64,000 bases of DNA from Ruficoccus amylovorans (GTDB lineage Bacteria > Verrucomicrobiota > Verrucomicrobiia > Opitutales > Cerasicoccaceae), in NCBI RefSeq assembly GCF_014230085.1, contig NZ_JACHVB010000035.1:62001-126000 (forward strand), in the 5' to 3' direction. Below, one piece after another: positions 1 to 64,000 of this stretch. Within the stretch, counting starts at the first letter, position 1. Each line of letters begins with the position of its first letter. The notes beneath the pieces were generated by a model. It saw only the letters and a program-made list of their open reading frames with translations, made no database searches and was not told the origin of the DNA. A program made the position numbers and the translations under genes.

Positions 1-750
1 AGCGAAGCCGGGGAAGATCATGAGTCGGAAATCCGCATGGGGTTATGGTGCTACAACGAGCAGACCAAGCAGGTGACAGGCCCCATGCTCTGCCCAAATC
101 TGCGCTGCATGACGCTGGTGGGGTCTATCGACACGCCCAACCGCTATCTGGTGGGTCTCAACTCGGAGGGCTACCTGATTTACGCCGACCTCGGCTTGAC
201 CGACGATATTTCGCCCGAAACGGTGGAGCCGATTGGAACGGCAATAGGCGGTGCCTACACGAATGCTGAAGCCGTCGGCGGCTTTAACCCGACGGTGGTC
301 GTCGGCGATGGCGAATTTGCAATCAACCGGAGAGCATCCGGCATCGATACCTGGCAGCTAAAGCTGGAGTCCTATTCGCAACTGAAAGTCGTCGGGCTTA
401 CCGAACGCATCATAGAGGGGGAGTTCTTTCGCAACGCTTCGCTGTCGGTGCTGGAAACGCCCTGGCTCGACCTTGGAGCTCCCAGCATCCGCAAGATGTT
501 TCGCCAGATCAGGCTGACCTTCGACCGCAACCCGCACGTTTACGCCTACGCGAGCGTGCGCTCGGATGATGGCTTTGAGCGTACAATTCATCGCGGGCTG
601 CTCTACCCGAATGCTCAGTGCGTGTTATCGACAAACGCGGGAGGGAAGCGCATACAGCTTCGGCTCGTGCTGATTGGCTTTCTGGACAAGCCGTTTGTCC
701 TGCGTTCGCTCTCGATTGGGTATGTCCCGGCCCGTTCGGTCGCACGCTAG
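1..750 (+). CDS. Partial phage-like structural protein (C-terminal part)
   Basis: The reading frame is open from the first base of the window, so the gene starts upstream and only about 249 C-terminal residues are visible; the ATG at 37 is internal. The sequence is rich in beta-strand-like segments with repeated Gly/Asp turns. It ends in a part with the flavour of podovirus tail or DNA-stabilisation proteins (IRLTFDRNP, then RLVLIGFLDKPFVLRSLSIG). I infer a phage virion protein from this texture and from the tRNA-flanked position; no catalytic motif is visible. Its 3' end overlaps a convergent minus-strand frame by about 240 bp, which suggests a decayed or rearranged prophage edge. The phage origin is moderately supported; the exact role is a guess. 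Confidence 0.45.
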   Translation, partial: SEAGEDHESEIRMGLWCYNEQTKQVTGPMLCPNLRCMTLVGSIDTPNRYLVGLNSEGYLIYADLGLTDDISPETVEPIGTAIGGAYTNAEAVGGFNPTVVVGDGEFAINRRASGIDTWQLKLESYSQLKVVGLTERIIEGEFFRNASLSVLETPWLDLGAPSIRKMFRQIRLTFDRNPHVYAYASVRSDDGFERTIHRGLLYPNAQCVLSTNAGGKRIQLRLVLIGFLDKPFVLRSLSIGYVPARSVAR

Positions 751-1090
751 CCATTAAATAGCGGCTGTACTTGGGGGATTCTATTCCCAGATGCCGCTGC
801 TTCTTGTTTACGGCCTCGTGGGTGACTCCGTAGAGGCCGATCAGGGTTTGGCGGGAGCGCATGGAAGGCTTGAGGGCGTGCATCATGCAGATGTCGGCCA
901 GGCTGATGATGCCGACGCCAGAGACGTTGTTGTTGCCCTGCAGGCTCTGATACCTGGACTCGCAGTCCCGCCGGTAATCCTCCTGCGCGGCCAGCGGCTC
1001 GTCGGGGTCTTTCCCGAGCATTTTGAGCACCTGACGCCGGTCTAGGCCAAGCGCCTGCAGGACGGGGGTAAAGCTGATGTCACCTTCCAT
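509..1090 (-). CDS. Hypothetical protein in the phage-like segment, probably read through into antisense
   Basis: The first ~115 residues (from MEGDISFTPVLQ to about position 750 on the + strand) look like a natural protein: mixed helix, an ALGLDRRQVLKMLGKDP stretch and no low-complexity bias. The remaining ~78 residues are Arg/Ser/Ala-rich and lie antisense to the convergent gene 1-750, so they are probably not a native C-terminus. The start overlaps the stop of the upstream minus-strand gene (1080-1361), so the two are translationally coupled. I do not recognise the family. The lost stop suggests that a deletion or rearrangement joined this gene to the phage structural gene. Confidence 0.4.
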   Translation of the reverse strand: MEGDISFTPVLQALGLDRRQVLKMLGKDPDEPLAAQEDYRRDCESRYQSLQGNNNVSGVGIISLADICMMHALKPSMRSRQTLIGLYGVTHEAVNKKQRHLGIESPKYSRYLMASVRPNGPGHTQSRANAGQTACPESQSARAEAVCASLPRLSITRTEHSGRAARDELYAQSHHPSARSRRRKRAGCGRRSA

Positions 1091-1361
1091 TAAAACCGGT
1101 AATCACGTCGGTGTGAAGATAGCGGGCAATGGTGGAGGGGATAACCACATCGGCAGCGACGGAGAGTTTTCCCTTAGAGAAGTCCCAATCCAGATCAATC
1201 CGCATGGAGGCGGTATTCTTGTGGCTCAGGGAAGCGGCCATGAGCACCGTATTCAACTCGCGGTCCAGCACCTTGCCAACCGTCTCGTGTAGTTCATCCC
1301 TGATCTTTTCCCGGTGGTTTTTGACCTTCAAGAGAAATTTTTCCTGATCCGACCGCTCCAT
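1080..1361 (-). CDS. Small hypothetical protein, first gene of a two-gene phage-like unit
   Basis: A 93-residue protein starting MERSDQEKFLLKV. The N-terminal half is highly charged and helical; the C-terminal half looks like beta strands (SMRIDLDWDFSKGKLSVAADVVIP). There is no signal peptide or membrane segment. The stop overlaps the start of the next minus-strand frame (1090) by 11 bp, the compact packing of phage or mobile-element genes. It lies about 110 bp from the 3' end of the tRNA-Arg gene, where a prophage border would be expected. Family unknown. Confidence 0.5.
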   Translation of the reverse strand: MERSDQEKFLLKVKNHREKIRDELHETVGKVLDRELNTVLMAASLSHKNTASMRIDLDWDFSKGKLSVAADVVIPSTIARYLHTDVITGFNGR

Positions 1362-1732
<371 letters not shown>

Positions 1733-3064
1733 TTAATCCTCGTAGCTGATACGCCAGAGTCGGCCTTGGCGAGAGTCGCTGATGTAGAGGCTGCCGTCGG
1801 GGCCCACGGCCAGGCCGCAGGGGCGCGCGCGGGCTGAGCCGGGGCTGATGACTTCGGGCTCGCCCGCGAAGCCGTCAGCGAAGTTTTCCCAACCGCCGGA
1901 GGCTTGCTCGCCGTCGAAGGGAACGAAGACCACGTTGTACCCGCCTTGCGGGAGCGGGGCACGGTTCCAGGAGCCGTGGAAGGCGATGAACGCGCCGCCC
2001 TGATAGCGCTCGGGGAATTGGGAACTGGTATAAAAGACGAGTGCGTTTGGGGCCCAGTGGGCGGGAAGAGCGATGACGGGGGCTTGGAAGTCGTCTCCCC
2101 CGTCGAGCCCCCGGATCAGGCCGGGTTTCCAGGCGGTGTCCGGCTGGCCGCCGTATTCGGGAGCGAGCATGCGCCGGTTGGCGAAGGGGTCCCAGTAGGT
2201 GTAGGGCCAGCCCGCGTTGCTGCCCTCTTTGAGCAGGTGCATTTCCTCGGCGGGGAGGCGGGCGTTGTCTTCCTGGGAGAAGAGCTTGGGGAACAGGAAA
2301 TCGAGTTGATCGCGCCCGTGCATGACGGTGTAGAGCTGGTTGGCGGCCGGATTCCAGGCCAGGGCCACGCAGTTGCGAAGGCCGGTCGCGAAGCGTTTCC
2401 CGTCGGTCTGCCGCTGGTCGGTCGTGGCGGCGTCAAAGACCCAGATGCCGCCGCCCTGTTCAAGCTGGGGGCAGTTGACGATGCCCTTTGAGCCGGGGGT
2501 GCGAGGTTGTTCCTGGCAGGCGTTGGAGGGGGCGCCGGAGTTGACAAAGAGCCGGCCCTCGCCGTCGAGCGCGATGGATTTGGCGTTGTGGGCGTGCTGG
2601 CGCGGGAAGCCTTCGACGACGGTTTCAACCGGCCCGGCGGGGACGAGTTCGCGCCCGGCGAATTCCTGGCGCAGCACCTCGGTTGCGGTGGAGTAGTAGA
2701 GGTATTCAATGTCACCGGCGGTGGTGGGAACGGTGGCCAGCGCGATACCCGTCCCGGTACCGGGGCCGAAATACTCGACCTGATCGTAAGTACCGTCGCC
2801 GTTGGTGTCGCGCAGGGCGGCGATGCCTCCGCCTTCGGTTTCCTTGCTCAGGCGCACGTAAATGTCCCCGTTGGCGCGGACGCTGAGGTGGCGGGCGGGG
2901 CCGACGCCGGGGTGGACGACTTCGGCTTTGAATCCGGCGGGAAGTCTCAGCCCGTCTGCGGCGGGAGCCAGCGGAGGCTGGGCGGGGTTCTGGTTGGGGA
3001 GCTGGGCGGTCAGCGGCAAAGGCAGGAGCAGGAGGCTGAGAAGGAGGTTGCGAACTGGGTTCAT
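1733..3064 (-). CDS. Exported PQQ-dependent sugar dehydrogenase-like beta-propeller
   Basis: This 443-residue protein has a clear Sec signal peptide (MNPVRNLLLSLLLLPLPLTAQ). The rest is a beta-propeller of the soluble glucose/sorbosone dehydrogenase family. Family-typical stretches include the LPAGFKAEVV entry strand (~42), QHAHNAKSIALDGEGRLFV (~155), the ATGLRNCVALAWNP segment (~227), and the late propeller parts GSWNRAP and CGLAVGPDGSLYISD. Members oxidise aldoses or sugar derivatives in the periplasm with PQQ and calcium. Many verrucomicrobial paralogues are not biochemically characterised, so the substrate is unknown. It is divergent from the phosphofructokinase gene, 108 bp apart, and precedes a sugar-degradation locus. 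Confidence 0.82.
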   Translation of the reverse strand: MNPVRNLLLSLLLLPLPLTAQLPNQNPAQPPLAPAADGLRLPAGFKAEVVHPGVGPARHLSVRANGDIYVRLSKETEGGGIAALRDTNGDGTYDQVEYFGPGTGTGIALATVPTTAGDIEYLYYSTATEVLRQEFAGRELVPAGPVETVVEGFPRQHAHNAKSIALDGEGRLFVNSGAPSNACQEQPRTPGSKGIVNCPQLEQGGGIWVFDAATTDQRQTDGKRFATGLRNCVALAWNPAANQLYTVMHGRDQLDFLFPKLFSQEDNARLPAEEMHLLKEGSNAGWPYTYWDPFANRRMLAPEYGGQPDTAWKPGLIRGLDGGDDFQAPVIALPAHWAPNALVFYTSSQFPERYQGGAFIAFHGSWNRAPLPQGGYNVVFVPFDGEQASGGWENFADGFAGEPEVISPGSARARPCGLAVGPDGSLYISDSRQGRLWRISYED

Positions 3065-3131
3065 GGCGACTGCGTATGAGTTGTTTTTATCGAGCGGTGC
3101 GGGGCCGCTAATGTCGTTGCTGAGAGTTAAC

Positions 3132-3161
3132 TTGTCAAAGGCATGTGTGCTCCGGTATAAC
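3132..3161 (+). promoter_or_regulatory. Sigma-70-type promoter of the phosphofructokinase gene
   Basis: TTGTCA (3132-3137), an 18-bp spacer and TATAAC (3156-3161) match the -35 and -10 consensus at five of six positions each. The expected start point (about 3168) lies only about 5 nt before the ATG at 3173. No Shine-Dalgarno sequence is visible there, so the message may be nearly leaderless. Confidence 0.55.
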
Positions 3162-3172
3162 TTTCCACATCT

Positions 3173-4303
3173 ATGGCCCGTAAGCCGAAAACCAAGTGTA
3201 TCGGCATTCTCACTTCTGGTGGGGATTGCCCGGGGTTAAACGCAGCCATCCGCGGAGTGGCCAAGTCCGCCATGCATCACGGGATCAAAGTCCTTGGCGT
3301 GATGGACGGTTTCCGCGGATTGGTCGAGAACCGCTTTGTGCATCTGGAGGATGCGCAGGTTTCCGGCATCCTGACGCTCGGAGGCACGCTTCTGGGGACC
3401 AGTCGGGACAAGCCGCACAAGATGCCGATGGGCGATCAGGTGCTGGACATGACCGAGGTCGCCGTGGCCAACGCCAAGGCGCAGCAGATCGACTGCCTGG
3501 TCTGCCTCGGGGGCAACGGCACCCAGAAAAACGCCCTGCGCATGCAGAAGGCCGGGCTGAACGTGCTCACCCTGCCCAAGACGATCGACAACGATGTGGC
3601 CGAGACGGATGTTTCCTTCGGCTTCGACACGGCGATGAACATCGCCACCGACGCGATTGACCGGCTCCACACAACCGCAACCAGCCATCACAGGGTCATC
3701 GTCTGCGAGCTCATGGGGCACAAGGCCGGCTGGCTTGCCCTCGGGGCAGGGGTCGCTGGTGGTGCCGATGTGGTGCTGATTCCCGAGATCCCCTATGATT
3801 TGAACATTGTAGCCGAGCACTTGATCGAGCGCCGCAAGCACAACAAGCGCTTTTCCATCATCGCCGTGGCCGAAGGGGCCGTTTCCAAGGCCGAGGCCAC
3901 GCAGTCCGAGGAGCAGCGGGAGAAAAAGAAGCAGGCCAAGAAAAAGGTGGCCGAGCGCAAGCACAAGCCGGGCGAGCCGCATCTGGTGCAGGAATCACTC
4001 GACAGCCGCATCGCCCGCGAACTCCAGCAACTGACCGGATTGGAGGCGCGCACCACCTCCCTCGGCCACGTCCAGCGGGGTGGCTCCCCCTCCGCGCGCG
4101 ACCGCCTGCTATGCACCCTGCTCGGGACGACGGCTGGCCGCCTGCTGGCCGAAGGCCATTATAACAAGATGGTCGCTGTCAGGGGCACACAGGCCGTGCC
4201 GGTGCCGCTGGAAAAAGTGGCCGGGGTCATCAAAACCGTTCCCCGCGATCACGGCTGGCTGGAGGCCGCCATGCTGGTTGAGACTTGCCTCGGGGATCGC
4301 TAG
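3173..4303 (+). CDS. 6-phosphofructokinase (K124-type, mixed-lineage PFK)
   Basis: A cytoplasmic enzyme of 376 residues that phosphorylates fructose 6-phosphate in glycolysis. [18 protein letters not shown] (~11-28) forms the nucleotide site, PKTIDND (135-141) carries the catalytic Asp139, and [15 protein letters not shown] is the late substrate-binding motif. The donor-specificity site is unusual. The canonical GGDGS is GGNGT (113-117), so the Mg-binding Asp is Asn while Gly follows as in ATP enzymes. PKTIDND has the Lys typical of PPi-dependent and some ATP-dependent (trypanosomal-like) PFKs. A Lys/Glu-rich insertion lies at ~240-270. Phosphofructokinase is secure; ATP versus PPi as donor cannot be settled from sequence. 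Start chosen at the first ATG before the nucleotide-binding motif. Confidence 0.92.
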
Positions 4304-4465
4304 GCTTGGGAGGCGGGGTAACTTCAGACTTGCGTGAGCCTGGCGTTGGCGAGGCGGCTAGTGCACAGGACTCATGCTCACGAAGCCCACAACCGGCGAG
4401 TGACCGGATGCGGAGCATGAAACCGTAAAGAGACGCCGAATGAAAGGGCCGGTTGATTAAACTCT

Positions 4466-4496
4466 TTGACGCTTGTCGCACAATATTGCTTATACT
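4466..4496 (+). promoter_or_regulatory. Candidate promoter of the LacI-family gene
   Basis: TTGACG (4466-4471) and TATACT (4491-4496) are separated by 19 bp, slightly longer than ideal. They lie 118 bp upstream of the preferred ATG at 4615. The -10 region includes ATACTGTT, which resembles half of the 18-bp site found elsewhere in this locus, so weak autoregulation is possible. Confidence 0.35.
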
Positions 4497-4614
4497 GTTC
4501 AAGGCCAATCGAAGGCCGAAAGAGGTGTAGGTGGCACGCGGAGGCAGAGTCTATCGGAGATTGCACCTTTAAACCCGTTTGACATGTGCCCTGCTTTTTG
4601 ATGATAGAAGTTTA

Positions 4615-5604
4615 ATGAAAAAAGAAACATCTAAACAATCGCCCAAAAAGGCGAAACGGCTGACCATTTATGATTTGGCCAGGCTAGCGGATGTTTCACC
4701 CGGGACGGTGAGCCGGGTACTGAACAACCGGGACAAAGTTCACCCTCAGACCCGTGAGAAGGTATTGGAATTGGCCCACAAAATCGGGTTGAACCCGCAG
4801 TCGTCGGTCCGCAACCGCGAGGTGGCGATCATTACCGAGCCGAGTTTTCAGGACCGCATCGGGGGCTATTCGGCGAGTCTTTCGGCCTTCACGACTTTTA
4901 ACCTGTCGGGTAAAAATGTGGGGGTGCTGCTGCCGGAAAATCCGGTCGAGATGCTGCCCCACTACTACCTGGACGGAGCCATTACCGTGTCGGCGGAAAA
5001 GGAGATCCTCGAACTGCTCAAGTCGGTCGAGAAGCGAATCCCTGTCGTGTACATGGACCATTTCGAGGCCACGGCCGAGCAGTACACTGTCAACTCCGAC
5101 CACTACCGCAGCGGCGAGCTGGCTGCGGAGCATTTTCTGGAGCACGGGCGGAGCAAGCTGGCCTTTATCGGTAACGATTGCCCGCCGAACCGCGTCCGGA
5201 TGGAGGGCTATACGGCTGTCATGAAAAAGGCCGGAATCGAGCCGAATCCCCGGCTGCTCCAACTCGACCCCGAGGGCAGTCTGGCCTATACCTCCCTGAC
5301 CCGCGCCCTGCGTAACGGGGCGGACGCGCTTTTTGTGCCGGGCTCCAGCATGCAGGCGGTGGAGGCGATGCACGTGCTTCAGTATGTGATGCGCAAGGAG
5401 GTTCCGAAGGACGTGTCCGTCATCGGCGGGGAGAACGAAGGGGTTTCGATTTTTCAGAATCCGCCGTTGACGACCGTGGCCGAGCCGCTGCGCGACATGG
5501 CCAGGCTGGCAGCGGACCTCATTATCAAGCTGGCAGACGGGGTGGAGGTCGAGCCGCGACACTACACCTTGCCGGTCAAGCTGATCGTGCGCGAATCCGT
5601 CTGA
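4615..5604 (+). CDS. LacI-family transcriptional regulator of the polysaccharide locus
   Basis: From the ATG at 4615 this is a 329-residue repressor or activator. An N-terminal helix-turn-helix (TIYDLARLADVSPGTVSRVLNN, ~16-37) is followed by a periplasmic-binding-protein-like effector domain with the usual NSDHYRSGELAAEHFLEHGRSKLAFIG segment and a C-terminal TTVAEPLRDMARLAADLI region. The linker lacks a classical ARSLR hinge-helix sequence (RNREVAIITE instead), common in verrucomicrobial members. A TTG at 4579 would add 12 residues but lacks a ribosome site, so ATG 4615 is preferred. It sits directly upstream of the GH2-symporter-sulfatase unit, whose start region carries a palindromic site shared by four other local units. 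It is the obvious candidate to bind that site; this is inference. Confidence 0.9.
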   Translation: MKKETSKQSPKKAKRLTIYDLARLADVSPGTVSRVLNNRDKVHPQTREKVLELAHKIGLNPQSSVRNREVAIITEPSFQDRIGGYSASLSAFTTFNLSGKNVGVLLPENPVEMLPHYYLDGAITVSAEKEILELLKSVEKRIPVVYMDHFEATAEQYTVNSDHYRSGELAAEHFLEHGRSKLAFIGNDCPPNRVRMEGYTAVMKKAGIEPNPRLLQLDPEGSLAYTSLTRALRNGADALFVPGSSMQAVEAMHVLQYVMRKEVPKDVSVIGGENEGVSIFQNPPLTTVAEPLRDMARLAADLIIKLADGVEVEPRHYTLPVKLIVRESV

Positions 5605-5733
5605 TCCCTTTTTTTCGGCGGGATTGGCGATCAGCCCGCACGGGTCTGGTTAGGTTCGGCAGGCCCTGATAGGGAGTGGTGAAGGCGGGGCGTTCGCTTC
5701 CATTTGTAGGGGGAGGAGTTTTTAGGCTTCAAT

Positions 5734-5751
5734 AATAAAACAATTTTACTA
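5734..5751 (+). promoter_or_regulatory. Shared operator, copy 1 (upstream of the GH2 gene)
   Basis: AATAAAACAATTTTACTA matches the local consensus AATAAAACTGTTTTACTA at 16 of 18 positions. The core TAAAAC-N-GTTTTA is an odd-length palindrome; here one arm has A for G. It ends 30 bp before the ATG at 5782. A weak -35/-10 pair (TTGTAG 5704, TTCAAT 5728) would put the site over the transcription start. Confidence 0.6.
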
Positions 5752-5781
5752 TAAAATTAATTATTGAATAAAGAGTAATAC

Positions 5782-8130
5782 ATGGTAACGCTGGGCATAA
5801 TGGATGCGGTAAATGAACGTAACCTGAACCGGGGGTGGCAATTTGCCTTGGCCCGGGAGAGCGGGAGCCTTGGCCGTGTGCCCGCCGCTGAAGACAAGGG
5901 GGTCCGGGTGGATTTGCCGCACATTCCCCGGCAGCATAAGCTCAATGCCGCGGATATGTGGGTGGGGGAGTGCTGGTATTGGCGGCAGCTCGACCTGGCG
6001 AACTGGTGCCCCGGCCAGCGCTGTTATCTGGAGTTTGAGGGGCTGATGCAGGAGTCATGGCTGTATGTCGATGGAGTGGAGGTGGCTCATCATTGCTCTG
6101 GCTATCTGCCGCTGGTGCTGGATGTGACTCCCTGGCTCGTGCCGGGAAAAAATCCTCTCGTCGCGGTGAGACTCAGCAACCGCTACAACCCCGACATTCC
6201 GCCCGGCAAGCCTTACGAAAGCCAGGATTTTTGCCTGTACAGCGGTATGTATCGCGGGGCGAAGATGCGAATTTGCAACGAGTTGCACATCACCAGCCCG
6301 AACCTGACGGGAGACTTCGCCGGGGGCGGGGTGTTGGTGAGTTATCCGGTGGCGGAAGAAGACACGGCCATCGTCTCGACCCGGACACACGTGGCGAATA
6401 CCGGGGATAGCGCACGTACGTGCGTGGTCCGCTGCTCGGTACTTGGCCCAGATGGGAGCGTGTGCGCCACCTCGGATTCGGAAGAGGTGAGGGTGGAGGC
6501 GGGCACGGGTAAGCAGGTGGAGATGGATCTGCTTGTCCGCCAACCACGTTTATGGTCGCCCGCCTCTCCGCAGTTGTGCCGCCTGGAAGTGGAGTTAATT
6601 GAAGGCGGCACCGTGATTGACCGGGTGGGCGAGCGCATCGGCATCCGCCGGATCGAGGCTTCGCGTTCAGGAGGCTTCCGGATCAACGGAAAGGTCCACC
6701 GCCTGCGGGGGACAAACCGGCATCAGGACCACCCCTATGTCGGCAATGCTGTCCCCGACGCCGCCCAGGTGCGGGACGCACGCCGCCTGAAGGAAAGCGG
6801 GTTCGACTATGTGCGGCTTTCGCATTATCCGCAGTCTGTCAGCTTTCTGGATGCCTGTGACGAACTAGGAATCGTGGTCATGGACTGCATCCCCGGATGG
6901 CAGTTCATGGGTGGGGAGCGGTTTCGTGAAAATTGCTACGAGCACGCACGCCAGTTGATCCGCCGCGACCGCAACCACCCGAGTGTCTGCTTTTGGGAAC
7001 TGTCGCTGAATGAGACGGACATGCCGGAGGATTTCGCCACTGCGCTGGACCGGATCGGGCACGAGGAGTATCCCGGCGACCAGTTTCTCACCTGCGGCTG
7101 GATGGACTATTACGACATCTATCTGCGTGCCCGTCAGCACGGCGGCCTGCACACGTATCGCAACGGGGAGAAGGCGCTCATTATCTCCGAATACGGGGAT
7201 TGGGAATACTACGCGGCCAACGAGGGCTTTTCCCAGGAAACCGGCGAGGGTCTGAAGGAGAAGTGTCTGAACAGCCGCAAGACCCGCAAGGACGGCGATG
7301 CTGGCCTGTTGCGCAAGATGGGCAACTTCATGGAGGCTCTGGACGAGAATCTGACCACCCGCGCCATTGCCTGCGGGCAATGGGCCTTTTGCGACCATGC
7401 GCGCAGCCTTTCACCGGAACTGTCCACCATGGGGGTACGCGATTATTTCCGCTACCCGAAGTTCACGCATTATTTCTACCGCAGTCAGCGCGACGCGGGT
7501 GAGCCGATGGGAACTGGCGTGATGGAGCCGATGGTTTTCATTGCCTCTCACTGGACGGAGCAATCTCCGCTCACGGTTCACGTGCTCAGCAACTGCGAGG
7601 CGGTCGAGTTGACACTCAATGGCCGTCCGGTAGCTCCGGTGTCCGTTCCTGAGGCTTATCCTCATCTGCCGCATCCTCCGCGTCTTTTCACGCTGGAGCG
7701 CTTTGAACCTGGGACGCTGGCCGCGCGCGGGCTGATCGGTGGGCGCGTGGTGGCCAGCCACACGGTCTCGACTGCGGGTCGGGCGCGCGCGGTTGAGTGG
7801 ACGGTGGACGAGGAAGGCGTGCCGTCGGTAAGCGGTCAACCGGATCTGCTGATTGTTCATGGCCGTATCGTGGATGCGCAAGGCACGGTTTGTCCGTTGA
7901 GCGATCTGCGGATCGCGGTTATTCTCAGCGGGCCGGGCCGATTGATAGGCGGCCATCCCCCATACTGCGAGGAAGGGATTTTCAGCTTTCTGGTGCAGAC
8001 GACCGGAGAGCCCGGCACCCTGATGATCAGCGCGGAGGTGACGGGGCTTGATGTATCCGTTTTTAACTACGAAATAAAACCGTGTCCGCTGGCGGACGAA
8101 GCTCCCGTTCACCATCGGCTTTCATCGTAA
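5782..8130 (+). CDS. Glycoside hydrolase family 2 enzyme, cytoplasmic
   Basis: A 782-residue retaining glycosidase with GH2 domain order: a sugar-binding jelly roll (to ~165), an immunoglobulin-like domain (~170-285), a TIM barrel (~290-560) and C-terminal beta domains. The probable acid/base is Glu411 in ELSLNET, and the nucleophile is Glu470 in IISEYGDWEYY. There is no signal peptide, so it should act on oligosaccharides after import. The next gene encodes a sugar symporter, which fits. GH2 covers beta-galactosidases, beta-glucuronidases and beta-mannosidases, and the specificity cannot be read here. ATG 5782 lies 30 bp after the operator; ATG 5800 is an alternative that keeps the whole fold. 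Confidence 0.88.
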   Translation: MVTLGIMDAVNERNLNRGWQFALARESGSLGRVPAAEDKGVRVDLPHIPRQHKLNAADMWVGECWYWRQLDLANWCPGQRCYLEFEGLMQESWLYVDGVEVAHHCSGYLPLVLDVTPWLVPGKNPLVAVRLSNRYNPDIPPGKPYESQDFCLYSGMYRGAKMRICNELHITSPNLTGDFAGGGVLVSYPVAEEDTAIVSTRTHVANTGDSARTCVVRCSVLGPDGSVCATSDSEEVRVEAGTGKQVEMDLLVRQPRLWSPASPQLCRLEVELIEGGTVIDRVGERIGIRRIEASRSGGFRINGKVHRLRGTNRHQDHPYVGNAVPDAAQVRDARRLKESGFDYVRLSHYPQSVSFLDACDELGIVVMDCIPGWQFMGGERFRENCYEHARQLIRRDRNHPSVCFWELSLNETDMPEDFATALDRIGHEEYPGDQFLTCGWMDYYDIYLRARQHGGLHTYRNGEKALIISEYGDWEYYAANEGFSQETGEGLKEKCLNSRKTRKDGDAGLLRKMGNFMEALDENLTTRAIACGQWAFCDHARSLSPELSTMGVRDYFRYPKFTHYFYRSQRDAGEPMGTGVMEPMVFIASHWTEQSPLTVHVLSNCEAVELTLNGRPVAPVSVPEAYPHLPHPPRLFTLERFEPGTLAARGLIGGRVVASHTVSTAGRARAVEWTVDEEGVPSVSGQPDLLIVHGRIVDAQGTVCPLSDLRIAVILSGPGRLIGGHPPYCEEGIFSFLVQTTGEPGTLMISAEVTGLDVSVFNYEIKPCPLADEAPVHHRLSS

Positions 8131-8241
8131 TCTTTTTATTCTCGTCGCGAAACCACTTTCGGTATGCTCCGTCCGCGCCCGGTGAAAAGGCGTGACAGGC
8201 GCCGTGCGCGATGATGAATCAACCTTGTACCCCTTTGTTTC

Positions 8242-9711
8242 ATGGAAATTGTCCCACCCCAAGATGTGCCGGCTCAATCCGCTGGCGATTCCGGCGTTCA
8301 GCCGCGGGAAAACGCTGTTGTGCCCTTTTGGGAAAAGGTCGCCGTCGGGCTGGGCGGGATGACGATGTTTCACGGTAACTCGACCGTCAAGGCGACGGCG
8401 ATGCCGTTTTTCAACATGATCCTCGGCGTGAACCCGGCCCTGCTTGGGCTGGCGCTGGCGATTCCTCGCTTATGGGATGCCTTCACTGATCCGGTGATGG
8501 GGCGCATCTCCGACCGCTTTCATTCCCGCTACGGGCGTCGCCGACCGTTTATCTTCTGCGGGGCACTGCTCATGGGGCTATCCTTCGGGATGATTTGGAT
8601 GGTGCCGACGGGGTGGAGCGAGGGCGGGATCATGACGTGGTTCATCATTACCTCGCTGGTCTTCTATACCTGCTTCACGGTATTCTCGGTGCCCTACACC
8701 AGTCTGACCTTTGAGATGAGCCCGAACTATGATGAGCGCACGACCATCATGGGGCACGTCACGATCTGGACGAAGCTCTCGGAGCTGACCTACCAGTGGC
8801 TGATTCCCGCCGCCGGTGTGCTGCTGGTCTGGGGGCTTTGCTCCGATCAGGTGGCGGGGATACGCGCAGTCATGTGGGTCGTGGCCGTGGTGTTCATTGC
8901 GGGCTTTGGGGTGGCACCCGCGATCTGGGGGCGCGAACGCTATTACCGGGTGCAGGCCAAAGAGGTGGCCGCGCACGAGTCCGCCGGGTTCTGGAAAACG
9001 GTTGGGCAGACGTTTCAGAACAAGGCCTTCGTCGTGCTGATCGGGCTGACGCTGCTCCAGATCGTGGCCGGGATGCTGGGCAGCAGTCTCGATTATTACC
9101 TGCTGGTGTACTATATGTTCGACGGCGATGTCGTGGCCGGGTCGGTTTGGAAAGGGGCGCTGTCCTCGGCTTATGCAGGCTGCGGCATCATGTCGATCCC
9201 GGCCATCCTCTGGCTCTCCCGCCGGACCAGTAAACTCATCACACTACGCATTGTTTACACCCTCGTCATCCTCAATGGCGTCATCCGCTGGTTTGTCTAT
9301 CAGCCGGGCAACCATATATTTATTTTCTTCGATGCGATTTTCGGCTCCCTGTACTGGATCGCGGTGTCCACGGTCAAGCAGTCGATGATGGCCGATATTT
9401 GCGATGAGGACGAACTGCGCCACCACGAGCGTCGCGAGGGGATGTTCAGCGCGGTCTTCGGGTGGGTGACGAAGACCGCGGTGTCGCTGAGTTTTTTCGC
9501 GGGCGGACTGGTGTTGGTCTTCGTGGGCTTCGACGCGCAAAACGGCGGCCAGCAGTCGGAGGAGACATTTCTGGGCATGCGCCTGTTCATGGTGATCGGC
9601 GGCATGATTCCGAACCTGATCGCCCTGCTCCTGCTGCAACTGTACCCGATCACCAAGGAGCGGGCCAATGAAACCCGCCGGGTGCTTGAAGCCCGTCGAG
9701 GCGCGGTCTGA
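8242..9711 (+). CDS. GPH-family sugar:cation symporter (MelB-like MFS transporter)
   Basis: A 489-residue inner-membrane transporter with about 12 hydrophobic segments. The signature IPRLWDAFTDPVMGRISDR followed by SRYGRRRPF (~75-105) is the GPH/MelB cation-binding and loop motif. VPYTSLTFEMSPNYDERT (~155-172) is the second conserved family segment. Relatives carry mono- to oligosaccharides or their glycosides with Na+ or H+. It lies 111 bp after the cytoplasmic GH2 gene and 23 bp before an exported sulfatase. This matches a scheme of outside desulfation, import and inside hydrolysis. No operator of its own is visible, so it is probably co-transcribed with the GH2 gene. Confidence 0.92.
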   Translation: MEIVPPQDVPAQSAGDSGVQPRENAVVPFWEKVAVGLGGMTMFHGNSTVKATAMPFFNMILGVNPALLGLALAIPRLWDAFTDPVMGRISDRFHSRYGRRRPFIFCGALLMGLSFGMIWMVPTGWSEGGIMTWFIITSLVFYTCFTVFSVPYTSLTFEMSPNYDERTTIMGHVTIWTKLSELTYQWLIPAAGVLLVWGLCSDQVAGIRAVMWVVAVVFIAGFGVAPAIWGRERYYRVQAKEVAAHESAGFWKTVGQTFQNKAFVVLIGLTLLQIVAGMLGSSLDYYLLVYYMFDGDVVAGSVWKGALSSAYAGCGIMSIPAILWLSRRTSKLITLRIVYTLVILNGVIRWFVYQPGNHIFIFFDAIFGSLYWIAVSTVKQSMMADICDEDELRHHERREGMFSAVFGWVTKTAVSLSFFAGGLVLVFVGFDAQNGGQQSEETFLGMRLFMVIGGMIPNLIALLLLQLYPITKERANETRRVLEARRGAV

Positions 9712-9734
9712 ATTTAACCCTGAATATATTTCAT

Positions 9735-11192
9735 ATGCGAAAGAATACTGCGCTTACTGTGGCTCTTGGCCTGATCGCGGGCGTTTGCCCCGCCGCTACA
9801 ACGCGAGCCGCTGAGCCGTCCGCCCCGAATATCCTGGTCATCATGGCCGATGATCTTGGCTATGATGATGTCGGCTTTCAGGAGCAGGGGAAGCTGCGGG
9901 AGGTGACCCCGAACATCGACCGCCTGGCGGAGCAGGGTATGCGCTTTACGCAGGGCTACGCCTGCGCCAGTGTTTGCGGGCCTTCGCGGGCGGGCTTCAT
10001 CACGGGGATGAACCAGCAGCGGTTCGGCTTTCAGGAAAACTTTCCGCCGGACTGGACGAACCCGCCCCACATGGACTGGCAGCGGGGCGCGTGGACGGAG
10101 TTCGGCATTCCCCCGGAGGTGAAAACGGTTGGCGACTACCTCCAGTCCGCGGGGTACCTGACGGGCGTCATCGGCAAGTGGCATCTGGGCTATGACGAGC
10201 AGTACTACCCGACGGCGCGCGGGTTCGACTACTTCTACGGCATGCGCAGCGGCGGACGGAACTATGTATCCACTCCGGACTACAACACGACCGACAAGAT
10301 ACCGGATAAGTGGCGGTCGATCGAGGAAAACGGTGTCATTGTGCCCGAGAGCGAGATCACTTATCTGACCGAAAACCTCACGGAGCAGGCGGTGGCCTTT
10401 ATTGACCGGGCCGCGAAGGAGCATCAGCCCTTTTTTCTTTTTATGTCATACACGGCTCCGCACTCTCCTTATCAGGCGAAGCCGGAAGACCTCGCCCGCA
10501 TCGACGCGCTCTTTCCGGACATTTCCAGGAAACGGGCGACCTACCTGGCCATGATCCTGAACATGGACGATGGCGTCGGGCGAATTCTGGCGGAACTGGA
10601 AAAAAACCGGCAGACTCAGAACACGCTGATCGTCTTCCTCAGCGACAATGGCGCGACATCTAAAGGCCCCGGTGACAACGCCCCCCTGACCGGGCACAAG
10701 TGGACGCCGTTCGAGGGCGGGATTCGAGTGCCGTTTGTCATCAGCTGGCCGGGGCGGATTCCGGCGGGCACGGAGTCGGATCAGGTGATTTCCGCGCTGG
10801 ATTTGCTGCCGACTTTTCTCGGGCTGGCGGGTGTCGAGCGACCGGAGGGGCTCGACGGTGTGGACTTGTGGCCCTGCCTGTCCGACCCCAATACCTCACT
10901 GGGGGAGCGGGCGCTCTTTTGGCGCGAACAGACTTCCGAGGGAGACGCCCTCTGGGGGCGGGTCGGGGATGTCAAATACATCGCGGCCAGCAAGTGGGAC
11001 GAACCCCGCGCCTATGACCTGAGCGGGTCCGCTACGGAGGATGACGCCACCCGGCTAACCGAGCTTTCCGGGGCGGAGTCTGTGAAGGGGGCCGTCGAGG
11101 AGTGGAACGAGCAACTCCCGCCGCCTGCCTGGCCGGTTTATAACTGGAGGACCGGCAAGAAGTTTTCCGTCGAAGCCGCCGGTGCGCAGTGA
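9735..11192 (+). CDS. Exported formylglycine-dependent sulfatase (family S1)
   Basis: A 485-residue type I sulfatase with a Sec signal peptide (about residues 1-26, ending TRAAE). NILVIMADDLGYDDVG binds the calcium. The modification site is Cys81 in the CGPSR motif, which a formylglycine-generating enzyme would convert. GKWHLG (~147) and the later FLSDNGATSKGP segment complete the active site. Such enzymes remove sulfate esters from carbohydrates in the periplasm or outside the cell. It closes the GH2-symporter-sulfatase unit. The substrate subfamily cannot be assigned from motifs alone. Confidence 0.93.
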   Translation: MRKNTALTVALGLIAGVCPAATTRAAEPSAPNILVIMADDLGYDDVGFQEQGKLREVTPNIDRLAEQGMRFTQGYACASVCGPSRAGFITGMNQQRFGFQENFPPDWTNPPHMDWQRGAWTEFGIPPEVKTVGDYLQSAGYLTGVIGKWHLGYDEQYYPTARGFDYFYGMRSGGRNYVSTPDYNTTDKIPDKWRSIEENGVIVPESEITYLTENLTEQAVAFIDRAAKEHQPFFLFMSYTAPHSPYQAKPEDLARIDALFPDISRKRATYLAMILNMDDGVGRILAELEKNRQTQNTLIVFLSDNGATSKGPGDNAPLTGHKWTPFEGGIRVPFVISWPGRIPAGTESDQVISALDLLPTFLGLAGVERPEGLDGVDLWPCLSDPNTSLGERALFWREQTSEGDALWGRVGDVKYIAASKWDEPRAYDLSGSATEDDATRLTELSGAESVKGAVEEWNEQLPPPAWPVYNWRTGKKFSVEAAGAQ

Positions 11193-11240
11193 ATCTTGGA
11201 CCGCCCCCCGCGTGCCGTCCAATAGCCGGGTGATTTCCCC

Positions 11241-11270
11241 TTGACAGAACGAGCCTTTAAAAATCAGAAT
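11241..11270 (+). promoter_or_regulatory. Promoter of the second polysaccharide unit
   Basis: A perfect TTGACA (11241-11246) is followed after 18 bp by CAGAAT (11265-11270), which matches the -10 consensus at four positions. The -10 overlaps the beginning of the operator at 11268-11285, so a protein bound there would block RNA polymerase. Confidence 0.5.
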
Positions 11271-11285
11271 AAAACTGTTTTCTAA
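11268..11285 (+). promoter_or_regulatory. Shared operator, copy 2
   Basis: AATAAAACTGTTTTCTAA shares the first 14 bases with the consensus AATAAAACTGTTTTACTA. It ends exactly 26 bp before the ATG at 11312, the same spacing as copy 3 before its paralogous gene. Confidence 0.62.
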
Positions 11286-11311
11286 ATAATAAAATTATAT
11301 TTAGACCCACA

Positions 11312-11977
11312 ATGAAGACTGCTTTGACCCTTTTACTTGCGCTGTCGGCGCTCCTTCCCGCGCTGTCCGCGCAAAGCCTGATCGTTGACGACCCTTTTGA
11401 CAGCAAAGGCGGCTGGACCAATCTGTCCCGCGATCCTCAGGGCTGGTGGCCGGGTGAAAAAGGCAGCGCGGGGCTGACGCCCAAGGCGGGGAGCAGCTTT
11501 TTTTCCTTATCCTATAACAACGAGTGGCAGCGGTTGGTAAAGCGTTTCGACGCAGCCAGTTTCACCGCGGACGGACGGAAGCAGTTCGGCGGTGGCAACA
11601 ACTTTGCGATCTTGCCCGGCACTTACGAGTTGACGGTGTACGTCGGGCTGGGCGACGGGGATTACTCCTTCAGCGGGGCGGAAAACTATAACGTGCTTCT
11701 GACCGCGGGCGGTGACGAATGGAAGTCCGGGGTGGCTGCGACATCGAGCGTCAAGAAACCTGCTCCGCGCTCCGGTGCCTGGGTGGAGTGGACATTCACC
11801 TTTGTCATCGACAAGAACACCCGGACGAAGAATGGGGATGTGGTTATCGGGCAGCCGCTGGGCGCGCATATCGCCCTGCGGGGAAAATGGTCAAAAAATG
11901 GAAATGAAAACGGCTACATCGCGGCGGACGGTTTTAAGCTTAAGTACACGCCGCCCTCCGGTTCATCGAAGCTTTGA
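11312..11977 (+). CDS. Exported protein, paralogue of the PEP-CTERM protein at 21282
   Basis: A 221-residue protein with a signal peptide (cleaved near LSAQS). The mature part is a beta-rich domain of about 190 residues with no recognised catalytic motif. It aligns along its length with the protein at 21282. Shared blocks include VDD.FDS..GW, GWWP (~45), AGLTP, a TAGG strand, AATSSVK.P.P and the WTFTFVID strand near residue 160. The fold resembles carbohydrate-binding jelly rolls, but that is inference. Unlike its paralogue it has no PEP-CTERM tail and ends PPSGSSKL. It begins a unit continuing with esterase, sulfatase and GH genes and has its own promoter and operator. Confidence 0.7.
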   Translation: MKTALTLLLALSALLPALSAQSLIVDDPFDSKGGWTNLSRDPQGWWPGEKGSAGLTPKAGSSFFSLSYNNEWQRLVKRFDAASFTADGRKQFGGGNNFAILPGTYELTVYVGLGDGDYSFSGAENYNVLLTAGGDEWKSGVAATSSVKKPAPRSGAWVEWTFTFVIDKNTRTKNGDVVIGQPLGAHIALRGKWSKNGNENGYIAADGFKLKYTPPSGSSKL

Positions 11978-12070
11978 GTGCGTGATTGAATTGTCGCTGT
12001 TATTCCTGATAACATCGATGCTGGCTCCCGGTTTAAATGTTCTGAGTCCGGGTGTGTTTAATGTAATTGA

Positions 12071-12919
12071 ATGAAAATTATGCTAACGAAAAAAACTCTT
12101 TTGCTGAGTGCCCTGGCACTTCCCCTGTGCATGTGCGTCGAAGCTGTGGCTGACCGTGTTGAAAGCAATATCCAGTACCGGGCTTCCGACCTGGAACTGC
12201 CTGCCGACAATTACCAACGCACGATATGCACGCTCGATGTCTATGTGCCTGATGGTGAGCCGGGCTTTGCCACCATCATCAACCTGCATGGGGGAGGTTT
12301 GACCGAGGGGAAAAAATCGTTTCCCGCGCTCAAGGGCCAGGGGATCGGGCTGGTGGCGGTTGGGTATCGCCTTGCCCCGCAGGCAGACGTTCCGGCATTC
12401 CTGGAGGATGCGGCAGCCGCCGTTGCCTGGACGATCGAGAATATTGCCTCCTACGGCGGTGACCCTGACAAGGTCTTCCTCGCGGGGTACTCGGCGGGAG
12501 CCTACCTGGCGGCGATGGTTGGGATGGATCCGCAGTGGCTCGCCCCCTACGGGCTTTCGCCGGACGATTTGGCCGGGATTATCTGCGTGAGCGGGCAGAT
12601 GAGCACTCACTTTAAGGTGAAGAAACTCCGGGGAGACACCGGGCCTGAGTTCCGTGTAGTGGTTGATGAATACGCGCCCCTCACCTACGCTTCCAAGGAT
12701 TTGCCTCCGGTTTGCCTGATTGTCGGTGACCGCAAAATTGAGTACAAAAACCGTGTCGAGGAGAATGAACTCATGGCAGTCAGCCTGCGGAACCTCGGGC
12801 ACCCCCTGGTCGAATTTCACGAATTGCCGGGGCTCAATCACGGAACCGTCAGCGGCGGAGCGAGCAAGGTGATCCCTGGCTTTGTCGAGCGCGTGCTGGT
12901 CCCGGAACAGGCTCCCTGA
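12071..12919 (+). CDS. Exported alpha/beta-hydrolase (carbohydrate esterase-like)
   Basis: A 282-residue serine hydrolase with a signal peptide (to about residue 27). The oxyanion-hole motif HGGG (73-76), the nucleophile Ser141 in GYSAG, and probable triad partners Asp220 (VGDRK) and His257 (NHGTV) place it with hormone-sensitive-lipase/acetyl-esterase-type enzymes. In a sulfatase locus, removal of acetyl or similar esters from a decorated polysaccharide is the likely job; this is inferred from context. It lies between the exported paralogue (93 bp upstream) and a sulfatase whose ATG follows 67 bp later. Confidence 0.85.
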   Translation: MKIMLTKKTLLLSALALPLCMCVEAVADRVESNIQYRASDLELPADNYQRTICTLDVYVPDGEPGFATIINLHGGGLTEGKKSFPALKGQGIGLVAVGYRLAPQADVPAFLEDAAAAVAWTIENIASYGGDPDKVFLAGYSAGAYLAAMVGMDPQWLAPYGLSPDDLAGIICVSGQMSTHFKVKKLRGDTGPEFRVVVDEYAPLTYASKDLPPVCLIVGDRKIEYKNRVEENELMAVSLRNLGHPLVEFHELPGLNHGTVSGGASKVIPGFVERVLVPEQAP

Positions 12920-12986
12920 TGCGCGACGGATGCTGCTGCGGTCGGTGCTGCGTCGGGCTATCTTGTTAAGCGAAACAAACACGGTA

Positions 12987-14459
12987 ATGGCTAAAAACTT
13001 CGTCATCATCTACGCGGACGACCTGGGCTTCGGCGACCTGGCGTGCTATGGCGCTTCCGGTATTCCCACTCCGAATCTCGACCGCATGGCCGCCGAGGGG
13101 CTGCGCTTCACCAACAGCTACGCGACGGCTGCGACCTGCACCCCGTCGCGTTACAGCCTGCTGACCGGCTCCTACCCCTGGCGCAATCCCGGGGCGAAGA
13201 TCCTCGCCGGGGACGCTCCGATGATTATCACGGAGGACGAGCCGACGCTGCCGCGCATCCTCGCTCGCGCGGGCTACCGTTCCGCGGTCGTGGGTAAGTG
13301 GCACATTGGGCTGGGTGAGGGGGCGATTGACTGGAACGCCGACATTCGCCCGACGCCGCTGGATGTCGGCTTCGACGAGTCCTTTATCATGGCGGCGACC
13401 AATGATCGGGTGCCCTGCGTTTACGTGGATGGCCGCCGCGTGGCCAACCTCGATCCCTCCGACCCGCTGGAGGTTCGTTATGCGAAGGAGAATCCCTTTT
13501 CCGAAGTCCCCACCGGGCGGACTCACCCCGAGTTGCTGACTACGTGGCATTCGGACAGCCAGCACTGGGACGCGATTGTCAACGGCGTGGGCCGCATCGG
13601 TTTTTGCCGGGGAGGCAAGTCCGCCCAGTGGGATGACGAGACAATGGCCGAGGTTTTCCTCGAACGCGCCAAGGGCTTCATCAGCCGCAGCAAGGAACAG
13701 CCCTTCTTCCTTTACTACGCGCTGCACCAGCCGCACGTCCCGCGTATCCCCAGCCCGCGCTTCCGCGGCGCGACGGCGCTCGGCCCGCGCGGGGACGTGA
13801 TCGCCGAGCTCGACTGGTGTGTGGGGCAGCTTCTCGAGCACTTGCGGGCCGAGGGGCTGGACGAGGATACACTGGTGATCTTTTCCAGCGACAACGGCCC
13901 CATCCTCGATGACGGTTATGCGGACCAGGCGCGGGAACTGTGTGGTTGCCATCGTCCGTCCGGTCCCCTGCGTGGGGGTAAGTACAGCGTTTTCGACGGG
14001 GGGGCGCGCGTGCCGATGATTCTCCGTGCGCCCGGGCTTGCCCCGGCAGGTCAGGAGTCTGCCGCTCTGTTCAGCCACGCCGACCTTCCGACCAGCCTCG
14101 CCGTGTTGGCCGGGATCGCGCCGGAGCAGGCCGCCTGTGTGGACGGGGTGGACATGAGTGCGGTGCTGACCGGGCAGGATGAGGTCGGGCGCGAGTCGCT
14201 GGTGACCGAAGGCATCGGCGCTCGCACCGTGCTTCGGCACGGCACCTGGATTTATATTCCTCCACATCCGGGACCGGCCCGTTTTGCCGACAAGGATACG
14301 GAGAGCGGTTTCTCGCCCGAGCCGCAACTCTACGACCTGACCACCGACATCGGCCAGCGTGAGAACCTTGCCAGTTACTGCCCGGCGCGGGTGCAATCGC
14401 TGGCGGAGGAACTCGCCGCCATCCAGGCCGACACTCACCACGCTTACCCTCACTCATGA
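12987..14459 (+). CDS. Formylglycine sulfatase lacking a signal peptide
   Basis: From ATG 12987 the protein has 490 residues and starts directly at the first strand (MAKNFVIIYADDLGFGD). The active-site cysteine is Cys51 in CTPSR. GKWHIG and FSSDNGPILDDG (~297) complete the metal and sulfate site. Exported sulfatases normally have a leader, but none is present, and the in-frame upstream codons back to 12882 do not form one either. It may therefore act in the cytoplasm on imported oligosaccharides, like the GH2 enzyme. The stop overlaps the next gene's ATG (ATGA at 14456), so the two are translationally coupled. Confidence 0.9.
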   Translation: MAKNFVIIYADDLGFGDLACYGASGIPTPNLDRMAAEGLRFTNSYATAATCTPSRYSLLTGSYPWRNPGAKILAGDAPMIITEDEPTLPRILARAGYRSAVVGKWHIGLGEGAIDWNADIRPTPLDVGFDESFIMAATNDRVPCVYVDGRRVANLDPSDPLEVRYAKENPFSEVPTGRTHPELLTTWHSDSQHWDAIVNGVGRIGFCRGGKSAQWDDETMAEVFLERAKGFISRSKEQPFFLYYALHQPHVPRIPSPRFRGATALGPRGDVIAELDWCVGQLLEHLRAEGLDEDTLVIFSSDNGPILDDGYADQARELCGCHRPSGPLRGGKYSVFDGGARVPMILRAPGLAPAGQESAALFSHADLPTSLAVLAGIAPEQAACVDGVDMSAVLTGQDEVGRESLVTEGIGARTVLRHGTWIYIPPHPGPARFADKDTESGFSPEPQLYDLTTDIGQRENLASYCPARVQSLAEELAAIQADTHHAYPHS

Positions 14460-15961
14460 TGACGTACTTCTCTCCTTGCTCCTCTTTGCGCTGCACGTTT
14501 CCTTCCTTGACCGCTTTAGGCCGATTGTGCGCCCTGGGCTTTTCCCTGTTGGCGATGGTCGCCGCCTGTTCTGGTGCGGAGGCGAAGGATCGGGTCAGTC
14601 CCTATGCGGTGGGGATTAACCTCTCGTATTTTAACGACCTGGATGCGATCTGGGAAAACTACGGCATACCGGAAAAGCTGGAGCGGATGGGCGTGCGCGT
14701 GCTGCGCTATCCGGGCGGCGAGGAGACTTCGCGCTGGCACTGGGACCAGCCGGGTGTCAACGGCTACGTGGATGTCTGGAATCCGAACCACCTCAAGCAG
14801 AATTGGCAATCGACCTGGTTCCCGCAGGAACAGTGGGCGCAGAACGAGGCGTTCATGGACGTGGATGAGTATTTTGCCTACTGCGAGCAGCTTGGCACGG
14901 AGCCGTTGCTGGGGATCAACATGAGCGCGGGCGAGGTCAACAAGCGCCGCGAGGACGGCATTGCGCAGGCGGTCGCGCTGATCGAGTACGTCCGCGAAAA
15001 AGGTTATCCGCTGACTTACGTCTATCTCGACAACGAGCCCTGGCACAAGCATTCGAGCAACTACTACCTCTTTCCCAAGGACGATTACGCAGAGCTGTGC
15101 GTGCTCTACGCCGAGGCTATGCGGGCTGTCGATCCGGACTTAAAGTTTATCGCCAACGCGTTCGAGGCCGGGAGCGCCCGCAACGCGAATGAGGTTCGGC
15201 GTTTTCTGGACATTGCCGGGGATGATGTCGATGTGATCGAGCTGCATTATTACTGGGAGTGGGGGCGTTCGACCTGGGAGATGTGGATCAGCCAACAACC
15301 GATGCTGAACAGCAGCCAGTGGCGCGCCCCGAAGCAAACCAAGACCTTCAGTGAGGATCTGGATGCCCTGCGCAAGCTTATCCACGATTACGGCTATCCG
15401 CAGATCGACCTGGCGGTGCTCGAATGGAACATCGCCCCGGCCAAAAGCGGAGAAGTCCCGCCGACTCCCCGGCAGACTGCGCTCATGCAGTCGGAGATGC
15501 TGATGCAGTTTCTCGACAGTGGCGTCCTCATGACGGCGATCTGGCCGACGTTCTGGCAAGTCACGCCGCCGGAGGGTGATGCCAATCCCCAGGCTACGGT
15601 AAGCGATGTCAGCTTTCGCAGCATTTTTGAGGCTCGTCCGCCCTACGCGACGACACCGGTTTACGACATGTTTTGTCTCTTCGCGGGGGTGCCCGGCAGC
15701 CGCCTGCTTGAGTCGGTCTTTGAACAGCCCGGTATTTATCGCCAGACCTATCTCCTCGACGATGGCACAAGCCTTGTACTGGTGTTGAATAAATCCGGCC
15801 AGCCGCAACCGCTGGCGCTGGAGGGCTTCGCCGGGCGCACGAGCCGCTTCGCGCAGATCAGTCTGGAGGAGCGGAAGTCGGGGGCGGTTGATCCGTCAAA
15901 GGGCTTGGTGCTCCCGGGGTACTCGCTGACCCGCGTCGAGATCGCCCCTGGCGCGCGCTGA
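14456..15961 (+). CDS. Clan GH-A glycoside hydrolase, probable lipoprotein
   Basis: A 501-residue protein with an N-terminal export signal and a lipobox (VAAC, Cys38), so it is probably a lipid-anchored enzyme. The (beta/alpha)8 barrel shows MGVRVLRYPGGEETSRWHWD (~76-95), acid/base Glu194 in YLDNEPW, and nucleophile Glu323 in LAVLEWNIAP. A short beta domain follows (~425-500). The layout resembles GH51 arabinofuranosidases and nearby families such as GH39 or GH30; I cannot choose among them. ATG 14456 overlaps the sulfatase stop. It ends the unit that begins at 11312. Confidence 0.82.
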   Translation: MMTYFSPCSSLRCTFPSLTALGRLCALGFSLLAMVAACSGAEAKDRVSPYAVGINLSYFNDLDAIWENYGIPEKLERMGVRVLRYPGGEETSRWHWDQPGVNGYVDVWNPNHLKQNWQSTWFPQEQWAQNEAFMDVDEYFAYCEQLGTEPLLGINMSAGEVNKRREDGIAQAVALIEYVREKGYPLTYVYLDNEPWHKHSSNYYLFPKDDYAELCVLYAEAMRAVDPDLKFIANAFEAGSARNANEVRRFLDIAGDDVDVIELHYYWEWGRSTWEMWISQQPMLNSSQWRAPKQTKTFSEDLDALRKLIHDYGYPQIDLAVLEWNIAPAKSGEVPPTPRQTALMQSEMLMQFLDSGVLMTAIWPTFWQVTPPEGDANPQATVSDVSFRSIFEARPPYATTPVYDMFCLFAGVPGSRLLESVFEQPGIYRQTYLLDDGTSLVLVLNKSGQPQPLALEGFAGRTSRFAQISLEERKSGAVDPSKGLVLPGYSLTRVEIAPGAR

Positions 15962-16374
15962 TCCCTGGACACTCGCCGGCGATCCCTGCTTTCAGTTTGA
16001 GCGGGGAACGCGGCGAGAAAGTTCAGTGTATCCAGATTTGGATACGCAAAACAGGAAGCGAATGGGCGGGATTATGCCTTAGGTCGTTTTAGAGCGGTTT
16101 AAATAAAGTCGTAGCCGACGCAAAAGGGCCGAATGGCTAAATGATTAAATGGTTAATTGTTATTTCCTACGCTGAACATCCAACAATTAACAATTGGCCA
16201 TTTAACCATCTAACGATTGTGGCTACAGTATTTTTTAAACCGCTCTAACTGAAAGAAGGTGAGTCATTTCTTGCAAACATCTTGCGCAGGCAAGGGAGTT
16301 TGACCATCTCCTGCCTCACTTCCCGTCCTTCCTGCTAATGCTTGTTGAGCCTCAAAACAGGTGAGACGTGGTAC
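15962..16374. other. Intergenic region between convergent units, hosting the MITE-like element
   Basis: Besides the palindromic element there is only a small perfect hairpin, GTATCC-AGATTT-GGATAC at 16028-16045, just downstream of the GH gene. It has no T-run and is a poor terminator. No plausible gene is present. Confidence 0.5.
16090..16247. mobile_element. MITE-like palindromic element, copy 1
   Basis: A 158-bp non-coding element bounded by TAGAGCGGTTTAAA on the left and TTTAAACCGCTCTA on the right. The terminal inverted repeats extend about 28 bp with a few mismatches. The interior is also palindromic (ATTAAATGGTTAATTGTT against AACAATTAACAATT...CCATTTAA), so the whole element can fold into one long hairpin. 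Both ends carry TA, compatible with TA target duplication as in IS630/Tc1-type transposition. A second copy of the same length lies at 33164-33321 and is identical over the inner 45 bases. No transposase is encoded. Confidence 0.78.
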
Positions 16375-17082
16375 TCAGTCAGAAACCTGAAGCACCTGAA
16401 AACCGCCGTTCTGGGGCAGGATAAAAATGCTGTGGCGGGCTTGGCGGGATAGGTACCAGATGGCGCGGTAGATCATTTTCCATTCGCCGTTTTTGCTGAC
16501 GCCGACGCGTATGGGAGTATCCAGGCCCCGCTCGGGGGGTGCCCCGTTTTTCCCCAGGGCCGGGAGGTCCGCGTCGGTGTTATCAACCATCTCGATTGAG
16601 CCGGGAGCGACCATGAGGCGGGCTGTGCCGTACTGGATGGCGACAGGCTCGGAGGAGAGATTATAGACGCGGGTATGGCCTCGGGGGAAGTTGCGGGTGT
16701 CGTCCGCGAAAACGCGCGTGAGCAGGTTGTTGCTGTCCGGTTTTTCCGGGACGAGAAATACGAGGTAATCGCCCCCGGAGGAGGGAAGCGTAGCTGTGCC
16801 CACGGGGGTTCGCTGGATATTCTCCCCGCTGCCGCTCTTGCGGTAGAGGACGAGACGGGGGGATTCTCCTTCATACTTGTAGCGGCCAGAGGGGCCGTTG
16901 AAGGTGGCGCGGATCTCCCGGTCATGGCTTGCGCTCATGAAGTACAACTGGCGGGTGTCGCTGACGGGATTGAAGAAGCGGAGATTGGCCCTGAAGGTTT
17001 CATCCGTGGGCTGCGCGTATACGAGGGGAAGCGAGAGTCCAAGGCAGGCAAGGAGAGCGAGTCGGGAGTAGGGAATGTTCAT
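16375..17082 (-). CDS. Small exported hypothetical protein paired with the pseudopilin-like gene
   Basis: Starting at the ATG at 17082 (MNIPYSRLALLACLGLSLPLVYAQ) this is a 235-residue protein with a strong Sec signal peptide. The longer frame to 17301 has a Pro/Ser-rich front antisense in character and is rejected. The mature protein is beta-rich (RFFNPVSDTRQLYFMSASHDREIRATFNG, then VFLVPEK) and shows no enzyme motif. It lies 85 bp downstream of the 1198-residue pseudopilin-like gene on the same strand and probably belongs to its transcript. This suggests a surface-structure accessory role. Family not recognised. Confidence 0.72.
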   Translation of the reverse strand: MNIPYSRLALLACLGLSLPLVYAQPTDETFRANLRFFNPVSDTRQLYFMSASHDREIRATFNGPSGRYKYEGESPRLVLYRKSGSGENIQRTPVGTATLPSSGGDYLVFLVPEKPDSNNLLTRVFADDTRNFPRGHTRVYNLSSEPVAIQYGTARLMVAPGSIEMVDNTDADLPALGKNGAPPERGLDTPIRVGVSKNGEWKMIYRAIWYLSRQARHSIFILPQNGGFQVLQVSD

Positions 17083-17167
17083 CGTCAGCGGCTTTGGGAA
17101 AGATGTGTCGGGCGGGACAGGAAACGATGGAGAAGGGAAACGGCGGCGAAGGTGCCGTGAGGTGATT

Positions 17168-20100
17168 TCAGATTTCGGACGGAGGCAGCCAGCGGAAACT
17201 GACCAGCACGAACCGGCGGCCGAAGTTGTTATTGGCGGCGGTGGATGGGGAATCCTCTGGGGCGTCGGTAGCGTCCATCCAGTTCGGGACACGCTGGACA
17301 ATCGCCTCGCACCACGTCTCCGCCTCGGTCGTCCCGGTGAGCGGGCTCAGGGCGGCTCCGTAGGCGCGGATGCGGAAGGTGTCGGAGCGGGCGCTGAGGA
17401 CGGGGGCCAGCATCTGGAGGATGTCGTTCTGGAGCACCCAGCCGGGAGCACCGGCGGCGCTGGCGGGCGCGTGCTGCTCCCAGTTAACGGCCTCGCCCCA
17501 GATGGAGTCCTGCTCGGGTTCGCCGCCGAAGTTGTCCGCGTTGTTGACCGTTTGGTCAAGTGCGGTCTGGAGGGCGCCGCTGATCCCCGTCGGGCCATCG
17601 ACGAGTCGGCGGTTGACGAAGTCCGAGAGCGAGAGGAAGGGGCCGCGCAGGCGCACCTGCTCTACGATGGCGGTGGCGAGCGCGTCGAGTTCGGTCCCGT
17701 TTAGAGAGCGGAATCCGGCCCAGGCCTGAGGCTCGTCGCTGTCTTGGGCGTTGCGGCTGGAGGCCATCGGGTGCAGGAAACGCGGGATGGGGAACTCCAT
17801 TTCGGCGGGCTCCAGTTGCGCTTCGCTGTCGCTGCCACCGGCCACATTGTAGTAGCGGAAGACCGCCGATTGCTGGAGGGAGGAGAGCATGCTCTTCCAG
17901 GCGGGGATGGAGGTGGAGTTGACGTTGAAGGCCCCGTCAACCATGAGCGAAGCGGCGGCCGTATCAATGTCCCGCAGGCGGTCCTCGTAGTCGCTGTCGA
18001 AAGTCCCCGTGTCGGAGAAGTAGCGGTAGCGGCTGTTGGGGAGGGGCTTGCCGTCGCGGATGTAGTCCAGGTTAAAGTCCTCGAAGGGCGGATACTGCGT
18101 GCTCTGGGTAGGGGTGGGGACGGTGGAGAAAAACCACGCGTCGAAAAGCGCGTCATTGTAATACCATGACAAGTCGATGGCTTCGAGGGCGGTGTCGTTG
18201 CCGTCGATGGTGGCACCGTCCGTGTAAATGCGCTCGGTCAGCCCGCCAAAGGGCGGGGCGTAGGAGCCGCCCACGGTGTAGAGCGGTGCCGTGTCGAAGA
18301 CGCCGATATCGGCGTGCATGAACTGCCCGACGGAAAACAGCGGTTGGCGGGGGATTTCCTTGAGCACGACGCGCCGCTGGCCGGAGTTTGATACTGAGTT
18401 GCCCCAGGTGGTTGTCCCGCTCAGGGCCGTGTTAAGAGGTTTGCGGGAGTTCCAGTCGGAGCGGTTGAGGACGGAGACATCCCAGATCGGCGAGTGGACC
18501 TCGTCGGGGTGCCCGGCGCGGGTGTGCCAGGCCAGCGGATTGAAGTGCGCGATGAAGGGGAGCGAGTCCGCGCCGAGTTCGGTCTCACCGGTCTTGAGGC
18601 GGGCAACGAGGTTGGCGGCATAGAGGATGTCCGCATTGTTCGGGCTGGTCATCAGGTTGCTTTTGAGCAGGATATCGTAGTAATCATAGAGAGTCAGGTC
18701 CTCGCCGGGGGAACTGGCGTTGCGGGTCCAGAGGCTTGCGAAGGGATAGCTGCCCGAGGCTGAGTCCGGGGGGCGCAGGCCCCAGACATCGCGGAGGACG
18801 AAGCCGTCTTCGGGAGCACCGCCGTAGTTGGCCTCGGCCAGCGAGAGAGTGAGGCGGAAGTCATTGGGGTCGGTGCTGGCGGTGTTGGTGCCGAAGTCTA
18901 GCTCGAGCCGATCCTGTATCCAGTCGAGGTTCACGTTGGGGGCTGCGATCCCCTGTGAGGAAATGGCCCCGCGGAATGTGATATGGGCGTCGCCGTTTTC
19001 GGGGCCAACCAGTTGAACCGGAGTCTGGTTACTGCCCCATCCGCCGAAGCCGCCTCCGTAGGAGTTTTCAGCGTTGTAGCCGCCGGTGTCTTCGAAGCGC
19101 AGGGCGAATATCTTCATCTCGCCGGGCTGGAGGGTGGTCTGGTCGGAGATGGTCCGGTCGTTGCGGTTGTAGGTGGAAAACAGCTCAAGCGTGAAGTGCC
19201 CGGTGCGGGTGGTCGAATTACTGTTCTGCCACAGGTCCACGAGGTCGGTCATGCCGACGGAGAACAGATCCTTTTCCTCCGTGCTGTCGGTGTTGCGGGC
19301 CACGATTTGAGCTTTGACGGCCGGATCGTAGGTGACGCGATAGTCGCTGGCGTCGAGGGCGATGTTGTAGGGGTTCCACAGGACAACGAGGGGGCTGACC
19401 ACGTGCCGCCCGGATTTCAGGTAGGCCCATTTCTCCTGGTTGCTGTCACCTGAGGGGCGGTCGTCCCGCCAGGCCCAGGTGGATTGGCCAGCCTTGTAGT
19501 CCGAGGTGACGCCTCCGAAACGCCAGATGACCTGCTGCACGACGGGGGCAATCGGGTGCGAGGTCAGTTGCCAGTCGCGGATGCCGCCGTTGGCGAGCGG
19601 CACGGTTTCTATGTCGGCCACGTCGAACTCCTCCCGCGAACCGGTCCAGTCCGCCGGGAGTGTGTCGCGGGGGTCGAGCACGGGGAGCGTGCCGTCTGGG
19701 TTGCTGAGTAAGTGGTAAAGGTTGTACCAGGCCGCGAGGCTGTCCCAGCGGATCGGGAAAACGTCCAGCACCTGCCGTCCGGTCAGCTCCGCTAACTGGT
19801 CGCTGAGTCCGCGGGTGAGGTCGCGGCGCAGGCCGCCGTTTTTCACATCGGTGAGCACGCCGTAGCCGGAAGCCGTCAGGTCGTGAAAGTAGCCGCTGGC
19901 CGGGTCTGTCTCGTAAAAGATGTCGGCCTCCGCCAGGCTGGTGAAGCGGCTGCGCTGTCGCGCGCTGACCTTTTGGCTAAACGTCTCCAGTCCGTCGAGG
20001 GCGTCGATCTTGCCCCCCTCGGAGGGACCAAAGCGCAAGGCCTGCGAAAGCTGGCCGGTCGCGGTGTAGATCGCGTCGTTTTCCTCCCAGGTGCGGGGAT

Positions 20101-20764
20101 TGAGTTTGGCCTTGATGCCCTCGTCGAGCACGACCCAGGCGTACGCGACATCGGCCCCGTCCACCGCGATGCTTTCGGCCTCTACCGCCGGGATTGTTGC
20201 GCCCGCGCTGTCCGTGCGTTTGCTCACGAGCGTGACCGGGTTTGAGACGGTGCCGGTGATCGCGCCCAACTGGCTGTTATTCGCGGACATGGAGGCGAGC
20301 CAGCCGACAAAGGTTTTTGAGTCAGGGGCCAGCGGGTTGGCATGGTCGCTGCGCCACACGCCGGTCCAGTGTGCCTTGGCCGCATTGGGCGTGAGCCCGC
20401 TGTAACCGCCCTCAAGGATGTCGGCCCGCGCCGTTACCCGCTGGTCAGGGCCGGCTGATTTCTGGAGCTCTCCCAGTGCGCTTTCGAGGGCAAGGACTGC
20501 CGCCCGCTGCGCCCGCAGGTGCGTAAAGCTTTGGTTGGTGGAGGCCAAGTCCACGTGCACCAGTACCGACAGGCTCACCGTCAGCACGAGCAGGAACGAC
20601 ATCAGGGTCAAGGCGATGACCAGCGCGAAACCGGAAGCGGCTCCTGAGTCGGGTCGCCGATTGTCTCGATGGGCCGGGCCCGGTCTTGTCACCGTTGCGG
20701 CAAAGCCCTGCCGGTGTGTCCTGGTTGACGGCGCGAGCGGGGCAAGGGGAAGGCAGTTTCTCAT
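17168..20764 (-). CDS. Giant PilX/Verru_Chthon-type pseudopilin-like protein
   Basis: A 1198-residue protein whose N-terminus carries a type IV prepilin-like signature: a polar leader, then GFALVIALTLMSFLLVLTVSLSVLVHVDLA with the hydrophobic helix at about residues 45-70. The usual Glu at mature position 5 is not present in the classic place, as in PilX-type minor pilins. A helical segment ending ALGELQKSAGPDQ follows, then about 1050 residues of beta-rich passenger without known catalytic motifs. This matches the large verrucomicrobial 'Verru_Chthon cassette A' proteins as I remember them; that assignment needs a profile search. The 5' region carries a copy of the locus operator, so it seems regulated with the sulfatases. 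Confidence 0.72.
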   Translation of the reverse strand: MRNCLPLAPLAPSTRTHRQGFAATVTRPGPAHRDNRRPDSGAASGFALVIALTLMSFLLVLTVSLSVLVHVDLASTNQSFTHLRAQRAAVLALESALGELQKSAGPDQRVTARADILEGGYSGLTPNAAKAHWTGVWRSDHANPLAPDSKTFVGWLASMSANNSQLGAITGTVSNPVTLVSKRTDSAGATIPAVEAESIAVDGADVAYAWVVLDEGIKAKLNPRTWEENDAIYTATGQLSQALRFGPSEGGKIDALDGLETFSQKVSARQRSRFTSLAEADIFYETDPASGYFHDLTASGYGVLTDVKNGGLRRDLTRGLSDQLAELTGRQVLDVFPIRWDSLAAWYNLYHLLSNPDGTLPVLDPRDTLPADWTGSREEFDVADIETVPLANGGIRDWQLTSHPIAPVVQQVIWRFGGVTSDYKAGQSTWAWRDDRPSGDSNQEKWAYLKSGRHVVSPLVVLWNPYNIALDASDYRVTYDPAVKAQIVARNTDSTEEKDLFSVGMTDLVDLWQNSNSTTRTGHFTLELFSTYNRNDRTISDQTTLQPGEMKIFALRFEDTGGYNAENSYGGGFGGWGSNQTPVQLVGPENGDAHITFRGAISSQGIAAPNVNLDWIQDRLELDFGTNTASTDPNDFRLTLSLAEANYGGAPEDGFVLRDVWGLRPPDSASGSYPFASLWTRNASSPGEDLTLYDYYDILLKSNLMTSPNNADILYAANLVARLKTGETELGADSLPFIAHFNPLAWHTRAGHPDEVHSPIWDVSVLNRSDWNSRKPLNTALSGTTTWGNSVSNSGQRRVVLKEIPRQPLFSVGQFMHADIGVFDTAPLYTVGGSYAPPFGGLTERIYTDGATIDGNDTALEAIDLSWYYNDALFDAWFFSTVPTPTQSTQYPPFEDFNLDYIRDGKPLPNSRYRYFSDTGTFDSDYEDRLRDIDTAAASLMVDGAFNVNSTSIPAWKSMLSSLQQSAVFRYYNVAGGSDSEAQLEPAEMEFPIPRFLHPMASSRNAQDSDEPQAWAGFRSLNGTELDALATAIVEQVRLRGPFLSLSDFVNRRLVDGPTGISGALQTALDQTVNNADNFGGEPEQDSIWGEAVNWEQHAPASAAGAPGWVLQNDILQMLAPVLSARSDTFRIRAYGAALSPLTGTTEAETWCEAIVQRVPNWMDATDAPEDSPSTAANNNFGRRFVLVSFRWLPPSEI

Positions 20765-20820
20765 GGGCCTGCGGGGTCTAAAGGGGGAAGGGGAATCGGG
20801 GGAGAGGTGCTACACTCCTT

Positions 20821-20838
20821 TGGTAAAATAGTTTTATT
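20821..20838 (-). promoter_or_regulatory. Shared operator, copy 4 (pseudopilin-like gene)
   Basis: Read on the minus strand the site is AATAAAACTATTTTACCA, 16 of 18 matches to the consensus. It lies 57 bp upstream of the minus-strand ATG at 20764. Confidence 0.58.
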
Positions 20839-21237
20839 TATGGAAAAACTTACAAACAAGTCAACCGCTAAGATGACCGGCGGGCTGGCTTTGGTGTAGG
20901 ATTTATGGGCCTGTGCTATAGGGTAAGTGCGGGGGAGGAGGGTAGGGGAAAGGCTCCCCGCGGGGGTGAGGTGAGAGCAACGGTGCGGGGTGAAGCGCCG
21001 GTAGTAAAAGAATCTTTTTCGGCTTCCGGTTCAAGTGTAATCGCCGCTCCAGGGCCGGAGAACGCGGCGATGATGAAGCGTGGATATCTCGGTTTTGACC
21101 GTGTTTTACTGGCCTCGGGGATCGCGTGGAACCTTTCACTGGGGCAGGAGGGCGATGGGTTGATTAATTTTTCTTACGTAGCGAGTGTCGGTGTATTTGC
21201 TGGTTTATTGATTTTATAAATATTTTGTTTTTTAAAA

Positions 21238-21255
21238 AATAAAATTGTTTTTCTA
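21238..21255 (+). promoter_or_regulatory. Shared operator, copy 3 (PEP-CTERM gene)
   Basis: AATAAAATTGTTTTTCTA matches the consensus at 16 of 18 positions. It ends 26 bp before the ATG at 21282, the same distance as copy 2 before the paralogous gene at 11312. Confidence 0.6.
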
Positions 21256-21281
21256 TGAAAACTCTATAACACATCATATCC

Positions 21282-22019
21282 ATGAAGACCAAACTCCTAT
21301 CCCTTGCTCTCGCCCTCGCGGGCTCCCTTATCGTGTCTCAGTCGATGGCTACTGTCATTGTTGACGATGTTTTCGACAGTAGTGATGGCTGGGCCAAGAC
21401 CAATCCGGATGGCAAGCCTGGTGGCTGGTGGCCGAACGCCAGTGGAAACGCGGGGCTGACCCCGGTGGTGGGAACTTCTTTTTTTGTCATGACAGCGAAT
21501 CCGGACCGACAGTACCTGACCAAGACCTTCACTTCGGCTAATTTTACGGCAGAAGGGCAGGCTATCTTCGGTGGTTCGAATGACTACAAGATTATCGCCG
21601 GTACCTATACGGTCAGTGTGTATGTGGGAGCGGCCGAGGCTGCCCCGTTTGCAGGAGCCAGCCGCTACAACGCTTACCTGACGGCGGGCGGTAGCACTGT
21701 TGATGACCGCATCGCTGCGACTTCCAGCGTAAAAACACCTGTTCCGGGCGCGGCTGAGTGGCAGGAGTGGACTTTTACTTTTGTCATTGATGAGGATACG
21801 GTGACTCAGGGTGGTGCCAATGTGATTGGGCAGTCGCTGGGCGGTTTTGTTGATATTCGGTCGAGTTGGTCTTCGGAGCCGGGACTTAGCACCTACATCG
21901 CAACGGATGGGTTCAAGATCACTTATACGGCGATCCCCGAGCCTGCCGAATCGGCCATGATGTTGGGGGCGGTTGTGCTGCTCGTGATGGGGCTGATGCG
22001 TTATCGCCGCCGCCGCTAG
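21282..22019 (+). CDS. PEP-CTERM exported protein, paralogue of the protein at 11312
   Basis: A 245-residue secreted protein. The signal peptide ends near SQSMA, followed by the ~190-residue beta-rich domain shared with the 11312 protein. The C-terminus is a clear PEP-CTERM sorting tail: IPEPAES, a hydrophobic helix (MMLGAVVLLVMGLM) and the basic end RYRRRR. PEP-CTERM proteins are processed by an exosortase and usually go to the cell surface or extracellular matrix. The gene is monocistronic, with an operator upstream and a strong terminator downstream (22034-22065). Binding of the target polysaccharide or a matrix role is plausible; the function is not known. Confidence 0.82.
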   Translation: MKTKLLSLALALAGSLIVSQSMATVIVDDVFDSSDGWAKTNPDGKPGGWWPNASGNAGLTPVVGTSFFVMTANPDRQYLTKTFTSANFTAEGQAIFGGSNDYKIIAGTYTVSVYVGAAEAAPFAGASRYNAYLTAGGSTVDDRIAATSSVKTPVPGAAEWQEWTFTFVIDEDTVTQGGANVIGQSLGGFVDIRSSWSSEPGLSTYIATDGFKITYTAIPEPAESAMMLGAVVLLVMGLMRYRRRR

Positions 22020-22033
22020 CTTTGTTTTCTGTG

Positions 22034-22065
22034 CTTTAGCCGCACTCGAAAGGGTGCGGCTAAAG
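22034..22065 (+). terminator. Strong hairpin terminator after the PEP-CTERM gene
   Basis: CTTTAGCCGCAC (22034-22045) pairs perfectly with GTGCGGCTAAAG (22054-22065). The inner TC/GG extends the stem around a GAAA tetraloop. An AT-rich run (TACAATTTTTA) follows, so it should terminate transcription 15 bp after the stop codon. Confidence 0.8.
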
Positions 22066-22244
22066 TACAATTTTTACTTCCCACGGAATACTCTAAAGAC
22101 TGGGCCGCGTGGGTAAAATAGCCCAGGTCGCCCACTGGAGCGGATTTTGGTTCGTTTTCCGTGTCCCCGGTTCGGAAATTCTCAAAACTTGTCGCTCGCC
22201 CCTCATCGTATAGCAACATTGCACGTTCCCCCAATAACAGGAAT

Positions 22245-23612
22245 ATGTTAAAAAGCCTCTTCCTCTTCCTGTGCATCAGTGGATGTGCTTATGCCGCCTT
22301 CAGCGAGGCGCAAAGCAACCTTCCCCCTGTAATGATAACGTACGGCCCATGGGTTACCACACCCGATATCGGCGCCGTCACAATCGGGTTTGTAACTGAC
22401 ATAAACACCGGAGCCGGGATCGAATATCGAATCAAAGGATCTGACAACGAATGGTCCAGCCGCTGGCACACTGAGGCGGGCCAACTGATCAGCACTGGCA
22501 ATCGCCATGCGATCCGTCTTACAGGACTAGATCCCGAGAGCCAATACGAGTACCGTATCGTACTGTTCATACCTCCACAAAAACAGGAAGGAGACAATAA
22601 ATTCCGCGCCCAGTCCGAACTGCGCTTGCCTCGCACATTAAAGATCGAAGACGACGCCTTTAACTTTCGCCCGTTTTCCACCGAGGAAACGTACTCCTTC
22701 TTTGTTGTCTCCGATTTACAATTTCCAACAGAGCGCCGTCACCAAATTTTGCAGAACTACCATGACACTGGAATGAAAGATTCCCGCTTTGTCGTCCTGC
22801 TGGGAGACCTTACAAATTCCATAGACAACATCGAGACTGATATTCTTCAGGGAATCATTGAGAAGACAACCGCTCTTGGCGGCGCATCACAACCCCACCT
22901 CTTTATTCGCGGCAATCATGAGTGGAGGGGCCTGCAGTCCGATCTGTGGACATCCTACTTTGCAATGCCGGGGGGATCTACCTACGCAGCATTTCGCTGC
23001 GGCGACGCATTCTACATCGTGCTGGATACCGGAGAGGACAAGCCGCCCTACCCATTCACCGCCCACTATACAACTGCGAACATCGCTGAGCAGGAATTTA
23101 TGGACAGCCAAAAGGCTTGGCTGACATCCGTTGTGGAATCACAGGAGTTTAAGGCAGCCAAGTTCAGGATTGTTCTGGCACACTCTGCCCCCTACTCTCA
23201 CGCCGGGCGTTACATGAGCAGGGTGGTCAATAATCTCGTCGAAGATTTTTTTACAAGTGATGCTCCCGATAATCGTATTCACTTGTGGATTAGCGGGCAC
23301 ACCCATTTTTATGCACGCACGATTCCAGGGACAACACAGGCATACGCCCTGTCCCAACCGATCAAAAAATTCTATCGCGATGATCGCTATAGTTTCCCGG
23401 TTGTTACGCTCGATGGACCTACGTTCAATGGGCCGGAAGGTGATTTGCCGACTTCAGGGCTTAAAGTTGCAGTAGAAAAAGAGAGGCTCTTTCTGGAAAG
23501 CATACGCGAAGACGGAACCGTCTTTGATCGATTCGAAGTTCTGCCAGACGGCTCGATAAACGATCTCAACAAAGGCCTCTCATCCAGTCTGTTCACATTT
23601 GAGCCCTTATAA
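22245..23612 (+). CDS. Exported metallophosphoesterase (purple-acid-phosphatase-like)
   Basis: From ATG 22245 this is a 455-residue protein with a short signal peptide that also contains a lipobox (ISGC, Cys14). A fibronectin-like N-terminal domain (~25-125) precedes a calcineurin-like phosphoesterase domain. The metal-binding motifs occur in order: VSDLQFPTERRH (~157), LLGDLTNS (~186), RGNHEW (~223), LAHSAPYSHAG (~300) and SGHTHFYAR (~347). The first motif has Asp-Leu-Gln in place of the usual Asp-x-His. A phosphomonoesterase or phosphodiesterase acting outside the cytoplasm is likely. The gene is visibly poorer in G+C than its neighbours and has no copy of the operator, so it may be a later arrival. 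Confidence 0.85.
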   Translation: MLKSLFLFLCISGCAYAAFSEAQSNLPPVMITYGPWVTTPDIGAVTIGFVTDINTGAGIEYRIKGSDNEWSSRWHTEAGQLISTGNRHAIRLTGLDPESQYEYRIVLFIPPQKQEGDNKFRAQSELRLPRTLKIEDDAFNFRPFSTEETYSFFVVSDLQFPTERRHQILQNYHDTGMKDSRFVVLLGDLTNSIDNIETDILQGIIEKTTALGGASQPHLFIRGNHEWRGLQSDLWTSYFAMPGGSTYAAFRCGDAFYIVLDTGEDKPPYPFTAHYTTANIAEQEFMDSQKAWLTSVVESQEFKAAKFRIVLAHSAPYSHAGRYMSRVVNNLVEDFFTSDAPDNRIHLWISGHTHFYARTIPGTTQAYALSQPIKKFYRDDRYSFPVVTLDGPTFNGPEGDLPTSGLKVAVEKERLFLESIREDGTVFDRFEVLPDGSINDLNKGLSSSLFTFEPL

Positions 23613-23670
23613 GCGGCGCACAGCCCCGGTATTTTGTCCACGTGGCCTAGCTGTGGTGAGTTTAAAGTTT

Positions 23671-23803
23671 TCGGCATAATTGCTGGTCCATTTTCGATGC
23701 TTTGATTCTGGGATGCGCAGCATCAGAAAGTGCAGGGTCCGGCTGGACCAGCAATCTGCCTGCCGCGGGTGCGGGCTGCGTAAGCTCGCAATTATTATGC
23801 CGA
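23671..23803. repeat. Nested inverted repeats in a convergent intergenic region
   Basis: ATTGCTGGTCCA (23679-23690) pairs perfectly with TGGACCAGCAAT (23744-23755). The overlapping left arm TCGGCATAATTGC (23671-23683) also matches GCAATTATTATGCCGA (23788-23803) with a 3-nt insertion. The two pairings share ATTGC and exclude each other in part. The site lies between the convergent metallophosphoesterase and sulfatase genes and may be a bidirectional terminator or a relic of a repeat element. Confidence 0.5.
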
Positions 23804-23835
23804 GGACTTAAGGCTCGGGACACTGGCTGGTACAA

Positions 23836-25425
23836 CTAAGGGGCGATAGGCGTTTCGGTGCGCATCAGCGCATTCAGGTCCACGGCCATCTGGTCGAGGA
23901 CGGCTTGGGCTTCGGCGGGGGCGAGGCTGTCGGTCTGGCGAGCGGTTTCCCGGTGCAGGGCGATGGCCTGGTCGAGCACTTGCTGATCCAGGAATGGGTC
24001 GCCGGTAAGCGCACGCCAGTCGGCGAGTTGCTGCTTGAGCTCGCTCAGGACGTTTGCGTAGCGGGGATCGGCGGAGAGGTCACGGTATTCCCAGGGGTCG
24101 GATTCGAGGTCATACAGTTCGAACTCGGGCGGCCGCAGCGCGTGGCGGAAGGCGGTGGCAAAGGCCTCGTCCGTACCTGCGGGCAGTGCATTCATGAAAG
24201 GAATGTCGTGGTACTCCTTCCAGGGGCGGTTCCACTTGGGGTATAGATTATGGTTGAGCTTGTAGCGTTCAGTGCGGATGGCGTAGCTGGGGAAAAAGCC
24301 CTTGGGGCCCCAGTGCTGGAAAAATTCGCCGCCCATCACCGCGCGGGGCTGAGCGTCTCCGCTCAGTGTTCGCATCAGCGAGCGGGCGTCGCTGGGCAGC
24401 TCCGGAGCTTGTCCTCCGGCCAGTTCTGTGATGGTGGGCATGATATCGACGAGACTGACCAGTTCCGTCCGTCGCGAGCCGGGCTCGGCCTCGGGGGCCA
24501 CCACGATCAGGGGCACATGGAGGCTGACTTCGTAAACCATCTGTTTGCCGCGGGGCCAGACCGGACCATGATCTGAGGTGAAGATGATGATCGTGTTCTC
24601 GCGCAGGCCGCGTTCGTCGAGGGCCTTGAGTGCCCGCGCCACCAGGTCGTCCACCCGGCGGACGGAGTTGTAGTAGGCGGCGAGGTTTTCCATCAGGTTC
24701 GGGTTGGGGGCTGCTACTTCGGAGTCGGCCAGATAGGGCGGGAGAGGGAGTTCCTCGGCAGTGAGCGGATCGGCGGGCTTCCCGGCGTATTGGTTACGCC
24801 AGAGATTTTTCAGCTTGCTGGCGGATTTATTATCGATGCCGTGGGTGTCGAAGGTGTTGAGCATGAGGAACCAGGGGCGGTTTTGCTCCGCCGCCTCGTC
24901 CATCGTGCGCTCGGCCACGGCGGCGAGTTTTTCCGGGTCGCCCCAGGCGGTGTTTTTCGGCCCGATGTCAAAGGCCGGCTCCGGCTCAACGTGCAGCTTG
25001 TAGGTGACGGCGGTCAAGTACCCGGCGGCGCGGAGGGCGTCCATGAATGTCGGTGTGCCGGGTTGGATGCGGCTTCCCCGGCCCTTGAGCCCGATCTGGC
25101 CGTGTGCGTGCGGGTAGAGGCCGGTGAACATGCTGGCCCGCGATGGGCTGCAACTGGCCTGTGCGGCCCAGGCGTTTTCAAAAACTGCTCCCGCATCGGC
25201 CAGCTCATCAATCCCCGGTGTGTCAAAGGGCATGTCCCGATACGGGTTGATGTCGGTGCTCATATCCTCGGCTACGATGAGGAGGATGTTGGGCCGGCTG
25301 GTTTTCCCGGGGCTCGACTCGCTCTGAGCCCAAAGCGAAGTCGTCAGCAGGGCCAGGGATAGAAGGAGTATGGCTGCCGGGTGGATACCACACTGGCTTT
25401 GGAAGGGGGTGCGAAGAGAATTCAT
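23836..25425 (-). CDS. Exported formylglycine sulfatase (heparan-N-sulfatase-like branch)
   Basis: A 529-residue sulfatase with a signal peptide (to about residue 34, LWAQS). NILLIVAEDMSTDINPY forms the first metal site, and Cys92 in CSPSR is the residue converted to formylglycine. The IIFTSDHGPVWPRGK segment (~283) has the Asp-His of the second metal site. The VAEDMS variant of the first strand and the long C-terminal helical extension resemble the N-sulfoglucosamine-sulfohydrolase-like branch of S1 sulfatases. The substrate remains open. The gene is transcribed alone toward the convergent metallophosphoesterase, and its upstream region carries the weakest operator copy. Confidence 0.9.
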   Translation of the reverse strand: MNSLRTPFQSQCGIHPAAILLLSLALLTTSLWAQSESSPGKTSRPNILLIVAEDMSTDINPYRDMPFDTPGIDELADAGAVFENAWAAQASCSPSRASMFTGLYPHAHGQIGLKGRGSRIQPGTPTFMDALRAAGYLTAVTYKLHVEPEPAFDIGPKNTAWGDPEKLAAVAERTMDEAAEQNRPWFLMLNTFDTHGIDNKSASKLKNLWRNQYAGKPADPLTAEELPLPPYLADSEVAAPNPNLMENLAAYYNSVRRVDDLVARALKALDERGLRENTIIIFTSDHGPVWPRGKQMVYEVSLHVPLIVVAPEAEPGSRRTELVSLVDIMPTITELAGGQAPELPSDARSLMRTLSGDAQPRAVMGGEFFQHWGPKGFFPSYAIRTERYKLNHNLYPKWNRPWKEYHDIPFMNALPAGTDEAFATAFRHALRPPEFELYDLESDPWEYRDLSADPRYANVLSELKQQLADWRALTGDPFLDQQVLDQAIALHRETARQTDSLAPAEAQAVLDQMAVDLNALMRTETPIAP

Positions 25426-25506
25426 GGCTTTGGGGACTGGGTTGAGTAGTAATGGGCTCGATCTGATAACAGATCATTGAGCACATTTTGTGCACTATTT
25501 ATTTTA

Positions 25507-25524
25507 TTGTAAAACAGTATGAAA
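25507..25524 (-). promoter_or_regulatory. Shared operator, copy 5 (sulfatase gene), weaker match
   Basis: On the plus strand TTGTAAAACAGTATGAAA matches the reverse complement of the consensus at 13 of 18 positions, and the arm GTAAAACAGT is complete. It lies 81 bp upstream of the minus-strand ATG at 25425. Confidence 0.45.
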
Positions 25525-25690
25525 ATGCAGCGCCTGCCAAAATGCGTCAATCGTAATATGAGCCAGCCCGGTACGGGCGGCGCTCATGGGGAAATGTGGC
25601 GTCTGGGCGGATGAGGGGCAGCGGCAGTCCGGGCTACGCACGAAGCCTCGCGCAGCGTTAACGCTCTGCGCGTTTCGAAAGGTGGACACA

Positions 25691-25720
25691 CCGCCCTCAT
25701 ACGCTCAGGTCTGAGGGCGG
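25691..25720 (-). terminator. Hairpin after the RIC/NO-reductase unit
   Basis: CCGCCCTCA (25691-25699) pairs with TGAGGGCGG (25712-25720) directly after the minus-strand stop at 25729. A second palindrome (CGCGCAG...CTGCGCG with an inner AGCGTTAACGCT) follows at 25649-25672. Neither has a clear U-run, so termination is probable but not certain. Confidence 0.45.
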
Positions 25721-25728
25721 CACGTCGC

Positions 25729-26454
25729 TTACGCCAGGGCAGGGTTGGTCAGTTCGGCTTCACGCCGGAGGGCTTTGGGGAAGAGGACGTTGTTTTCCTT
25801 GTGGACGTGCTGGTGCATGTTCTGCTCCAGGGCGGCCAGCGCGTCATAGAGGGCGCGGAAGGTGTTGCAAGCCCACTCGGGCGGCGTGTAGTCGTCAGTC
25901 AGGGAGCGGAACTGCGCCAGGGCGTCACCCGCGCTGTCGTGCTCGCTCTCCATCTGCGCGATGGGGTTGGCGAGCGAGCCGCAGTGGAACTGTGGCGCGG
26001 CGGTGGCTGTTTCAATCTCGCGGATCATGGGGAAGAGGATTTGTTCCTCCTTCATCATGTGGGCGGTCAGTTCCTCCTGAAAGGCGACGTACACCTCGCG
26101 TATCTGGCGCAGGCGCGGCTCGGTGTCGCCGTGGACGGCGGCCACCTTGCGCGTCATGAAATCGAGGCGCGGCATTTCCTCGCGCAGGTAGGCGTGGTGT
26201 GTGGCCACGATGTGCTCGGCCAGTTCGGTCAGCCGCATGGTATCGGCGTCCACGAAGCGCGCGTCCGCCTGATCTGAGGCCTGAAGCTCGCTCAGGATTT
26301 TGTCGAGGTCGAGACTGCGCTCGGCGCAGACTTGGGCCAGCGGGCGCTTGCCGCCGCAGCAATAGTCGATGCGGTGTTGTTCAAAGACGCGCGAACGGGC
26401 GGGACGCTCCCGCACGAGTTCGCCGACAGTGGTTTGGGCGTTAAGGTTGGTCAT
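25729..26454 (-). CDS. ric: Iron-sulfur cluster repair di-iron protein (RIC/YtfE/ScdA family)
   Basis: A 241-residue cytoplasmic protein. The N-terminal ScdA_N/DUF542 domain contains the signature HRIDYCCGGKRPL (~28-40). The hemerythrin-like four-helix domain supplies di-iron ligands in ATHHAYLREEMP (~84), MKEEQILFP, MESEHDSAGD and HVHKENNVLFPKA. The family repairs Fe-S clusters damaged by nitric oxide or oxidative stress. It lies 45 bp downstream of the NO reductase gene on the same strand, with an NsrR-like regulator divergent from them, which supports an NO-defence role. The length is typical. Confidence 0.93.
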   Translation of the reverse strand: MTNLNAQTTVGELVRERPARSRVFEQHRIDYCCGGKRPLAQVCAERSLDLDKILSELQASDQADARFVDADTMRLTELAEHIVATHHAYLREEMPRLDFMTRKVAAVHGDTEPRLRQIREVYVAFQEELTAHMMKEEQILFPMIREIETATAAPQFHCGSLANPIAQMESEHDSAGDALAQFRSLTDDYTPPEWACNTFRALYDALAALEQNMHQHVHKENNVLFPKALRREAELTNPALA

Positions 26455-26499
26455 GGTTTTACTTGGGTTGAGTGAGAAGCTATGGGAGATGAATGAGGG

Positions 26500-28869
26500 T
26501 CAGTGGCCGGAGGTAGCGGAAACTTCGTCGGCAAAGGCGGGGTCGTCCTCGCTACGAACCGACCAGCCGAAGTGAAGCCCGGCGATGAACCAGCCCAGTG
26601 CCAGGATGCCGACGGCGAAGATGGTGTCGCCGATCACGCGCAGCCAGCGCAGCGTGTCCATGCCTGGCCCCTGGAGGAACTCCGCCGAACGGGCGTACCA
26701 CATGCCGTGGTCCACGCTGGCCACGGTCTGAAGCAGCCCGACCGGCAGGACACTGATTAACACCATCAGGGCCAGTCCCCAGTTGAGCGTCCAGAAGGCG
26801 AACTTGAGCGTGCCGGTTTTCCACTGCTTGTGCTGCGTCAGCCCTTTCAGGCAGAAGAGCGTCAGGCCGATGCCGAGCATGCCATAGACCCCGAAGAGCG
26901 CGGTATGGCCGTGTACGGGCGTGGTGTTGAGCCCCTGCATGTAGTACAGGGCGATAGGCGGGTTGATAAGGAAGCCGAACAGCCCCGCGCCCACCAGGTT
27001 CCAAAACGCCACCGCGACGAAAAAGTAAATGGGCCAGCGGTAGGCCGAGACCCAGCGCTTGGCGCGGGAGAGGGTGAGGTTTTCGTAGGCCTCGAAGCCG
27101 ATCAGTACCAACGGCACGACTTCCATCGCACTGAAGACCGATCCCAGCGCGAGCACGGCGGTTGGCGTTCCGGTAAAGTACAGGTGGTGGAAGGTGCCGA
27201 TGATCCCTCCGAAAAGGAAGATACTGCAACTGAAGAGCACGGCGGCGGTGGCCAGACCGGTTCTGAGCAGGCCCATCCGGGTAAAGAGGAAGGCGATCAC
27301 GACGGTGGCGAACACTTCAAAGAAGCCTTCGACCCAGAGGTGCACGACCCACCAGCGCCAGTATTCGATCATGGCGTAGTGGCTGCCCTGCCCATACATC
27401 AGGCCCGCGCCGTAGAACCCGGCGATAGCGAGCGAACTGATGAGAAAGAGCGCGAGCAGGTTCTTGTGCTCGCCGGGCTGGCGGAAGGCCGGCCACATGG
27501 CGCGGGTCATCAACCCGAGCCACAGGAACAGCCCGACGAAAAGGAACCACTGCCAGAAGCGGCCCAGGTCCACGTACTCCAGCCCCTGATGGCCGAACCA
27601 GTAGCTGGCCGTCAGGCCCATTTCCTGGCGGGTCGAGTACCAGGTGCCAAACAGTGTGCCCAGCACGATGATGAGCAGGCAGACAAAGAGCAGGTTGACC
27701 CCCGTGCGCTGGAACTTAGGCTCGTAGCCGGAGACCGCCGGGGCCATATAGAGCCCCGTCGCCAGCCAGGCGGTTGCGATCCAGAAGATACCCAATTGCG
27801 TGTGCCAGGTGCGCGTCACCGAGTAGGGCAACCACTCCGCCAGCGGAAAGCCGTAAAAGCCTTCGCCCTCAACGCCGTAGTGCGCGGTGATGGCCCCCAG
27901 AATTACCTGGACGACGATCAGCGCCGCCACGACCCAGAAGTACTTGAGGGTGGCCCGCATGCTCGTAGTGGGGCTCAGGGCCAGCAATGGATCGCTTCCC
28001 GGTAATTCGCTGTTTGGCTCCTCCCGGTGTTTGGCCACGGCGTAGTACCAGGCCAGCGCGCCGACCCCGGCCAGCAGGAAGACAAAGCTCAGCACCGACC
28101 ATACGACCACAGACCCTGAGGGCTGGTTCTTAATGAGCGGCTCAGGAGGCCAGTTGTTTGTGTAGGTGATGGGATCGGAGTCCCCGGCGGCCACTTCACC
28201 GTCGGTCGGGCGTTCTGTACCGCAGGCCCAGGCAGCCCAGAAGAAAAAGCTGTTCATCGCGGCCTGACGGTCGGCGTCCTTGACCGTGTGAGCGGGGATG
28301 GCGTAGGCGTCGCGCAGTTCGGGGGGACTCATTTCACCGTCCGCCAGGAATTTCAAATCCGCGTCAAAGCTCTCGGCATCGCCGAAAATGGCCGCGTAGT
28401 ACCGGTTCATGGCGTCGATGGCCGCCGCCCGGTCAGCGGAAACGGTCAGGGTGTCGGTGGTCGCATCGTAGGTGTTGGTGCGATATTCGTCCTTCACTGC
28501 CTGCTCGATCTCGGCACGTTCACCGCCGGTGAGCTGGGCGAAGGGCTTGCCGTAGCTGCGCTGGGAGAGGCGTTCGGCGAAGTAGAGAATCTCCCGATGT
28601 AGCCAGTCCGCCGACCAGTCCGGGGCCACATAGGAGCCGTGCCCCCAGACGCTGCCGAGCTGCTGGCCGCCGATAGACTGCCAGACAGCTTGCCCCTTTA
28701 GGATTTGCTCGCTGGTGGTGACGACGGTCCCGTCCGGCGTGGCGATCTTCTCCGGATAGGGCGGGGCCTTGCGGTAGATTTCCGTGCCGTAATAGCCGAG
28801 CACCGCGAACGAACCGATGAAGACAGCGGCAAAAACCAGCCAGAGCTTTAAATAGGGATTCTTTTTCAT
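26500..28869 (-). CDS. norB: Quinol-dependent nitric oxide reductase, single subunit (qNor)
   Basis: A 789-residue inner-membrane protein that reduces two NO to N2O with electrons from quinol. It starts with one membrane helix (KLWLVFAAVFIGSFAVLGYYG) and a long periplasmic domain resembling NorC but without a CxxCH haem site. That domain includes SIGGQQLGSVWGHGSYVAPDWSADWLHRE (~64-92). A heme-copper-oxidase-like bundle of about 12 helices follows, with the HTQLGIFW and HLWVEGFFEVFATV helices and HGHTALFG carrying the histidine ligands. It is the first gene of the unit that also encodes the RIC protein. Without denitrification genes nearby it probably serves detoxification. Confidence 0.95.
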   Translation of the reverse strand: MKKNPYLKLWLVFAAVFIGSFAVLGYYGTEIYRKAPPYPEKIATPDGTVVTTSEQILKGQAVWQSIGGQQLGSVWGHGSYVAPDWSADWLHREILYFAERLSQRSYGKPFAQLTGGERAEIEQAVKDEYRTNTYDATTDTLTVSADRAAAIDAMNRYYAAIFGDAESFDADLKFLADGEMSPPELRDAYAIPAHTVKDADRQAAMNSFFFWAAWACGTERPTDGEVAAGDSDPITYTNNWPPEPLIKNQPSGSVVVWSVLSFVFLLAGVGALAWYYAVAKHREEPNSELPGSDPLLALSPTTSMRATLKYFWVVAALIVVQVILGAITAHYGVEGEGFYGFPLAEWLPYSVTRTWHTQLGIFWIATAWLATGLYMAPAVSGYEPKFQRTGVNLLFVCLLIIVLGTLFGTWYSTRQEMGLTASYWFGHQGLEYVDLGRFWQWFLFVGLFLWLGLMTRAMWPAFRQPGEHKNLLALFLISSLAIAGFYGAGLMYGQGSHYAMIEYWRWWVVHLWVEGFFEVFATVVIAFLFTRMGLLRTGLATAAVLFSCSIFLFGGIIGTFHHLYFTGTPTAVLALGSVFSAMEVVPLVLIGFEAYENLTLSRAKRWVSAYRWPIYFFVAVAFWNLVGAGLFGFLINPPIALYYMQGLNTTPVHGHTALFGVYGMLGIGLTLFCLKGLTQHKQWKTGTLKFAFWTLNWGLALMVLISVLPVGLLQTVASVDHGMWYARSAEFLQGPGMDTLRWLRVIGDTIFAVGILALGWFIAGLHFGWSVRSEDDPAFADEVSATSGH

Positions 28870-28897
28870 AGCGAAGGGAGGGTTTGTTTGTTAAAAG

Positions 28898-28913
28898 GCA
28901 TTAAAGCATTAAA
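28898..28913. promoter_or_regulatory. Tandem direct repeat, candidate Rrf2 operator
   Basis: GCATTAAA occurs twice in tandem (28898-28905, 28906-28913), continuing into GCTTTCTTTA, in the 107-bp gap between the divergent NO reductase and Rrf2 genes. Position and AT-rich repeat character suit a binding site for the Rrf2 protein, though it is not the enterobacterial NsrR consensus. Confidence 0.4.
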
Positions 28914-28976
28914 GCTTTCTTTACTTCTTTGTGGGCTTGAGATACGGTCTCGTCAATAAATTTTCCGCACAAGCTC

Positions 28977-29426
28977 ATGAAATTACTCTCCGACGCTTCC
29001 GAATACGCCCAGCGGGCCGTCGTCTGGCTGGCCCAGCAGCCGCGCGAAACGTTTAAGCTGCGGGAAATCGCCGACGGCACCCGTGCCGCTCCCGGTTATT
29101 TGATCAAGGCCTTGCAAAGCCTGGCCAAGGCCGGGGTGCTCTCGGCCCAGCGCGGCAGCAACGGCGGTTTTACCCTCATCCGCGACCCGGAGGAGATTTC
29201 CGTGCTGGAGGTGGTCAACGCGGTCGATCCCATTCAGCGCATCCGCACCTGCCCACTCGGGCTGGCCTCGCACGGCACCTGCCTGTGTCCGATGCACAGG
29301 CGCATCGACGACGCCATGGCCGCGATCGAGGAGAGCTTCGGCGCCTCCACCATCGCCGACCTCCTAGCGGAAAAGAGCCCCTCCCGCCCCCTGTGCGACG
29401 CGCTCACCGTCGATAGTCAGGCATAG
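28977..29426 (+). CDS. Rrf2-family regulator, NsrR-like
   Basis: A 149-residue DNA-binding protein. The winged helix (KLREIADGTRAAPGYLIKALQSLAKAGVLSAQRGSNGGFTL, ~27-67) is typical of Rrf2 proteins. Three cysteines, Cys92, Cys102 and Cys104 in TCPLGLASHGTCLCPMH, could hold an Fe-S cluster as in NsrR, although the spacing differs slightly from the E. coli protein. NsrR senses nitric oxide through its cluster and derepresses NO-detoxifying genes. The gene is divergent from a qNor-RIC unit and followed by an NnrS-type gene, which strongly supports this role. Confidence 0.88.
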   Translation: MKLLSDASEYAQRAVVWLAQQPRETFKLREIADGTRAAPGYLIKALQSLAKAGVLSAQRGSNGGFTLIRDPEEISVLEVVNAVDPIQRIRTCPLGLASHGTCLCPMHRRIDDAMAAIEESFGASTIADLLAEKSPSRPLCDALTVDSQA

Positions 29427-29483
29427 GGGTGAGGAGCGGCGCGACGGCTTTACCCTTCCAACCTTCTTATTCCTTGAGCTCCA

Positions 29484-31295
29484 ATGAACGCCCTCAACTC
29501 CATTAACAGCGAAACCTCGTTGCCCGAATTGTTCCGTGCACTGCCGGAGGCCCGGACCGTTTTTAATCGCTATGGCCTGCGCGGCTGTGGCGGTGCGCAT
29601 GGCCCGGCGGAGTCGCTCGGGCTCTTCGCTTCCGCCCACGGCGTGGCGCTGGATGAACTGATCGCGCAAATCCGGCGGTTGGCGGACAACCAGCAGGCCC
29701 GCCGCGAGGCGCGCGAACAACTACGCGCCGACGCCGCTCCGCGCCTGGCTGATGCCATTTACCGGCCCTTTTTCCTCGCGGCCATGACGGTGGTGCTGAC
29801 GGCGGGCGCGGCCTGGGGCGTGCTCCTGCTGTGGAAGATCGGCCTCGGCGGCTCCTTCACCGGTGTCTCCGTGCACGAGGTCAACGCCCACGGGCACGCG
29901 CAGATCATGGGCTGGGTCGGGCTGTTCATCATGGGCTTCGCCTACCAGGCTTTTCCTCGGATGTGGCAGGTGGAGCTGCCCGCGCCTGGACTGGCCGTGG
30001 TCGCCTGGCTGGCCACACTCGCGGGAATCACGATGCGCAGCACCGCCATGATGTTCGCGGACTCGGGCTGGGCGCTGCCCGTCCATCAGGCGGGCGGTGT
30101 GCTGGAGATTCTCGCGGTCAGCGCCTTCGGCGCGCAAATGCTGTGCGCGTTCCGTCGCAGTGAGGAGTCGTTCAAGCCCTACGTCGGCTTCATCTTCGCG
30201 GCGCTGGCCTGCTTTCTGACGCAGGCGGTTTACGGCACCTGGCACATCGATCAGCTCCTGCGGGCGGACAACCGTCCGGACCTGCTCGCGCAGATTGCGA
30301 CCTTTCAGGCTCCCTTGCGCGATTTGCAGGTGCAGGGCGTGGCCATGCTCATGATCTTCGGGGTCGGCCTGCGCATGTTTCCCGCTATTTTCGGGCTGCC
30401 CGAGATCCCCGCGCGCCGGAGCTGGGCCGCGCTGGGCATCCTGCTGGTCGCGCTCGGGCTGGAAATGGGGCTGTTTCTGGCCTACCGATTGACGGGTAAT
30501 CACGCCCTGGCGGCGGCTCTCCTGCTGCCGTGGCTGCTGCTCCCGATTGGAGCCGGATTGATCGTGGTGCCCTGGCGTCTGTGGCGTCCACTGCCGGTCG
30601 GGTCCGAGCGCAGCGCGAAGTTCGTCCGGGTGGCCTTTTTGTGGCTGTTCATTTCCTTTGCCATGCTGCTCTTCTTACCCGTGTACCGGATGGTGAGCGG
30701 GATCGAGTTCAGCCATGCCTACTATGGGGCGATCCGGCACGCTATCACGGTGGGCTTCATCTCGCTGACCATCGTCGGCATGGCGGCCAAGGTCGTGCCC
30801 ACGCTCTGCGGTATTGAGCCGGAAAAACTGCCGCGCTTGTACTGGCCCTTTATCCTGATCAACCTCGGCTGTCTCTTCCGGGTGGTCGCGCAGATCGGGA
30901 CCGACTGGGACCCGGCCTTTTTCAAGGTCATCGGCTTCAGCGGCATGCTGGAGTGGACCGGCCTGGCCATCTGGGCCGGGCACCTTGTCCGGGTCATGCT
31001 CGGACGGGGCCGCTACCGCCAGTCGGCGGAGCCGGATTGGGGGCCCGCCCCCGAGCGCATCGGCCCGGATGACAAAGTGGCCGCCGCGCTGAGCTGGTTC
31101 CCCGAACTGGAGGAGGTCTTCGTCGCTCACGGCTTCGGGTTGGTCAAGCGACCCGTGCTCCGCCGCACCGTCGCCCGCCAGGTGTCGATCCGCCAGGGCT
31201 GTCGGATGAAGGGCGTCGATCCGGAAACTTTTCTCCGGGCACTGAACCGGGCAGTCGAGCATCGTGGGTGTTCTGATTGCTGCTCCGAGCATTGA
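29484..31295 (+). CDS. NnrS-type membrane protein with additional N- and C-terminal domains
   Basis: A 603-residue protein. Residues ~95-510 form about 12 membrane helices with NnrS-like features such as HEVNAHGHAQIMGWVGLFIMGFAYQAFPRMW (~125) and the HAITVGFISLTIVGMAAKVVPTL segment. NnrS proteins protect against nitrosative stress and co-occur with NO regulators. The ends are unusual. Residues ~10-60 (LPELFRALPEARTVFNRYGLRGCGG) resemble ScdA_N/DUF1858 domains, and residues ~525-590 repeat a similar helical domain, ending in a Cys-rich tail (CSDCCSEH). The gene follows the Rrf2 regulator by 57 bp and is probably in the same transcript. Confidence 0.82.
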   Translation: MNALNSINSETSLPELFRALPEARTVFNRYGLRGCGGAHGPAESLGLFASAHGVALDELIAQIRRLADNQQARREAREQLRADAAPRLADAIYRPFFLAAMTVVLTAGAAWGVLLLWKIGLGGSFTGVSVHEVNAHGHAQIMGWVGLFIMGFAYQAFPRMWQVELPAPGLAVVAWLATLAGITMRSTAMMFADSGWALPVHQAGGVLEILAVSAFGAQMLCAFRRSEESFKPYVGFIFAALACFLTQAVYGTWHIDQLLRADNRPDLLAQIATFQAPLRDLQVQGVAMLMIFGVGLRMFPAIFGLPEIPARRSWAALGILLVALGLEMGLFLAYRLTGNHALAAALLLPWLLLPIGAGLIVVPWRLWRPLPVGSERSAKFVRVAFLWLFISFAMLLFLPVYRMVSGIEFSHAYYGAIRHAITVGFISLTIVGMAAKVVPTLCGIEPEKLPRLYWPFILINLGCLFRVVAQIGTDWDPAFFKVIGFSGMLEWTGLAIWAGHLVRVMLGRGRYRQSAEPDWGPAPERIGPDDKVAAALSWFPELEEVFVAHGFGLVKRPVLRRTVARQVSIRQGCRMKGVDPETFLRALNRAVEHRGCSDCCSEH

Positions 31296-31353
31296 ACCGT
31301 GTCTGAAGGCATCTCCCTGCAACTATTCTTTAAAACAGACGTATCCAAATAAC

Positions 31354-31515
31354 ATGACAAAAACCGAAACATCCCCTTCCTCTCCGACCAGCGACCTGGG
31401 CAAGATTCAAGATCGGTACGAGAAACTGCTCGGCTCGTTTCAGCGTGTGCAGCTTGCCACCGCCAGCACGCTGTCCGCACCCAGACGTTCCTTGCAGGCC
31501 CGGATGGTCGCATAG
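31354..31515 (+). CDS. Possible small protein downstream of the NnrS-type gene
   Basis: The ATG at 31354 opens a 53-residue frame (MTKTETSPSSPTSDLGKIQ...) with a polar start and one amphipathic helix (KIQDRYEKLLGSFQRVQLAT). It follows the NnrS-type stop by 58 bp. No family is recognised and no good ribosome-binding site is visible. It may be a genuine small protein of the NO unit or a relic. Confidence 0.3.
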   Translation: MTKTETSPSSPTSDLGKIQDRYEKLLGSFQRVQLATASTLSAPRRSLQARMVA

Positions 31516-31556
31516 GCCGGTGCTCCATTGTTCTGATGGAATCTGCCCGTCTGTTG

Positions 31557-32933
31557 CTAAAACTCGAAAATCACGCTGGTCTGGATGCGATTGTTGCTCG
31601 CATCGGGCTGGTTCATATAGCCGGTTTGCATGTAGCTGTATTCGATGCCGAGCGTCAGATAGGACGTGAGCTGGTAATAGATAGATGTCGAGGCGTTCAG
31701 GTTGATGGAGCGCATGCCCGTGCTCAGATCGGAATCAAGGGGATCGTCGATACCGAAGGCGATATTCCAGTTCAAATCGCTCCACGGAAAAGTCTGAAGC
31801 TGGATCCAGCCTCCGCGAGCCCGGATGGGAACATCTTGGGTTAGGTTGATGGTCTGACCGATCCCGCCGTTGAAGCTGCCCAGGTTGGTACCATACCAGA
31901 CGCTGCCCAGTAGTTTGATCTGTTTATTCCAGTCGAGGGTTGCTGTGAACATGCCGGCGTAGGTATCGAATACGCTCTCGGTACCGCTGGTTTGGTCAAT
32001 CGCCACCTGGCCCCACTGGCCGCTGAGCGCGGTCATCAGGACCCACTCGTCGGAGATATTCCAGGTGTAGGCAATCGCGCCTTCGAAGTTCGGCACGCCC
32101 GAGTCTGAACCGTCAGGCTGCCCGCCACCGTCGATGTCTGTGCTCACCGCCTGGGCGATGGCGCCCGTGATGCTTAGCTTGCCATTCTCATGGGTATTGT
32201 TCCATTGCGCCTTTACCTGTGGGCGACGCGACCAGAGGGCTCCCTGGTTGGCATAGGTGGCGAAGTTGAGCGTGCGGGGGAGGACGACGGAGAGGGCGTC
32301 CCAGTCCTGACCGGCGCGAATGAGCCACTCTTCATTCTCCATCTGCGCGTAAGCCAGTCGGAGCCGGGGAAGGGGAGTGGAGCTGTTGTAATCCCCGTAA
32401 AAATCCACCTCGATTCGCCCGCCGGGCGTCCAGCTCTCCCATTCGGGCCCCTGGATTTTCAGACCCAGACGGGTTTGCCGCGCGGTTATGCTCAGTTGGT
32501 TGTCATCGCCGGAAGTCCTGGGCATGACATAGCGGGCGAAATCGCCATTGAAGACGCGCTGCGTGTCGTAGGCCGCGTCGAGCTTGATGTAGCCGTAAAT
32601 TTCAAAGGCCCAGCCCTTATGCTCGAAGCTGATGTCGGGACTGGACTTCGCTACGGACGCGGAGGCAGACTGGCTGGTGGCGGTGGAGGGCAGTTCAATG
32701 CTGCTTTCTCCCGTCCCTGCCGCACGGGTGTTTTCCATGTTGTCCAACTGGCTGCGCAACATTGCCATCTGCCCTTGCAGCTCGTTGATCACAGCTTGCT
32801 GGGTTTGCAGGGCCTGGCGTAAGGCGAGGATTTCTTCATCCGTGGTCGCGCCAGCTGTCGCGGTTTCGCCGCTGAGGTCGGCGGCTAGAAATAGCCCTGT
32901 CACAAGCGTAATGAGTAAGGTTTTGGTATGCAT
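31557..32933 (-). CDS. DcaP-like outer-membrane porin
   Basis: A 458-residue protein with a signal peptide (to about residue 22). A short coiled coil (EEILALRQALQTQQAVINELQGQMAMLRSQLDNME, ~34-68) resembles the trimerising stalk of DcaP porins. The barrel begins at EIYGYIKLDAAYD (~111) and contains alternating amphipathic strands to the C-terminal residue Phe (SVIFEF), the usual BAM recognition end. DcaP-type porins admit small, often anionic solutes. The substrate here is unknown, and the neighbours on either side give no strong hint. Convergent with the NO-defence unit. Confidence 0.82.
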   Translation of the reverse strand: MHTKTLLITLVTGLFLAADLSGETATAGATTDEEILALRQALQTQQAVINELQGQMAMLRSQLDNMENTRAAGTGESSIELPSTATSQSASASVAKSSPDISFEHKGWAFEIYGYIKLDAAYDTQRVFNGDFARYVMPRTSGDDNQLSITARQTRLGLKIQGPEWESWTPGGRIEVDFYGDYNSSTPLPRLRLAYAQMENEEWLIRAGQDWDALSVVLPRTLNFATYANQGALWSRRPQVKAQWNNTHENGKLSITGAIAQAVSTDIDGGGQPDGSDSGVPNFEGAIAYTWNISDEWVLMTALSGQWGQVAIDQTSGTESVFDTYAGMFTATLDWNKQIKLLGSVWYGTNLGSFNGGIGQTINLTQDVPIRARGGWIQLQTFPWSDLNWNIAFGIDDPLDSDLSTGMRSINLNASTSIYYQLTSYLTLGIEYSYMQTGYMNQPDASNNRIQTSVIFEF

Positions 32934-33599
32934 GTGGAGGCTATTATTTGGGGGGCGGGTGGAGTAAATGATTAAGCACGCAACGCTCGCCGTGTGTCGA
33001 ATGATGGGAAGCGAAGTGTCATCCTATTAGTCCGGTCAGAGACGGAGGAGATTTAGCCTAAAGTGAGGGATAAAGTAACTAGGAACACCCGGTCATTCGA
33101 CTGGGCAGACCACGGTCGTGGAGTCAATCGCCACCGCGCGTCTCCCACGGAACGTCGCCTGCCTAGAGCGTTTCAAATAAAGTCGTAGCCGTCACAAAAT
33201 GGCCGAATGGCTAAATGATTAAATGGTTAATTGTTATTTCCTACGTTCGGAATCCAACAATTAACAATTAGCCATTTAGCTATTCAAAGTATGTGGCTAC
33301 AGTATTTTTTTAAACGCTCTAAACTTATGCTACGCACTTGAAACGAGGGACTCGTGCGCACGAGGAATTTTGCTGCGGACGCCTCGGATGGGGCGTGGGC
33401 GCGTGCTGAGATAATAACGACGTAGTGCCGCGCCTATGGCTCTCACCCCACCGTGCGCGGCACCACTTTTATCCCTTCTTGTCACATCAAGGCATCGATC
33501 TAGTGGTAGTCTTAAACGCTATATCGGTTAGAGCTATGTCGATGCCAGTGATGATCGTTTATATGCCCATGTATCGCTTGTTCGTATATGACCGTATGA
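32934..33599. other. Intergenic region with MITE-like copy 2
   Basis: A 666-bp gap between the minus-strand chemoreceptor stop and the porin start. The only recognisable structure is the palindromic element at 33164-33321. The remainder shows no supported gene. An open frame at 33425-33625 has no ribosome site or natural composition. Confidence 0.5.
33164..33321. mobile_element. MITE-like palindromic element, copy 2
   Basis: A 158-bp element matching copy 1 (16090-16247). TAGAGCGTTTCAAATAAAG and its mirror end (TTTAAACGCTCTA) form the terminal repeats. The interior from GGCCGAATGG to TTTCCTACG is identical to copy 1. The right half carries more substitutions (around AGCTATTCAAAG). Ends are again TA...TA. 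No coding capacity. Confidence 0.78.
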
Positions 33600-35849
33600 T
33601 TAACGGTGATCGCCTGGAAGGCTGAAAGCGTTCTGTCTTTCATGGTGATTCCCATTCTGGAGGTGCGCAGCCGTGTCGTGGGCGATGGGATAGTATTGAG
33701 GGTCAGCGTTGTCTTTTCTGGTGTAGCTGGCTTTGTTGCCACCGCCTGTCTTGGCGGAAGCGCTGCCCGGCATGGCATCCTTTTTGTCGCCACCTGACAC
33801 GATCGCCCGGAGGTCACTGACGATCTGCAACAGGTTGCTCGACTGCGCGCTCATCTGCTCGGAGGCGCCGGCCGTTTCTTCTGCGGTGGCTGCTCCGCTC
33901 TGGGTGACCTGATTGATCTGAGAAATCGCGGTATTGATCTGGTCAATACCTTCCTGCTGTTCGCGTACGGAGGACTCCAGTTCGTCCATCGCGGTATTGA
34001 CCTCACCGACGGTGGAGTTGATCGATTGCAGCCCGTTTTCGACTTCGGAGGCTTTCTCCAGAACCTTGCGCAGGTTCGCGCCGACTTCCTGGTTGACCTT
34101 GACGCCCCGTTCGCTGCGTTCGACGGAATCTTCGATCATGGCGGCGGTTTCCCGAGCGGCCTGGGCCGCCCGTTGGGCGAGGCTGCGCACTTCGTCGGCC
34201 ACGACGGCGAAACCGGCGCCGGCTTGCCCGGCACGAGCGGCTTCCACCGCGGCGTTCAGAGCCAGGATATTGGTCTGGAAGGCGATTTCGTCGATGGTCT
34301 TGATGATCTTGGAGATGGAGTCGCTGGATTGCTGGATGCCCTGCATGGCTTCTTCCATCTCTTCGGCCGAGACACTGACGGCGTCGGCGCATTCACGCAA
34401 CTGTCCCATGGATCGCGAACCTGTCGCGGCGGCCTCGCGGGCCTCCTTGGCATGCTGGTTGGTGCGCTGGGCGATTTCGGCATTGCGGGCGACCATGCTG
34501 GTCATCTCTTCCATGCTTGAGCTGGTTTCCTCCAGGGAGGCGGCCTGCTCGCTCGAGCCCTCGGCGAGGTTCTGGCTCGCGGAAGCGACCTGATCGGCGG
34601 CGGAGCGGGTTTCCTCGGCTCCGTGAGCGAGGCTGTTGACGGCGCTGTGCAGGGGGCGGGTAATGCTGCGGGTGAGCAGCGAGAAGACCACCACGGCAAC
34701 GACAATGGCCAACACGACGGTGACCATGAGCACCTTGGCAATGCGGGCGAAGATATTCTCGATTTTGGCAACCTCTTCCTGATATTCCCGTGCCTCGATT
34801 TGCAGGCCGATCAGCCAGTCCCAGGGTGCATAGTAGGCATAGGTTATGACCATGTCCTGTTCGCCGTCACCGTCTCCCTCGTTCCAGCTCACATCGAACT
34901 GCTCGACCTGGCCGGGTTCGAGGGAGGAGGCTTTCTGGAGCATGTCGGCCACGAAGGCGCGGCCCTCGGCGTCGCGGGCGTCCTTGATGGATTCGCCGTC
35001 GCGGGCGCGACTCGGGCTCAGCACGTACTTGCCGGCGCTGTCGCCCTGGGTGTTGAGGATAAAGACCTGGCCGGTTTTTCCGATCTTCATCTTGGCCAGA
35101 TCCTTCAGGATCGGTTCGGTGGCGACACGCTCAGGGGTGGCAACGCAGAGTAAGCCCTGGACCTTGCCCTGGGCGTCCATCAGGGGCTGGTAGATGGTGA
35201 CGTACCACTGGCCCACGGCGAGGGCCCGGCCTTGGAAGTTACGGCCCGCGAGTACCTCTTTGATCACCGGGTTGGGGTGGCCGTCCGGGTTGACCGCCGG
35301 AATGAAGGTACCGACCGCGCGCTCGCCGTTTTCGGTAATATTAGTGGCGATGCGCAGCATGTCGCCCGCGTCGTTCATGCGCTGAAAAATCGTGCCGATG
35401 TCTCCGGTGATCTCGCCGACCTTATCGACGACAGGCACGGGGGTCTCGGGATTTTTCACCATGTCGATGGCGCTGCCGTCGCCGAAGCTGACCTGGGGCA
35501 GAGAAACTTTACGGGCCTGACCGTTGTACTGGTTGACTGCCTGCCACTCGACGAGCTTGTCGTTGGCGTTAAACTGGATCCCGCCGTGCTCTTTGACCGC
35601 GGCTGCTGCCACGCCCATGACTTTGTCGGCATCGATTTCCAGCAGGTCAGCGCTGATCTCGACGGTGTCGAGGAGGGCGGGGAGCAACTCGCGCTGCTTC
35701 AGGTGCGCTTCGTTTACCACCATCGCGTTGGTAGCGTGGGCGGCTTTTTGGTCTTCGAGGCTTATGAGGACGCAGACGACCACGAGGGGTACGACCACTG
35801 TTGCCAGGCCTATTGTCAGGAGTTTTCCCTTCAATCCGAACTTTTTCAT
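33600..35849 (-). CDS. Methyl-accepting chemotaxis protein with a periplasmic Cache sensor
   Basis: A 749-residue chemoreceptor. The first membrane helix is at ~12-30. A periplasmic sensor (~35-365) follows with the Cache-type features [25 protein letters not shown] (~215) and [19 protein letters not shown]. The second helix is at ~378-402, then a HAMP-like segment. The signalling hairpin has the conserved tip [36 protein letters not shown] (~540-575), with Gln/Glu pairs on both flanks for CheR/CheD/CheB modification. There is no C-terminal CheR-tethering pentapeptide. Likely partners are cheW, cheA and cheD in this window. The ligand is unknown. Confidence 0.94.
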
Positions 35850-36060
35850 AATGTGTAGAACGTTAGAGTGATCATCGGGCGCGCTTAGCGACAGAGGGTA
35901 GCGATCCGCGCCGGTTAAACCAATATTTGTACTCTGCCTACGGGTGCGGGACGGCCGACTTTAGCGACCGGGCGCGATTTTGAACGGTTGCCCGCCAAAA
36001 CATAAGGATTTGCCCCGGTCTCCGGACACGGAGGGGGCACGATGATCATGGAGGGGAGCC

Positions 36061-37515
36061 TCAGTTGTTGAAAAAGGGCTCGAACTCCGTGCGGTTTTGC
36101 TCGCGGTAGAGGCTGAGCTTATTGCGCAGGGTGCGCACGCTGATCTGGAGCTTCTCAGCGGCGGTGGTGCGGTTGCCGCCGGTGTGCTCGAGGGCCCGGA
36201 GGATCAACCTCCGCTCCTGATCTTCGAGGGAACAGATTTCTTCGGGTTCGGGAGAGATTGGTGGAGAGACGGCGACTGCGACTGGCGCGGGCGCGGTGGT
36301 ATTGGGGGCGACGGAGGGGGGAGCTGTGCCACTCTTGGCCAGCAGTTGCAGCTCCAGGGGCAGGGCGTTCGGCGTGACCTGCGGGCCTTTGGTCGAAAGG
36401 ATGACGGCTCGCTCCACGATGTTCTGCAACTCACGCACATTGCCTGGCCAGGTGTGGGCCTGCATGAGGTGCAGGCTGTCCGGGTGGAACCGGGTGAGGT
36501 TGCGGCGGTGCTTACGGGTGTAGGTTTCCAGAAAATGCTGGGCAAGCAGAGGGATGTCACCCTCGCGCTCGCGGAGGGGTGGGCTCTCGATGGGGAAAAC
36601 GTTCAGGCGGTAGTAAAGGTCCTGGCGAAAGTCCCCGTCTACGACCGACTGCTGCAGGTCGCGGTTGGTCGTGGCGACGATGCGGGTGTCAATCTGGATG
36701 ACGTTGCTGGACCCGACGCGCTCAAACTCCCGTTCCTGCAGGACGCGCAGCAGCTTGGCCTGGAGGGGAAGGGAAATCTCGCTGATCTCGTCGAGTAGCA
36801 AGGTGCCGCCGTGGGCCAGCTCGAAGCGCCCGATGCGGTTCTCGAAGGCGCCGGTGAAGGCGCCCTTGACGTGGCCGAAGAACTCGCTCTCGATCAACGA
36901 TTCGGAGACGGCGGCACAATTGACGCGGATAAAGGGTTTGTCCCGGCGCATGCTTTGGCGGTGGATTTCCTGGGCGACCAGTTCCTTGCCGGTGCCCGTC
37001 TTCCCGTGGACCAGCACCGTGGCATCGGTGCGTGCGACGCTGTCAATCATCTCCCGCATGTGGGCCATACGCGGCGAGTTGCCCAGAATGCGCGGCCCGC
37101 AACGGGCAGAGTCTCCAGCGAGCTGTTTGTTGACGGCTTGGAGGTGCTCGTAGCGATCGGCCTTGGAGAGGACGAGGTCGAGTTCGTCGATAGAGAAAGG
37201 CTTCTGCAGGTAGTCGAAGGCGCCCAGCTTCATACACTTGACGGCGCTCTCGATGCTGCCTTGGGCGGTGATCATGATGGTTACGGGCATCGTGCCACGC
37301 GCCGCGAGTTGCTCCAGCAAATCGGTCCCCAACCCGTCGGGCAGGTTCAGGTCCAGGAACATGACCTCGAAGTCGTGATCGTTCCCCAACTGCTCAAGCG
37401 CTTCCTGGATGGAGGCGACCGTCTTGACCTTCAGCCGCTTGCGTTGCAAGAACTGCTGGAGAGTCCGGCGGATGATCAATTCGTCGTCAACGACCAGGGC
37501 GCTTTCGAAACGCAT
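36061..37515 (-). CDS. Sigma-54-dependent response regulator (NtrC/FlgR type)
   Basis: A 484-residue activator with three domains. The receiver (1-120) has phospho-acceptor Asp55 in FLDLNLPD and the KPF switch lysine. The AAA+ domain (~140-380) has Walker A GKTGTGKE, the sigma-54 contact loop GAFTGA and Walker B GGTLLLDE. A Fis-type helix-turn-helix (~440-480, ALEHTGGNRTTAAEKLQISVRTLRNKL) follows. It should open sigma-54 promoters, probably those of flagellar genes. Its cognate kinase may be one of the two histidine kinases in the window. It lies just downstream of the asparagine synthetase-like gene on the same strand. Confidence 0.93.
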   Translation of the reverse strand: MRFESALVVDDELIIRRTLQQFLQRKRLKVKTVASIQEALEQLGNDHDFEVMFLDLNLPDGLGTDLLEQLAARGTMPVTIMITAQGSIESAVKCMKLGAFDYLQKPFSIDELDLVLSKADRYEHLQAVNKQLAGDSARCGPRILGNSPRMAHMREMIDSVARTDATVLVHGKTGTGKELVAQEIHRQSMRRDKPFIRVNCAAVSESLIESEFFGHVKGAFTGAFENRIGRFELAHGGTLLLDEISEISLPLQAKLLRVLQEREFERVGSSNVIQIDTRIVATTNRDLQQSVVDGDFRQDLYYRLNVFPIESPPLREREGDIPLLAQHFLETYTRKHRRNLTRFHPDSLHLMQAHTWPGNVRELQNIVERAVILSTKGPQVTPNALPLELQLLAKSGTAPPSVAPNTTAPAPVAVAVSPPISPEPEEICSLEDQERRLILRALEHTGGNRTTAAEKLQISVRTLRNKLSLYREQNRTEFEPFFNN

Positions 37516-37539
37516 GCTTTTTTTGGGGAAGGGAATGGT

Positions 37540-39444
37540 TTAAACAGAGATTTTCCAATGGTCGGCCCATAACGCGAGATTTATGAGCGGCCAGGCTAGT
37601 ATGGCATTTGTATGTTCAGCTTCAAACAGTTTTTGTCGGGTTGTAACGGGGAGCATGTTACCAAGAAAATCGGAATCCGACAAGCACGCTTCCCACACGG
37701 GTCGTAACGGCCCCTGGAACCATTCGATAAACGGGACGGGAAAGCTCCGCTTGGGGCGCCGTACGATTTCCTCCGGCAACTCTGCGGCAAAGGCGTGCCG
37801 CAGCAGGCGCTTGGTTTCGACGGAGTCGGCCCCGGTCAGCTCGAAGCTGTTGAGGCGGCGTACAGCCGCAGGGTCGAGTCCGGGGCGCAGGGCGAGTTTG
37901 TAGTGGGCCGGCATTTCAAAGAGACGCTCGACCAGCCGGTGGTCGCAGAAAGGGACGCGCCCCTCGACGGAGGCGGCCATGGTGCTGCTGTCCAGCCGCA
38001 GGAGCAGGCCCTCCAGGTTGACACGCAGGTGCGCGTGCAGATAGGCTTCCAGCGTGCTGCATGCGCTCGTCTCAGCGAAGAGCCCATCGTAATAAGCTTC
38101 CACGCCCGCCTCCGCTTCAAGCGCGGCCTGGTCACCGCCCAGTAACTGCCGACGGGCGGCGGCATCTATCCAACTGTTGCATTGCCGGAAGTGTGCGCGG
38201 CGGCAGGAGAAATGGCTGCGTCCATAATGCCGCAGGAGTGCGCGCGGATCGATGCCACCCTGGCTCCCCGCGGAACGGTCGAAGTCGAAGGCACAGAACG
38301 TTGGTCCGGCGTAACCGCCGAAGACCTCGTCAGCTCCCTCGCCGGTCAGCGCCACCTTATAGCGCTGGCCAAAGGCCTGCGATAGCCGGTAGATGGGAAC
38401 CTCGTTCGGGGTCGAAAGAGGGAGGCCGTTGGCTGCGATGAGCGTTTCGCAGTCGTACAGGAAATCGGCTTCTTCGAGGGGGACCTCGGTCAGCTCCAGG
38501 TCAAAGTGGCGTGCCGCCTGGCGCTGGTAGGGCCACTCCCCGTAATCCTCCCGCCGGTAACCGGTGCTGTAAACAGGACGGCCCGGACGGCCATTGGCCG
38601 CCAGGGCAGTGGCCGCGAGGATACTGCTGTCGAGACCGCCGCTGAGGAAGCCGCCCACGGGTGCGTCGCTGAGCTGGTGCTCATGGGCGACCTGACGCAC
38701 CCGGTGGCCGATCTCGACAGCCGCCTCGTCGAATTCAACCGCCGGCTTCTCCTCTTCGGGGAGCACTGGCGGGGTCCACCACTTGTGTGGCAAGGGCGTC
38801 TCACCCGGCCGGGCGAGGAACAGGCTGCCGCCCGGTTCAAGCAGGCGCACGCCGCGCAGGAGGGTCTGCTCGCCGAGGTTCACACGCACGGTGGCCAGGT
38901 AATGCGCCAGCGCGGCTGGATCGATCCGGCGTTCCAGGCCGGGCATCTCCATCAGGGCGGCGACGGACGAGGCGAAGGCGAAACGCCCGCTCCCGACGGT
39001 GTAAAAAAGCGGCTTGATTCCGAGCCGGTCCCGGACGAGCCAGAGGCTCTCATTGCGGGGGTCGTAGAGGGCGAGGGCGAACATGCCCGCCCAGTGCTTC
39101 ATGCACTCGTGGCCCCAGACGCTGTAGCTTTTCACCACGGCCTCGGTGTCACACTGCGTGCGCAACGCCTGGCCATGCCGCTCAAGCTCCCGGCGCAGTT
39201 GCGGGTAGTTGTATAACTCGCCGTTATAGACGGCTACGACGCCGGTCTCCGGATCGATCCAGGGCTGCTGCCCGTGGGCGGGGTCGAGGATGGCCAGGCG
39301 CCGGTGCCCCAGTACGACTGATCTACTGTGCCAGATGCCCTCTCCGTCAGGGCCGCGCCCGGTCATGGCCGTAGTTGCCCGCCGGATGGCGCGGAGATCC
39401 TGGTCGCCGACGACGGAGGAAAATATGCCGGCGATCCCGCACAT
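37540..39444 (-). CDS. asnB: Asparagine synthetase (glutamine-hydrolysing), AsnB type
   Basis: A 634-residue enzyme. The class II glutaminase domain begins with the catalytic Cys2 (MCGIAG) and shows NGELYNY. The synthetase domain carries the pyrophosphate motif FLSGGLDSS (~255). It would make asparagine, or an amide on another substrate, from glutamine and ATP. The position is unusual: its start is 2 bp from the stop of cheD, and the sigma-54 activator follows, so it sits inside the motility block. In such places AsnB homologues sometimes amidate sugars or surface molecules, so an untested link to flagellin decoration is possible. Confidence 0.9.
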   Translation of the reverse strand: MCGIAGIFSSVVGDQDLRAIRRATTAMTGRGPDGEGIWHSRSVVLGHRRLAILDPAHGQQPWIDPETGVVAVYNGELYNYPQLRRELERHGQALRTQCDTEAVVKSYSVWGHECMKHWAGMFALALYDPRNESLWLVRDRLGIKPLFYTVGSGRFAFASSVAALMEMPGLERRIDPAALAHYLATVRVNLGEQTLLRGVRLLEPGGSLFLARPGETPLPHKWWTPPVLPEEEKPAVEFDEAAVEIGHRVRQVAHEHQLSDAPVGGFLSGGLDSSILAATALAANGRPGRPVYSTGYRREDYGEWPYQRQAARHFDLELTEVPLEEADFLYDCETLIAANGLPLSTPNEVPIYRLSQAFGQRYKVALTGEGADEVFGGYAGPTFCAFDFDRSAGSQGGIDPRALLRHYGRSHFSCRRAHFRQCNSWIDAAARRQLLGGDQAALEAEAGVEAYYDGLFAETSACSTLEAYLHAHLRVNLEGLLLRLDSSTMAASVEGRVPFCDHRLVERLFEMPAHYKLALRPGLDPAAVRRLNSFELTGADSVETKRLLRHAFAAELPEEIVRRPKRSFPVPFIEWFQGPLRPVWEACLSDSDFLGNMLPVTTRQKLFEAEHTNAILAWPLINLALWADHWKISV

Positions 39445-39446
39445 GA

Positions 39447-39956
39447 TCAGCGTAAGAGATGTTCCGTGGTTCCCTTGGGGCTTTTGATGGAGAGGGTCTG
39501 GCTGGACGTGGAGAAGCTCAGCGTCCGGTTGTGGGAGCCACCCACGTCGCGCAGTTTCAGGCGCAGGCCGTTGCGGGAGATGAAATCCTCGGCGGCCTGG
39601 ATATTGGCGGCCCCGATCTTAAAGAAGTCGCTCTGCTCGTTGGTCGAAGCTCCCCCGGCGATGGCAAACATCAGCCGTTTGGGACTCGCCCGGAAACTCA
39701 TGAGGTCTTTCATCAGCATTGGCAGGCCGGTGTCGGCGAACATGCAGGGGCTGTTGCGGGCCTTTTCCGTATAGGAGCTGGAGTCGGCCAGCATATAGTG
39801 GATCATCCCGACCACGCGCGCCTCGGGGTCATAACCGAGCAAGCCGATGCAGGAGCCGAGCGCGTAGGTTAACACAACGATGTCGGGGTGGTTGGAGACC
39901 GCTTTGTCCGAGATGCCGACGACGACCTTTGGGGTAATGCCCAGCAGATTATTCAT
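39447..39956 (-). CDS. cheD: Chemoreceptor glutamine deamidase CheD
   Basis: A 169-residue protein with the catalytic Cys36 in TYALGSCIGL and His53 in GMIHYML. The conserved FAIAGGAS strand and GAANI segment follow, as in CheD. It converts receptor glutamines to glutamates and, in many bacteria, is regulated by binding CheC or CheX. The CheX encoded at 55863 may be its partner. It lies 16 bp downstream of flaF and is followed by asnB after 2 bp. Confidence 0.93.
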   Translation of the reverse strand: MNNLLGITPKVVVGISDKAVSNHPDIVVLTYALGSCIGLLGYDPEARVVGMIHYMLADSSSYTEKARNSPCMFADTGLPMLMKDLMSFRASPKRLMFAIAGGASTNEQSDFFKIGAANIQAAEDFISRNGLRLKLRDVGGSHNRTLSFSTSSQTLSIKSPKGTTEHLLR

Positions 39957-39972
39957 TGAAAGAGGAAAAAGT

Positions 39973-40398
39973 TCAGACAGCCTGGCCGGCCTCGACAGAT
40001 TCAGGCGCGGAGGAGGTGGAGGCGGGCCCCTGGGCGACGCCAGCGGCGAGGTTTTCGTTGATGTTCAGCAGTGTTTCCAGCGTTGCGCGTTCGGGGTTGG
40101 CCATCTGGCCGAAGGACTTCGCCCGGATGAAGGCACCCAGGCTGAGCAGGTTTTGCCGCAGTTCCAGCGGGAGCTGGCACTCCGGCGCCGACCAATCAGC
40201 GATGAAGACATCCCAGATCTTGAGGTTGAAGCGTAGCGCTTCGCCGAGTCTCTGGCTCCAGGTGACCGGACCCTCTGTGCCCAGGCAGGCGCGGATTTTG
40301 CCCGAGGCGGCGCGCAGGACCGTGACTTCGACCTGTCGGCCTGAAGGCGCGCTGGCCATTTGGGATTGTCCGTAAAGTCTCGCTAGTTCATTTCGCAT
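39973..40398 (-). CDS. flaF: FlaF-like flagellin biosynthesis regulator
   Basis: A 141-residue protein whose central region matches FlaF. It has GEALRFNLKIWDVFIADWSAPECQLPLELRQNLLSLGAFI (~51-90) followed by LETLLNINENLAAGVAQG. In Caulobacter and other Alphaproteobacteria FlaF promotes flagellin production and secretion and opposes FlbT. The frame overlaps the end of flbT by 11 bp, giving the order flagellin-flbT-flaF. The N-terminal 25 residues and the C-terminal tail are less conserved. Recognition rests on the strong motif and on its flbT neighbour. Confidence 0.85.
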   Translation of the reverse strand: MRNELARLYGQSQMASAPSGRQVEVTVLRAASGKIRACLGTEGPVTWSQRLGEALRFNLKIWDVFIADWSAPECQLPLELRQNLLSLGAFIRAKSFGQMANPERATLETLLNINENLAAGVAQGPASTSSAPESVEAGQAV

Positions 40399-40777
40399 GG
40401 TTCAACAGCTCGCGTTCATAGGCTAAGAGTTTCTGGGTTGCCCGCAGGGCGTGATAAAATTCGCGCTTGTTGAGGCGGAGCAGAATCTCGTCAAAATAGC
40501 TATCTGTACTCGGCGCGGCCTGTATAATGGCCTTGATGAGTTCCGCCGCCATGGCGTAGGTCCGCTCGTCTTCCGGGCTGTCGAGGTAGAGGGTCTGGAT
40601 CAGCAGGTAGAGCCGCGCGCAGGGGGTGCGCGCGTCGCTTTCGACCAGCAGGTCCTTTTCCCGCAGGAGGGGGACCTGGTTGATCATTTCTATTTCGCAG
40701 GTGCCACCGACGTTGCGCATGAGGGCTCCGTTAATGTAAACCCGTTCTCCGGGCGCGAGTTTGAGTTTGAGGGGCAT
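40388..40777 (-). CDS. flbT: FlbT-like post-transcriptional regulator of flagellin
   Basis: A 129-residue protein that reads as FlbT throughout. LKLKLAPGERVYINGALMRN (~3-22) is the family start, and NQVPLLREKDLL (~33-44) and ARLYLLIQTLYLDSP (~54-68) the next blocks. The final helix pair follows. In Caulobacter FlbT binds the 5' leader of flagellin mRNA and lowers its stability until the hook is complete. Here it starts 3 bp after the flagellin stop, so it is co-transcribed with its likely target. FlbT/FlaF are best known from Alphaproteobacteria, which makes this occurrence notable. Confidence 0.88.
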   Translation of the reverse strand: MPLKLKLAPGERVYINGALMRNVGGTCEIEMINQVPLLREKDLLVESDARTPCARLYLLIQTLYLDSPEDERTYAMAAELIKAIIQAAPSTDSYFDEILLRLNKREFYHALRATQKLLAYERELLNHAK

Positions 40778-40780
40778 GGC

Positions 40781-41653
40781 TTAATCGCTGAGCAGGCGGA
40801 GTGTCAGGTTGCGGGTTTCCTCCATTCCGTTGAGCCCTTCTACGGCCAAAGAGGTGCGCAGGTTGAGGGATTGGACCAACATTGCTTCCGCGTTAAGGTC
40901 AACTTCCTGTAAACGGGCGAGTCCTTGCTCGCTGTAGGCGAGGCTGGCGGTGTTCTGAACCGCGGCCCGCTCAATGCTGCCGACGTAATTAGCGACCCCC
41001 TCCCGGCGGGCCTGTAGTTGTTCCTGGGCCGCAGTCAGGTTTTCGATCATGGCGTCAATTTCCCCGTCCGTGGCCCCGGTGACATCAGCGACCAGCGGCG
41101 ATCCGGCGGGGTCGCTGGGTAGGGGATCTCCCGGCAGGGGGATGTCGAGCCCTTCCGCGCCGGGACCGATTGGGAGCGGCTCCAACTCCAGCGTGTAGCT
41201 CCCCACTCCGGTGGAAAAGCGTAGGGAACCTTCGCCCTGGGCGGGTGCGAGCAACTGGCGCGCGCCCTCGTCGGGCACCTTAAGGTTGCCTTCCAACTGC
41301 TGGCGCAGCTCGGCAAAGGCCGCGAGGGCGTCTGCCCGGGCGGGCGAACCTTCCGGCTCCGCCCGGGCCGTGTCGAGGAGGGTGCGCATGCGCCCGAGCG
41401 TGTCGGCTTGCAGGTCGATCGTGGTCTGGGCGAGGCGGACCGTGGTGGCTGCGCGGCTGAGGGATTCGTCCGCGGTGTTGAGGGAATCAATGCGCTCCTG
41501 CAAATGCTGAAGCCGCATCCAGCGGACCGGAGAAGTGGTTGGCGTGTCGATGCGCTGGCCTTCGCTCAATGTCGCCAGGCTTCGTTGAAGTTTTCGGTCA
41601 ACCGTCTGGAGCCGGGACAGGGAGGCGAGGGTAGATGCAACGGGTATCTGCAT
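40781..41653 (-). CDS. fliC: Short flagellin (possibly FlgL-like)
   Basis: A 290-residue protein built like a small flagellin. An N-terminal helical domain (MQIPVASTLASLSRLQTVDRKLQRSLATLSEGQRID, ~1-35) aligns with the flagellin D0/D1 start. A short variable middle (~130-200) is Pro/Gly/Asp-rich, and a C-terminal helix domain ends NAEAMLVQSLNLRTSLAVEGLNGMEETRNLTLRLL. The length resembles the ~270-aa Caulobacter flagellins. The usual DDAAG segment is replaced by PTTSPVRW. A hook-filament junction protein (FlgL) is possible, but the coupling to flbT-flaF favours flagellin. The AT-rich region 41654-41778 presumably holds its promoter. Confidence 0.78.
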   Translation of the reverse strand: MQIPVASTLASLSRLQTVDRKLQRSLATLSEGQRIDTPTTSPVRWMRLQHLQERIDSLNTADESLSRAATTVRLAQTTIDLQADTLGRMRTLLDTARAEPEGSPARADALAAFAELRQQLEGNLKVPDEGARQLLAPAQGEGSLRFSTGVGSYTLELEPLPIGPGAEGLDIPLPGDPLPSDPAGSPLVADVTGATDGEIDAMIENLTAAQEQLQARREGVANYVGSIERAAVQNTASLAYSEQGLARLQEVDLNAEAMLVQSLNLRTSLAVEGLNGMEETRNLTLRLLSD

Positions 41654-41778
41654 GCCCGGAGGCTAAGCATCTCCCGGGCCTATCTTTTTTTTAAATAATT
41701 AAGTCGTTTTTGTATAATTAGTTATAATACTTTGTTCGCGGAGGGTTGACCGGTTGGTGAGGAAAAAAATTCCCGTGC

Positions 41779-42729
41779 TCAGGTCAGGCCGTGGGTCAGG
41801 GCGGGGAGCCGTTTCAGACACTCAGTGACAGCGGAATGGGGCCGCTTCCAGTCGGCCGGATCGTTACCGAACAGCAGTGTCCAGGCGGGTTCTTCTTCCC
41901 ACTGGCAGCAGGGCTGAGTGGGCGGTGGCTCGAAGCCGCAGCAAAAGCCGGCCTGGCGGGCGATAATATCGGCCAGTTGAGCGCCGGCAGCGAGCTTGGA
42001 GTTTGCCGGTGCCTGATCGGGGGCGTGATGGAAGCACACGGCTTCGACGATGTCGTTCGGCAGTCCATTGTGGGCGAGGTAGAGGGAGCCGAGGTCGGCG
42101 TGAGACCAGCCGAAAGCGCTGCGCTCGTGTTGCTCAAAGTGACTGGGGTCACTTTCGCAGAAGCCCATCGAGACCTCCAGCTCTTCTGGAAAGACATGGA
42201 GCATGACGAGCTTGCCGATGTTGTGGAGCAGCCCAATGAGGTAATAGGTATCGTCTTCACGCAGTCCGGTGCTGATCGAGAGGACTTCACGGCAGAGGAT
42301 GGCGGAGGCGACAGAGTGCCGGATGATGTCCTCCCAGTTCAGGTACGCGGTATTGCCGACCGGCTTGCGCATCTGTTCAAATACCTGGGCGGAGAGGATC
42401 AGGTCGTGGACCTGACGTAAACCGAGGAAAAAAATCGCCTCTTCGATGTTGGAAACCTTGACGGTCAGTCCCCCGAAAACGGAGTTGACCATGCGCAGCA
42501 GCCGGGCGGTGAGCGCCTGGTCCTTTCCGAGCAGATGCGCGATTTCCTGCACCGGGACATTCGTATCGGCAGAAAGGGCCAGCAGGGAAGACCTGATGCC
42601 CTGAAACGAAGCGATGGTCGGGCATTCCCGCAGCCGCCGCTCGATCTCGGGATAAGAAGCTATCCGCGCCTGGCAGTAATTGCCTACTGTGAATGCGTCA
42701 GGCATCAAGTTGGTGCAGTGCATTTTCAT
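41779..42729 (-). CDS. HDOD-domain signalling protein
   Basis: A 316-residue cytoplasmic protein. Residues ~35-235 form an HDOD domain: IRSSLLALSADTNVPVQEIAHLLGKDQALTARLLRMVNS at the start and the degenerate metal motif LLHNIGKLVML (HN in place of HD) in the middle. A Cys-rich stretch (CCGFEPPPTQPCC) follows at ~260-280. HDOD proteins act in signalling, often with chemotaxis or motility. The start overlaps the stop of the coiled-coil membrane protein gene by 32 bp, so it is coupled to that gene and to the ATPase upstream. A start at 42705 is an alternative. Confidence 0.85.
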   Translation of the reverse strand: MKMHCTNLMPDAFTVGNYCQARIASYPEIERRLRECPTIASFQGIRSSLLALSADTNVPVQEIAHLLGKDQALTARLLRMVNSVFGGLTVKVSNIEEAIFFLGLRQVHDLILSAQVFEQMRKPVGNTAYLNWEDIIRHSVASAILCREVLSISTGLREDDTYYLIGLLHNIGKLVMLHVFPEELEVSMGFCESDPSHFEQHERSAFGWSHADLGSLYLAHNGLPNDIVEAVCFHHAPDQAPANSKLAAGAQLADIIARQAGFCCGFEPPPTQPCCQWEEEPAWTLLFGNDPADWKRPHSAVTECLKRLPALTHGLT

Positions 42730-43393
42730 AGGCCTCGATCTGCGAGTTGAGAAAGCGCACCCGTTTTTGTTCGTTTCTAAGTTCCTCGACCAGAGTGATA
42801 CGTTTGATCCGCGTGATCTTGTCCATGTTTTCCCGGTCTAGCGGGCTCATCGTCCCAAAGCGGTTCATGGAAGGAATTTTTCGGAAAGAGGCGGGCTGTT
42901 CATAGAGCGTGAACCCAAGGCCGATGCAGGCGATCCCGAGGACCGTCGAACTCAGCGAAATCGTCGTTCCCATGATAAGGCCGATATACAGCATGATTAA
43001 GCCAAAGATGTCAATGGTGAGACACAGGGTGGGGCTGCGGTACCATTTCCCGGTCATGTCCTCCAGGGTGGACAGAGAGGAGAGCCGTGCGGCGTAATGG
43101 GTCTGGGCAATTGCCCGGTCCAGGCTATGCAGATTGTTCTGGAGCTGGAGTTGCCTGGCTGTGGCGTTCTGGTGCTGCTGGCGCAAGTCGTCCAGTTGCT
43201 GTTGAAGCCCCGTGCGCTCCTGCTGGTGGATGGCCTCGACCTGTTGACGCAGCCGCTCGAACTCCTCGCTGTCGATGGCCCGGGCATACTTCTCCATCAG
43301 GGGGCTCAGGTCGTGGCGCAGCACGAGGTACGACCCGTGGGCTTCGAAGTATTCCGGATGCTGGCGGATGAAATCTGCGTCTGAGTCACTCAT
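42698..43393 (-). CDS. Coiled-coil membrane protein with a DUF484-like start
   Basis: Starting at the ATG at 43393 this is a 231-residue protein; the longer frame to 43558 is Ser/Arg-rich and antisense in character. Residues 8-25 (FIRQHPEYFEAHGSYLVL) resemble the DUF484 start. A long coiled coil (~44-100), two membrane helices (~121-143 and ~147-165), and a charged C-terminal helix follow. The ATG overlaps the ATPase stop by 8 bp, and its own stop overlaps the HDOD start. The three genes are coupled and probably one functional unit. No known family covers the whole protein; I infer a membrane scaffold. Confidence 0.72.
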   Translation of the reverse strand: MSDSDADFIRQHPEYFEAHGSYLVLRHDLSPLMEKYARAIDSEEFERLRQQVEAIHQQERTGLQQQLDDLRQQHQNATARQLQLQNNLHSLDRAIAQTHYAARLSSLSTLEDMTGKWYRSPTLCLTIDIFGLIMLYIGLIMGTTISLSSTVLGIACIGLGFTLYEQPASFRKIPSMNRFGTMSPLDRENMDKITRIKRITLVEELRNEQKRVRFLNSQIEAYENALHQLDA

Positions 43394-44657
43394 GGGGGGG
43401 CAAGATCTCCTGGATGGTTGAGACCACGAACGGCTGAAGCGCGACCAACTGCCGGAGGCGGGCTCGCGCGTCGGCCGCTGGCACCTTGCGGCGGACTTCG
43501 GCATGCAGCCGCGCGCGTTCCTTGAACGACTGATGCAGGATCGGAACCTTTTGGCCACTGCGCTCGATGATCTGGCGGCGCGCCTGTTCGGTGATGGAGA
43601 TCCTGGACTGCCCGTCGAGGGGAAATGCGCTCAGGCCGGGCAGTGCGGCTTTACGGTAGAGCCAGTCAAAGGCGGAGCTTCCCTCCGTGCGCCCAAGGAT
43701 CACGCTGAGCCCCTCCAGGCTGACAGGTTCCAGAAGCGCCGCCGCATGCAGCCAGCGACGTTGACGGGCCGAAAGCCTGTCCCAGTTGTCGGTCGTGTCC
43801 TCAGTGGAGATGTCCGGGGTGAAACTGCCGTTGAGCAGCTCCGCGATGCGTCCGGGCATGCCGTCGGTTTCCTCCAGTAAGTGGTCGGCGTTTTCGACGG
43901 GGCGACCACAGGCCATCAGCCATTCGGCGCAAGCCTCCCGCCCCAGCGGCTGGATGGGGCTCTGAGTGAACGCGGCGGGCGGGAGCATCCAGGGGTCCGC
44001 CTGTTTGCCCTCTTCCCAGCTTTCCATGCCGGAGAGGAGGTACACCTGCGGGGGCAGTTCGACGTTCTGGTTGAGGGCGCGGGCCAGGGACGTGCCCACC
44101 CAGGTCTGGAAGGCCGCCGGAAATTGATCGAAGTCCGCCAGCAGGAAAATAATCCGAAAACGTGCGGCGGGGACGGGAAGGGGGATCGATTTGACCCAGG
44201 GCAGCAGCCCGTCGAGGAAGTGGCGCGTGAGGCTTTCGTAGCCATGAGAGCCGGTTGGCTCCTGCTCTGGAAGAGAAGCGAATTCTGCCTGCTGGTAGAG
44301 CGGCGGAAGTGGCCGGCTACCGCGGATTGCCTCCGGGGCCGGCAGCTTGGGGAAAGTCGGTCGTACCTGGGGAAAACGGGGGGAGATACCACTCTCGAGC
44401 AGTATTCTGGCGGCAGTCTCAACGCGACCCGGGTATTTGAAATGCAGGTTGGAAAACAGAGCTGCCGGGTAAGCTCCCGGCTCTTCCCACAACTGGCGGG
44501 AGATGAGTTCAAGCAGGGTTCGCTTTCCGCTGCCGGGTGGTCCATGCAGCAGCACGACCCGGGGGCAATCTCTCGGATGCTGGATATCCCAGCCTTTCTC
44601 CAGGAGAGAGGTGGCCTCGATCTTTCGGCCAAAGATTTTTTTATCAGTCGTGAGCAT
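43386..44657 (-). CDS. AAA/STAND-like ATPase of the coiled-coil/HDOD module
   Basis: A 423-residue protein. Residues ~33-60 form a P-loop, with Walker A HGPPGSGKRT at 38-47 and a candidate Walker B strand IIFLLADFD (~172). After ~295, LSARQRRWLHAAALLEPVSLEGLSVILG resembles the winged-helix part of MalT-like STAND proteins. There is no signal peptide or membrane helix. STAND-type NTPases often act as regulated switches. Here the ATPase is coupled to a coiled-coil membrane protein and an HDOD protein, next to flagellin regulators, which points to a signalling or assembly role. The function is unknown. Confidence 0.7.
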   Translation of the reverse strand: MLTTDKKIFGRKIEATSLLEKGWDIQHPRDCPRVVLLHGPPGSGKRTLLELISRQLWEEPGAYPAALFSNLHFKYPGRVETAARILLESGISPRFPQVRPTFPKLPAPEAIRGSRPLPPLYQQAEFASLPEQEPTGSHGYESLTRHFLDGLLPWVKSIPLPVPAARFRIIFLLADFDQFPAAFQTWVGTSLARALNQNVELPPQVYLLSGMESWEEGKQADPWMLPPAAFTQSPIQPLGREACAEWLMACGRPVENADHLLEETDGMPGRIAELLNGSFTPDISTEDTTDNWDRLSARQRRWLHAAALLEPVSLEGLSVILGRTEGSSAFDWLYRKAALPGLSAFPLDGQSRISITEQARRQIIERSGQKVPILHQSFKERARLHAEVRRKVPAADARARLRQLVALQPFVVSTIQEILPPHE

Positions 44658-44817
44658 GGTGTGCAGGGGGCGGTCGGGCTGCGTAACGCGGGTGGGGCGA
44701 TGCCCCGTCGAGCGGTTACGGCAATCCGTTGGAAAACGCTGCGCCTGGTGCGGCGCAGCGTTGAAAAGGAGGGTTTAGGGGCATGAGATTGAGCGGACTT
44801 CGAATGTGGTTGAGCAT

Positions 44818-46914
44818 TCAGACGGGCTCGTGCCTGGGGCCGATGGGTTCCTTTCTTGAGCGTGCTTTGGACGAGGCATGCGCTGCCGTGTCCTTTGCGG
44901 TTTCATCTTTTTTCTGTTTCCACCACGGTAGAAACTGCTCCAGGGTATCCTGGAAGCAGATCAGCGTGAGCGGCTTGGCAAGGTAGGCGTTCATCCCGGC
45001 ATCGTAACAGCGTTGGATGTCTTTCGGGCTTACCAAGGCGGTCAGGGCGACAATGGGGATGGTGCGGTACGCTTCCCCGCCGGCGCCGGCACGGATCTTG
45101 CGGGTGGTCTGGAAGCCGTCCATTACCGGCATGTTGCAGTCCATCAAGATCAGGTCGAAGTCGTGCTTCTCCCGCATCAGGTCCAGTGCCTCGCTCCCGT
45201 GCTGGGCGATACTGGCCTCCGCGCCCAGGCGTTTGAGGACATGCTTGATGAGGAACTGGGCCGTCCGGTCATCCTCGACGGCCAGGATGTGTAACGGGTG
45301 CGGTGCCGTCTCGGCAGCGGATGGCGCCTCGGTGGCGGTGGGAAGCTCCTCCAGGCTAAGGGTAAACCAAAAGGTCGAGCCTCGTCCCGCCTCGCTCTCG
45401 AAGCCGATCTGTCCGCCCAGACGTTCGATGACCTGGCGACAGTTTGCCAGGCCGAGCCCGGCGCCCTGATAGGCCCGGTCGTCGCCGTCGTCCACCTGGG
45501 CGAAGGGTTGAAAGATGATCTCCTTTTTATTTTCGGGGATGCCGATACCGGTGTCTGTGACGGAAAAACGGAAGCGGTCCGATCCGTCGGTCGTTACTTC
45601 GCGTTTGACCGCAAAGATGACGCTGCCGGCTTTGGTGAACTTGAGGGCGTTTTCACCGAGGGTAATCAAGACCTGTTCGATAGCGATGTCCGGGCCGTGG
45701 AGGAGAGTTCCGTTGAGGGGGTTGCGCACATGCAGGCGGACTTCCTTTTGCGTGCTGATCGGTTGGAGGTTATCGGTGACGCGCCGGAAAAGGTCATTCA
45801 GGCAGAAGCGGCCGGGCTCGCCGCTCTCGCGCCGGGTCCTGTTTTCCGCAAACTCCAGGATACGGTCGATGATCGCGGTCAACGAGCGTCCGCCACTCGC
45901 TATGCGTTCGAGGATTTCCCGGTTTTCCCCGGAGAGGCTATTCGTCGCCAGGAGATCAGCGCCCGCGATGATCGCATGGAGAGGGGTGCGCAATTCATGC
46001 GACATGGTCGCGAGGAAACGGTTCTTCGCGCGGGCGGCCTGTCCCGCGGCGTGCTGGGCTAGGCGAAGCTGGTCGTTCTGTTCCTGGAGAACCTTCAGGG
46101 TTTCCCGCAGCTTGTCCTGCGCGAGTCGGCGGTCGCTGATGTCGCACAGGTAGCAATGCGCCAGCGCTGCGCCCGTGTCGAGGCGTTCGATCCTCGCGGT
46201 GAGGCTGAGCCAGCGAGGAGAGCCATCTGGGGCGCGTACCTCGATCTCCTCGGTGAGCTGCCCGCCCACGGGGAGTGTTTGATGAATCAGTTGCCAGACA
46301 CGCGTCTCTTCATGCGGGGGGCAGCATTGGAAGAGCCTGCTGGCGTCATGCGCCATGTCACCGGCGTCCACGCCGAGTAATTCCGGCAGAAGTCGGCTGG
46401 CGAAGGGGACCCAGCTATTGCCTTCGGGACCGAAGTGAATTTGCACAATGAGTCCCGGCAGGCGCTGGGAAAGATCGACCAGCAGCCCGCTCTGGCGGTT
46501 TACCGTCGCCTGTAGCCGCTCGCGCTCGGAGACATCTTCCTGCCAAGCGAGGAAGCCGGTGAGTGTGTCCTTGGAAATGAGCGGAAAAATCTTTACGGAG
46601 GCGGCGTAGAGGCTGCCGTCAAAGCGTCGGTTGACGAGGCGGCCGAACCAGGGAGTGCCCGACTTGATGGTCTTCCAGAGGGTCTCATAGTCAGCTCGCT
46701 GTTGGCGTCCGGACTTGAAGACTGCGGGTGTCCGGCCCAGGAGTTCTTGCTGGCTCCAACCGGTCATTTTCAGGAGAGCTTGGTTGGCGTACCTGATATG
46801 GCCGTGGCTGTCGGTGATAAAGGCGCCGATGGGTGTCTGGTCCAACAAACGCGTATCCGGTTCCTTGGCATGGCCGGAGTCGTGGTCATTAAAATGCGGC
46901 GGTTGTGAAAACAT
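44818..46914 (-). CDS. Hybrid histidine kinase with two PAS domains and a receiver
   Basis: A 698-residue soluble kinase. PAS domains occur at ~22-130 and ~150-262. The dimerisation helices carry phospho-His306 in MSHELRTPLH. The ATPase domain has the N box (ENALKF, ~421) and DTGIGIP and AGLGL boxes. The C-terminal receiver (~540-660) has phospho-Asp592 in LMDCNMPVMDG. There is no membrane segment, so it senses an internal signal. Its role is unknown; it lies upstream of the ATPase module (160 bp) and is divergent from cheW. It could feed the sigma-54 activator or a flagellar switch. Confidence 0.9.
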   Translation of the reverse strand: MFSQPPHFNDHDSGHAKEPDTRLLDQTPIGAFITDSHGHIRYANQALLKMTGWSQQELLGRTPAVFKSGRQQRADYETLWKTIKSGTPWFGRLVNRRFDGSLYAASVKIFPLISKDTLTGFLAWQEDVSERERLQATVNRQSGLLVDLSQRLPGLIVQIHFGPEGNSWVPFASRLLPELLGVDAGDMAHDASRLFQCCPPHEETRVWQLIHQTLPVGGQLTEEIEVRAPDGSPRWLSLTARIERLDTGAALAHCYLCDISDRRLAQDKLRETLKVLQEQNDQLRLAQHAAGQAARAKNRFLATMSHELRTPLHAIIAGADLLATNSLSGENREILERIASGGRSLTAIIDRILEFAENRTRRESGEPGRFCLNDLFRRVTDNLQPISTQKEVRLHVRNPLNGTLLHGPDIAIEQVLITLGENALKFTKAGSVIFAVKREVTTDGSDRFRFSVTDTGIGIPENKKEIIFQPFAQVDDGDDRAYQGAGLGLANCRQVIERLGGQIGFESEAGRGSTFWFTLSLEELPTATEAPSAAETAPHPLHILAVEDDRTAQFLIKHVLKRLGAEASIAQHGSEALDLMREKHDFDLILMDCNMPVMDGFQTTRKIRAGAGGEAYRTIPIVALTALVSPKDIQRCYDAGMNAYLAKPLTLICFQDTLEQFLPWWKQKKDETAKDTAAHASSKARSRKEPIGPRHEPV

Positions 46915-47242
46915 AAAGGCTGCCTTTGGTTACGGCCACGGCGTCTTTGGCTTGATGGCAAAAAACGAGCCCGACCCAATTTTCCGCGCGCGTACACGGG
47001 GCAAAGTTTTCGTGCGAATAAATCCCGCCAGCCGTTAAAGCCGGGGGTGGCACGTCCGTAGAGAGTGCGTATCATGAGCTTTGCCCCATCGGTGATACGA
47101 GACGCGCGGTCGAGTTGCCGTATGAATTTCGGACAGCCGGGCGCGGGTAAGTGGACCCGTGGAAAAGGGCCGAGCAAGCTAATGTTACCCGCACGAGCCC
47201 CGGAGATTGCCGTGGGCCCATAACGATCAACTGTTATTTCCT
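46915..47242. other. Divergent intergenic region, no clear elements
   Basis: A 328-bp gap between the hybrid kinase (minus) and cheW (plus). It must hold both promoters, but no convincing -35/-10 pair, sigma-54 or sigma-28 motif or hairpin was found by eye. In-frame upstream extension of cheW to 47207 lacks a ribosome site. Confidence 0.4.
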
Positions 47243-47767
47243 ATGGACGAAACCGCAGAAGACATCACCGCCACTCAGGAAACCACCCGCAGTCGCGCAG
47301 GGCGTTACCTGACCTTTAACCTTGGAAGCGAATCTTACGGGATCAGCGTACTGAAGGTCCGGGAAATCATCCAGATGCAGAAGGTGACCCGCGTGCCCTG
47401 CGTCCCCGAATACGTCAAGGGTGTCATTAACCTGCGCGGCAAAGTCATCCCCGTGGTGGACCTGCGGCTGAAGTTCGACTTCGGCGAGACCGAGGTCAGC
47501 AAGCACACGTGCATTATCGTCGTGGCGATTGTCCGTTCCGACGGCAGCGATGCCCTCACCGGGCTTATCGTGGACGCCGTGGAGGAGGTTTTGCACATCG
47601 AGGCCGGACAGATTGAGAACACGCCAGGTTTCTCCGATTCTTCAATTTCGATGGAGTACATCGATGGTATCGCCAAGATCCGGGACACAGTAGCTATGCT
47701 ACTGGACATCGATCAGGCGGTAGCCGCGTCTGTGCTCGAGAGGATAGTAGAGGATAACCAACCATGA
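47243..47767 (+). CDS. cheW: Chemotaxis coupling protein CheW
   Basis: From ATG 47243 this is a 174-residue CheW. The domain begins at RYLTFNLGSESYGISVLKVREIIQ (~21), contains VKGVINLRGKVIPVVDLRLKF (~57-77), and ends with the hydrophobic SH3-like strands. It joins receptors to the CheA kinase. Its stop overlaps the ATG of the following Pro/Ser-rich gene (ATGA at 47764), so it heads a coupled unit of four genes. The length is normal, with a short acidic N-terminal tail. Confidence 0.93.
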   Translation: MDETAEDITATQETTRSRAGRYLTFNLGSESYGISVLKVREIIQMQKVTRVPCVPEYVKGVINLRGKVIPVVDLRLKFDFGETEVSKHTCIIVVAIVRSDGSDALTGLIVDAVEEVLHIEAGQIENTPGFSDSSISMEYIDGIAKIRDTVAMLLDIDQAVAASVLERIVEDNQP

Positions 47768-48525
47768 GAGGCATGGCAGGCCGCTTTCCAGTCACGCTAA
47801 AGAGGACAGTGGGAGAGTCTGGCAGCGGTCCTGCTATGCCTTCTTTATTCATGCTTATCCGATCCCTTCTCATTGCATATTTTACCTGGTTTTCCTCATT
47901 ATCACTGGCCTCCTCGGCAAGTGGAGCGGATTCACAGGCAGAAAATTCCGCAGATCAGGGCGGCAATTTTTTCCCAGCTACCGGTTCCTCGCGTACCCGG
48001 CACACTTCGCCTGGGTCGCGTTCGTCCGGCAGTTGGTTGTTTTTTTCTTTCGATGCTGATTCGACGCCTTATCTAGAGGCAGGGTTGCTCCCGGTTCCGG
48101 TTCCGGTCTCGACCTTGTCCCCGGCCGGTCCGGCTCCGTGCGAAGAGCGGATGACGCTCAGCCTGTTCCTCAAGACAATACATGGCGTCGGGGAAAAAGA
48201 CGAACCCGCAATCTCGTCCGCGCCCACCGCGCCGGTGGCCGAGACCCGTCCAGCCCCCGCTGTACCGGAGTCAACGGTCCCAGCCGAAACCCCGGTCCAC
48301 TCCGGGATCGTGTCTACGGCGGGCGGCCCGTCTTCGGTCGTCGCTCCAGTTCTGCCGTACCCGCGCCTTTCTTCGCCTCTCCTGGATGATACGCGATTAT
48401 TGATGCCGATCGACATGGAGGCGTTTGGAGCCCCCCGGGCTCTTATCGACCTGCCGGTATCGCAGACTTTCCAGCCACCCGCCCCGGTCATCCCGAGTCA
48501 GGCAACCTTCGAAATTAAACCCTGA
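47764..48525 (+). CDS. Pro/Ser-rich probably exported protein of unknown function
   Basis: A 253-residue protein. A hydrophobic stretch (SLFMLIRSLLIAYFTWFSSLSLASSASGA, ~26-54) could be a signal peptide or anchor; the ATG at 47836 would place it at the N-terminus. The rest is low-complexity, rich in Pro, Ser and Ala (ending QTFQPPAPVIPSQATFEIKP), without a recognised domain. It is coupled to cheW in front (ATGA overlap) and to the TPR gene behind (TGATG overlap). Such coupling supports that it is real and acts with those proteins, possibly in the periplasm around the motor. Confidence 0.6.
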   Translation: MRGMAGRFPVTLKRTVGESGSGPAMPSLFMLIRSLLIAYFTWFSSLSLASSASGADSQAENSADQGGNFFPATGSSRTRHTSPGSRSSGSWLFFSFDADSTPYLEAGLLPVPVPVSTLSPAGPAPCEERMTLSLFLKTIHGVGEKDEPAISSAPTAPVAETRPAPAVPESTVPAETPVHSGIVSTAGGPSSVVAPVLPYPRLSSPLLDDTRLLMPIDMEAFGAPRALIDLPVSQTFQPPAPVIPSQATFEIKP

Positions 48526-49934
48526 TGCGAGACGTAACGACAGGCTTTCTTGTTTTTTTACTGTTGGGCGTTCTGGCTGCGCGTACAGAAGCGGTTTCGG
48601 AGGCTTCCGGCGAGTCCTTTCCTGAACCGATGCCCGCGGCTTCCGCGTCGGTTCAGACCACTCCAGATCGACCGTACGTGGATCCGCCCGACCTGAAAGA
48701 GTGGGGGTCTTTGGAAGGGCTCGCTCACAAGCTGCGTGAGCAACTCGAACAGGAAGAGTTGTCCTCTGCTCCAGTGGAACCGACAGTTGGACCATCCGGC
48801 TCGACGGGGCAAACCGCCGGACAGGAGCCCTCGTATTTCCAACTGCAACTGCAACAGGCCGATGCTCACCGTAAGGCGGGAAACACCCAGGCAGCTATCA
48901 AACGGTACACCTGGGTTCTGGAACGGGCTCAGGGAGATGAACTCTTGGAAAAGGGAGCGCTTCTGGGCATGGCGCAAACCTACTTCAGCGCGAAAGAGCC
49001 CGAGCGCTGCGTGAGTATTCTGAAGAATTACCTTCGCGCGTATCCCAAGGATGAAAACCGTCCGGAACTGCTTTTCCGTCTGGCTCTGCTGTACCGGGAG
49101 ATCGGCCTGCACGAGAATGCCATCACCACCTATTACCAGGTACTCAGCGCCATCGTCTCAGAGGGCGAGACGGATTTCGAGCGCTATCTCGATCTCGCCC
49201 GGCTGGTCATGTTTGAGATTGCCTGCAGTCATTTCCAGTTGAGGAACTACGAGGTGGCGCTTCAGCATTTCGAGCGCATTGACATCATCCGTATGCACCC
49301 CCAAGACCGGGAAACGATCGCTTTTTATTCGTTCGTCTGCCAAGTTCGGCTGGCCCGTCACCAGGAAGCGCTCGAAACGGCCTCGGCCTTTGCCCGGGAC
49401 TACCCCCAAAGCCCTCTGTTACCGGAGATCATGTACGCCCGGGGGCAGCTCTTGTTCAAGCTGGAGCGTCCGGATGAGGCGGTTGTGGCTCTCGTCGATC
49501 TTCTGGAGACGGCTGAGCGTCAGAACGATGAAGAAACTGCCGGATGGCTGCCGTGGAAGCAACAGGCTGGGAACCTGATCGCTAATTACCTCTTTCATAA
49601 GGGCGACTACGCTGCCGCTCTGAGCGCTTACCAGGGGCTGGCTTCACTCAATCCCGATCTTTTCTGGCAATTGCCAGTCATTTATCAGATCGGCATCTGC
49701 TTTGAACGCCTTCACCTGTACGATCGCGCGCGCGAATCCTACGCTTACATTATTGCTGCCACGGAGGACATGAGCGCCCAGCAGGCCGATGCTCTGCACT
49801 CCCTGACGGCTGGCGCACACTGGCGCTACAAACTCCTGAACTGGGTGGACCGGACGGACACCCGCTATCGGTCCTGGGTGGGTACGCCCACCGCCAGGCA
49901 GGATGAACTAACCCCAAAACGTATCGAACAATGA
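48525..49934 (+). CDS. Exported TPR-repeat protein
   Basis: A 469-residue protein with an N-terminal signal peptide (GFLVFLLLGVLAARTEA). Tetratricopeptide-like helix pairs cover about residues 105-450, for example DAHRKAGNTQAAIKRYTWVLERA (~112), YREIGLHENAITTYYQVL (~189), and FHKGDYAAALSAYQGLASLNP (~357). TPR domains bind partner proteins, and in the periplasm of flagellated bacteria such proteins can support the motor or outer-membrane rings. The start overlaps the previous stop (TGATG), and the stop overlaps the next ATG (ATGA at 49931). A motility link is inferred from the coupling to cheW. Confidence 0.78.
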   Translation: MRDVTTGFLVFLLLGVLAARTEAVSEASGESFPEPMPAASASVQTTPDRPYVDPPDLKEWGSLEGLAHKLREQLEQEELSSAPVEPTVGPSGSTGQTAGQEPSYFQLQLQQADAHRKAGNTQAAIKRYTWVLERAQGDELLEKGALLGMAQTYFSAKEPERCVSILKNYLRAYPKDENRPELLFRLALLYREIGLHENAITTYYQVLSAIVSEGETDFERYLDLARLVMFEIACSHFQLRNYEVALQHFERIDIIRMHPQDRETIAFYSFVCQVRLARHQEALETASAFARDYPQSPLLPEIMYARGQLLFKLERPDEAVVALVDLLETAERQNDEETAGWLPWKQQAGNLIANYLFHKGDYAAALSAYQGLASLNPDLFWQLPVIYQIGICFERLHLYDRARESYAYIIAATEDMSAQQADALHSLTAGAHWRYKLLNWVDRTDTRYRSWVGTPTARQDELTPKRIEQ

Positions 49935-50293
49935 TCATTGATGTCCTTGATGAACTGGATGCGGTTGGTGTGCGCGCTCGCACCATCTGTGAAGAACACC
50001 GAGCTGCCCTGCGCGGGGGTGAAAACCTCGACCCCGACCGAACGACGGGAGAGGTCCGCGAGATCGTCGTTATACTCGACGACGTCCTGCAGACCCTGCG
50101 TCGCAGGCGGATCGAGGAGAAGTCGTTTTCACGGCTCGACCAGGATCGTCTCATTTTTGTCCAGCAGAGGTACCTGGCCCTGCTTCATATCCTCGGTGAA
50201 ACCGAGCGTATGTTTCGGGTTTCACACTCCGTGGGTGCTGCTCAAAGCGCTGGCCGCGTTGGGCCCACTCGGACGGCGAGCTGGAGCGGATGA
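49931..50293 (+). CDS. Small helical protein, possible FlgN/FliT-like flagellar chaperone
   Basis: A 120-residue protein coupled to the TPR gene (ATGA overlap). Residues 1-100 are helical with heptad-like leucines (VREIVVILDDVLQTLRRRRIEEKSF then QRYLALLHILGETERMF), like FlgN/FliT chaperones of the flagellar export apparatus. The C-terminal 20 residues are Gly/Ser-rich. The family is not certain. As the last gene of the cheW unit, a chaperone or motor accessory is plausible. Confidence 0.5.
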   Translation: MIIDVLDELDAVGVRARTICEEHRAALRGGENLDPDRTTGEVREIVVILDDVLQTLRRRRIEEKSFSRLDQDRLIFVQQRYLALLHILGETERMFRVSHSVGAAQSAGRVGPTRTASWSG

Positions 50294-50639
50294 GGCTGGA
50301 ACAAACGTTTTTTCTTTTCTCGGTATTTTAGCAGCCAAGCACTCCCTTTGGTCGATCTCGATCAGGCTTAGCATCATCGCACACGTTACCGCCTCCTGAA
50401 ATATTCGCGTCGAAATCCTTCTTTTTCTCAATCCGGAGCTAAATGCATAAGCTATTTTTAATAAATGCATTGTATCATTTAAAGGGTGATTTGGCCTGTC
50501 GTTGAGATGGTCGTCTTAAATAAAACTAATAGGACTGCTAAGCGATTTGAATAATAGGCGATTGGAAAAAACGTTTTTAACTTGATATCTAAGGTTGTTC
50601 TCTTATCTTTCTAGTATAAAACCCCTACTTGTTTAGGCC
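50294..50639. other. AT-rich intergenic region before cheR
   Basis: A 346-bp stretch with low G+C just before cheR. It contains the palindrome AAAAACGTTTTT at 50567-50578 and possible -10-like runs (TATAAA near 50615), but no reliable promoter could be assigned. An AATAAAAC run near 50519 matches only half of the polysaccharide operator and is not counted as a copy. Confidence 0.4.
50567..50578. promoter_or_regulatory. CG-centred palindrome upstream of cheR
   Basis: AAAAACGTTTTT is a perfect 12-bp palindrome about 62 bp before the ATG of cheR. CG-centred A/T palindromes are typical LacI/CcpA-family operators, but in an AT-rich stretch chance is a real alternative. Confidence 0.25.
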
Positions 50640-51548
50640 ATGTTATCCCCCCAAAAACTGGCTCCCCGCTCGCAAATTGTTGCTAAAGATTCTGTTGGCG
50701 AGCGCCAAGGTCCCGGAAAAGCTCCGGGCACGCATGAGACTCTTTTGTCGGAGAGCGATTACCAATACATTCAGGAGCTTGTCTATAAGCTCTCCCGGAT
50801 TTCGCTCGGCCCGCAGAAAAAGACCCTAGTCGTATCGCGGATCATCAAACGCATGCGGGAATTGCGGTGTGCGACACTGGGCCAGTATTGCGATCTGCTG
50901 CGCCGCCCCTCGGGCCAACAGGAACTGAGCGAGCTGATCGACGCGATTTCGACCAACCACACGTATTTTTTCCGGGAAAGTCCGCACTTCGATTATCTGA
51001 CCCGGCACATCCTCGCCGGCGCGGACCGCTCTGTGCAGCGTCCCTTCTCCATGTGGAGCGCGGCCTGTTCGACGGGGGAGGAGCCCTACAGCTTCGCCAT
51101 GGTGCTGGAGGAGCAGCGCCTGTACGAGCGCGGTTTCGAGTGGGAGATGGTGGCGACCGACATTTCCCATCATGTGGTGGCCAGGGCTGAGCTGGGTGTG
51201 TTCCCGGCCACGGCGTTGACGCGAGTGCCCCAGCGGCTTTTCCGCCATCTGAAGCAGGAGCCCTCGGGAAATTACCGGGTGGTAGACGCCATTCGCCGGC
51301 GCATCCGCTTTCTCCAGATGAACCTCTTTGCCCCGCACGCTACGATCAGGGAAAACTTTGACCTGATTGTGTGTCGCAACGTCATGATCTACTTCGATGG
51401 CGAGACACGCACGGAGCTGACACAGTCCCTCGTGCGGCGTTTGCGCCCGGGCGGCATCCTTTTTGTCGGACACTCGGAATCCCTGAGCGGCGTCGACGCC
51501 CCACTGGAGCGGGTCCAGCCGGCTATCTATAGAAGGATCGCATCATGA
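50640..51548 (+). CDS. cheR: Chemoreceptor methyltransferase CheR
   Basis: A 302-residue S-adenosylmethionine-dependent enzyme that methylates receptor glutamates. The N-terminal CheR helix domain (~38-105) includes ISTNHTYFFRE (~102). The methyltransferase fold shows SAACSTGEEPYSFAM (~139) for cofactor binding, and CRNVMIYFD (~243). An N-terminal tail of about 35 polar residues precedes the domain. The stop overlaps the ATG of cheB by 4 bp. The receptor encoded at 33600 has no tethering pentapeptide, so recruitment would be direct. Confidence 0.95.
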   Translation: MLSPQKLAPRSQIVAKDSVGERQGPGKAPGTHETLLSESDYQYIQELVYKLSRISLGPQKKTLVVSRIIKRMRELRCATLGQYCDLLRRPSGQQELSELIDAISTNHTYFFRESPHFDYLTRHILAGADRSVQRPFSMWSAACSTGEEPYSFAMVLEEQRLYERGFEWEMVATDISHHVVARAELGVFPATALTRVPQRLFRHLKQEPSGNYRVVDAIRRRIRFLQMNLFAPHATIRENFDLIVCRNVMIYFDGETRTELTQSLVRRLRPGGILFVGHSESLSGVDAPLERVQPAIYRRIAS

Positions 51549-52618
51549 ATAGCCGCCCGAAGATTCGCGTACTGGTGGTCGATGACTCCGCTGTGGTGCG
51601 GCGCACCATCACCGGGCTGCTCAATCAGGAGCCCGATATCGAGGTGCTGGCGGCGGCCGTGGACCCCTACGATGCGCGGGACAAGATTTTGGAACTGCGG
51701 CCGGATGTCATCACACTGGACCTGGAGATGCCGCGGATGGACGGGATCACGTTTCTGGAGCATTTGATGTGCAAGCACCCAATGCCAGTCATTGTGCTCA
51801 GTTCCCTGACCCAGAAGGGCTCCCGCGCGGCTCTGGCGGCCCTGGAACGCGGGGCGGTGGAGGTCCTGGCCAAGCCCAAGGTCGCCTTTGAATTGGGGGA
51901 GACCGGGCGCATCCTGGCTGACACGGTGCGGATGGCCGCGTCGGCGCGTGTGTCTGCTCGCTCCCTGCCTTCCCGTCAAGGCCGCACACAGACAGGAGCT
52001 GCCTATTCTCAACTGAGTTGGAACCCCGAGCAGGTGGGATTCATCGGTGCCTCCACCGGGGGCACTGAGGCCATCCGCCTGGTGCTTGAGCAACTGCCGG
52101 CTAACATCCCTCCGCTGTGTCTGGTCCAGCATATGCCGGCTTTTATTTCGACAACGTTTGTCCAGCGGCTCGATCAGTGCTGTGCCATGGAGGTGCGTGA
52201 GGCGCGAAATGGCGACCGGCTGCGGCCCGGCCTGGCGCTTGTGGCACCAGGGGATTGGCATATGGCACTGTGCGAAGACCGGCATGGCTTTTTCATCCGC
52301 CTGCGCCAGAGCCCGAAAATCTGGTATCAGCGTCCCTCCGTAGATGTCCTTTTCCGCAGTGCAGCGTCGCTGTCGCGCGGGCAGTTTACGGCCGCCGTGC
52401 TGACCGGCATGGGCCGGGACGGTGCCGAGGGCCTGCGCGAGCTTCGTCAGAAGGGCGCGGTGACCTTTGCTCAGGACGAGGCCACGAGTGTGGTCTACGG
52501 CATGCCGAAGATGGCGCTTGAGTGCGGCGGGACGGATCGTGCGCTGCCTTTGCACGGAATCGCTCCGGCCATGCTGGACTCCTTTGTTGCCCAACTTTCC
52601 AAACCCACCTTGCGATAA
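51545..52618 (+). CDS. cheB: Chemotaxis methylesterase/response regulator CheB
   Basis: A 357-residue two-domain protein. The receiver has Asp14 and phospho-Asp59 (ITLDLEMPRMDG) and Lys110. The methylesterase domain has Ser170 (IGASTGG), His196 (VQHMP) and Asp292 (GMGRDGAEG) as catalytic triad. It removes methyl groups added by CheR when phosphorylated by CheA. The start overlaps cheR. The linker (~128-160) is Arg/Ser-rich and variable, as usual. Confidence 0.95.
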   Translation: MNSRPKIRVLVVDDSAVVRRTITGLLNQEPDIEVLAAAVDPYDARDKILELRPDVITLDLEMPRMDGITFLEHLMCKHPMPVIVLSSLTQKGSRAALAALERGAVEVLAKPKVAFELGETGRILADTVRMAASARVSARSLPSRQGRTQTGAAYSQLSWNPEQVGFIGASTGGTEAIRLVLEQLPANIPPLCLVQHMPAFISTTFVQRLDQCCAMEVREARNGDRLRPGLALVAPGDWHMALCEDRHGFFIRLRQSPKIWYQRPSVDVLFRSAASLSRGQFTAAVLTGMGRDGAEGLRELRQKGAVTFAQDEATSVVYGMPKMALECGGTDRALPLHGIAPAMLDSFVAQLSKPTLR

Positions 52619-52641
52619 CCACTATCCACTTTTACTTTCTT

Positions 52642-54840
52642 ATGAACCACCCTGACAACTCTTTGAGATTAGCCTGCTATGCGGGCAATTCCACCCCCGC
52701 CGGTCCTTTTCTTCATGGCACCGGCCAATCCAACCCCGTTTTGCACTGCGAGCCGCAGATTCTGCATTTCAGCGTGCAGCCCGACTGGTGCATTATCAAT
52801 CATTGCGCCGAAGCCTATGTCCTGGACCCCGACGGTCCGGCTAACCTGAACGGGCGGTCGCTGCGCGAGTTGTTGGTCAAGCTCGATCCGGAGTTGGAGA
52901 GCGTGCTGCCCCGCATAGCTGGCAAAGGCTGCAGATGCACACAGACCGGTGAAGATCGAGCCCCCGTCTTCGATAAATGGAGTCTGAGCTGCTTTTCTTC
53001 CAGTGCCGAGCCGGGTGCGCCGGTCTTCGTGCGTATTGTCGGTTGTGTGGCTCCGTCGGACAGGGCCATGTCCTCTCCGTCGGACTTTGTGCCGCGGCCT
53101 GCCTGGTCCGGAGGCGAGGCATCTTCGCCCGTGCGTGAGCAACACCATGAATATCTCCAGCTCCAGGGCGAGATGAGTGTTGGATCTCGGGGGTTGAAAA
53201 GCTCCAAGGAGCTGCCCGGGGTCCACTTTATTCAGGACCCCCACCTGGATTTCGAGGTGATCAATCCGGACCTGCGCAATTTCCTGTCGGCGGAGGCGGC
53301 CGCTCTGTTGAAGGATGGGGCGGACTGGCTGAGTTGGATTGACCCGAGAGATCTACCCACCTTCGAGGCGGCCCTGGCGGACTGTCAGAACAGCGCCACA
53401 TCGGTATCCGTGCGCTACCGGATCAAGTTGCCCGGCGAAGAACGGTCCCGCCACGTTCTGGAGATGCGGCATCCGCTCTACGACGATTCCGGGAAAATGG
53501 AGGGCTACGATTGTGCCTGGCTCGACATGACGGCTCACGAGCGTGAGCGCCAGCAGCTTTTCCAGTTCGCCTGGCGCCAGGACATGGCGGACATTTCCAC
53601 GACGCTGGCGCATGACTTTCACAACCTGCTCTCCGGCATCGGGGCACTGTCCCAGTTGCTCATGGATTCTGAGCCGCAGCACTCCGAGCGCCGGGAAGAT
53701 TTTCAAGTGATCCGCCACGCTATCGACGAGGCCCAGCATTTGTCCGACCGGCTTATGGCGCTCAATCGCGACAGCTCCGGCCAGAAGCGGCTCCAGGATC
53801 TGATCGGCCTGGTGCGCGATCAGGAGCGGTTGATGCGGGCCGTTCTTCCCAAGCAGGCCCAGCTCCACGTGGAGCTGCCAGAGGCGGAATACCCTGTCAT
53901 GATCGATTCGATTTCATTCCGGCGGGTCTTGCTCAATCTGATCAGCAATGCCCGGGACGCGCTCAAAAAGGAAGACGGCTTTCCCTCGACCGACGGGAGG
54001 GTGACGCTTGAGCTCCGGCACGTGGAACTGGAAAATTACACCCGCGATCACCTGATCTCCAGCCGCGTCCCCCGTAGAGGCCGGGCGGCTGAGCTGAGCG
54101 TGCGGGATAACGGGTGCGGCATCCCCGCCGAAATCCTGAAGCGGGTATTCGAGCCCTATTTTACCACCAAGCAGCATTCCGGGGGTACCGGGCTGGGACT
54201 CTACAGCCTGGTTCAGTTCGCCGAGGAGAATGGCATCGATTTTGGTGTCCGCAGCACGCCCAGCTCCGGCACGACGATTTTCCTGCTGATCCCCTTTAAT
54301 GAGGCCGAAGATGGTGCCGTGATCGAGGAGGCTAACTCCAGGGCAGGGCAGTCGGTTCCCGGCCAGTCGGCCCCGGTTCCTCATATCGGCATCTACAGCT
54401 TGGTGCCGGAGGAGCAATTCGCGCCGACGCCTCTCGGTACCGCGGTGGATCGACTTGACTCCTTTGACCAGTTGGAGGCCTGGCTCGCACACGATGCGGA
54501 CCAGGAGCGGTTGCTGCTGATCGTGAGCGACATGGAGCATCCTGTGCCGTCACAACTGCGAGACTTGTTGAGGAACACGCCGAACTCAACGCGTCGGATG
54601 GTTCTGCTGAAGGGAGCGCATGATCTACTCGAAGACCGCTCCGGGCGAAATGCTCCCGTCGTTCTGGGTGACCACTCTCCGCTGATTGAGCGGATGTATC
54701 ACTGTGCGACCCACGATCCGGCTTGCCGGCTCAATTGCCTCAAACACCACTTATCCCATGAAGCCCATTGCCCTTATCACACCTGTCCTTACCGGCTTGT
54801 GCATGCTGCTGGTGAGCAGTTGCACCAGTCCCCGGCTTGA
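52642..54840 (+). CDS. Soluble histidine kinase with an atypical C-terminal tail
   Basis: From ATG 52642 this is a 732-residue kinase; the longer frame to 52522 overlaps cheB and is not needed. A PAS-like sensor region lies at ~195-300. The H box TLAHDFHNLLSG has phospho-His324, followed by the ATPase boxes NLISNARDAL (~421), DNGCGIP and GGTGLGLYS. Residues ~600-710 look like a receiver fold without the phospho-Asp. The end is rich in Cys and His, with at least five Cys within 31 residues (starting YHCATHDPACRLNC). The last 27 residues overlap the next gene in another frame. It follows cheB by 23 bp and probably tunes the chemotaxis or flagellar regulators. Confidence 0.85.
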   Translation: MNHPDNSLRLACYAGNSTPAGPFLHGTGQSNPVLHCEPQILHFSVQPDWCIINHCAEAYVLDPDGPANLNGRSLRELLVKLDPELESVLPRIAGKGCRCTQTGEDRAPVFDKWSLSCFSSSAEPGAPVFVRIVGCVAPSDRAMSSPSDFVPRPAWSGGEASSPVREQHHEYLQLQGEMSVGSRGLKSSKELPGVHFIQDPHLDFEVINPDLRNFLSAEAAALLKDGADWLSWIDPRDLPTFEAALADCQNSATSVSVRYRIKLPGEERSRHVLEMRHPLYDDSGKMEGYDCAWLDMTAHERERQQLFQFAWRQDMADISTTLAHDFHNLLSGIGALSQLLMDSEPQHSERREDFQVIRHAIDEAQHLSDRLMALNRDSSGQKRLQDLIGLVRDQERLMRAVLPKQAQLHVELPEAEYPVMIDSISFRRVLLNLISNARDALKKEDGFPSTDGRVTLELRHVELENYTRDHLISSRVPRRGRAAELSVRDNGCGIPAEILKRVFEPYFTTKQHSGGTGLGLYSLVQFAEENGIDFGVRSTPSSGTTIFLLIPFNEAEDGAVIEEANSRAGQSVPGQSAPVPHIGIYSLVPEEQFAPTPLGTAVDRLDSFDQLEAWLAHDADQERLLLIVSDMEHPVPSQLRDLLRNTPNSTRRMVLLKGAHDLLEDRSGRNAPVVLGDHSPLIERMYHCATHDPACRLNCLKHHLSHEAHCPYHTCPYRLVHAAGEQLHQSPA

Positions 54841-55441
54841 ACGCGAGCTGAAAGACATTCCGCTCGGCCCCTCCTTTCAGCCGGACAATGTCTATGCTGA
54901 GCCCTTATCCCCGGACATCCGGCGGGTGCTCGTCTTTCCTTTCCACACCCAGCCGGATAACCAGGCCGAGGCGGCGACGCTGGAGAAGGCCATGCTGCCC
55001 TCGCTGCTGTCCACCGGTCGTTTCGAGGTCGTCACGCTCGAGCGTGGGGAAGTGATGGAACTGGCGGGCAGGCCGACGTTTGCCTCGATGGACATGATTC
55101 CGCCCGCTGTTGCCGCTCGCCTGCGGGAGCAGTGGAGGGCCGACGCCGTCCTGCTGACGGACATCACCAGTTACCGCCCCTACAAACCTTTCATGCTCGG
55201 GGTTCGCTCCCGCCTGGTCAGCCTGCGTGACCAGGAAGTGATCTGGGCCTGTGACGAGGTTTATGATGCCGGAAATGAGGCGGTCGAGGTGGGGGCCCGC
55301 CGGTATGCCGAGCGCTATCTTGAGCAGGAGTATCCGCTGCAGCGCAGCTACAGCGTACTGATCAGCCCCCGCCGCTTCGCGGCCTATGTCGCCCATTCGC
55401 TTTATTCGACCTTACCGGAGCGCGAGCCGCAAGAACCGTGA
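54758..55441 (+). CDS. Outer-membrane-type lipoprotein (CsgG/FlgO-like region)
   Basis: ATG 54758 gives a 227-residue protein with a lipoprotein signal (lipobox VSSC, Cys22). The mature part starts with a 30-residue linker. A Rossmann-like core follows (RVLVFPFHTQPDNQAEAATLEKAMLPSLLSTGRFEVV, ~56-92; WRADAVLLTDITSYRPYKP, ~127), like CsgG N-domains or FlgO. FlgO/FlgT-type lipoproteins stabilise flagella in the outer membrane of some marine bacteria, so this is a plausible role here. The 5' end overlaps the histidine kinase by 83 bp in a different frame. Confidence 0.72.
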   Translation: MKPIALITPVLTGLCMLLVSSCTSPRLERELKDIPLGPSFQPDNVYAEPLSPDIRRVLVFPFHTQPDNQAEAATLEKAMLPSLLSTGRFEVVTLERGEVMELAGRPTFASMDMIPPAVAARLREQWRADAVLLTDITSYRPYKPFMLGVRSRLVSLRDQEVIWACDEVYDAGNEAVEVGARRYAERYLEQEYPLQRSYSVLISPRRFAAYVAHSLYSTLPEREPQEP

Positions 55442-55547
55442 CGCCGGGCGTGTTTTTCCGATTGCGGGTGGTGAAAAAACAAGTGCATTTTTTCATTAAA
55501 GGCGGGTCCGGGCTGGCCGTAGGTAGTGGGCAAGACACCATAACGCC

Positions 55548-55829
55548 ATGCAAATCAATCCATACGTTCCGCCTCAGCAATTCGCCTCCCCGGATGCCCA
55601 TCCGGGGAAATCCACCGCCAAGCCTCCTCCCCGGCCTGTGAGCGGGGATGCGGTGGCGGCAAATCTATCGCAAAAGCTGGCAGCGGAACTGGGAGATACG
55701 GCTACGCCGCGCCCGGATAAGGTACTCGAAGCCCGGCGCCTGGCCAATGACCCCGCCTATCCGTCTTCGCAGGATCTTGATGATCTCGCGCATCTGTTGG
55801 CCGCCTCGGATAAAGAGACGGACGTGTGA
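55548..55829 (+). CDS. Small acidic protein, possible FlgM-like regulator
   Basis: A 93-residue protein starting MQINPYVPPQQFASP. The first 40 residues are Pro/Ala-rich and likely disordered. The end (PRPDKVLEARRLANDPAYPSSQDLDDLAHLLAAS) resembles FlgM's sigma-28-binding helices with the RPDKV...YP pattern. FlgM is about this size and is encoded among flagellar genes. The match is short, and a profile search is needed. It lies between the lipoprotein and cheX genes. Confidence 0.5.
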   Translation: MQINPYVPPQQFASPDAHPGKSTAKPPPRPVSGDAVAANLSQKLAAELGDTATPRPDKVLEARRLANDPAYPSSQDLDDLAHLLAASDKETDV

Positions 55830-55862
55830 ACCGACTGACGATTAATCCTTCATCTCAGCCCA

Positions 55863-56414
55863 ATGATAGAAGCCCCTGCCAACCTTAGCCACGACATTAT
55901 CCAGGATATTGTCGTGGAGAGCATCCAGAATGTGTTTTCGACGATGGTATCGATCAAACCCGATTTCGAGGCGTGTGCCCGCGAGCCCGAAGAGGCTGAC
56001 GCAGTTTCGCCACTGGCCCAGATCGAGGAGGGCGTTGTCGTCGGCAATGTCGGGTTCGTCGGGGATGTGACCGGGATGGTTTACCTGATCATGCCCGATT
56101 CCATGGCCGCCCTCATCTCTCACCGGATGCTCGGCTTGCCCCTGGAAGATCTTTCGGAGGACCACGAAATGATCAACGATGTCATTGGCGAGCTGAGTAA
56201 CATGTCCGCGGGCACGATTAAAAACCAGTTTGATTCCTTTAACTACTCCTGTCGGTTGACGATCCCCTCGATCATCCGCGGCAAATATTTCATCGTGGAG
56301 GCCGCCAAGGCCACCCTTCGCCACTTTTACCGTTTCCGGTGCATGGACAAGTTCATCTGCCTTGAGCTGCTGATGCGTACCACACCGGAAGAGCGTCAAA
56401 AACCAGCTTCCTGA
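55863..56414 (+). CDS. cheX: CheX-family chemotaxis phosphatase
   Basis: A 183-residue protein with the CheX phosphatase signature Glu110-x-x-Asn113 in NDVIGELSNMSAGTIKNQF. The strand order around VVVGNVGFVGDVTGMVYLIMP fits the CheC/CheX fold. CheX dephosphorylates CheY-P. It precedes the receiver-pseudoreceiver-STAS gene by 8 bp, so that receiver may be its substrate. CheD, another known CheX/CheC partner, is encoded at 39447. Confidence 0.88.
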   Translation: MIEAPANLSHDIIQDIVVESIQNVFSTMVSIKPDFEACAREPEEADAVSPLAQIEEGVVVGNVGFVGDVTGMVYLIMPDSMAALISHRMLGLPLEDLSEDHEMINDVIGELSNMSAGTIKNQFDSFNYSCRLTIPSIIRGKYFIVEAAKATLRHFYRFRCMDKFICLELLMRTTPEERQKPAS

Positions 56415-56422
56415 TTCCTCTC

Positions 56423-57523
56423 ATGAAAAAGAAGATTCTTTCAGTCGATGACTCCAAGGCCGTCCGGGCTCTGGTCAAGAAGGCCTTCAGCAACTTTGAA
56501 ATCGACATTATCGAGGCTCCCAACGGAGTGGAGGGTCTTTCGGCGGCCAGCAAGGAGATTCCAAATCTGATCCTGCTGGATGTGACCATGCCCGTTATGG
56601 ACGGGGTGGAAATGCTCACCCGCCTCAAGGGCGACCCCGCCCTGAAGGGCATCCCCGTCATCATGCTGACGGCCGAAGGCGGACGCGAGAAGGTCATGAG
56701 CATCGCCAAGCTCGGCATCCGCGACTACATCGTGAAGCCCTTCAAGGAAGGCGTCCTCATCGATAAGGTCTCCCGCATCATCGACCTGAGCAAGGACAGC
56801 CGCCGCAAGACCATTCTCGATCCCGCCCGGGTCTTGCTTGTGGAGGACAAGCCGGCCATCGTGGAGGCGGTTCGCCAGGGGCTGGCCGGGACTCCCTGGG
56901 AAATCATGGCCGCCGGCAGCGCCTACGACGCCATCGACCGCTTTGTGGATCGTGAGTACGACCTGGTCATCATCAGCCTCTCTTTCGATGGCGATATCTC
57001 CTTCGAAGTTTTCAAAAAGATGAAGGCGCACAACAGCAAGGTTCCCATCGTGGGCCTGGTGGTCAAGACGGACACCGACCGCCAGCACAAGGCGCTCCAG
57101 GCAGGCTTCGACTCCATTATCACCAAACCGATCGATCAGGCCGAGCTGGAAACGCGCGCCTGCCGCTCTATGGGTATCGACACCTCGCCGAGGTATTACC
57201 TCTTCGAGAACGGACGCATGCGCGTGGTCGCGCCCGATGTCTGTACGCAGGCCCGCGTGATCGAGATGCGGTCCTTTATGGAGCGCAAGGTAACCGAGGC
57301 GGTGGACTCCGGCCACACCTCTGTCCTCATTGATGGCTCGCAGGTCACGGAAATGGATGTCAATCTCATCAAGTTCCTCATCGAACTGATGAACGCCTGT
57401 GAGCGCATCGACATGAACTGCCAGATCCTGGCCAGCGAGCGCCTGCGCAAGGAGTGCGACGGCTTCGAAGAGTCGAAATCATGGAAATTTGTGGATGAAA
57501 CGATCCTGGCTGCGGCCGAGTAG
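56423..57523 (+). CDS. Receiver-pseudoreceiver-STAS fusion protein
   Basis: A 366-residue protein with three domains. Residues 1-125 are a full CheY-like receiver (Asp9/Asp10, phospho-Asp53 in LLDVTMPVMDG, Lys in IVKPF). Residues ~135-255 are a second receiver fold (RVLLVEDKPAIVEAV) in which the phospho-Asp position reads VIISLSFDG, so it cannot be phosphorylated in the usual way. Residues ~265-366 form a STAS-like domain (SVLIDGSQVTEMDVNLIKFLIEL), the fold of anti-sigma antagonists. It is flanked by cheX (8 bp) and cheA (33 bp), so the receiver is probably phosphorylated by CheA. The fusion suggests a link from chemotactic signal to a partner-switching module. Confidence 0.85.
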   Translation: MKKKILSVDDSKAVRALVKKAFSNFEIDIIEAPNGVEGLSAASKEIPNLILLDVTMPVMDGVEMLTRLKGDPALKGIPVIMLTAEGGREKVMSIAKLGIRDYIVKPFKEGVLIDKVSRIIDLSKDSRRKTILDPARVLLVEDKPAIVEAVRQGLAGTPWEIMAAGSAYDAIDRFVDREYDLVIISLSFDGDISFEVFKKMKAHNSKVPIVGLVVKTDTDRQHKALQAGFDSIITKPIDQAELETRACRSMGIDTSPRYYLFENGRMRVVAPDVCTQARVIEMRSFMERKVTEAVDSGHTSVLIDGSQVTEMDVNLIKFLIELMNACERIDMNCQILASERLRKECDGFEESKSWKFVDETILAAAE

Positions 57524-57556
57524 GCTGCGCCCGTCGATCTACACACGGAACTTATC

Positions 57557-59698
57557 ATGGATGCAACCGATCCGCTGGACACCGCTCAGGCATTGGTGGA
57601 AAGTCTCGCCGCCGAGCTCGCGTTAATGGAATGCGGTTCCGCTGACGGGCTGGTTCCGGCTTACAGCCTGATGAGCGAACTGGCGGAAGCCATGAACGAC
57701 TATCCGCAGGTAGAGACCCCCTTGACAGCCCTCAGAGAGCGCATCAGTAGGCTCCTCGACTGCAACGGTGTCACCTCTATGGACTTGATGGTCCAGTTGA
57801 CCGCCTTCGTTGATACGATCCGCACGGTGTTGCGCTTTTTGAGGGCCGATATCGAAGTGCCCTGGAGCGAACTTGAGTGGACTCCTCCGGCGACTGCGGC
57901 GGAGACGATCCCCCAAGGACCGGCTCCCGCTCCTGATGCGCAGGAAGCGGACTGGCTCGGACCGCATCTGGAAGAAAACCGCGACATTCTCGAAGAGTTT
58001 TTCGCCGAGGCGCAGGAACACCTCGATCAGATCGAAAGCGCCTTGCTGACGCTGGAAAAAGCGGCCGAAGACCGCGAGGCGATCAGCGCTCTATTCCGCT
58101 CCTTTCATACCATCAAGGGCGTGGCGGGGTTTCTGGATTTGTTTCCGATCCAGGGCCTTGCTCATCAGGTTGAGACGGTGCTGGATCTGCTACGCAGCGA
58201 CTACATTGCCTTTACGCCCGCACTGGCCAGCCTCGTACTGGAGAGCCGGGATCGTCTGGAGGGATTGCTGGCAGCGCTGGCGGAGTTCATGGCCAGTGGG
58301 CGGCGTCCGTCGTCGGAGATCCCCGTAGAGGACCTGATCAATCGGGCCAAAGCAATCGCCGACGAGACCGGCACGGACGATGTGAGCGACCCAGCCGACG
58401 CGTCGCAGATGTTGCCGTTTCCCATGCCGGGCAGCCTTCCGGCAAGTGCCCCCGAGGAAAGCGCGGACGCTGTCCAGAATGTCGCGGTGGAATCCCTGCT
58501 CAAGAAAAGCTCCGGAGCGGCGCAGAATGTCTTTATCCGCATCAATGCGGACAAGCTCGACTCCATCGTGGACGCGGTCGGGGAACTGGTGATCGTCGAG
58601 AGCCAGTTGCGCGAATCGCTGGATCGAAGCGGTATCCCCAGTGCCTTTATTGAGCGGAGCCTCGGGCAGCTGGGTCGGGTCACGCGGGAGCTTCAGCGTA
58701 CGGGTCTCTCCCTCCGCATGGTCCCCCTGCGCGGGCTCTTCCAGAAGATGCAGCGGCTGGTCCGGGATCTGGCGGTCAAGAACGGTAAGCAGGTCGAGCT
58801 GGAATGCATCGGGGAGGATGCGGAAATGGACCGCAACGTGGTCGAGGAGATCAACGACCCGCTGGTCCACATGATTCGTAATGCGATCGATCATGGTGTT
58901 GAGATGCCCGAGGCGCGGATCAAAGCCGGCAAGCATGCGGGCGGAAAAATTTGCCTCAGCGCACGCTATCATGGTGACTCCATCGTGATCGAACTCAAGG
59001 ACGACGGTCGCGGAGTCGATACGGATCGTGTTTTGCAGAAGGCAATCGAGCGGGAGCTTGCCCGTCCCGGCGTGCAATATTCGGAGCGCGAGATTCTCGA
59101 CTTTCTTTTCGAACCCGGTTTCTCCACGGCGGAGAACATCACCGAGCTGTCCGGGCGTGGTGTCGGGATGGATGTCCTGCGCAAGAACATCACCAAGCTG
59201 CGCGGAACCATCGATGTCTCCACCCTTCGCGGCAAAGGCACAACCGTCAGGATCAATCTTCCGCTCACGCTGGCGATTATCGATGGGCTGCTCCTGCGCG
59301 TCGAAGAGGAACGCTATGTCCTGCCGATCGGCAGCGTCCTGCTCACCGTCAAGCCGAAGGCCGAAGACATCTTTTCGATCGCGGGGCAGGGACGGCTCCT
59401 CAAGCACCACGGGACGCTTTACCCGCTTGTCGATCTGGCCACCTATTTTCAGATCAGGACCGCGCGCAAGTCGCTGACCGAAGGCGTCGTGATTCTGGTC
59501 GAGTCGGACGGATTCAAGTTCGGCCTCGTGGCCGATGAACTCATGCACAAGCAGGAGATCGTCATCAAAAAACTCGTCGGCTGCTTCGCCAACCCCGATG
59601 GTGTATCCGGTGGCGCCGTCCTCGGAGATGGTTCCGTGGCCCTGGTCATCGACCCCGGCCCCCTGGGCGACCGTGTCAGGGACAAGCGGACTGCATAG
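57557..59698 (+). CDS. cheA: Chemotaxis histidine kinase CheA
   Basis: A 713-residue kinase. An N-terminal region of about 130 residues of unknown function precedes the Hpt domain (phospho-His184 in RSFHTIKGVAGFL). The dimerisation and ATPase domains follow (LVHMIRNAIDHGVE, ~438; DDGRGVD; GRGVGMDVL). A CheW-like regulatory domain closes the protein (~575-705). No separate CheY-binding P2 is evident. It receives receptor signals through CheW and phosphorylates CheB and the CheY-type receiver. Hairpin sequences follow at 59993-60019, which probably end the chemotaxis unit before the flagellar operon. Confidence 0.95.
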   Translation: MDATDPLDTAQALVESLAAELALMECGSADGLVPAYSLMSELAEAMNDYPQVETPLTALRERISRLLDCNGVTSMDLMVQLTAFVDTIRTVLRFLRADIEVPWSELEWTPPATAAETIPQGPAPAPDAQEADWLGPHLEENRDILEEFFAEAQEHLDQIESALLTLEKAAEDREAISALFRSFHTIKGVAGFLDLFPIQGLAHQVETVLDLLRSDYIAFTPALASLVLESRDRLEGLLAALAEFMASGRRPSSEIPVEDLINRAKAIADETGTDDVSDPADASQMLPFPMPGSLPASAPEESADAVQNVAVESLLKKSSGAAQNVFIRINADKLDSIVDAVGELVIVESQLRESLDRSGIPSAFIERSLGQLGRVTRELQRTGLSLRMVPLRGLFQKMQRLVRDLAVKNGKQVELECIGEDAEMDRNVVEEINDPLVHMIRNAIDHGVEMPEARIKAGKHAGGKICLSARYHGDSIVIELKDDGRGVDTDRVLQKAIERELARPGVQYSEREILDFLFEPGFSTAENITELSGRGVGMDVLRKNITKLRGTIDVSTLRGKGTTVRINLPLTLAIIDGLLLRVEEERYVLPIGSVLLTVKPKAEDIFSIAGQGRLLKHHGTLYPLVDLATYFQIRTARKSLTEGVVILVESDGFKFGLVADELMHKQEIVIKKLVGCFANPDGVSGGAVLGDGSVALVIDPGPLGDRVRDKRTA

Positions 59699-59992
59699 GC
59701 GGTGGCTTCAAGTTGCCAGGCTACAGGAATCCTTGCGCATCAAGACTTCAGCAAGCTGTCGCTTGTTGCCGTTGTCATTCGCAGTGCGTCCCCTGGCTGG
59801 CGTATCGAAGTATCTCCGGCCGCGAGCTTGTGGTGAAAATCCGCGCTGCCTCGGGTCGGGAGAACCTTTGACTCGCACGCTCGCTCAGGATGGAAACTTC
59901 AGGGATCAACTCAGCGATCTTTGGCCTATGAGTCCGGCATCACTCGAGGAAGATCAGGCGCTTGAAATCGCCGCACCCAGCGTGAGCTCCGC

Positions 59993-60019
59993 CTGTGGCG
60001 GAAAATATTTCCGTCACAG
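59993..60019 (+). terminator. Hairpin after cheA
   Basis: CTGTGGCGGAAA (59993-60004) pairs with TTTCCGTCACAG (60008-60019) with one mismatch and an ATA loop. The T-run begins only about 22 nt later, so intrinsic termination is uncertain. Confidence 0.4.
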
Positions 60020-60110
60020 CCTGTCCGGGCGGCATATATAGGTTTTTTTTGTTTTGTTTTTTGTTTTCAAAGCACTGGAGATGAGCTGCTTATGGATGGT
60101 GTAGCGTTTC

Positions 60111-60126
60111 TGGCATCTGCACTGCT
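60111..60126 (+). promoter_or_regulatory. Sigma-54-like motif upstream of flgB
   Basis: TGGCATCTGCACTGCT has the -24 GG and -12 GC at the correct spacing for sigma-54 RNA polymerase. A sigma-54 activator gene lies in the window (36061). The predicted start point is about 60137, next to the flgB ATG at 60138, so the transcript would be leaderless. This makes the call doubtful. Confidence 0.35.
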
Positions 60127-60137
60127 ATGCAGCCAGC

Positions 60138-60521
60138 ATGATCGAGTCCTTGTTTAGCGGAAGTAATTACCAGACGGCCAAGGCGATGCTGGATGTCACA
60201 GAGTTTCGGCACCGGATCATGGCCGGAAACCTTGCCAATGTCGATACGCCGGGATTCCAGCGCCGGGATGTTGACAGCGACTTTCTGGCCAAGCTGAAGA
60301 CGCAGATCCGCACCGGTAATAGGTCTGAGTCCCTGATCCCGGAATCCATCCCCGTCAGCGCGGAACGTGGGCTGGCGCCCACACGGCCCGACGGTAACAC
60401 CGTTAGCCTTGACCGTGAACTGATGCTGATTCGTGAGAATGCGCTGGAATACGCCGCGATGGGGCAATTCGTCAGTGGCTCCCTGCAGCGCCTGAAGACC
60501 GCTATCTCCGGAAAAATTTAA
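60138..60521 (+). CDS. flgB: Flagellar basal-body proximal rod protein FlgB
   Basis: A 127-residue rod protein with the standard start MIESLFSGSNYQTAKAMLDV and the rod/hook signature AGNLANVDTPGFQRRDV (~29-45). The C-terminal helix ends SLQRLKTAISGKI. FlgB forms the inner part of the rod with FlgC, FlgF and FliE. It opens the operon flgB-flgC-fliE-fliF-fliG. Length and start are typical. Confidence 0.95.
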   Translation: MIESLFSGSNYQTAKAMLDVTEFRHRIMAGNLANVDTPGFQRRDVDSDFLAKLKTQIRTGNRSESLIPESIPVSAERGLAPTRPDGNTVSLDRELMLIRENALEYAAMGQFVSGSLQRLKTAISGKI

Positions 60522-60540
60522 CCCTCAACACCCCTGACCC

Positions 60541-60945
60541 ATGAACCTCATCCCCGGCAGTTCCGCCACCGCCAGCGCCCTCCAGGCGCACACCGTGCGG
60601 CTGGAAACGATCGCTCAGAATATCGCCAACGCCGACACAACCCGCGGCCCCGACGGCAAACCCTATCAACGCCAGATGGTTTCATTCGAGTCCGAACTCG
60701 ACGCCTTTGGCCAGACCTGTGTGAAAATCGCCGGGGTCGAGTCGGACCGGAGCCCGGGCACTCTGGTGAGCAATCCCGGCCACCCTCACGCCGATGAGAA
60801 CGGCATGGTGCAGATGCCCAACGTGCACCCCTCCATTGAGATGGTCGATATGATCGCTGCCTCGCGGGCTTACGAGGCCAATCTTTCCGTGGCCAAAACT
60901 GCCCATCAAATGGCGCTCAAAACCCTGGAGATCGGTCGAGCCTGA
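60541..60945 (+). CDS. flgC: Flagellar basal-body rod protein FlgC
   Basis: A 134-residue rod protein. The N-terminal signature ETIAQNIANADTTRGPDGKPYQRQMVSFES (~22) and the C-terminal HPSIEMVDMIAASRAYEANLSVAKTAHQMALKTLEIGRA are family-typical. It lies 19 bp after flgB and 36 bp before fliE. It is part of the proximal rod crossing the periplasm. Confidence 0.95.
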   Translation: MNLIPGSSATASALQAHTVRLETIAQNIANADTTRGPDGKPYQRQMVSFESELDAFGQTCVKIAGVESDRSPGTLVSNPGHPHADENGMVQMPNVHPSIEMVDMIAASRAYEANLSVAKTAHQMALKTLEIGRA

Positions 60946-60981
60946 ACGCTCGGACCGCCAATTTACTAACCCCGCTTCCCG

Positions 60982-61383
60982 ATGGCTCTGTCCCCCGTAT
61001 CTTTCAACTCGCAAATCACCCAGAGCTACGACCCGGGAAAGCTCCTGGCCCGGTTGCGCCAGCAGAATAGCGGCACCGCCGCCGAGGCGGGCCAGCCCTT
61101 CGCCGAGAGCCTCCAGCGCACGACTGCCGCCGCCGAGTCGGCGCGAGCGGAGCCGACGGGGGAGAGCGGAATACTGACCCGCATCGGTGATTTCGTCCGG
61201 GAGGTGGACCACAAGGACAAGGTCAGTGCCGAGCTGCGTCAGCAGGTTATCGCCGGAGACGCCACCAGCCTGCATCAGGCCGTGATCGCCGCCCAGGAGG
61301 CCAACGTCAGCTTTTCCCTCATGGTGGAAATGCGCAACAAGGTCCTCGAGACCTATCAGGAACTCATGCGTCTGCAAGTTTAA
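60982..61383 (+). CDS. fliE: Flagellar hook-basal body protein FliE
   Basis: A 133-residue protein. The conserved C-terminal half (DATSLHQAVIAAQEANVSFSLMVEMRNKVLETYQELMRLQV) identifies FliE, which joins the MS ring to the rod. The N-terminal half is variable, as in other members. The gene sits between flgC and fliF in the classical order. Confidence 0.92.
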   Translation: MALSPVSFNSQITQSYDPGKLLARLRQQNSGTAAEAGQPFAESLQRTTAAAESARAEPTGESGILTRIGDFVREVDHKDKVSAELRQQVIAGDATSLHQAVIAAQEANVSFSLMVEMRNKVLETYQELMRLQV

Positions 61384-61398
61384 CACCGACTTCCCGAC

Positions 61399-62973
61399 AT
61401 GACCAAACAAAATGAAATTCTGAATTTATGGCGAGAGCTGGAGCAGGGGCAGAAGCTGACCCTTATTCTGGCCCTGGTGGTCGTCCTGACGGGAGCCGGA
61501 TTATTACTGTGGTGGTCTCAGCGCCCTCAGATGCGCCTGTTGTATAATTCGCTTTCGGAGAAAGACGCCGCCGGCATTGTCGAGTACCTGGAAGGGCGTG
61601 GGACGCCCTATGAGATCCGCTCGGGGGGCCACGCTATCTATGTTCCGGCGGATCAGGTTTACCCGGCGCGGATGGGCATCGCGTCGGAGGGACTGGTCAG
61701 CGGTGGTCAGGTTGGGTTCGAGCTTTTCGATAATTCTTCGTTCGGAGCCAGCGACTTTATCCAGCGCACGAACTATGTACGTGCGATTCAGGGCGAGCTG
61801 GCGCGGACGATCATGCAGCTCAGCGGCGTCCGCCAGGCCCGGGTCATGGTCGTCATGCCCGACAACCGCATGCTTCTGCGCAATAAGGATGTCCAGACGA
61901 CGGCTTCGGTCTTTGTCGAGGTGGGGGGGCAGTCGCTCAGTCCGTCGGCTATTCAGGCCATCCAGGCTCTGGTCGCCAGTTCGGTGGAGGGTCTCTCCCG
62001 CGAAAACGTGGCCGTCGTGGACAACCACGGTCAGATGCTTTCCCGACGCGAGGACGAGAGCGGGCCGCTCACGGCCTCGGCGCGGGCGGTGGAGTACCGC
62101 CGGATGCTGGAGGATTATTTTTCCAAGAAGGTCGAATCCATGCTGGAAGCGGTTCTCGGAGAAGACCGGGTGGTCGTGCGGGTCTCCGCCGACGTGGACG
62201 CCGAGGCTGTCTCGCGGCAGGAAGAAAGCTTTGATCCCGATGGGACGGTCGTGCGCTCACAAACCACGGAGGAGGCGACGGACGAGAGCGTTGATCCGGC
62301 CAAGAGCGTGCAGGCGGTGTCGATGGAGGCCGGGCAGGCAAGCACGACAGCGCCGGGCGTCTCCGGCAGTTCGCGCCAGGAGACAATTACGAAGCAGCAG
62401 CAGTACGAGGTCGGCCGCACCGTGACCAGTATCACCCGCCCGGCGGGCTCGATACGGCGCCTCACGGTGTCCGTTCTGGTTGAGCCCCGGATGGAAGCGG
62501 GTGCGGATGGTGTCGCCGCCCCCCGCGCGCGCACCCCAGAGGAGATTGACCGCCTGCGTCAGGTCGTGGCGGACGCCCTCGGCATCAAGCTGGACAGTCC
62601 GGAAGCGGGATCGGTCACCGTGCAGGAGGTTTCGTTCGTCTCGGAGGAGCCCCCGCCGGAGCCCGGCTGGCTGGATTACTTCAGCTTATCCGGCCTGCTC
62701 TCTTTCGGTCGCGAACTCAGTGGTACCATCCTGGCCATCGTCCTGTTTCTGGTTTTTCTGCGGCTGCTCAAGCGCATGCGCCATGAGCCCAACCCTTGGG
62801 CTGAGTTTCAGCGCTCCCAGGACGCCCCGAATATCCCGGAGGGTTACCAGAACCAGACGGTTACGCCCGAACTGCTCAACGAAATGATTAAGCAGAAACC
62901 CGCCAACGCCAGCGCCATGCTGCGTAACTGGCTCGAAAATCAAAGCAAGACCCCCAACGGCAATGGATCGTGA
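61399..62973 (+). CDS. fliF: Flagellar MS-ring protein FliF
   Basis: A 524-residue membrane protein. The first membrane helix (LILALVVVLTGAGLLLWW, ~19-36) is followed by the ring-building domains with LLYNSLSEKDAAGIVEYLEGRGTPYEI (~45) and the EGLVSGGQVGFELFDNSSFGASDFIQRTNYVRAIQGELARTI segment (~95). The second helix is near residues 440-457 (SGTILAIVLFLVFLRLL), and the C-terminal tail should bind FliG. It overlaps the start of fliG by 11 bp. It forms the base on which the export gate and switch assemble. Confidence 0.95.
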   Translation: MTKQNEILNLWRELEQGQKLTLILALVVVLTGAGLLLWWSQRPQMRLLYNSLSEKDAAGIVEYLEGRGTPYEIRSGGHAIYVPADQVYPARMGIASEGLVSGGQVGFELFDNSSFGASDFIQRTNYVRAIQGELARTIMQLSGVRQARVMVVMPDNRMLLRNKDVQTTASVFVEVGGQSLSPSAIQAIQALVASSVEGLSRENVAVVDNHGQMLSRREDESGPLTASARAVEYRRMLEDYFSKKVESMLEAVLGEDRVVVRVSADVDAEAVSRQEESFDPDGTVVRSQTTEEATDESVDPAKSVQAVSMEAGQASTTAPGVSGSSRQETITKQQQYEVGRTVTSITRPAGSIRRLTVSVLVEPRMEAGADGVAAPRARTPEEIDRLRQVVADALGIKLDSPEAGSVTVQEVSFVSEEPPPEPGWLDYFSLSGLLSFGRELSGTILAIVLFLVFLRLLKRMRHEPNPWAEFQRSQDAPNIPEGYQNQTVTPELLNEMIKQKPANASAMLRNWLENQSKTPNGNGS

Positions 62974-63979
62974 CAGTTACGACTCAATCCCGAAGATCAA
63001 GCGGCTGGCCATCTTTTTACTGATGATCGAGCCGGAGACGGCGGCGATGCTCCTACGGGATTTCGACGAGCAGGAACTCGAAGCGATCAGTCGTGAAATG
63101 GTGGCGCTGGACCTGGTCCACGAGGATCTTCAACAGGCCGTTTCGGATGAGTTCGCCTCACTGCTGGTGGAGGGCATCACTTCTGTGCGTGGTGGCTACG
63201 AGGCCGCCTTGCGCACGCTGGAGCAGGCCAAAGGTCCGTACCTGGCCCGTAACCTGGTCGGCAAGATGGAGCCCGCCCGCGACTCCCAGGACATTATCCA
63301 GGAGATCACAGAGATGGAGGCCCGCCAGATCGCGAACCTGATCAAGGCCGAGCAGCCGCAGACGATCGCTTTCCTGCTCGGGGCGATGGATGTCCATAAG
63401 GCCGCCGAGATTCTGCAACTGCTGAGTGTGTCGGTCCGGGGGGAGGTCGTTCGCCGGATGGGTTCCCTGGAACCCACGCCCGAGGCCATCCTCAACAAGG
63501 TCGTCAAGAACCTCTCACGCCACCTCGACTCCCGCGGACAGCAGCCGATCACGCATTTCGGCGGGGCCGCGCGCGTGGCCAAGGTGCTGAACCTGGTGGA
63601 CAAGACCACCAGCAAGAACGTACTGGCGGAACTGGAGGAAAGCGATCCCAAGCTCGGCGCCCTCGTCCGTCAGAAGATGTTCTCCTTTAACGACCTGGTT
63701 AACGTCAACGTTGTGGACATGCAGCGCATCCTGCGCGAGATCGATTCGCAGACGTTGGTACTCGCCATGAAACCGGCTTCGGCGACGCTGAAGGAAAAGA
63801 TTTTCTCCGCCCTCTCGAAACGTGCCGGCGACTCGCTGCGCGAGGAGCTGGATTTCCTCGGAGCAGTTCGCCTGAAGGAAGTCGAGGCCGCGCAGGATGT
63901 GGTTATCCAGGCCGTACGCCGGCTGGAGGAAGAGGGAGAGATCAACCTCGGAGTTGGGGAGGCCACTACCTATGTCTAG
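62963..63979 (+). CDS. fliG: Flagellar motor switch protein FliG
   Basis: A 338-residue rotor protein. The N-terminal part binds FliF, and the middle carries AEQPQTIAFLLGAM (~128). The C-terminal domain contains the torque helix region (FNDLVNVNVVDMQRILREIDSQTLVLAMKPA, ~244-272) and LDFLGAVRLKEVEAAQDVVIQAVRRLEEEGEI. FliG interacts with FliM and the stators. The start overlaps fliF, and the end overlaps the next gene's ATG by 8 bp. Confidence 0.96.
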   Translation: MDRDSYDSIPKIKRLAIFLLMIEPETAAMLLRDFDEQELEAISREMVALDLVHEDLQQAVSDEFASLLVEGITSVRGGYEAALRTLEQAKGPYLARNLVGKMEPARDSQDIIQEITEMEARQIANLIKAEQPQTIAFLLGAMDVHKAAEILQLLSVSVRGEVVRRMGSLEPTPEAILNKVVKNLSRHLDSRGQQPITHFGGAARVAKVLNLVDKTTSKNVLAELEESDPKLGALVRQKMFSFNDLVNVNVVDMQRILREIDSQTLVLAMKPASATLKEKIFSALSKRAGDSLREELDFLGAVRLKEVEAAQDVVIQAVRRLEEEGEINLGVGEATTYV

Positions 63980-64000
63980 GACGCTTGATTTCAGGCTTCC
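63972..64000 (+). CDS. Start of the next flagellar gene, probably fliH
   Basis: ATG 63972 opens a frame overlapping the last 8 bases of fliG and runs off the window (first residues MSRTLDFRL). In the conserved operon order fliH follows fliG, so FliH, the export ATPase regulator, is likely. Only nine full codons are visible. Confidence 0.5.

Follow-up and report, generated by a model that had tools for sequence, protein, structure and literature searches.

The window analysed here is a stretch of 64,000 nucleotides of the Ruficoccus amylovorans genome (G000:C35:62001-126000; G000 is called the window genome below). On its reverse strand, a gene for a divergent flagellin-like protein, here named X, is followed after a gap of 3 bp (40778-40780) by flbT, which overlaps flaF by 11 bp (Table 1). 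Coordinates and Pfam matches thus confirmed the gene order, the gap and the overlap reported in a preliminary description of this DNA. The distance from flaF to cheD is 16 bp, and the two are perhaps in one transcription unit. Scanning beside the operon with promoter consensus patterns of sigma-54 and sigma-28 returned no site. Genes for CheR, CheB, CheX, CheA, FliF and FliG come next within the window (Pfam), and the flagellar cluster extends about 30 kb beyond it to include flgK, a flgL-like gene and two flagellin genes. FlhA and FlgK scored above their NCBIfam cut-offs, a FliA/WhiG-type sigma factor (182.7 bits, subfamily cut-off 189.6) and the FlgL-like protein slightly below theirs, and the remaining downstream genes were named by eye. 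The presence of such a sigma factor gene in the cluster is unlike Caulobacter, which is reported in the part of one paper available to us to be without FliA (PMC3930126). Between cheD and the gene for an NtrC/AtoC-type sigma-54 regulator (36061-37515), within the flagellar and chemotaxis region, lies an asparagine-synthase gene (37540-39444; TIGR01536, 361.8 bits, above cut-off).

Table 1. Positions of the flbT locus features (window coordinates) and of the flagellin genes of the window genome (L054 coordinates)
Feature	Position	Strand	Basis or remark
X gene, 290-aa divergent flagellin-like protein	40781-41653	-	Flagellin_N 30.8 bits (Pfam cut-off 26.6)
flbT	40388-40777	-	PF07378 109.6 bits (cut-off 27), profile 1-125
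flaF	39973-40398	-	PF07309 72.1 bits (cut-off 23.6)
cheD	39447-39956	-	PF03975 82.4 bits
Leader of X	41654-41778	-	candidate FlbT target of the preliminary description
fliF and fliG, start of flagellar cluster	61399-63979	+	Pfam
First flagellin	L054:6925-8040
Second flagellin	L054:8222-9334	-	start L054:9334 (about G000:C35:155334)

Profile searches recovered the families to which FlbT and FlaF had been assigned; both proteins score above the curated Pfam cut-offs, FlbT over its full length, and FlbT is the single match in the window genome. Neither reaches the NCBIfam equivalog cut-offs (FlbT, 85.7 bits versus 125 for NF001995 and 67.5 versus 153 for NF009432; FlaF, 70.8 versus 91 for NF009435), and they are therefore divergent members. 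No relative of FlbT or FlaF was found in the PDB by sequence at E ≤ 0.1, and a Foldseek search with FlbT returned nothing at E ≤ 0.001. VIA-align matched the FlbT helices with a best Z of 7.9, with the N-terminal strands barely covered. A look at the sequence and the N-terminal beta strands had prompted the idea that FlbT is a relative of CsrA, to which profiles gave no support (hhalign, 16 columns, probability 6%).

The gene upstream of flbT had been described as a short flagellin and as the target of the adjacent regulator. The first part holds in that Flagellin_N is above its cut-off; at E ≤ 0.1, however, Pfam gave no C-terminal flagellin family, and on a flagellin profile X scored 41.6 bits versus 302 and 299 for the two flagellins of the genome. 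X therefore falls outside the filament flagellins, which have both N- and C-terminal domains and a strong flagellin match. The second part does not hold, since the neighbour of flbT is a divergent flagellin-like protein and the main flagellins are elsewhere: these two and the FlgL-like gene lie about 46 to 52 kb from the X gene. Together with X, these three account for the four Flagellin_N matches of the window genome. X was also considered as FlgL itself, to which it has weak N-terminal similarity, and this was rejected: X reaches 24.2 bits on TIGR02550 versus a cut-off of 127.2, and the gene beside flgK is a better candidate at 119.8 bits. The window X retains both terminal (D0-like) parts.

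Analysis of other FlbT loci placed X in a family. The usual order in desulfobacteria is flagellin, ORF X (about 160 to 290 aa), flbT, flaF. A 32-row X profile built without the window protein, and without the L086 and L096 copies, gave the window gene 27.7 bits (E 9e-7), the next flagellins reaching E 0.013 or worse. With a 7-row desulfobacterial-type profile, likewise without the window protein, it scored 56.4 bits; the two flagellins of the genome reached 11.4 and 8.5 bits, and the best of 300 shuffles 4.2. A Geobacter-type profile (23 rows) gave the window gene 13.4 bits only. The window gene thus belongs to the X family, matching a profile built without it and adjoining flbT. Ten representatives of the family had no Pfam or NCBIfam family, their weak matches lying far under the cut-offs. 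In profile-profile comparison with flagellins, the match of the 7-row X spans 150 columns in the D1 part and has a probability of 92% (E 7.7e-7); that of the Geobacter-type X has 4%. A model of the Geobacter-type X of L063, from an alignment that included the window protein, had a pLDDT of 71.7 with the first 60 residues unreliable. Its residues from about 52 to 210 align with the D1 part of flagellin and FlgL at Z of about 9 to 10.6 (FljL, Z 10.6, 142 aligned, rmsd 4.4; Bacillus cereus flagellin, 10.2; FlgL, 10.1), scores to be read beside similar ones, up to 11.0, for unrelated helical bundles; Foldseek found no match to the model at E ≤ 0.001. These results point to X as a flagellin-D1-like family that appears to be previously undescribed.

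X occurs, one copy each, in 28 of 40 FlbT genomes, namely 28 of 34 non-alphaproteobacterial and 0 of 6 alphaproteobacterial ones, and in 26 of the 28 positives X itself was part of the model. It stands immediately before flbT in 25 of the 28; in the exceptions a flagellin lies between (L086), X is about 10 kb away (L096) or X is on another contig (L122). The spacing is at most 15 nt in 26 of 31 loci and loose, at 38 to 222 nt, in the five desulfobacterial loci whose X is closest to that of the window. Outside the window X is usually truncated, with most of the terminal parts missing, and these forms are probably unable to polymerise. Among 14 Opitutales genomes tested, only the window genome has X; four other FlbT-type ones are without it. 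At the usual place of X between flagellin and flbT, the Opitutales loci L084 (1589-2029) and L087 (9501-9851) have a different small ORF, neither of which matched the X profile at E ≤ 10.

Of 387 genomes drawn from the phylum, 3 have FlbT and 46 have Flagellin_N; a relatives search detected FlbT in 5 of 54 genomes. FlaF was surveyed together with FlbT only. The module therefore does exist outside the Alphaproteobacteria, as the preliminary description had it, and is rare in the phylum. Nine kin at genus or family level (G001-G009) have no FlbT, and the four of these checked for Flagellin_N have none; unlike them, the window genome carries flagellar and chemotaxis genes in a large cluster. Scanning named genomes gave 336 stretches encoding FlbT relatives, and the best 80 of the 336, which were kept, came by title from desulfobacteria, Opitutales, Nitrospirota, Alphaproteobacteria and a few others. 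A tree of FlbT plus FlaF, with 64 rows and 260 columns, groups the window with G012 and seven Opitutia in a single clade (99/98) that is separate from the rows of Alphaproteobacteria; the place of the window row is less sure because of its very long branch (1.86). Transfer or a wider ancestral system had been offered as explanations. A recent transfer from Alphaproteobacteria is rejected on account of this separate clade; that FlbT is common in desulfobacteria and present in Nitrospirota and other Opitutales makes FlbT-FlaF a wider system. FlbT is also carried by L105 (titled Mesoflavibacter sp.) and L110 (titled Stygiobacter sp.); L105 falls among Rhodospirillales-type rows of the tree and may be misnamed, and L110 is outside the tree.

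We compared the distribution of FlbT with that of the CsrA-FliW system. Among flagellin-positive verrucomicrobial genomes, 40 of the 43 that lack FlbT have FliW, versus 0 of the 5 that have FlbT (56/1,712,304, about 3e-5, calculated by hand with kinship ignored), the five belonging to three families and two of them coming from the relatives search and not the phylum draw. The two proteins occurred together in none of these 48 genomes, and three (G291, G329, G334) have neither. Over its family cut-off, FliW was absent from all 40 FlbT genomes, with one sub-threshold match. Of the 40 FliW-type genomes, 14 were tried for CsrA and all had it, versus 0 of 16 FlbT genomes; a CsrA sequence was obtained from five of six loci. 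No FliW and no CsrA was found in the window genome, which thus lies outside the CsrA-FliW type. FlbT and CsrA/FliW are therefore mutually absent in the genomes tested.

The flagellins divide along the same line. A profile of FlbT-locus flagellins, which included L084 and L087, gave 296 to 341 bits for the flagellins of FlbT-type Opitutales versus at most 59 for FliW-type verrucomicrobial ones. A flagellin tree of rows of 250 to 420 aa above score cut-offs, without L117, L127 and the 1174-aa L133, split 47 FlbT-type from 31 FliW-type rows at 100/100, and an AU test did not reject a tree with all verrucomicrobial flagellins together on one side (p 0.16). The flagellins of L117 and L127, from alphaproteobacterial FlbT loci, scored 125 and 96 bits and, in a repeat tree that included them (57 rows, fewer others, a quicker method), stood between the groups with weak support. 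Because of these intermediates, the link between flagellin and regulator holds for the sampled Verrucomicrobiota, with exceptions elsewhere. FlhA, matched in 28 of 30 genomes, gave a tree in which the window genome and other Opitutales lie inside the verrucomicrobial group (98/97); within Opitutales the two types are interleaved, FliW-type G011 pairing with FlbT-type G047 (95/93). FlhA thus follows the phylum, and within the phylum the flagellin type follows the regulator.

A leader element precedes the flagellin genes of FlbT loci outside the phylum. In 37 leaders (desulfobacteria, one Nitrospirota, L083), a hairpin with an AGAA loop lies about 25 to 50 nt upstream of the start codon, and the ribosome site carries CC(N)AGAAAGGAG. 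These 37 of 39 leaders make up alignment A6, from which L096:16823 and L086:8966 were omitted as poor fits by eye; the counts below use all 39 for the desulfobacterial set. The seven-pair stem has 84.4% of cells paired versus at most 44.1% when slid, both sides have changed in all seven pairs, and covariation is 0.527 versus at most 0.10 when slid. Desulfobacterial flagellin leaders thus contain an element with covariation.

The hairpin test allowed loops of 4 to 7 and at most one G-U. It found an AGAA loop in 34 of 39 leaders of the desulfobacterial set (mean of 40 shuffles 2.7), 11 of 18 alphaproteobacterial (1.7), 6 of 12 Opitutales (0.6) and 1 of 34 CsrA-type leaders (1.4); for GGA loops the counts were, in the same order, 3 (5.0), 4 (3.2), 0 (1.6) and 25 (5.4). 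We take the GGA loops of CsrA-type leaders to be putative CsrA sites, in keeping with what is generally known of CsrA and with its presence in those of the genomes that were tested. CC(N)AGAA near the start codon was seen in 33/39, 14/18, 6/12 and 0/34 of the four groups. A ribosome-site A(N)GGA occurred in 29/39, 14/18, 0/12 and 28/34 and is no discriminator between leader groups. Among the six AGAA hairpins of Opitutales, those of L037 and L046 are clear, that of L041 is the second site, and those of L087, L043 and L038 are chance-like; AAGAA loops seen by eye in L042, L038 and the window genome were missed by the test. The leader of L084 was anchored at a wrong inner start codon, and its true leader is, by eye, also without the AGAA motif pair.

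X leaders had an AGAA hairpin in 4 of 31 cases and CC(N)AGAA in none. In the window, the 69 nt next to the start of X have neither motif, and the fold of the leader is no more stable than those of shuffled sequences (z -1.15), so the leader of X, put forward earlier as the FlbT target, was rejected as such. Within the window genome, the first flagellin likewise has neither AGAA hairpin nor CC(N)AGAA in its leader. In the leader of the second, ACCAGAAAGGU folds into a small hairpin of its own, and a hairpin upstream contains AAGAAU; the latter was identified by folding only (z -1.77; 11 of 200 shuffles as stable) and was not counted as an AGAA hairpin by the loop test. A candidate FlbT site therefore lies before the second flagellin, outside the window. 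The CCAGAAAGG leader motif stands before only one of the two flagellins, and the flagellin without it may escape FlbT control. Beside these genes (L054:9426-13387) are two large proteins, TPR-like by eye, perhaps flagellin-modifying enzymes.

With model R1, the leader of the window genome scored 14.9 bits (E 0.57) and Opitutales leaders were weak; two CsrA-type leaders scored higher than the Opitutales FlbT ones (L016, 31.8 bits; L014, 24.6), and the sole match at E ≤ 0.001 in 55 genomes was the CsrA-type G362. The model is unspecific because CsrA-type leaders have a hairpin of similar shape with AAGGA in its loop. It is too blunt for genome-wide detection, and since the AGAA and GGA elements share an outline, the distinction between them rests on the loop letters. 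Rfam at gathering scores returned only a tRNA, and no leader element, from six loci.

The control of flagellins by FlbT, FlaF and FljJ in Caulobacter crescentus reportedly goes back to Anderson and Gober in 2000 and to Ardissone in 2020. The locus shares with that system its FlbT and FlaF families, the linkage of the regulator to a divergent flagellin, and a flagellin leader as candidate target. Unlike FljJ, X belongs to a family of its own, is often truncated and stands before flbT; the likeness seen is one of linkage and divergence. As in CsrA-FliW control, a hairpin and a ribosome-site element precede the flagellin gene; unlike it, the proteins are different, the loop is AGAA and not GGA, and no genome tested was found to have both systems. 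In the portions seen of a paper on the Caulobacter system, FlaF is a secretion chaperone, FlbT binds FljJ, and FljJ secretion ends repression (PMC7591256); an excerpt of another already suggests FlaF/FlbT as a system analogous to CsrA-FliW (PMC4894983). For FlbT, the sections consulted of a review list no target motif and call the mechanism unresolved (PMC4347634). Among the open-licence literature we found no paper on FlbT in Deltaproteobacteria, a co-mention of FlbT with Geobacter only in a reference list and, by title and abstract, nothing relevant to FlbT or FlaF in Verrucomicrobi.

Taken together, these observations suggest that the flagellar filament protein of the window genome is probably rationed by FlbT-FlaF instead of the CsrA-FliW of its relatives. 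We propose that FlbT represses translation of flagellin mRNA through the AGAA-loop hairpin and would also bind a second AGAA site, CC(N)AGAAAGG, overlapping the ribosome-binding site; the AGAA sites, and the element as a whole, are thus concrete candidates for the FlbT target. Under FlbT the flagellin leader would stay closed until export begins, and FlaF, if it acts as in Caulobacter, would be the flagellin secretion chaperone that opposes repression. X, derived from flagellin, may bind FlbT and signal the state of the export gate to it, much as the specialised flagellin FljJ does in Caulobacter. By this analogy the X family is a candidate partner of FlbT, a regulatory flagellin, and the FljJ-like role is the weakest step of the mechanism. 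In Opitutales the cassette would consist of the distinct flagellin type, the leader element, FlbT and FlaF, with X added in the window genome, and would replace CsrA-FliW together with its flagellin type and GGA-loop leaders, the rest of the flagellum being verrucomicrobial. We infer that its components moved together, and any direction given to the exchange is likewise inferred. That FlbT, FlaF and X form the regulatory section of a filament cassette replacing CsrA-FliW is, as a whole, the best explanation and one we consider reasonably likely.

A broader reading is more tentative, and we put it forward as something that may turn out either way, with some leaning against it. Bacteria would have two interchangeable filament cassettes for the same basal body, either flagellin, GGA-hairpin leader and CsrA-FliW or the other flagellin type, AGAA-hairpin leader and FlbT-FlaF, often with the flagellin mimic X; FlbT would read an AGAA double-site code as CsrA reads GGA, and each cassette would be exchanged as a unit, RNA code included. 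The pattern relative to CsrA-FliW suggests that a checkpoint and its filament can be replaced while motor and export gate stay.

Three alternatives were weighed against the cassette. X could be a minor subunit of the filament of the ordinary kind, or an adaptor between hook and filament, and merely happen to stand beside flbT, with FlbT and FlaF acting on flagellin alone. The window X, with both terminal parts, is like a polymerising subunit and has the weak FlgL similarity noted above, and in G047 (Opitutales) flbT is preceded by a gene that, by eye, resembles FlgL. However, X proteins elsewhere lack most of these parts, the window genome already has a FlgL-like gene beside flgK and two flagellins, and the spacing between X and flbT is tight in most loci; we consider this role unlikely. 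It is somewhat improbable, too, that the ancestor of the phylum had FlbT-FlaF as well as CsrA-FliW and that the two were differentially lost, with no exchange. The single verrucomicrobial FlbT+FlaF clade and the AU test, which leaves the verrucomicrobial flagellins as one group unrejected, are consistent with such a history, whereas the lack of any genome with both FlbT and FliW (three of the 48 having neither) and the way in which, within the phylum, flagellin type differs in step with the regulator speak against it. That FlbT has been kept here without translational control, for example as a chaperone, with the leader hairpins serving RNA stability, seems very doubtful. FlbT is described as an activator in Brucella and a repressor in Caulobacter in the review sections cited above (PMC4347634), which would allow for such a change of role, but the AGAA loop and the second AGAA go with FlbT genomes, and in CsrA-type genomes GGA loops stand in their place.
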